DNA of 11,918 nucleotides from an uncultured Coriobacteriales bacterium (GTDB taxonomy: Bacteria; Actinomycetota; Coriobacteriia; Coriobacteriales; Atopobiaceae): positions 1 through 11,918 of the forward strand of contig CAMZCV010000012.1 in the NCBI GenBank assembly GCA_947305035.1, given 5' to 3'. The notes beneath the pieces were generated by a model. The model saw only the letters and a list, made by a program, of their open reading frames with translations, had not been told where the DNA came from and did no database searches. Both the position numbers and the translations under genes were made by a program. Of this stretch, positions 1-11,918 are shown piece after piece (positions within the stretch are counted from its first letter, which is position 1; every line of letters begins with the position of its first letter).

Positions 1-1
1 G

Positions 2-1321
2 AGGATCCGCCGCGGCTCCAAGAGGAGGGGGCTCTCCGTCACCGAGGACATGGCCCTGAGGAAATGGCGCCAGTTCAGGAGCGGCGCTGGGAAGACCCTC
101 CGCTCCTTCGTCATCTCCTCGCACGCCCGCATGACGTCGCTGTGCTCCGACGACGTCCTCGACATGCTCTCCGGCATCGACGGGGCCGACGAGCTCCATC
201 TCGAGCAGCTCGGCCAGGACAGGGTCGGCACGGTGGTCGCGGAAGACGGGACGATCGTCTCCAAAGGCGACCGCCGCCCACCTCGCGCCATCTTCGTCCG
301 CACCTCGGACTTCGACGGGAAGCTCAACGCCCTGCTCTCCATCCTCATGTGGCAGGCGATCTTCCTGCCGATGTCGGAGGCGGACAGGCAGGGAGGCAGG
401 CTCCCGCGGCCGGTCTCGATCATCATGGACGAGTTCAAGAACATCGGGAAGCTCCCCTCCTTCGACCAGTGCATCGCCGTCGTGCGCTCCCGAAACATCG
501 ACCTCACGGTCATCCTGCAGAACCTCTCGCAGCTCAAGGAGGTATACGGGCAGGAGGGCACCGACACCATACGCGGCAACTGCGCGACGACGGTCTTCCT
601 CGCGGGCGGTCAGGACTACGCCACCGCCCGCCAGCTCTCCGAGGAGAGCGGGAAGCGAACCATCACGGTCCAGTCGGAGACGGTGCATGCAGGCATCGTC
701 CCCGACATCTCCTACCAGTACTCGCAGAAGGACCAGGAGGTCTTCGAGGCATCGGAGCTCGCGCACATGGACGCGGGACACGCCGTCGTCTGGATGGGGT
801 CGGAGTACCCCGTCGAGGATGCGAAGAGCTGGGTATTCGAGCACAGGAACTACGACCCCGCCTACATGTTCGACCCCAGCGACCCGCCCGAGCGGCACCA
901 CGAGTTCGATTTCTCGGACTGGAGGGAGAACGGCTCCCCGCTCGGGAGCGATGCGGAGCAGTGGAGGCGCTCGCTCGAGGCGAGGCAGGACGCCGCCCAT
1001 GCGCGGATGGCCGTCGTCGAGGCGGAGGACGACGTCCGCGCAGCAGAGGAATCCCTCGCCAGAGCGAGGGGCCGCGCCGCCGAGCGGAAGGCGAATCAGC
1101 TGCTCGAGGCGAGGCGGGCGATCCTCCGCCGCCGCCTCGACGAGCGGGACAGGGCCTCCGCCGCCCTCGAGGCGCTGGAGGCGAAGCAGATGGATTGCGG
1201 GAATGAGAAGGGCCGCCCGGGCGACGACATGGTCGCGACGATGCATTGGGCTTCCACCCCCGCCGCATCCCGGGCAGCCCGATCCGTACGAGAGAAGGCC
1301 CGCAGGCGGGCTTCCCCGTGA
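2..1321 (+). CDS. Type IV coupling protein, VirD4/TraG family (5' partial)
   Basis: The reading frame is open to the left edge, so the N terminus, including the membrane anchor and Walker A, lies outside the window. Visible codons begin at base 2. The Walker B stretch SIIMDEF (acidic pair at bases 428-433) is followed by GKLPSFDQCIAVVRSRNI and QNLSQLKEVYG, the characteristic VirD4/TraG segment downstream of Walker B. Such ATPases sit at the inner face of the membrane and bring the relaxase-DNA complex to the secretion channel. After the ATPase core, from about base 950, comes a long charged Ala/Arg/Glu-rich tail, probably a coiled coil, which may contact the relaxosome (inference). The last 71 bases form one copy of a module that recurs at 9783-9853. 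The small VirB2-like gene follows after a 69-base leader. The family call is secure; the tail function is not. Confidence 0.93.
   Translation, partial: RIRRGSKRRGLSVTEDMALRKWRQFRSGAGKTLRSFVISSHARMTSLCSDDVLDMLSGIDGADELHLEQLGQDRVGTVVAEDGTIVSKGDRRPPRAIFVRTSDFDGKLNALLSILMWQAIFLPMSEADRQGGRLPRPVSIIMDEFKNIGKLPSFDQCIAVVRSRNIDLTVILQNLSQLKEVYGQEGTDTIRGNCATTVFLAGGQDYATARQLSEESGKRTITVQSETVHAGIVPDISYQYSQKDQEVFEASELAHMDAGHAVVWMGSEYPVEDAKSWVFEHRNYDPAYMFDPSDPPERHHEFDFSDWRENGSPLGSDAEQWRRSLEARQDAAHARMAVVEAEDDVRAAEESLARARGRAAERKANQLLEARRAILRRRLDERDRASAALEALEAKQMDCGNEKGRPGDDMVATMHWASTPAASRAARSVREKARRRASP
1251..1321 (+). repeat. Copy 1 of a 71-bp two-copy module
   Basis: This stretch shares three cores at identical spacing with 9783-9853: CTTCCAC (1251-1257), TCCGTACGAGAGA (1283-1295) and CCCC-N-TGA (1314-1321). 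By hand alignment 42 of 71 positions match without gaps, with almost all identity in the cores. Here it encodes the last residues of the coupling protein (ASTP, six residues, RSVRE, seven residues, P-stop). It can also be drawn as a stem, 1245-1252 with 1276-1283, directly before the second core. Function unknown. Confidence 0.6.
1298..1311 (+). other. GC-rich hairpin at the end of the coupling-protein gene
   Basis: GCCCG (1298-1302) pairs with CGGGC (1307-1311) around a four-base loop, and two weaker outer pairs can extend the stem. No T-run follows, so it is not a standard intrinsic terminator. It could slow polymerase or protect an RNA end between the coupling protein and the downstream genes; that is inference. 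Confidence 0.35.
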
Positions 1322-1345
1322 GACGAGGATAGCAGATTTCGCCGA

Positions 1346-1363
1346 GCGGGGACCCTTCCCCGC
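1346..1363 (+). promoter_or_regulatory. Hairpin in the leader of the VirB2-like gene
   Basis: GCGGGGA (1346-1352) and TCCCCGC (1357-1363) form a perfect 7-bp stem with a CCCT loop, 27 bases before the start codon at 1391. No T-run follows, and I see no convincing -35/-10 pair nearby. A stabilising or processing hairpin ahead of an abundantly needed small structural subunit is plausible but unproven. Confidence 0.4.
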
Positions 1364-1390
1364 ACGGGCAGGAGAACGAAGGGAGAAACG

Positions 1391-1678
1391 ATGAGAGGGG
1401 CCATCGCCAAGGGAATCGGGACCGTCCTCGCAGCGGAAGGCTACGACGCGCAGGGCACGCTTACCTCGATCCTCAACACCATCTCTCAGGGCGTCTTCTT
1501 CATTGGCGCCGCGATCATGGGATGGGGGTTCGTGCAGATCGGCATCGCGGTCTTCAGCGACACCAAGGGCGGCGGGGCGCAGATCATCTCCGCCTTCCAG
1601 GCCATCGTCGCCGGCGCGATTATCATGGTCGCCTCCGCGATCTTCGGCGGGCTGCCGACGCAGTGGGTCTCCATGTGA
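1391..1678 (+). CDS. Small two-TM conjugation protein, VirB2/TrbC- or Maff2-like
   Basis: This 95-residue protein has a short N-terminal segment, then two hydrophobic helices (about residues 30-53 and 65-88) joined by a short DTKGGG loop. The size and two-helix layout match the VirB2/TrbC pilin-like and Maff2 families found beside PrgI and VirB4 in Gram-positive conjugation modules. It probably forms part of the membrane pore or a minimal pilus-like subunit. No clear signal peptide cleavage site is seen. A GGGAGA ribosome-binding site precedes ATG 1391, and the gene ends 10 bases before the PrgI gene. The family assignment rests on topology and position rather than a diagnostic motif, so the choice between VirB2-like and Maff2-like is open. 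Confidence 0.75.
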   Translation: MRGAIAKGIGTVLAAEGYDAQGTLTSILNTISQGVFFIGAAIMGWGFVQIGIAVFSDTKGGGAQIISAFQAIVAGAIIMVASAIFGGLPTQWVSM

Positions 1679-1688
1679 GGGCTGCGCC

Positions 1689-2111
1689 GTGCTCACCACG
1701 AACATACACGCCGACCTCACGAAATACCGACCCAAGATCGTCGGGGGCCTCACGGCGCGCACGCTCGCGTGCATCGTCCTCGCCCTCGCAACGGCGGTGG
1801 CCATCGCCGCGGTCGCGTGGTTCGCGTTCGGGGCGGAGGCAGACTCCGTCGGAATCATCGTCTTCGTCGCCGTCATCCCCTTCTGGTCGATCGGGTTCCT
1901 CGAGCCCGATGGGATGAGGTTCGAGCAGTGGCTGCCGCTTTGGATACGCCACAACTTCGGAGGAGACGAGCTCGTCTACGAGAACAGGTCTCGGTACGAG
2001 GAAGCCAGCTTCGGCGGGCTGATGCATTGGGGAAGGAGGGCGCATGCCGTTACCAAGGCTTACAGGAGGTACCGCGGGAAGAGGGGCTTCGAGCGATGGC
2101 CCTCGGTTTGA
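1689..2111 (+). CDS. PrgI family conjugation membrane protein
   Basis: This 140-residue protein starts at GTG 1689, just after the upstream stop, where TGAGGG supplies a modest ribosome-binding site. The N-terminal part (NIHADLTKYRPKIVGGLTAR) matches the PrgI pattern of a short soluble start followed by a Lys/Gly-Leu-Thr-x-Arg motif. Two hydrophobic helices follow (about residues 27-48 and 53-70), ending in an IPFWSIGFLEPDGM stretch, and then a basic C-terminal tail. PrgI proteins are small inner-membrane channel components encoded next to the VirB4 ATPase in Gram-positive type IV systems. The last 23 codons overlap the start of the VirB4 gene in another frame. An in-frame ATG further upstream is rejected because it would lie deep inside the preceding gene. 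Confidence 0.88.
   Translation: MLTTNIHADLTKYRPKIVGGLTARTLACIVLALATAVAIAAVAWFAFGAEADSVGIIVFVAVIPFWSIGFLEPDGMRFEQWLPLWIRHNFGGDELVYENRSRYEEASFGGLMHWGRRAHAVTKAYRRYRGKRGFERWPSV
2031..2039 (+). promoter_or_regulatory. Strong ribosome-binding site inside prgI fixing the VirB4 start
   Basis: GGAAGGAGG lies inside the PrgI coding region and ends 4 bases before ATG 2044. It is the best Shine-Dalgarno match near the VirB4 start. It supports translation beginning at 2044, upstream of the zinc-ribbon cysteines, and points to translational coupling with prgI. Confidence 0.7.
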
Positions 2112-4815
2112 CCTGGGAAGGAGGTGCCCCTCCTGCCACGAGCAGGTTGGATCCGGCGACAGGGACTGCCCCGCATGCGGCTCCGAGCTCCCCGTCGACG
2201 TGAGCGACGTCTACGAGGAGGGTCCGGTCGAGGTGTACGACCTCGGCGATGAGGATCCCCTCCCTCGGGAAGAGCCGGTGGCTGCGGAGCCTCCCGTGGA
2301 GAGGCCGAAGGGCATAGCAGCCCGCATCAGGGCAGCCCTCGCCCCGCGCAAAGCGGATGGAGGAGATGACGAGGTCTCGTACAAGGAGGCCATGGAGCGG
2401 TTCCGCGCACGGGACAAGACCCTCGCCTCGGCTATGGACGAGAAGAGGCGGAACCGGAGGCGAGCCCGCAGCGTCTACGACGCGATCGGCTTCGACCTCA
2501 TGTACAGCGACGGGATATGCGAGGTCGAGGAGGGCCTCTTCTCCCAGACGCTCTCCTTCGAGGACGTGAGCTACCAGACCGCACGGGTGGAGTCCCAGTC
2601 GGAGATGTTCCGCGAGCTCTGCCGCTTGGTCGACCACTTCGGGCCGAACACGTCGATCCAGTTCACGATAGCCAACACGCTCCTCTCCGAGGAGGACATC
2701 GAGTCGAGGCGCTTCTTCGACCCCGCCGAGTGCGGGGAGAACGCCGACGCCGCCCGCGTGTTCAACTCGATACTGTCCGCCAAGATGCGCGAGGGTTCTT
2801 CGAACATCAGGAGGGACCGCTACATCACCTTCTCCACGCTCGCTCCGAACCTGCAGCGCGCCACCCAGCTCCTCGCGAGGAGCAGGGGCTGGGTCCGCCA
2901 GAGCTTCAACGTCCTGAAGTCGAGGACCCACAGGCTCGACGGCGAGGAACGCCTCGCTGTCATCTCCTCGATCCTGCGCCCAGGAAAGCCGTTCACGTTC
3001 AGCTACGACCGAGACCTCAGCTCCACCTCCCCGCTCACGGCGAAGGACTTCGTCTGCCCCGCCTCGCTCAACTTCAAGCCGAGCGGGCCGGAGGCCGTCT
3101 GCTATCGGAGCGGGGATGTCTGGTGCCAGATCCTCGTCTTCCGACCGGATTTCGCGGCGGAGGTGACCGACCGCGCCATCGCGTCGATACTCGACCTCCC
3201 CATCCCCATGGCAGTCTCCTGGCACCTGCAGCCCATCGACAAGTCCAAGGCGATCGAGATGTCGCGCACACAGGCAGGCTGGATCCAGAAGGAGGTCATC
3301 GAGGAACAGAGGCGCGCGATCAGAGGCGGCTACGATTTCGAGCTCCTCTCCCCAGGCCTCGCCGAGGCCAAGGACGAGAACGCGCGCGTGCTCGACCTCC
3401 TCATGCACCTGAGCCAGCGCTCCTACTACTTCAGCGGGCTCGTCTTCACCTACGCGGGAACGAAGGCGAGGCTCCACGAGCAGGCCCAGCAGATCATCTC
3501 CGCCGCGCAGGCGGAGGGCATCGAGCTCGAGGCGTACGCCCTGCGCCAGAGGGAGGGCCTGAACTCGGTGCTGCCCCTCGGGCACAACCACTGCGACATC
3601 TACCGGGACCTCATGACGAGGGAGCTCGGTATCTTCGTGCCGTTCACGACGCTCGAGCTCGACATGGAGGGCGGAGGCTACTACGGGCAGAACGCGCTCT
3701 CCGGAAACCTCGTCATATGCAACCGCGAGGAGCTCATGAGCCCGCACGGGTTCGTCTGCGGGATGTCCGGCTCCGGGAAGTCCTTCGCGGTGAAGCGCGA
3801 GATCACGAACACCGTGCTCTCGCACCCCAGATCGCGTATCTTCATCCAGGACAGCACCGGGGAGTACACCTACCTCGTGAGGAGCCTCCACGGCATCGAG
3901 TACGCCTACGGACCCGACTCGGACGTACACTACAACCCGTTCGCGCTCGACGAGGGCGACGACCTCACCTACCAGGCCAAGCTCGCCTGGAAGATCGACG
4001 CGGTTCTGGCGATGACGTCCGCCCTGAAGTCCGATGCGGACGCATCGCTCACGCAGGAGGAGCGCTCGATCATAACCAAGGTCGTCGAGTCGATGTACCG
4101 CGATTTCGACGGGGCGTTCTCCGAGCCCCTGATGGAGGACTTCGTGGAGCGGCTCGAGGCCTACGAGGGCACGGGCGAGGACGAGGCGAGGCGACTCGCG
4201 CTCGTCTTCGGACGCTACACCTCCGGGACCTTCTCCTTCCTCAACCACCCCTCCACCCCGCAGGACGCCTCCACGAACCTCATCTCCTTCAACATCAAGG
4301 ACGTGCCGGGCGACATGCGCTCGCTCGCGATGATCTCGATGCTCGAGAGCATCCGCCAGGAGATGTACGCGAACCACGGGAAGGGGATCTCCACATGGGT
4401 CTACATCGACGAGATCCAGTCCCTCACGGGAAGGACCGCGGTCCTCGAGTACCTGGCGAGGCTCTGGAGGGAGGGCCGCAAGTACGGCCTCATCTGCACG
4501 GGCATGACGCAGTCGGGCATGGCGATCGGAGACAACGACCTCACCCGAGACCTGATCGACCAATCGGGGTTCGTTCTGCTCCTCAGGCAGGGCGACGAGG
4601 ACAGGGCCTACTGGGCGGAGCGCAAGGGGCTCTCGCAGCGGGAGCTCGAGGCCATTGACGAGAACTGCGAGCCGGGATGCGGGCTGCTCATCGCCGACGG
4701 CGCGCGCGTCCCCTTCCGAGACGACTTCCCCAAGGGCAACGTCCTCTACGACATCTTCAACACCGACCCCAAGGAGTACGCGCGCAGGATGGCGCGCGAG
4801 AAGGGGGCGGGCTGA
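2044..4815 (+). CDS. VirB4-family conjugation ATPase with N-terminal zinc ribbon
   Basis: This 923-residue protein carries Walker A GMSGSGKS at residues 573-580 and Walker B VYIDEIQ with Asp789-Glu790. The later GLICTGMTQSG stretch is typical of VirB4/TrbE ATPases, which energise channel assembly and DNA passage at the cytoplasmic face. The N-terminal VirB4 domain occupies about residues 110-520. The odd part is the first 100 residues: a CPSC-x10-CPAC zinc ribbon (Cys28, 31, 42, 45) followed by an acidic, Pro-rich linker. Ordinary VirB4 proteins of about 800 residues lack this. ATG 2044 overlaps prgI by 68 bases and has a strong ribosome-binding site; no other ATG, GTG or TTG lies in frame between it and the zinc ribbon. 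Its stop overlaps the ATG of the CHAP gene (ATGA-type junction). The ATPase call is secure; the zinc-ribbon role is unknown. Confidence 0.95.
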   Translation: MPLPRLTGGTAGRGASSDGPRFDLGRRCPSCHEQVGSGDRDCPACGSELPVDVSDVYEEGPVEVYDLGDEDPLPREEPVAAEPPVERPKGIAARIRAALAPRKADGGDDEVSYKEAMERFRARDKTLASAMDEKRRNRRRARSVYDAIGFDLMYSDGICEVEEGLFSQTLSFEDVSYQTARVESQSEMFRELCRLVDHFGPNTSIQFTIANTLLSEEDIESRRFFDPAECGENADAARVFNSILSAKMREGSSNIRRDRYITFSTLAPNLQRATQLLARSRGWVRQSFNVLKSRTHRLDGEERLAVISSILRPGKPFTFSYDRDLSSTSPLTAKDFVCPASLNFKPSGPEAVCYRSGDVWCQILVFRPDFAAEVTDRAIASILDLPIPMAVSWHLQPIDKSKAIEMSRTQAGWIQKEVIEEQRRAIRGGYDFELLSPGLAEAKDENARVLDLLMHLSQRSYYFSGLVFTYAGTKARLHEQAQQIISAAQAEGIELEAYALRQREGLNSVLPLGHNHCDIYRDLMTRELGIFVPFTTLELDMEGGGYYGQNALSGNLVICNREELMSPHGFVCGMSGSGKSFAVKREITNTVLSHPRSRIFIQDSTGEYTYLVRSLHGIEYAYGPDSDVHYNPFALDEGDDLTYQAKLAWKIDAVLAMTSALKSDADASLTQEERSIITKVVESMYRDFDGAFSEPLMEDFVERLEAYEGTGEDEARRLALVFGRYTSGTFSFLNHPSTPQDASTNLISFNIKDVPGDMRSLAMISMLESIRQEMYANHGKGISTWVYIDEIQSLTGRTAVLEYLARLWREGRKYGLICTGMTQSGMAIGDNDLTRDLIDQSGFVLLLRQGDEDRAYWAERKGLSQRELEAIDENCEPGCGLLIADGARVPFRDDFPKGNVLYDIFNTDPKEYARRMAREKGAG

Positions 4816-6467
4816 TGGCGGGAGCGGAGGTCCGGAAGGCGATGGGTCGCGCCGGAGCCCTGTCGGTCTGGGGCATCGGCGACGATGCCGCGGAATGTTA
4901 TCCCTATAACGGGCATAAAGGACGTTGTGCCCGTTATAGGGATAACAGGCCTTATGCCACAGGCAGGAAGCGGTATAGGCAATACATTGCGGATATTTCT
5001 GCCGTCAACGCCGTCGGATCGGGCGACGGGGACGGAGATGGGACGGAGGCGCCTGCCGTCGAGAGCATGGTGCGCTTCGCGGTAGCGGACGCCTCCGCAG
5101 CGTCTCCCACCATCTCGATGCCGGCCAAGACCGCAGCGCACCCCCTCAGGAGGCTCCAGGCGAGGGCGAACGCCCGGGAGTCGAGGAGGCTCCACGAGGA
5201 TGGCGCGTCCATCGGATCGACCGCATCCCGGAGCATCGCAGGCGCCCTGTCCGAGGCGACGGGCGCGGTCGCATCGCTCGTCTCCGCAGCCTCCGTCCAG
5301 GCGGCGTCGCTCCTCATCCCCATGCTCATCCCCGTCCTGGCCGCGATCGCCATCCTCTCGGTCCTCCCGACCTGCACCGCGACGCTCACGCTCCTCCCGC
5401 AGGGCACGGGGGGCGCCGCAGTAGCGCGTGCGGCGCTCTCCGAATACCGTGTCGGCGAGGAGTCCGGGAGCTACGGGCATGGTGAGCAGAAGTACTGGAA
5501 CCGCGTCTTCGGCGGCGGGTTCGTGAACGGTTACCAGACGCCCTGGTGCGCCTGCTTCGTCTCCTGGTGCGCAGACGAGGCGGGATCCGTCGGCCAGGGG
5601 CTCGTCCCGGTGCTCGGGGGATGCGGAGGCTTCCTCGAGTGGTATGCGTCCCATCCCGATGCGGGCACCGTGTACCACGGCTTCGCGGGCTACTTCCCCC
5701 AGGTCGGGGACTTCATCATCTACAACTCGACGGGAGGCCCCGGAGTGGGTCACGACCATATCGGCCTCGTCGCCAGGGTCCACGACGACGGGAGCTTCGA
5801 TACCGTCGAGGGCAACACCTACGCACCGCATTCGAGCATGTGCGGCTTGTCCGACAACCACTGCGGCATCCACTACCACCAGCGCGTCGGGGACGGTTGG
5901 CCCTCGGCCGACAGGACGGGCAACGGCCGCGGGGGCGGCGAGCCGTCCTTCATCCGCCCCGCCTACGCGGCATCCGGCATGGGAGAGATAGCCATCCCCG
6001 AGTACAGCAGCGGCACCTGCCCCGTAGGGCATTCCTTCGAGAACGTGCCCGTGGGGACGTACGCCACGCGCGAGTGGGATCTGGCGGAGAACAGCTTCGC
6101 CGCCGGCTCCGCGCAGGCGCGCGTCCAGGCGCGCTGGAGGAGCGCGGGATCCGTCACCGACGCCGCCGGGTTCAACACGCTCGACGGGTGCTACCTCATC
6201 GCCTGCACCTCGGCCTTCGGGGACGTGGGCGACCGGATCACTTTCTACTTCGACGACGGCACGGCCATCGAGTGCGTGAAGGTCGACGCCAAGGCGGAGT
6301 CCGTCGCGGCTCATGACGGGCACCCCGCCACCAGATGGGGGCATGCCCACGATGCGAACGTGCTTGAGTTCTGCGGGACGGACGCCATCGGGGACGACCC
6401 CTACCTAGCGCTCGGCCTCGACGGGCGGCGCGTAGTGTCCGCGACGAACCACGGCTCGATCCTCTAG
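4815..6467 (+). CDS. Membrane-anchored CHAP-domain peptidoglycan hydrolase
   Basis: This 550-residue protein has a basic, low-complexity N-terminal region (1-160), one hydrophobic helix at about 166-186, and a CHAP domain at about 200-350. Candidate catalytic residues are Cys245 in TPWCACFVSWC, His315 in GHDHIGLV and Glu332 in VEGN. A further domain at about 390-550 contains DRITFYFDDGTAIECVKVDAK. Such enzymes cut wall peptides or cross-links locally so the conjugation channel can pass, and are regular members of Gram-positive type IV clusters (VirB1-like role). With the N terminus inside, the catalytic domain faces the wall. The start overlaps the VirB4 stop by one base, with AAGGGGG upstream. 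Residues 28-45 are encoded by a perfect palindrome in a low-GC patch, apparently an in-frame insertion. The CHAP call is strong; the C-terminal domain is unassigned. Confidence 0.9.
   Translation: MAGAEVRKAMGRAGALSVWGIGDDAAECYPYNGHKGRCARYRDNRPYATGRKRYRQYIADISAVNAVGSGDGDGDGTEAPAVESMVRFAVADASAASPTISMPAKTAAHPLRRLQARANARESRRLHEDGASIGSTASRSIAGALSEATGAVASLVSAASVQAASLLIPMLIPVLAAIAILSVLPTCTATLTLLPQGTGGAAVARAALSEYRVGEESGSYGHGEQKYWNRVFGGGFVNGYQTPWCACFVSWCADEAGSVGQGLVPVLGGCGGFLEWYASHPDAGTVYHGFAGYFPQVGDFIIYNSTGGPGVGHDHIGLVARVHDDGSFDTVEGNTYAPHSSMCGLSDNHCGIHYHQRVGDGWPSADRTGNGRGGGEPSFIRPAYAASGMGEIAIPEYSSGTCPVGHSFENVPVGTYATREWDLAENSFAAGSAQARVQARWRSAGSVTDAAGFNTLDGCYLIACTSAFGDVGDRITFYFDDGTAIECVKVDAKAESVAAHDGHPATRWGHAHDANVLEFCGTDAIGDDPYLALGLDGRRVVSATNHGSIL
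4896..4947. repeat. Perfect 20-bp inverted repeat within the CHAP gene
   Basis: The left arm (4896-4915) and right arm (4928-4947) are exact reverse complements, separated by 12 bases. Each arm also contains its own small inverted repeat, GTTAT-N4-ATAAC, so the structure is nested. It lies in a stretch (4891-5000) with 52 G/C in 110 bases, against 37 of 50 on each side. That patch uses A/T-ending codons (TAT, TGT, CGT, AAA, ATT) rare elsewhere here. A second short palindrome, GCAAT-AC-ATTGC, lies at 4979-4990. The reading frame stays open throughout. It looks like an inserted palindromic element. Confidence 0.9.
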
Positions 6468-6476
6468 GAGGCGGAA

Positions 6477-7286
6477 ATGCGCGATTATCTGGAAAGGCTC
6501 CTCTCCACGTGGCCCGGGCGCATCGCTGCGATCTTCGCCATCGCGCTCGTGCTGTCGCTCCTCGCGTTCTGCGCGCGGGGCGGTGGCGAGGACGAGGAGG
6601 CCTCGACCGGACCCAATGAGATACCTGCACCCGCCTCAGCGTCAGCACCCGATGCAGCGCTCCCCGACGGGACGGTCTCCCCATCCGAGCCTGCACCCGA
6701 CACCGCATACTCCCCCGACAACCCGGACCTCTCCACCAAGATCATGGGATGGCTCGTCGAGCACGGCTTCCCCTACACCGCATCGGTCACCACGGTCTCA
6801 GACGAGGTGGTCGACGTCGGGAACGGCGCGACCGCCCGCCTCGTCATCTGGTCGGTCGAGGACGGGGAGGCGTACATCGCAGGACAGCAGCAGGGCGGCG
6901 GATGGACCGTCTGGACGTCCGACGGCCCAGATGGCGGCGAGGCGCCGTCGATGAGGTCGTACGACGGCATGCTCTCCATCTACCAGGCGGATGCGCTCGC
7001 CGAGCTCATGCCGCGCGAGCTCGCGGAGAGCCTCGTCGACCCCTGGCTCTCATTCGCGGGATCGCGCAGGGTCTCGGGCACCTCGGCCCGCATCCCCACC
7101 TCGTCGGTCGCAGCGGATGGGGATGCCGCCTCGTTCCTGCTCGTCGTCGACGACTTCGACGGGAGCATCCCCGAGACGCGCTTCTTCCTCGCGGAATGCA
7201 GCCGCTCCAAGAAGGGCTGGAAATGCTCCTTCGAGGAGTTCGGCGCGGATGAGGCGCGGGAGATCATCGGGAAGGAGGGCGTCTGA
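6477..7286 (+). CDS. Single-TM conjugation-cluster protein of unknown function
   Basis: I do not recognise this 269-residue protein. A short positively charged start leads to one hydrophobic helix (about residues 14-32), then an acidic, Pro/Ala/Ser-rich linker (about 36-85) and a globular domain of some 180 residues with many beta-type stretches. It ends with FLLVVDDFDG and GWKCSFEEFG. The layout of a cytoplasmic stub, one helix, a linker and an external domain is that of VirB8/TcpC-type channel proteins, and the slot beside the VirB6-like gene fits that role, but I see no diagnostic VirB8 motif. AGGAGG, overlapping the upstream stop codon, is a strong ribosome-binding site. The stop overlaps the next start by one base. 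A lipoprotein reading is unlikely because the residue before the candidate Cys is Phe. Confidence 0.8.
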   Translation: MRDYLERLLSTWPGRIAAIFAIALVLSLLAFCARGGGEDEEASTGPNEIPAPASASAPDAALPDGTVSPSEPAPDTAYSPDNPDLSTKIMGWLVEHGFPYTASVTTVSDEVVDVGNGATARLVIWSVEDGEAYIAGQQQGGGWTVWTSDGPDGGEAPSMRSYDGMLSIYQADALAELMPRELAESLVDPWLSFAGSRRVSGTSARIPTSSVAADGDAASFLLVVDDFDGSIPETRFFLAECSRSKKGWKCSFEEFGADEAREIIGKEGV

Positions 7287-8245
7287 TGGCGAAGGGAAGG
7301 AGGCTGTGGCATGCGGCCTTCGCGACAGGAGCCGCGCTCGCCCTCGCACCGACGGCCGCATACGCCGCGACGCTCCAGGAGCAGGCGGAGGCGTTCCTCG
7401 CCAAGTTCCTCGTCGATGCGGCGAACGCCCAGTTCGCGGGCATCGCGGAGCACACCTCGCAGATCGCCCATGCATCAGGCCTCATGGACCCCCTGAGGGA
7501 CGCGCTGGGCGACGGGGGCGCCTTCTACACCCAGGTGACGGCCGCATCCTACGTGGTCGTCCGCCCGATCGCCCTCTCCATCCTCTGCCTCGTCGTGCTC
7601 GTGCAGCTCCTCGAGATCTCCCGCAAGTACGACGCCAACGCCCAGCTCCCCGTCGTCAAGGAGGTGCTCACCCTCGCCGTGTACTTCGCCATCTGCGTCT
7701 GGCTCATCAACATCAGCACCCGCCTCTGCGAGGCGATCTTCGACATCTCCGCGGGGATCATCAACGCGTTCAGCTCCCAGCTGAACGCGGGGGGCATCGA
7801 GGAGATGGTGACCCCCGAGCTCACCTACAGCAGCGTGAGCGTCGGAGAGGTCATCGGCATCGCGCTCGCCGCCCTCATCACGGGCCTGCTCTCCACGGTC
7901 GCGGGGGCAGTCACCCAGCTCGTGGTCATGGCGCGCGTGCTCCAGGTCTACGCGATGGTCTTCCTCTCACCCATCCCCCTCTCGCTCATGGGCATGGAGC
8001 AGACGAGGCAGTTCGCCGTCGGGTTCCTCAGGAGCTTCGCCTCTCTCGCGCTCGCGGGTGTCATGATGTTCTTCATCATCGCCGCCTATCCGACGATCCT
8101 GAACATCCTCATCGTCGCCTCCAACCATCTCGCGGAGGAGGGCGGGCTCTACATGAACTGGATCACCTCCTCCCTGATCATGAACGTCCTCTACATCTGG
8201 GCCCTCACCAGGTCGGGCGCCTGGGCGCAGTCCCTGTTCGGATAG
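7286..8245 (+). CDS. VirB6/TrbL-like polytopic conjugation membrane protein
   Basis: This 319-residue protein starts with a classic signal sequence (MAKGRR, a hydrophobic core, then cleavage near AYA-AT at residues 25-28). About six hydrophobic helices follow from residue 90 onward, including segments starting VVVRPIALSILCLVVLVQLL and FAVGFLRSFASLALAGVMMF. The central VMARVLQVYAMVFLSPIPLSLMG stretch resembles the conserved core of VirB6/TrbL-type proteins in Gram-positive elements, where the family forms the inner-membrane part of the DNA channel. A GAAGGAGGG ribosome-binding site sits before ATG 7286, which overlaps the stop of the upstream gene. The position after VirB4 and the CHAP gene is later in the order than in the Tn1549-like layout I recall, where it precedes PrgI. 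Family assignment is by topology and context. Confidence 0.82.
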   Translation: MAKGRRLWHAAFATGAALALAPTAAYAATLQEQAEAFLAKFLVDAANAQFAGIAEHTSQIAHASGLMDPLRDALGDGGAFYTQVTAASYVVVRPIALSILCLVVLVQLLEISRKYDANAQLPVVKEVLTLAVYFAICVWLINISTRLCEAIFDISAGIINAFSSQLNAGGIEEMVTPELTYSSVSVGEVIGIALAALITGLLSTVAGAVTQLVVMARVLQVYAMVFLSPIPLSLMGMEQTRQFAVGFLRSFASLALAGVMMFFIIAAYPTILNILIVASNHLAEEGGLYMNWITSSLIMNVLYIWALTRSGAWAQSLFG

Positions 8246-8258
8246 GAGGGCTGCGGCG

Positions 8259-8870
8259 ATGGATGCGAGATACGTCGGGAGGTGCCCCCGCTGCGGGGGG
8301 CGCGTGCTGGATGCGGGCAGGCTCTACGCCTGCGAGAACGCCATGGCCAGGGAGAAGAAGGGGCAGGCCGCCTGCAACTGGAGGCTCTGGAAGGTCTTCC
8401 GGCGGTGCGCCATCACCGAAGGGGCGCTGGGTCGCCTCCTCGCGGGCGATGAGGTCGTCATCGAGTGCGCCACGGAATCAGGCGACGCCTACAGGCTGAC
8501 CGTGTTCCTCGACCCCGACCGCAATTACGCGCTCTACCCCGTCAGGAGGGTCGTCGGCGAGTGCCCCGCATGCGGCGGGAGGCTCCTCGAGGGCGACCGT
8601 GCGGTCCGTTGCGAGAACAACCGGACCCATCAGGTCGGCGGGAGATGGGTGAACGACGGGACTTGCTCCTTCCGCGTCCAGAAGGACATCAACGGGGTCC
8701 GCCTGTCCACAGCCGAGATCGCAAGGCTCGCGGCGGGCGAGGAGGTCTTCCTCCGCGGGCTCGCGGGGAAGGGCGGGAGGAAGCTGGACGCTTGGATGAG
8801 GCTCGACAGGAGGGACGGCTTCAAGCCTGCCTTCCAGCTCGATGGGAAGGGAGTTCGCAGTGGAGACTGA
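8259..8870 (+). CDS. Tandem topoisomerase-type zinc-ribbon protein without catalytic domain
   Basis: The 203 residues form two repeats of about 90 to 100. Each begins with a CPxCGG zinc ribbon: CPRCGGRVLDAG, then YACEN and a later Cys; CPACGGRLLEGD, then VRCEN and a later Cys. Each continues into Cys-x-(W/F)-R and an LLAGDEV or LAAGEEV segment followed by beta strands. This matches the zinc-finger repeat at the C terminus of type IA topoisomerases such as TopB, which helps bind single-stranded DNA. No Toprim or active-site Tyr region is present, so it cannot be a topoisomerase itself. A single-strand binding or adaptor role near the transfer channel is inference. AGGAGGG lies 8 bases before ATG 8259. 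It overlaps the next gene by 11 bases if that one starts at GTG 8860. Confidence 0.8.
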   Translation: MDARYVGRCPRCGGRVLDAGRLYACENAMAREKKGQAACNWRLWKVFRRCAITEGALGRLLAGDEVVIECATESGDAYRLTVFLDPDRNYALYPVRRVVGECPACGGRLLEGDRAVRCENNRTHQVGGRWVNDGTCSFRVQKDINGVRLSTAEIARLAAGEEVFLRGLAGKGGRKLDAWMRLDRRDGFKPAFQLDGKGVRSGD

Positions 8871-9711
8871 GAGGGGCAACGGGATGGGAGCCCGCGGAAA
8901 CCGGATCGGACGGGCGGCAGCTGCCTTCGGGATCGCGGTCGCCATCGCGGCGATCCTTGCCGCCCGATCATGTGCCCCCGCCCCCACCTCGGAGGCGCCG
9001 CCACATGCTGCCCCGCAGCAGACCGAGGCCGTCGAGACGGGCGGACGCGGCGCGGACCGGGAGCCCTCGCCCCAGAAGGAGGAGCCCGCCTCCGATGGGA
9101 CGGGCAAGCGCACCGGAACCCTGCCCGGCACCCAGCAGGACACGATCTCCAGAACGCGCCGACGCGAAACCGCCGCCGGTCAGGACGAGGCGGCGCCTTC
9201 CGACGGAGGCAGCATGGCGGTACCCCCCGCTCCTTCTGCACCGGAGAGCGGCTCCGGCGGCCAGGGCGGCAGCTCGGGCGATGCACCCGCACCGGAGCCC
9301 GGGAAGAGGACCTGCCAGGCATGCGGCGGGACCGGCTCGGTCAGGACCGGGTCGAGGACCGTCACCGACAGCGCCGCCTGGGACGAATGGGTCGTCGACA
9401 GCCCAGCATGGGACGAGTGGGTCGTCGACAGCCCAGCCTGGAACGAGACGGTCTACCTCGGCATCCAGTTCTCAGACGGCACGTTCTTCGCCGCCGGGGA
9501 CGAGGCATCCGCGGACGCCTACGAGGAATCGGTCGTCCTCGCGGGGGGATCAATCTCGAGCAGCAACGTCTACGGCTCGGTCCACCACGACGAGGTCGGG
9601 CATACCGTGCACCACGACGAGACCGGCCATGCGGTCCATCACGACGCCGTCACCCATGTCGAGGACGTCTACGGGACCTGCCCTGCCTGCGGCGGGAGCG
9701 GAACCGTGTAG
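8860..9711 (+). CDS. Membrane-anchored protein with split CxxCGGxG zinc knuckle and tandem repeats
   Basis: I chose GTG 8860 because GGAAGGGAG lies 6 bases upstream. ATG 8842 has no ribosome-binding site, and ATG 8884 is a weaker alternative. The 283 residues hold one N-terminal hydrophobic helix (about 20-36), a long Pro/Glu/Gly-rich disordered linker to about 150, and then CQACGGTGSV (Cys152, 155). The protein ends with CPACGGSGTV (Cys274, 277). These two DnaJ-like half-knuckles could together hold one zinc ion. Between them are three copies of a DSPAWDEWVV unit and three of a VHHDExGHx unit. With the helix as signal anchor, the repeats would lie outside the membrane. No known function is recognised. 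Gene order places it as the last member of the conjugation operon, before the adhesin. Confidence 0.75.
   Translation: METERGNGMGARGNRIGRAAAAFGIAVAIAAILAARSCAPAPTSEAPPHAAPQQTEAVETGGRGADREPSPQKEEPASDGTGKRTGTLPGTQQDTISRTRRRETAAGQDEAAPSDGGSMAVPPAPSAPESGSGGQGGSSGDAPAPEPGKRTCQACGGTGSVRTGSRTVTDSAAWDEWVVDSPAWDEWVVDSPAWNETVYLGIQFSDGTFFAAGDEASADAYEESVVLAGGSISSSNVYGSVHHDEVGHTVHHDETGHAVHHDAVTHVEDVYGTCPACGGSGTV
9367..9456 (+). repeat. Three 30-bp tandem repeats encoding DSPAWDEWVV
   Basis: Units at 9367-9396, 9397-9426 and 9427-9456 encode DSAAWDEWVV, DSPAWDEWVV and DSPAWNETVY. The first two are close to identical at DNA level and the third has diverged, as expected from in-frame duplication. They keep the Trp and Asp/Asn-Glu positions. 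Confidence 0.9.
9580..9660 (+). repeat. Three 27-bp tandem repeats encoding a His-rich unit
   Basis: Units at 9580-9606, 9607-9633 and 9634-9660 encode VHHDEVGHT, VHHDETGHA and VHHDAVTHV. Each keeps a His-His-Asp core and a further His, a spacing suited to metal binding, though that is inference. They lie just before the second half-knuckle. Confidence 0.9.
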
Positions 9712-9771
9712 GCATACCCGAGAGGAGGACGCACTTGGTCACCTGAGCATCCAGCACCCATCCGAGTGAAC

Positions 9772-9814
9772 ACGGAGCCGTGCTTCCACGCCCCATCAAG
9801 GGCCGCGGCTCCGT
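9772..9814 (+). promoter_or_regulatory. 9-bp inverted repeat in the adhesin leader
   Basis: ACGGAGCCG (9772-9780) is the exact reverse complement of CGGCTCCGT (9806-9814). An inner stem GCCC/GGGC (9790-9793 with 9800-9803) can form inside, leaving the CTTCCAC core in the internal loop. No T-run follows, so a regulatory RNA fold is more likely than an intrinsic terminator. Confidence 0.5.
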
Positions 9815-9853
9815 TCCGTACGAGAGAGCACGCAGAACCGAGGCACCCCATGA
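9783..9853 (+). repeat. Copy 2 of the 71-bp module, in the adhesin leader
   Basis: This carries the same CTTCCAC (9783-9789), TCCGTACGAGAGA (9815-9827) and CCCC-N-TGA (9846-9853) cores as 1251-1321, with 25 and 18 bases between them in both copies. In the frame matching copy 1 it reads ASTP, RSVRE and P-stop at the same places, but the frame is closed by a stop at 9767-9769, so no protein is expected from it. It starts 172 bases before the adhesin gene. Confidence 0.6.
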
Positions 9854-9954
9854 AGCGCAAGCAGCATGACTGCGGCAACCAACCATCGCCTCCCTTCTCC
9901 ATGCTCCGAATGCGGCACGGCAAGAGCATTCAGCCAGAAGAAAGGAGTCGATGA

Positions 9955-11918
9955 ATGCAGAAGCGCAAGAAGAGAACCGACACGTTGCACCCCATCCGCT
10001 GGGGCATGGGCACGGGAAGGAGGATCGGGACGGCGATCGTCGCGCTCGTCCTCGTCCTCAACCAATGCCTCTGGCCCCTCGGACCCTCGAAGATGGCCCT
10101 CGCCGAGGAGGCCGATGGCGGGGATTCCGCCATCATCATCGAGGCGGCGCCCGACGAGGCCCCCGAAGCCGTCGTCGAGGAGGAGCCGTCGGCCCCCGAC
10201 GCCCCCGACGTTGCTGCGGAGCCGGTCGTCGAGCAGGAAGGATCCGAGCTGCCCGATGGCGAGCCCGGCCTTCCCGACGCGAACGCCCCTCCGACCGAGC
10301 AGACCGAGGAGCCATCGCTCCCGGAAGCACCATCCACCATCGATGTCGCCTACAAGGTCGTCAGAGGAGCGGGCGCGGAGTCCTTCACCGATTCCGCGGC
10401 GGTCGAGGCGGGAGCGGCCTCCAACCGCGTCCGGCTCGACACCGACCTCGGATTCGAGGACGGGACAGAGGTCGAGCTCCGCATCTCGATCCTCCTCGAC
10501 GGGAACGACATCACGTACAGGGCGGAGGTCGCCCCTGACGGGAGCTGGATCGAAATCCCCGCGGAGATCGACCTCTCCAGGGTCGAGATCGAGGTGACGG
10601 CCACCGCAGCCATGCCCGAGGAGGTCTCCCCCGAAGCAGCCGAGCCCATCGAGTCTGAGGAAGCGCCTTCCGCAGCCGAGGAGGACCAGATGATCCCTGG
10701 GAAGCAGGCGGAGGACGCACGGGATGGCGGGAGCCAGCTTGTCGCAGACGAGCCGGATCAGGAGGAGTCCGAGCAGCCGGACGATCTCCTTCCGGACGAT
10801 GGCGATGGGGAGGATTCCGGGGAGGCCGATGCCGAGGAGCTCGACGGCGAGGCCATCGCCGCCCAGATGGCGGAGTTCGAGGCCTTCTTCGAGGAGGCCG
10901 GCCTCGGCGAGGACGAGCAGCAGGCCTTCATGATGCAGGTCGGCATCCCGCTCCTCGCGGCAGCAGGGTCCACGGGAACCATCACGAGCATGAGGTCCAC
11001 GGGCCTCGGCGACGGCATCACCGCAGGCTATACCTGGACGCTCGACGGCAGGCAGGCGTACTGCATGTCCGGGTACTTCGCAGACCCCGTCGTTGGCCAG
11101 ACGCTCACCCGCTACAGCGGGAACCTCGGCATCAGGGAGCTCGACTACGTCCTCTACCACGGCTACGACGGCGTGACCGTCACGAGCGTGGGAGGGCTCA
11201 ACGCGATGAGGTCGATCGCAGCCACCCAGGCGGCGGTCTGGTACGTCGTCGGGGACAAGCGTCCCGACATCCTCAACACCCACGGATACAGCCATAACGA
11301 GAACTACTACAACCGCCTCTACGGCCTCGACGTCATCGACGGAAGGCAGGACATCTTCCGCGCGGCCAAGGCGCTCGTCGACGCCGCGACCGCATACGCG
11401 AACTCCGGCGGAGGCGGCCCCGAGGCGGGCTTCGCGCAGGTCTACCTCAACGACGGCTCCGTCCACGACAGCGCTGGCTACCTCATCCAGCACATGGCGG
11501 CAGTCGGCGAGAAAATGGGCACCCTCCGGCTCGTTAAGGTATCCGCGAACCCGTCTCTGACGACCAACCTCGCATGCTACGGCCTCGCAGGCGCGGAGTA
11601 CGGCGTCTACACGGACTCCAGCTGCTCCGCGAGCTCGCTCGCAGCCACAATCAGGACCGATTCGAACGGAGTGGGATCCGCGGCACTTCCCGCAGGCACC
11701 TACTACGTCAAGGAGACCAAGGCGAGCTCGGGCTTCCTGCTCGACACCGAGGTCCACACCGTCACGGTGCCTACGGGCGGGACGGGCACCGTGACGTCGA
11801 CCGAGCAGCCGGGCAACGACCCCATGAACGCGCGCGTCGTGAAGCGCGACAAGGACACCGGCGAGGCGAGCCCCCAGGGAGGAGGCACCCTCGCGGGGGC
11901 GGAGTTCACGCTCCGCTA
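9955..11918 (+). CDS. Thioester-domain, SpaA/Cna_B-type surface adhesin (3' partial)
   Basis: The frame runs off the right edge after about 654 codons. ATG 9955 follows a stop in the same frame (9952-9954) and has AAAGGAG 7 bases upstream. A long signal peptide has a basic start (MQKRKKR), a hydrophobic core and cleavage near ALA-EE at residue 50. The mature start is acidic and Pro-rich, with a beta domain at about 127-215 and a second very acidic stretch to about 310. A thioester domain follows, with QAYCMSG (Cys370) and ATQAAVWYVVG (Gln425), the pair expected to form a covalent Cys-Gln bond that can attach to host or partner surfaces. A SpaA/Cna_B domain then has candidate isopeptide Lys528 and Glu587, and another begins near residue 630 (VVKRDKDTG). 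An LPxTG-type anchor would lie beyond the window. It probably promotes attachment during mating or colonisation. Confidence 0.9.
   Translation, partial: MQKRKKRTDTLHPIRWGMGTGRRIGTAIVALVLVLNQCLWPLGPSKMALAEEADGGDSAIIIEAAPDEAPEAVVEEEPSAPDAPDVAAEPVVEQEGSELPDGEPGLPDANAPPTEQTEEPSLPEAPSTIDVAYKVVRGAGAESFTDSAAVEAGAASNRVRLDTDLGFEDGTEVELRISILLDGNDITYRAEVAPDGSWIEIPAEIDLSRVEIEVTATAAMPEEVSPEAAEPIESEEAPSAAEEDQMIPGKQAEDARDGGSQLVADEPDQEESEQPDDLLPDDGDGEDSGEADAEELDGEAIAAQMAEFEAFFEEAGLGEDEQQAFMMQVGIPLLAAAGSTGTITSMRSTGLGDGITAGYTWTLDGRQAYCMSGYFADPVVGQTLTRYSGNLGIRELDYVLYHGYDGVTVTSVGGLNAMRSIAATQAAVWYVVGDKRPDILNTHGYSHNENYYNRLYGLDVIDGRQDIFRAAKALVDAATAYANSGGGGPEAGFAQVYLNDGSVHDSAGYLIQHMAAVGEKMGTLRLVKVSANPSLTTNLACYGLAGAEYGVYTDSSCSASSLAATIRTDSNGVGSAALPAGTYYVKETKASSGFLLDTEVHTVTVPTGGTGTVTSTEQPGNDPMNARVVKRDKDTGEASPQGGGTLAGAEFTLR

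Follow-up and report, generated by a model that had tools for sequence, protein, structure and literature searches.

The window, by which the whole analysed stretch of 11,918 nucleotides is meant, is contig C12 of an assembly that is 68.75% complete (G000). Its genes form a T4SS cluster (Table 1), in which the start codon of the CHAP gene overlaps the stop codon of the VirB4-like gene. The gene carrying the palindrome had been assigned to a CHAP-domain protein in the preliminary description, and the domain search agrees with this assignment (PF05257, E 7.6e-12, residues 239-334). Matches to the CHAP region occur in phages (8 records, each covering at most 25% of the protein) and in plasmids (4 records, at most 21% of the protein), and no relatives of the CHAP protein were found in viral contigs. 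A second, shorter hairpin with 12-bp arms and a 12-nt loop is located at 11760-11796 within a late reading frame and has an identical copy in a contig of the related genome G003 (L026:5385-5421). Three tandem 30-nt repeats, 73-80% alike, are located at 9361-9450 inside the reading frame 8842-9711.

Table 1. Genes and sequence features of the window, in order of position
Feature	Position	Strand	Basis
VirD4/TraG coupling protein	50..1321	+	top NCBIfam match CD1115 family, 189 bits (cut-off of 250 not reached)
PrgI-like conjugation membrane protein, reading frame	1674..2111	+	PF12666
VirB4-like conjugation ATPase, CD1110 family	2044..4815	+	NCBIfam NF045971, E 7.6e-203
CHAP-domain protein (conjugation lysin), 550 aa	4815..6467	+	PF05257
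Inverted repeat, 20-bp arms and 12-nt spacer	4896..4947	.	hairpin search, RNA fold
Patch of low GC content and atypical codon use, within the CHAP gene	4896..5005	+	G/C and codon counts
Seven contiguous 9-nt units, candidate binding array for the RHH-like protein	4897..4959	.	unit reading, matrix scan
TrbL/VirB6-like conjugation protein	7286..8245	+	PF19478

The perfect inverted repeat described previously was recovered, with all 20 positions of the arms (4896-4915 and 4928-4947) being reverse complementary. The arms grow to 23 nt around a 6-nt loop if one mismatch is permitted. Among the hairpins of the window with loops of up to 30 nt the palindrome ranks first, and the runner-up has 12-bp arms. 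Each arm contains the nested hairpin GTTAT-N4-ATAAC, and the reading frame stays open across the patch, as had been stated. A recount of the patch gave 53 G/C bases out of 110 rather than the 52 reported earlier, whereas the value of 37 out of 50 for each flank was reproduced. The codons of the patch are indeed foreign to the gene: 20 of its 36 codons end in A or T, against 58 of the other 514. Tyrosine is encoded by TAT in five of six cases in the patch and in one of 16 elsewhere in the CHAP gene.

The nine-nucleotide array

Searches with the CHAP protein in 140 genomes of the family, including its own, showed matches in 11 genomes and a full-length ortholog in three, namely G000 itself, G003 (93% identical) and G002 (65%). 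Seven further CHAP homologues from the protein database are more distant and cover 24-56% of the protein, and two clusters of lysins comprise 39 and 16 members. The comparison at the DNA level comprises three orthologous loci, two of which are 93% identical; the block lies at the same position between alignable flanks in all three (3/3), and no locus is without it (0/3). Within codons 28-45, six bases differ between G003 and the window and three codons change the amino acid, with the stem being kept. The block of G002 differs strongly in sequence from that of the window, with the period and the pentamer being kept. The N-terminal stretch of the CHAP protein that carries the block is poorly conserved.

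The palindrome belongs to an array with a period of 9 nt, which reads GTTATCCCT ATAACGGGC ATAAAGGAC GTTGTGCCC GTTATAGGG ATAACAGGC CTTATGCCA. Each unit is made up of a pentamer that approximates RTNAY and, behind it, four bases that are mostly G/C; RTNAY is its own reverse-complement pattern. The array in the CHAP gene has seven units in the window, seven in G003 and 11 consecutive ones in G002, with exact RTNAY pentamers in four, five and ten of them, respectively. As G002 carries 11 units of another sequence at the same position of the protein, it is the period of the DNA that is kept and not the peptide. The centromere of pCXC100 has a unit length of 9 bp.

Used as a DNA query, the G002 block also gave a weak match elsewhere in G002 (43 bp, 79%, E 8e-4), in the gap between parA and the gene for an 80-aa protein. 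The orthologous pair of parA and the small gene in G003 likewise has an array in between. Iterated sites are found at two places of the par operon. The junction between parA and the small, RHH-like gene has six units in G003 and eight in G002, of which four and six, respectively, contain an exact RTNAY. Five or six units are located upstream of parA in G000, G002 and G003, with exact pentamers in three of six, three of five and two of six, respectively. The units are loose overall, and those at the par locus are looser than the intragenic ones. In G002, the intragenic array with its 11 units is longer than those at the junction (eight) and upstream of parA (five).

Exact RTNAY pentamers at 9-nt spacing (at least four of six) were sought in nine sequences, and matches occur at the CHAP blocks and the parA-RHH junctions only. 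The same pattern was absent from 37 other loci, some of which overlap (166 kb), and from 1.13 Mb of shuffled sequence. Neighbouring 13-mers of ATRACGGGCATRA type (one mismatch allowed, at most 100 nt apart) were compared in the five genomes from the genus; among the tabulated matches they are confined to G000:C12, G003:C8, G002:C14 and G002:C32, in a test that overlooks divergent units such as those of G003:C3. Pentamers of the RTNAY type spaced by 9 nt provide a recognisable motif for finding such systems.

A matrix trained on the CHAP-gene arrays only was run on 30 selected stretches with a total of 293,493 bases. The CHAP arrays scored 35.0 in G002, 33.1 in G003 and 28.6 in the window. The parA-RHH junctions scored 29.1 (G002:C32) and 27.5 (G003:C3), and the sites upstream of parA scored 28.9 (G000:C44), 25.4 (G002:C32) and 23.2 (G003:C3); the junction arrays of G002 and G003 were known before the unit frame was fixed, and the upstream site of G000 came from a later scan. 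The maximum in 20 shuffles was 21.3. One unrelated off-target site, at a locus of ~46% GC (L071), reached 24.3, which is more than the weakest par site attained. In G002 and G003 it is the intragenic array that scores highest. It is not always the strongest, because the par site of G000 is level with the CHAP array of the window.

The symmetry of the arrays was compared with that after permutation of the pentamers and the spacers within each array. The palindromic symmetry goes beyond that given by the units in the window (p 0.0064) and in G003 (p 0.0024), which are close relatives. The symmetry is as the units predict in the CHAP array of G002 (p 0.22), and likewise in the par arrays, where the five p values range from 0.11 to 0.95. 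The excess is limited to the window and G003, and what the loci share is therefore the 9-nt array. The symmetry of these two arrays exceeds that of their units, so some further factor also shaped the palindrome. Possible factors are a preference of the protein for this arrangement of units, a role of the RNA, or sequence correction templated by the hairpin.

The par genes and the ends of the element

The ParA proteins have 261-263 residues. The AAA_31 domain (PF13614) begins at residue 3 in the G002 protein, the Walker motif reads KGGVAKST, and an N-terminal HTH is absent. The ATPase domain thus extends from the N-terminus, as it does in systems of type Ib. The small protein encoded directly downstream of parA has 80-86 residues and 23 relatives in the protein database. 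Conservation is seen in its C-terminal half and in its N-terminal tail, where Arg13 is invariant. By analogy with the type Ib proteins, as presented in a review, Arg13 may act as an arginine finger.

The C-terminal half of the small protein is weakly suggested to be RHH-like. Among 25 homologues searched against Pfam at E <=0.1, 14 matched FitA-like_RHH (best E 0.0015), three matched RHH_1 and one matched Omega_Repress (0.0036); the two members for which scores are given lie under the curated cut-off of Pfam. The predicted model shows helices at residues 41-53 and 60-84 and no strand, at a low confidence (pLDDT 63.8). A sequence search of the PDB gave no convincing solved relative, and a fold search with the same low-confidence model gave no match.

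Within the order, 395 genomes were searched for the small RHH-like gene; G002 and G003 are the two in which it was found, and both have the intragenic array. A search in a class-level draw of 396 genomes found the gene in G003 only, with G002 evidently not being in the draw. No relatives of the RHH-like protein were found in viral contigs or plasmids. The assembly of the window has the same parA (99% over residues 1-81), and its partner gene is not visible because the contig stops inside parA. G001 (99% complete) and G004 (98%) lack the RHH gene, a close parA and a CHAP ortholog, and carry a distant VirB4.

The CHAP array and parA were not seen together on any single contig. On C8, the T4SS contig of G003, a tRNA-Met gene is followed by three copies of GTGTGCTGAA and then by the region toward the T4SS. 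Contig C3 shows a 47-bp copy of the 3' region of tRNA-Met and three copies of GTGTGCTGAA, together with genes for a tyrosine integrase, ParA, the small protein and a relaxase. The 47-bp stretch and the 10-mer, in three copies per end, are thus common to the C8 and C3 ends. In G002, the repeated 10-mer is a different one, GGTGCTGAAA. Three copies lie next to an integrase-like gene where the T4SS contig, C14, ends, and three more lie at the parA end of C32. Over 61 bp, the end of G002:C32 matches the tRNA-Thr end of G000:C44 without a difference, and no tRNA was called on G002:C32 by ARAGORN. The shared repeats indicate a putative attachment core and candidate arm sites of the integrase. Read in this way, these attachment-like repeats strongly suggest that C8 and C3 of G003 represent both ends of a single integrative conjugative element (ICE), and are suggestive of the same for C14 and C32 of G002, which probably form such a pair.

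As estimated from the coordinates, the CHAP array and the parA-RHH array of G002 and G003 would lie ~12-14 kb apart in the excised circle. They would do so only in the circle, because parA-RHH and the T4SS would stand at opposite ends of the integrated element.

The T4SS end adjoins the tRNA in G003 and the integrase in G002, with parA-RHH being at the opposite end in both. This arrangement corresponds to an inversion or an end swap of the interior of the ICE. The target tRNA also differs, being tRNA-Met in G003 and tRNA-Thr in G002 as judged by the identity with G000.

A separate mobilisable element was considered for the parA module of G003, to which pointed the relaxase matches on four contigs and the lack of a shared 15-mer between flanks compared within either contig. 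The 47-bp stretch and the 10-mers common to C8 and C3 favour a single ICE instead. Relatives of the C3 relaxase, 56-65% identical, are present on three more contigs of G003 (C17, C36 and C39), and only one VirB4 match of the genome reaches E 1e-60. The extra relaxases suggest several related mobilisable elements. Outside the ICE part of G003:C8, a perfect inverted repeat with 50-bp arms and almost no loop is located at L027:1911-2011; we take it to resemble a REP-type repeat, unlike the window palindrome.

Possible functions of the array

Since the units of the array are shared with the par locus, a docking site is likelier than an insert of jumping DNA. From the sequence comparisons, the palindrome is likely to be part of an intragenic, putative binding array, probably centromere-like, for the ParA/RHH system of the ICE itself. 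The gene for the T4SS lysin would contain a row of 9-bp sites within its coding sequence, and the candidate ligand would be the RHH-like product of the small gene that follows parA on this ICE. Binding of this protein to the array is predicted from sequence. Its dimers may bind adjacent 9-bp units cooperatively, as those of omega do on 7-bp units, and the array-bound protein would offer a platform to the ParA ATPase. The array may then serve as a centromere-like or tethering site by which the excised, replicating ICE would be held to ParA, either for segregation or for positioning for transfer. The arrays beside parA could be an operator, additional sites or both. Placement of the array in the lysin gene would be workable because this stretch of the protein is poorly conserved.

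Provided that the protein binds, a centromere-like role of the array is about evenly balanced, and a purely regulatory role is conceivable though doubtful. A more specific proposal is put forward tentatively, as plausible but short of probable: the centromere for the ParA/RHH system of the ICE would lie inside the lysin gene of the mating channel, and the two groups of sites would come to stand ~12-14 kb apart only after excision and circularisation. If true, a proximity restricted to the circle would tie segregation or positioning to excision and transfer.

The main rival is a purely regulatory role at the lysin gene. The RHH-like protein would act on an operator or roadblock controlling the lysin and the downstream T4SS genes, which would be silenced while the element is integrated, and would have no role in segregation. 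According to published accounts, the omega repeats of pSM19035 lie at promoters and the repeats of R388 (stbDRs) lie around the stb promoter. Here the array starts ~80 nt into the gene that follows virB4 and is ahead of the TrbL-like gene and later genes, a position that would suit such control. However, no promoter of sigma-70 consensus was found at 4600-5200 (Actinobacterial promoters may differ from this consensus), and a site within a coding region would be an unusual operator. Control of these genes is also compatible with a centromere role. Regulation alone is considered rather unlikely.

An RNA element is improbable. Such an element would be an mRNA hairpin that adjusts how the transcript is translated, processed or degraded between virB4 and the lysin gene. 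The stem on the plus strand is very stable in the window (-56.1 kcal/mol, z -7.5, with none of 200 shuffles as good), in G003 (-55.5 kcal/mol, z -8.2) and in G002 (-60.9 kcal/mol, z -4.7). The stem pair 4901/4942 is changed on both sides between the window and G003, and G003 has U-A in place of one U-G pair of the window. However, the minus strand folds about equally, both in the window (-49.1 kcal/mol, z -8.1, none of 200 shuffles as good) and in G002 (-72.8 kcal/mol, z -5.5). The five par arrays and the CHAP array of G002 are without the excess of inverted symmetry, and no Rfam family matched the window at its gathering score. In addition, the best downstream hairpin at 27 other virB4 loci, four of which include less than 600 nt downstream, scored 12.5, compared with 20.5-24.5 here.

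Neutral drift of a tripeptide repeat or a quasipalindrome in a putatively disordered segment of the protein is very improbable. The block does encode loose tripeptide repeats, and hairpin-templated correction could give matched changes in both arms. Drift of this kind is at odds with the similar 9-nt units in the non-coding DNA of the par locus and with the keeping of the DNA period between the window and G002, where the peptide is poorly conserved.

An in-frame insertion of a dispersed mobile palindrome of the RPE, REP or MITE type, which had been the first suggestion, has next to no likelihood: the GC content, the codons, the palindrome itself and the poorly conserved N-terminal region would fit it, but no second copy of the palindrome was found in the host assembly (68.75% complete) or dispersed across 60 genomes including its own, none of the three orthologous loci is cleanly without the block, and similar units are confined to the par loci in the stretches scanned, save for the one off-target site. 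Beyond the window, the search of the 60 genomes gave the G003 ortholog and a 31-bp partial match in G031, which was dismissed as chance-like since it sits in a different coding region. A palindrome within an open reading frame is the character of the Rickettsia palindromic elements, from which the present palindrome differs in that dispersed copies were not found.

The preliminary description had named, as the outcome speaking against an insertion, a block present in all orthologs at ordinary divergence and without other genomic copies. This outcome was obtained for the palindrome itself, whereas the block of G002 diverges far beyond the ordinary. The option of a regulator binding site, raised in passing in the same description, is favoured by the data, as similar 9-nt units occur at the parA/RHH locus.

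The binding-array reading ties an odd palindrome to a concrete, testable pair of DNA and protein. It suggests that ICEs of Coriobacteriia may actively segregate or position their excised form, and it would represent a cis-acting site that is kept inside a coding sequence while the surrounding segment of the protein changes.

Comparison with known partition systems

Partitioning of ICEs has been little explored. Intragenic centromere sites (IncC), ICE-borne partition (SrpMRC) and 9-bp repeats bound by StbA are already known. The literature searched gave no case of an ICE in which a T4SS gene contains an iteron array for a small protein associated with ParA. Among the matches listed in this search, which mostly excluded subscription papers, there was no centromere array in an ICE conjugation gene and no partition system of a Coriobacteriia ICE.

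The par locus resembles the type Ib systems (pSM19035 delta/omega, TP228 ParFG and pCXC100) in having a small ParA with the ATPase domain from the N-terminus, a small downstream partner and repeats upstream of the operon. In pSM19035, the parS arrays comprise 7-10 contiguous 7-bp units, on which cooperating omega dimers assemble, and at least four contiguous repeats are needed for full activation of ParA. In contrast to type Ib, the units here have 9 nt, an extra array is located inside a distant T4SS gene and the carrier is an ICE; the RHH fold and the partition activity are putative.

The stbABC operon of R388 shares the 9-bp repeats and the small protein beside a ParA-like ATPase. StbA binds the repeats and works beside the ParA-like StbB, linking plasmid stability with conjugation, and deletion of stbA increased transfer 50-fold and led to plasmid loss. 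The stbDRs form two sets of five 9-bp repeats with 2-nt spacing around the stb promoter. An Stb-like system is recognised by 9-bp direct repeats that are spaced by 2 nt and lie near oriT, and by StbA preceding StbB, an arrangement that differs from the present one. Here the units are contiguous, one array is intragenic and parA precedes the small gene, whereas StbA is upstream of StbB in R388, and the sequence differs as well. The partition proteins of R1, in turn, stimulate conjugation and contact the relaxase, the coupling protein and the VirB4-like ATPase.

Centromere sites scattered over a conjugative element, beside promoters of transfer genes, are a likeness to the IncC parABS system and the parS mimics of SGI1, and four of the IncC parS sites lie within ORFs. 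These sites differ in being single 22-bp inverted repeats for a ParB, which is of the HTH type by modelling, rather than iteron arrays. SrpMRC of the SXT/R391 ICEs is described in its report as the first partition system reported to stabilise an ICE family, and it is likewise an ICE-borne active partition system for the excised form. However, its ATPase is of the actin type (type II), and its centromere-like region is located upstream of srpM.
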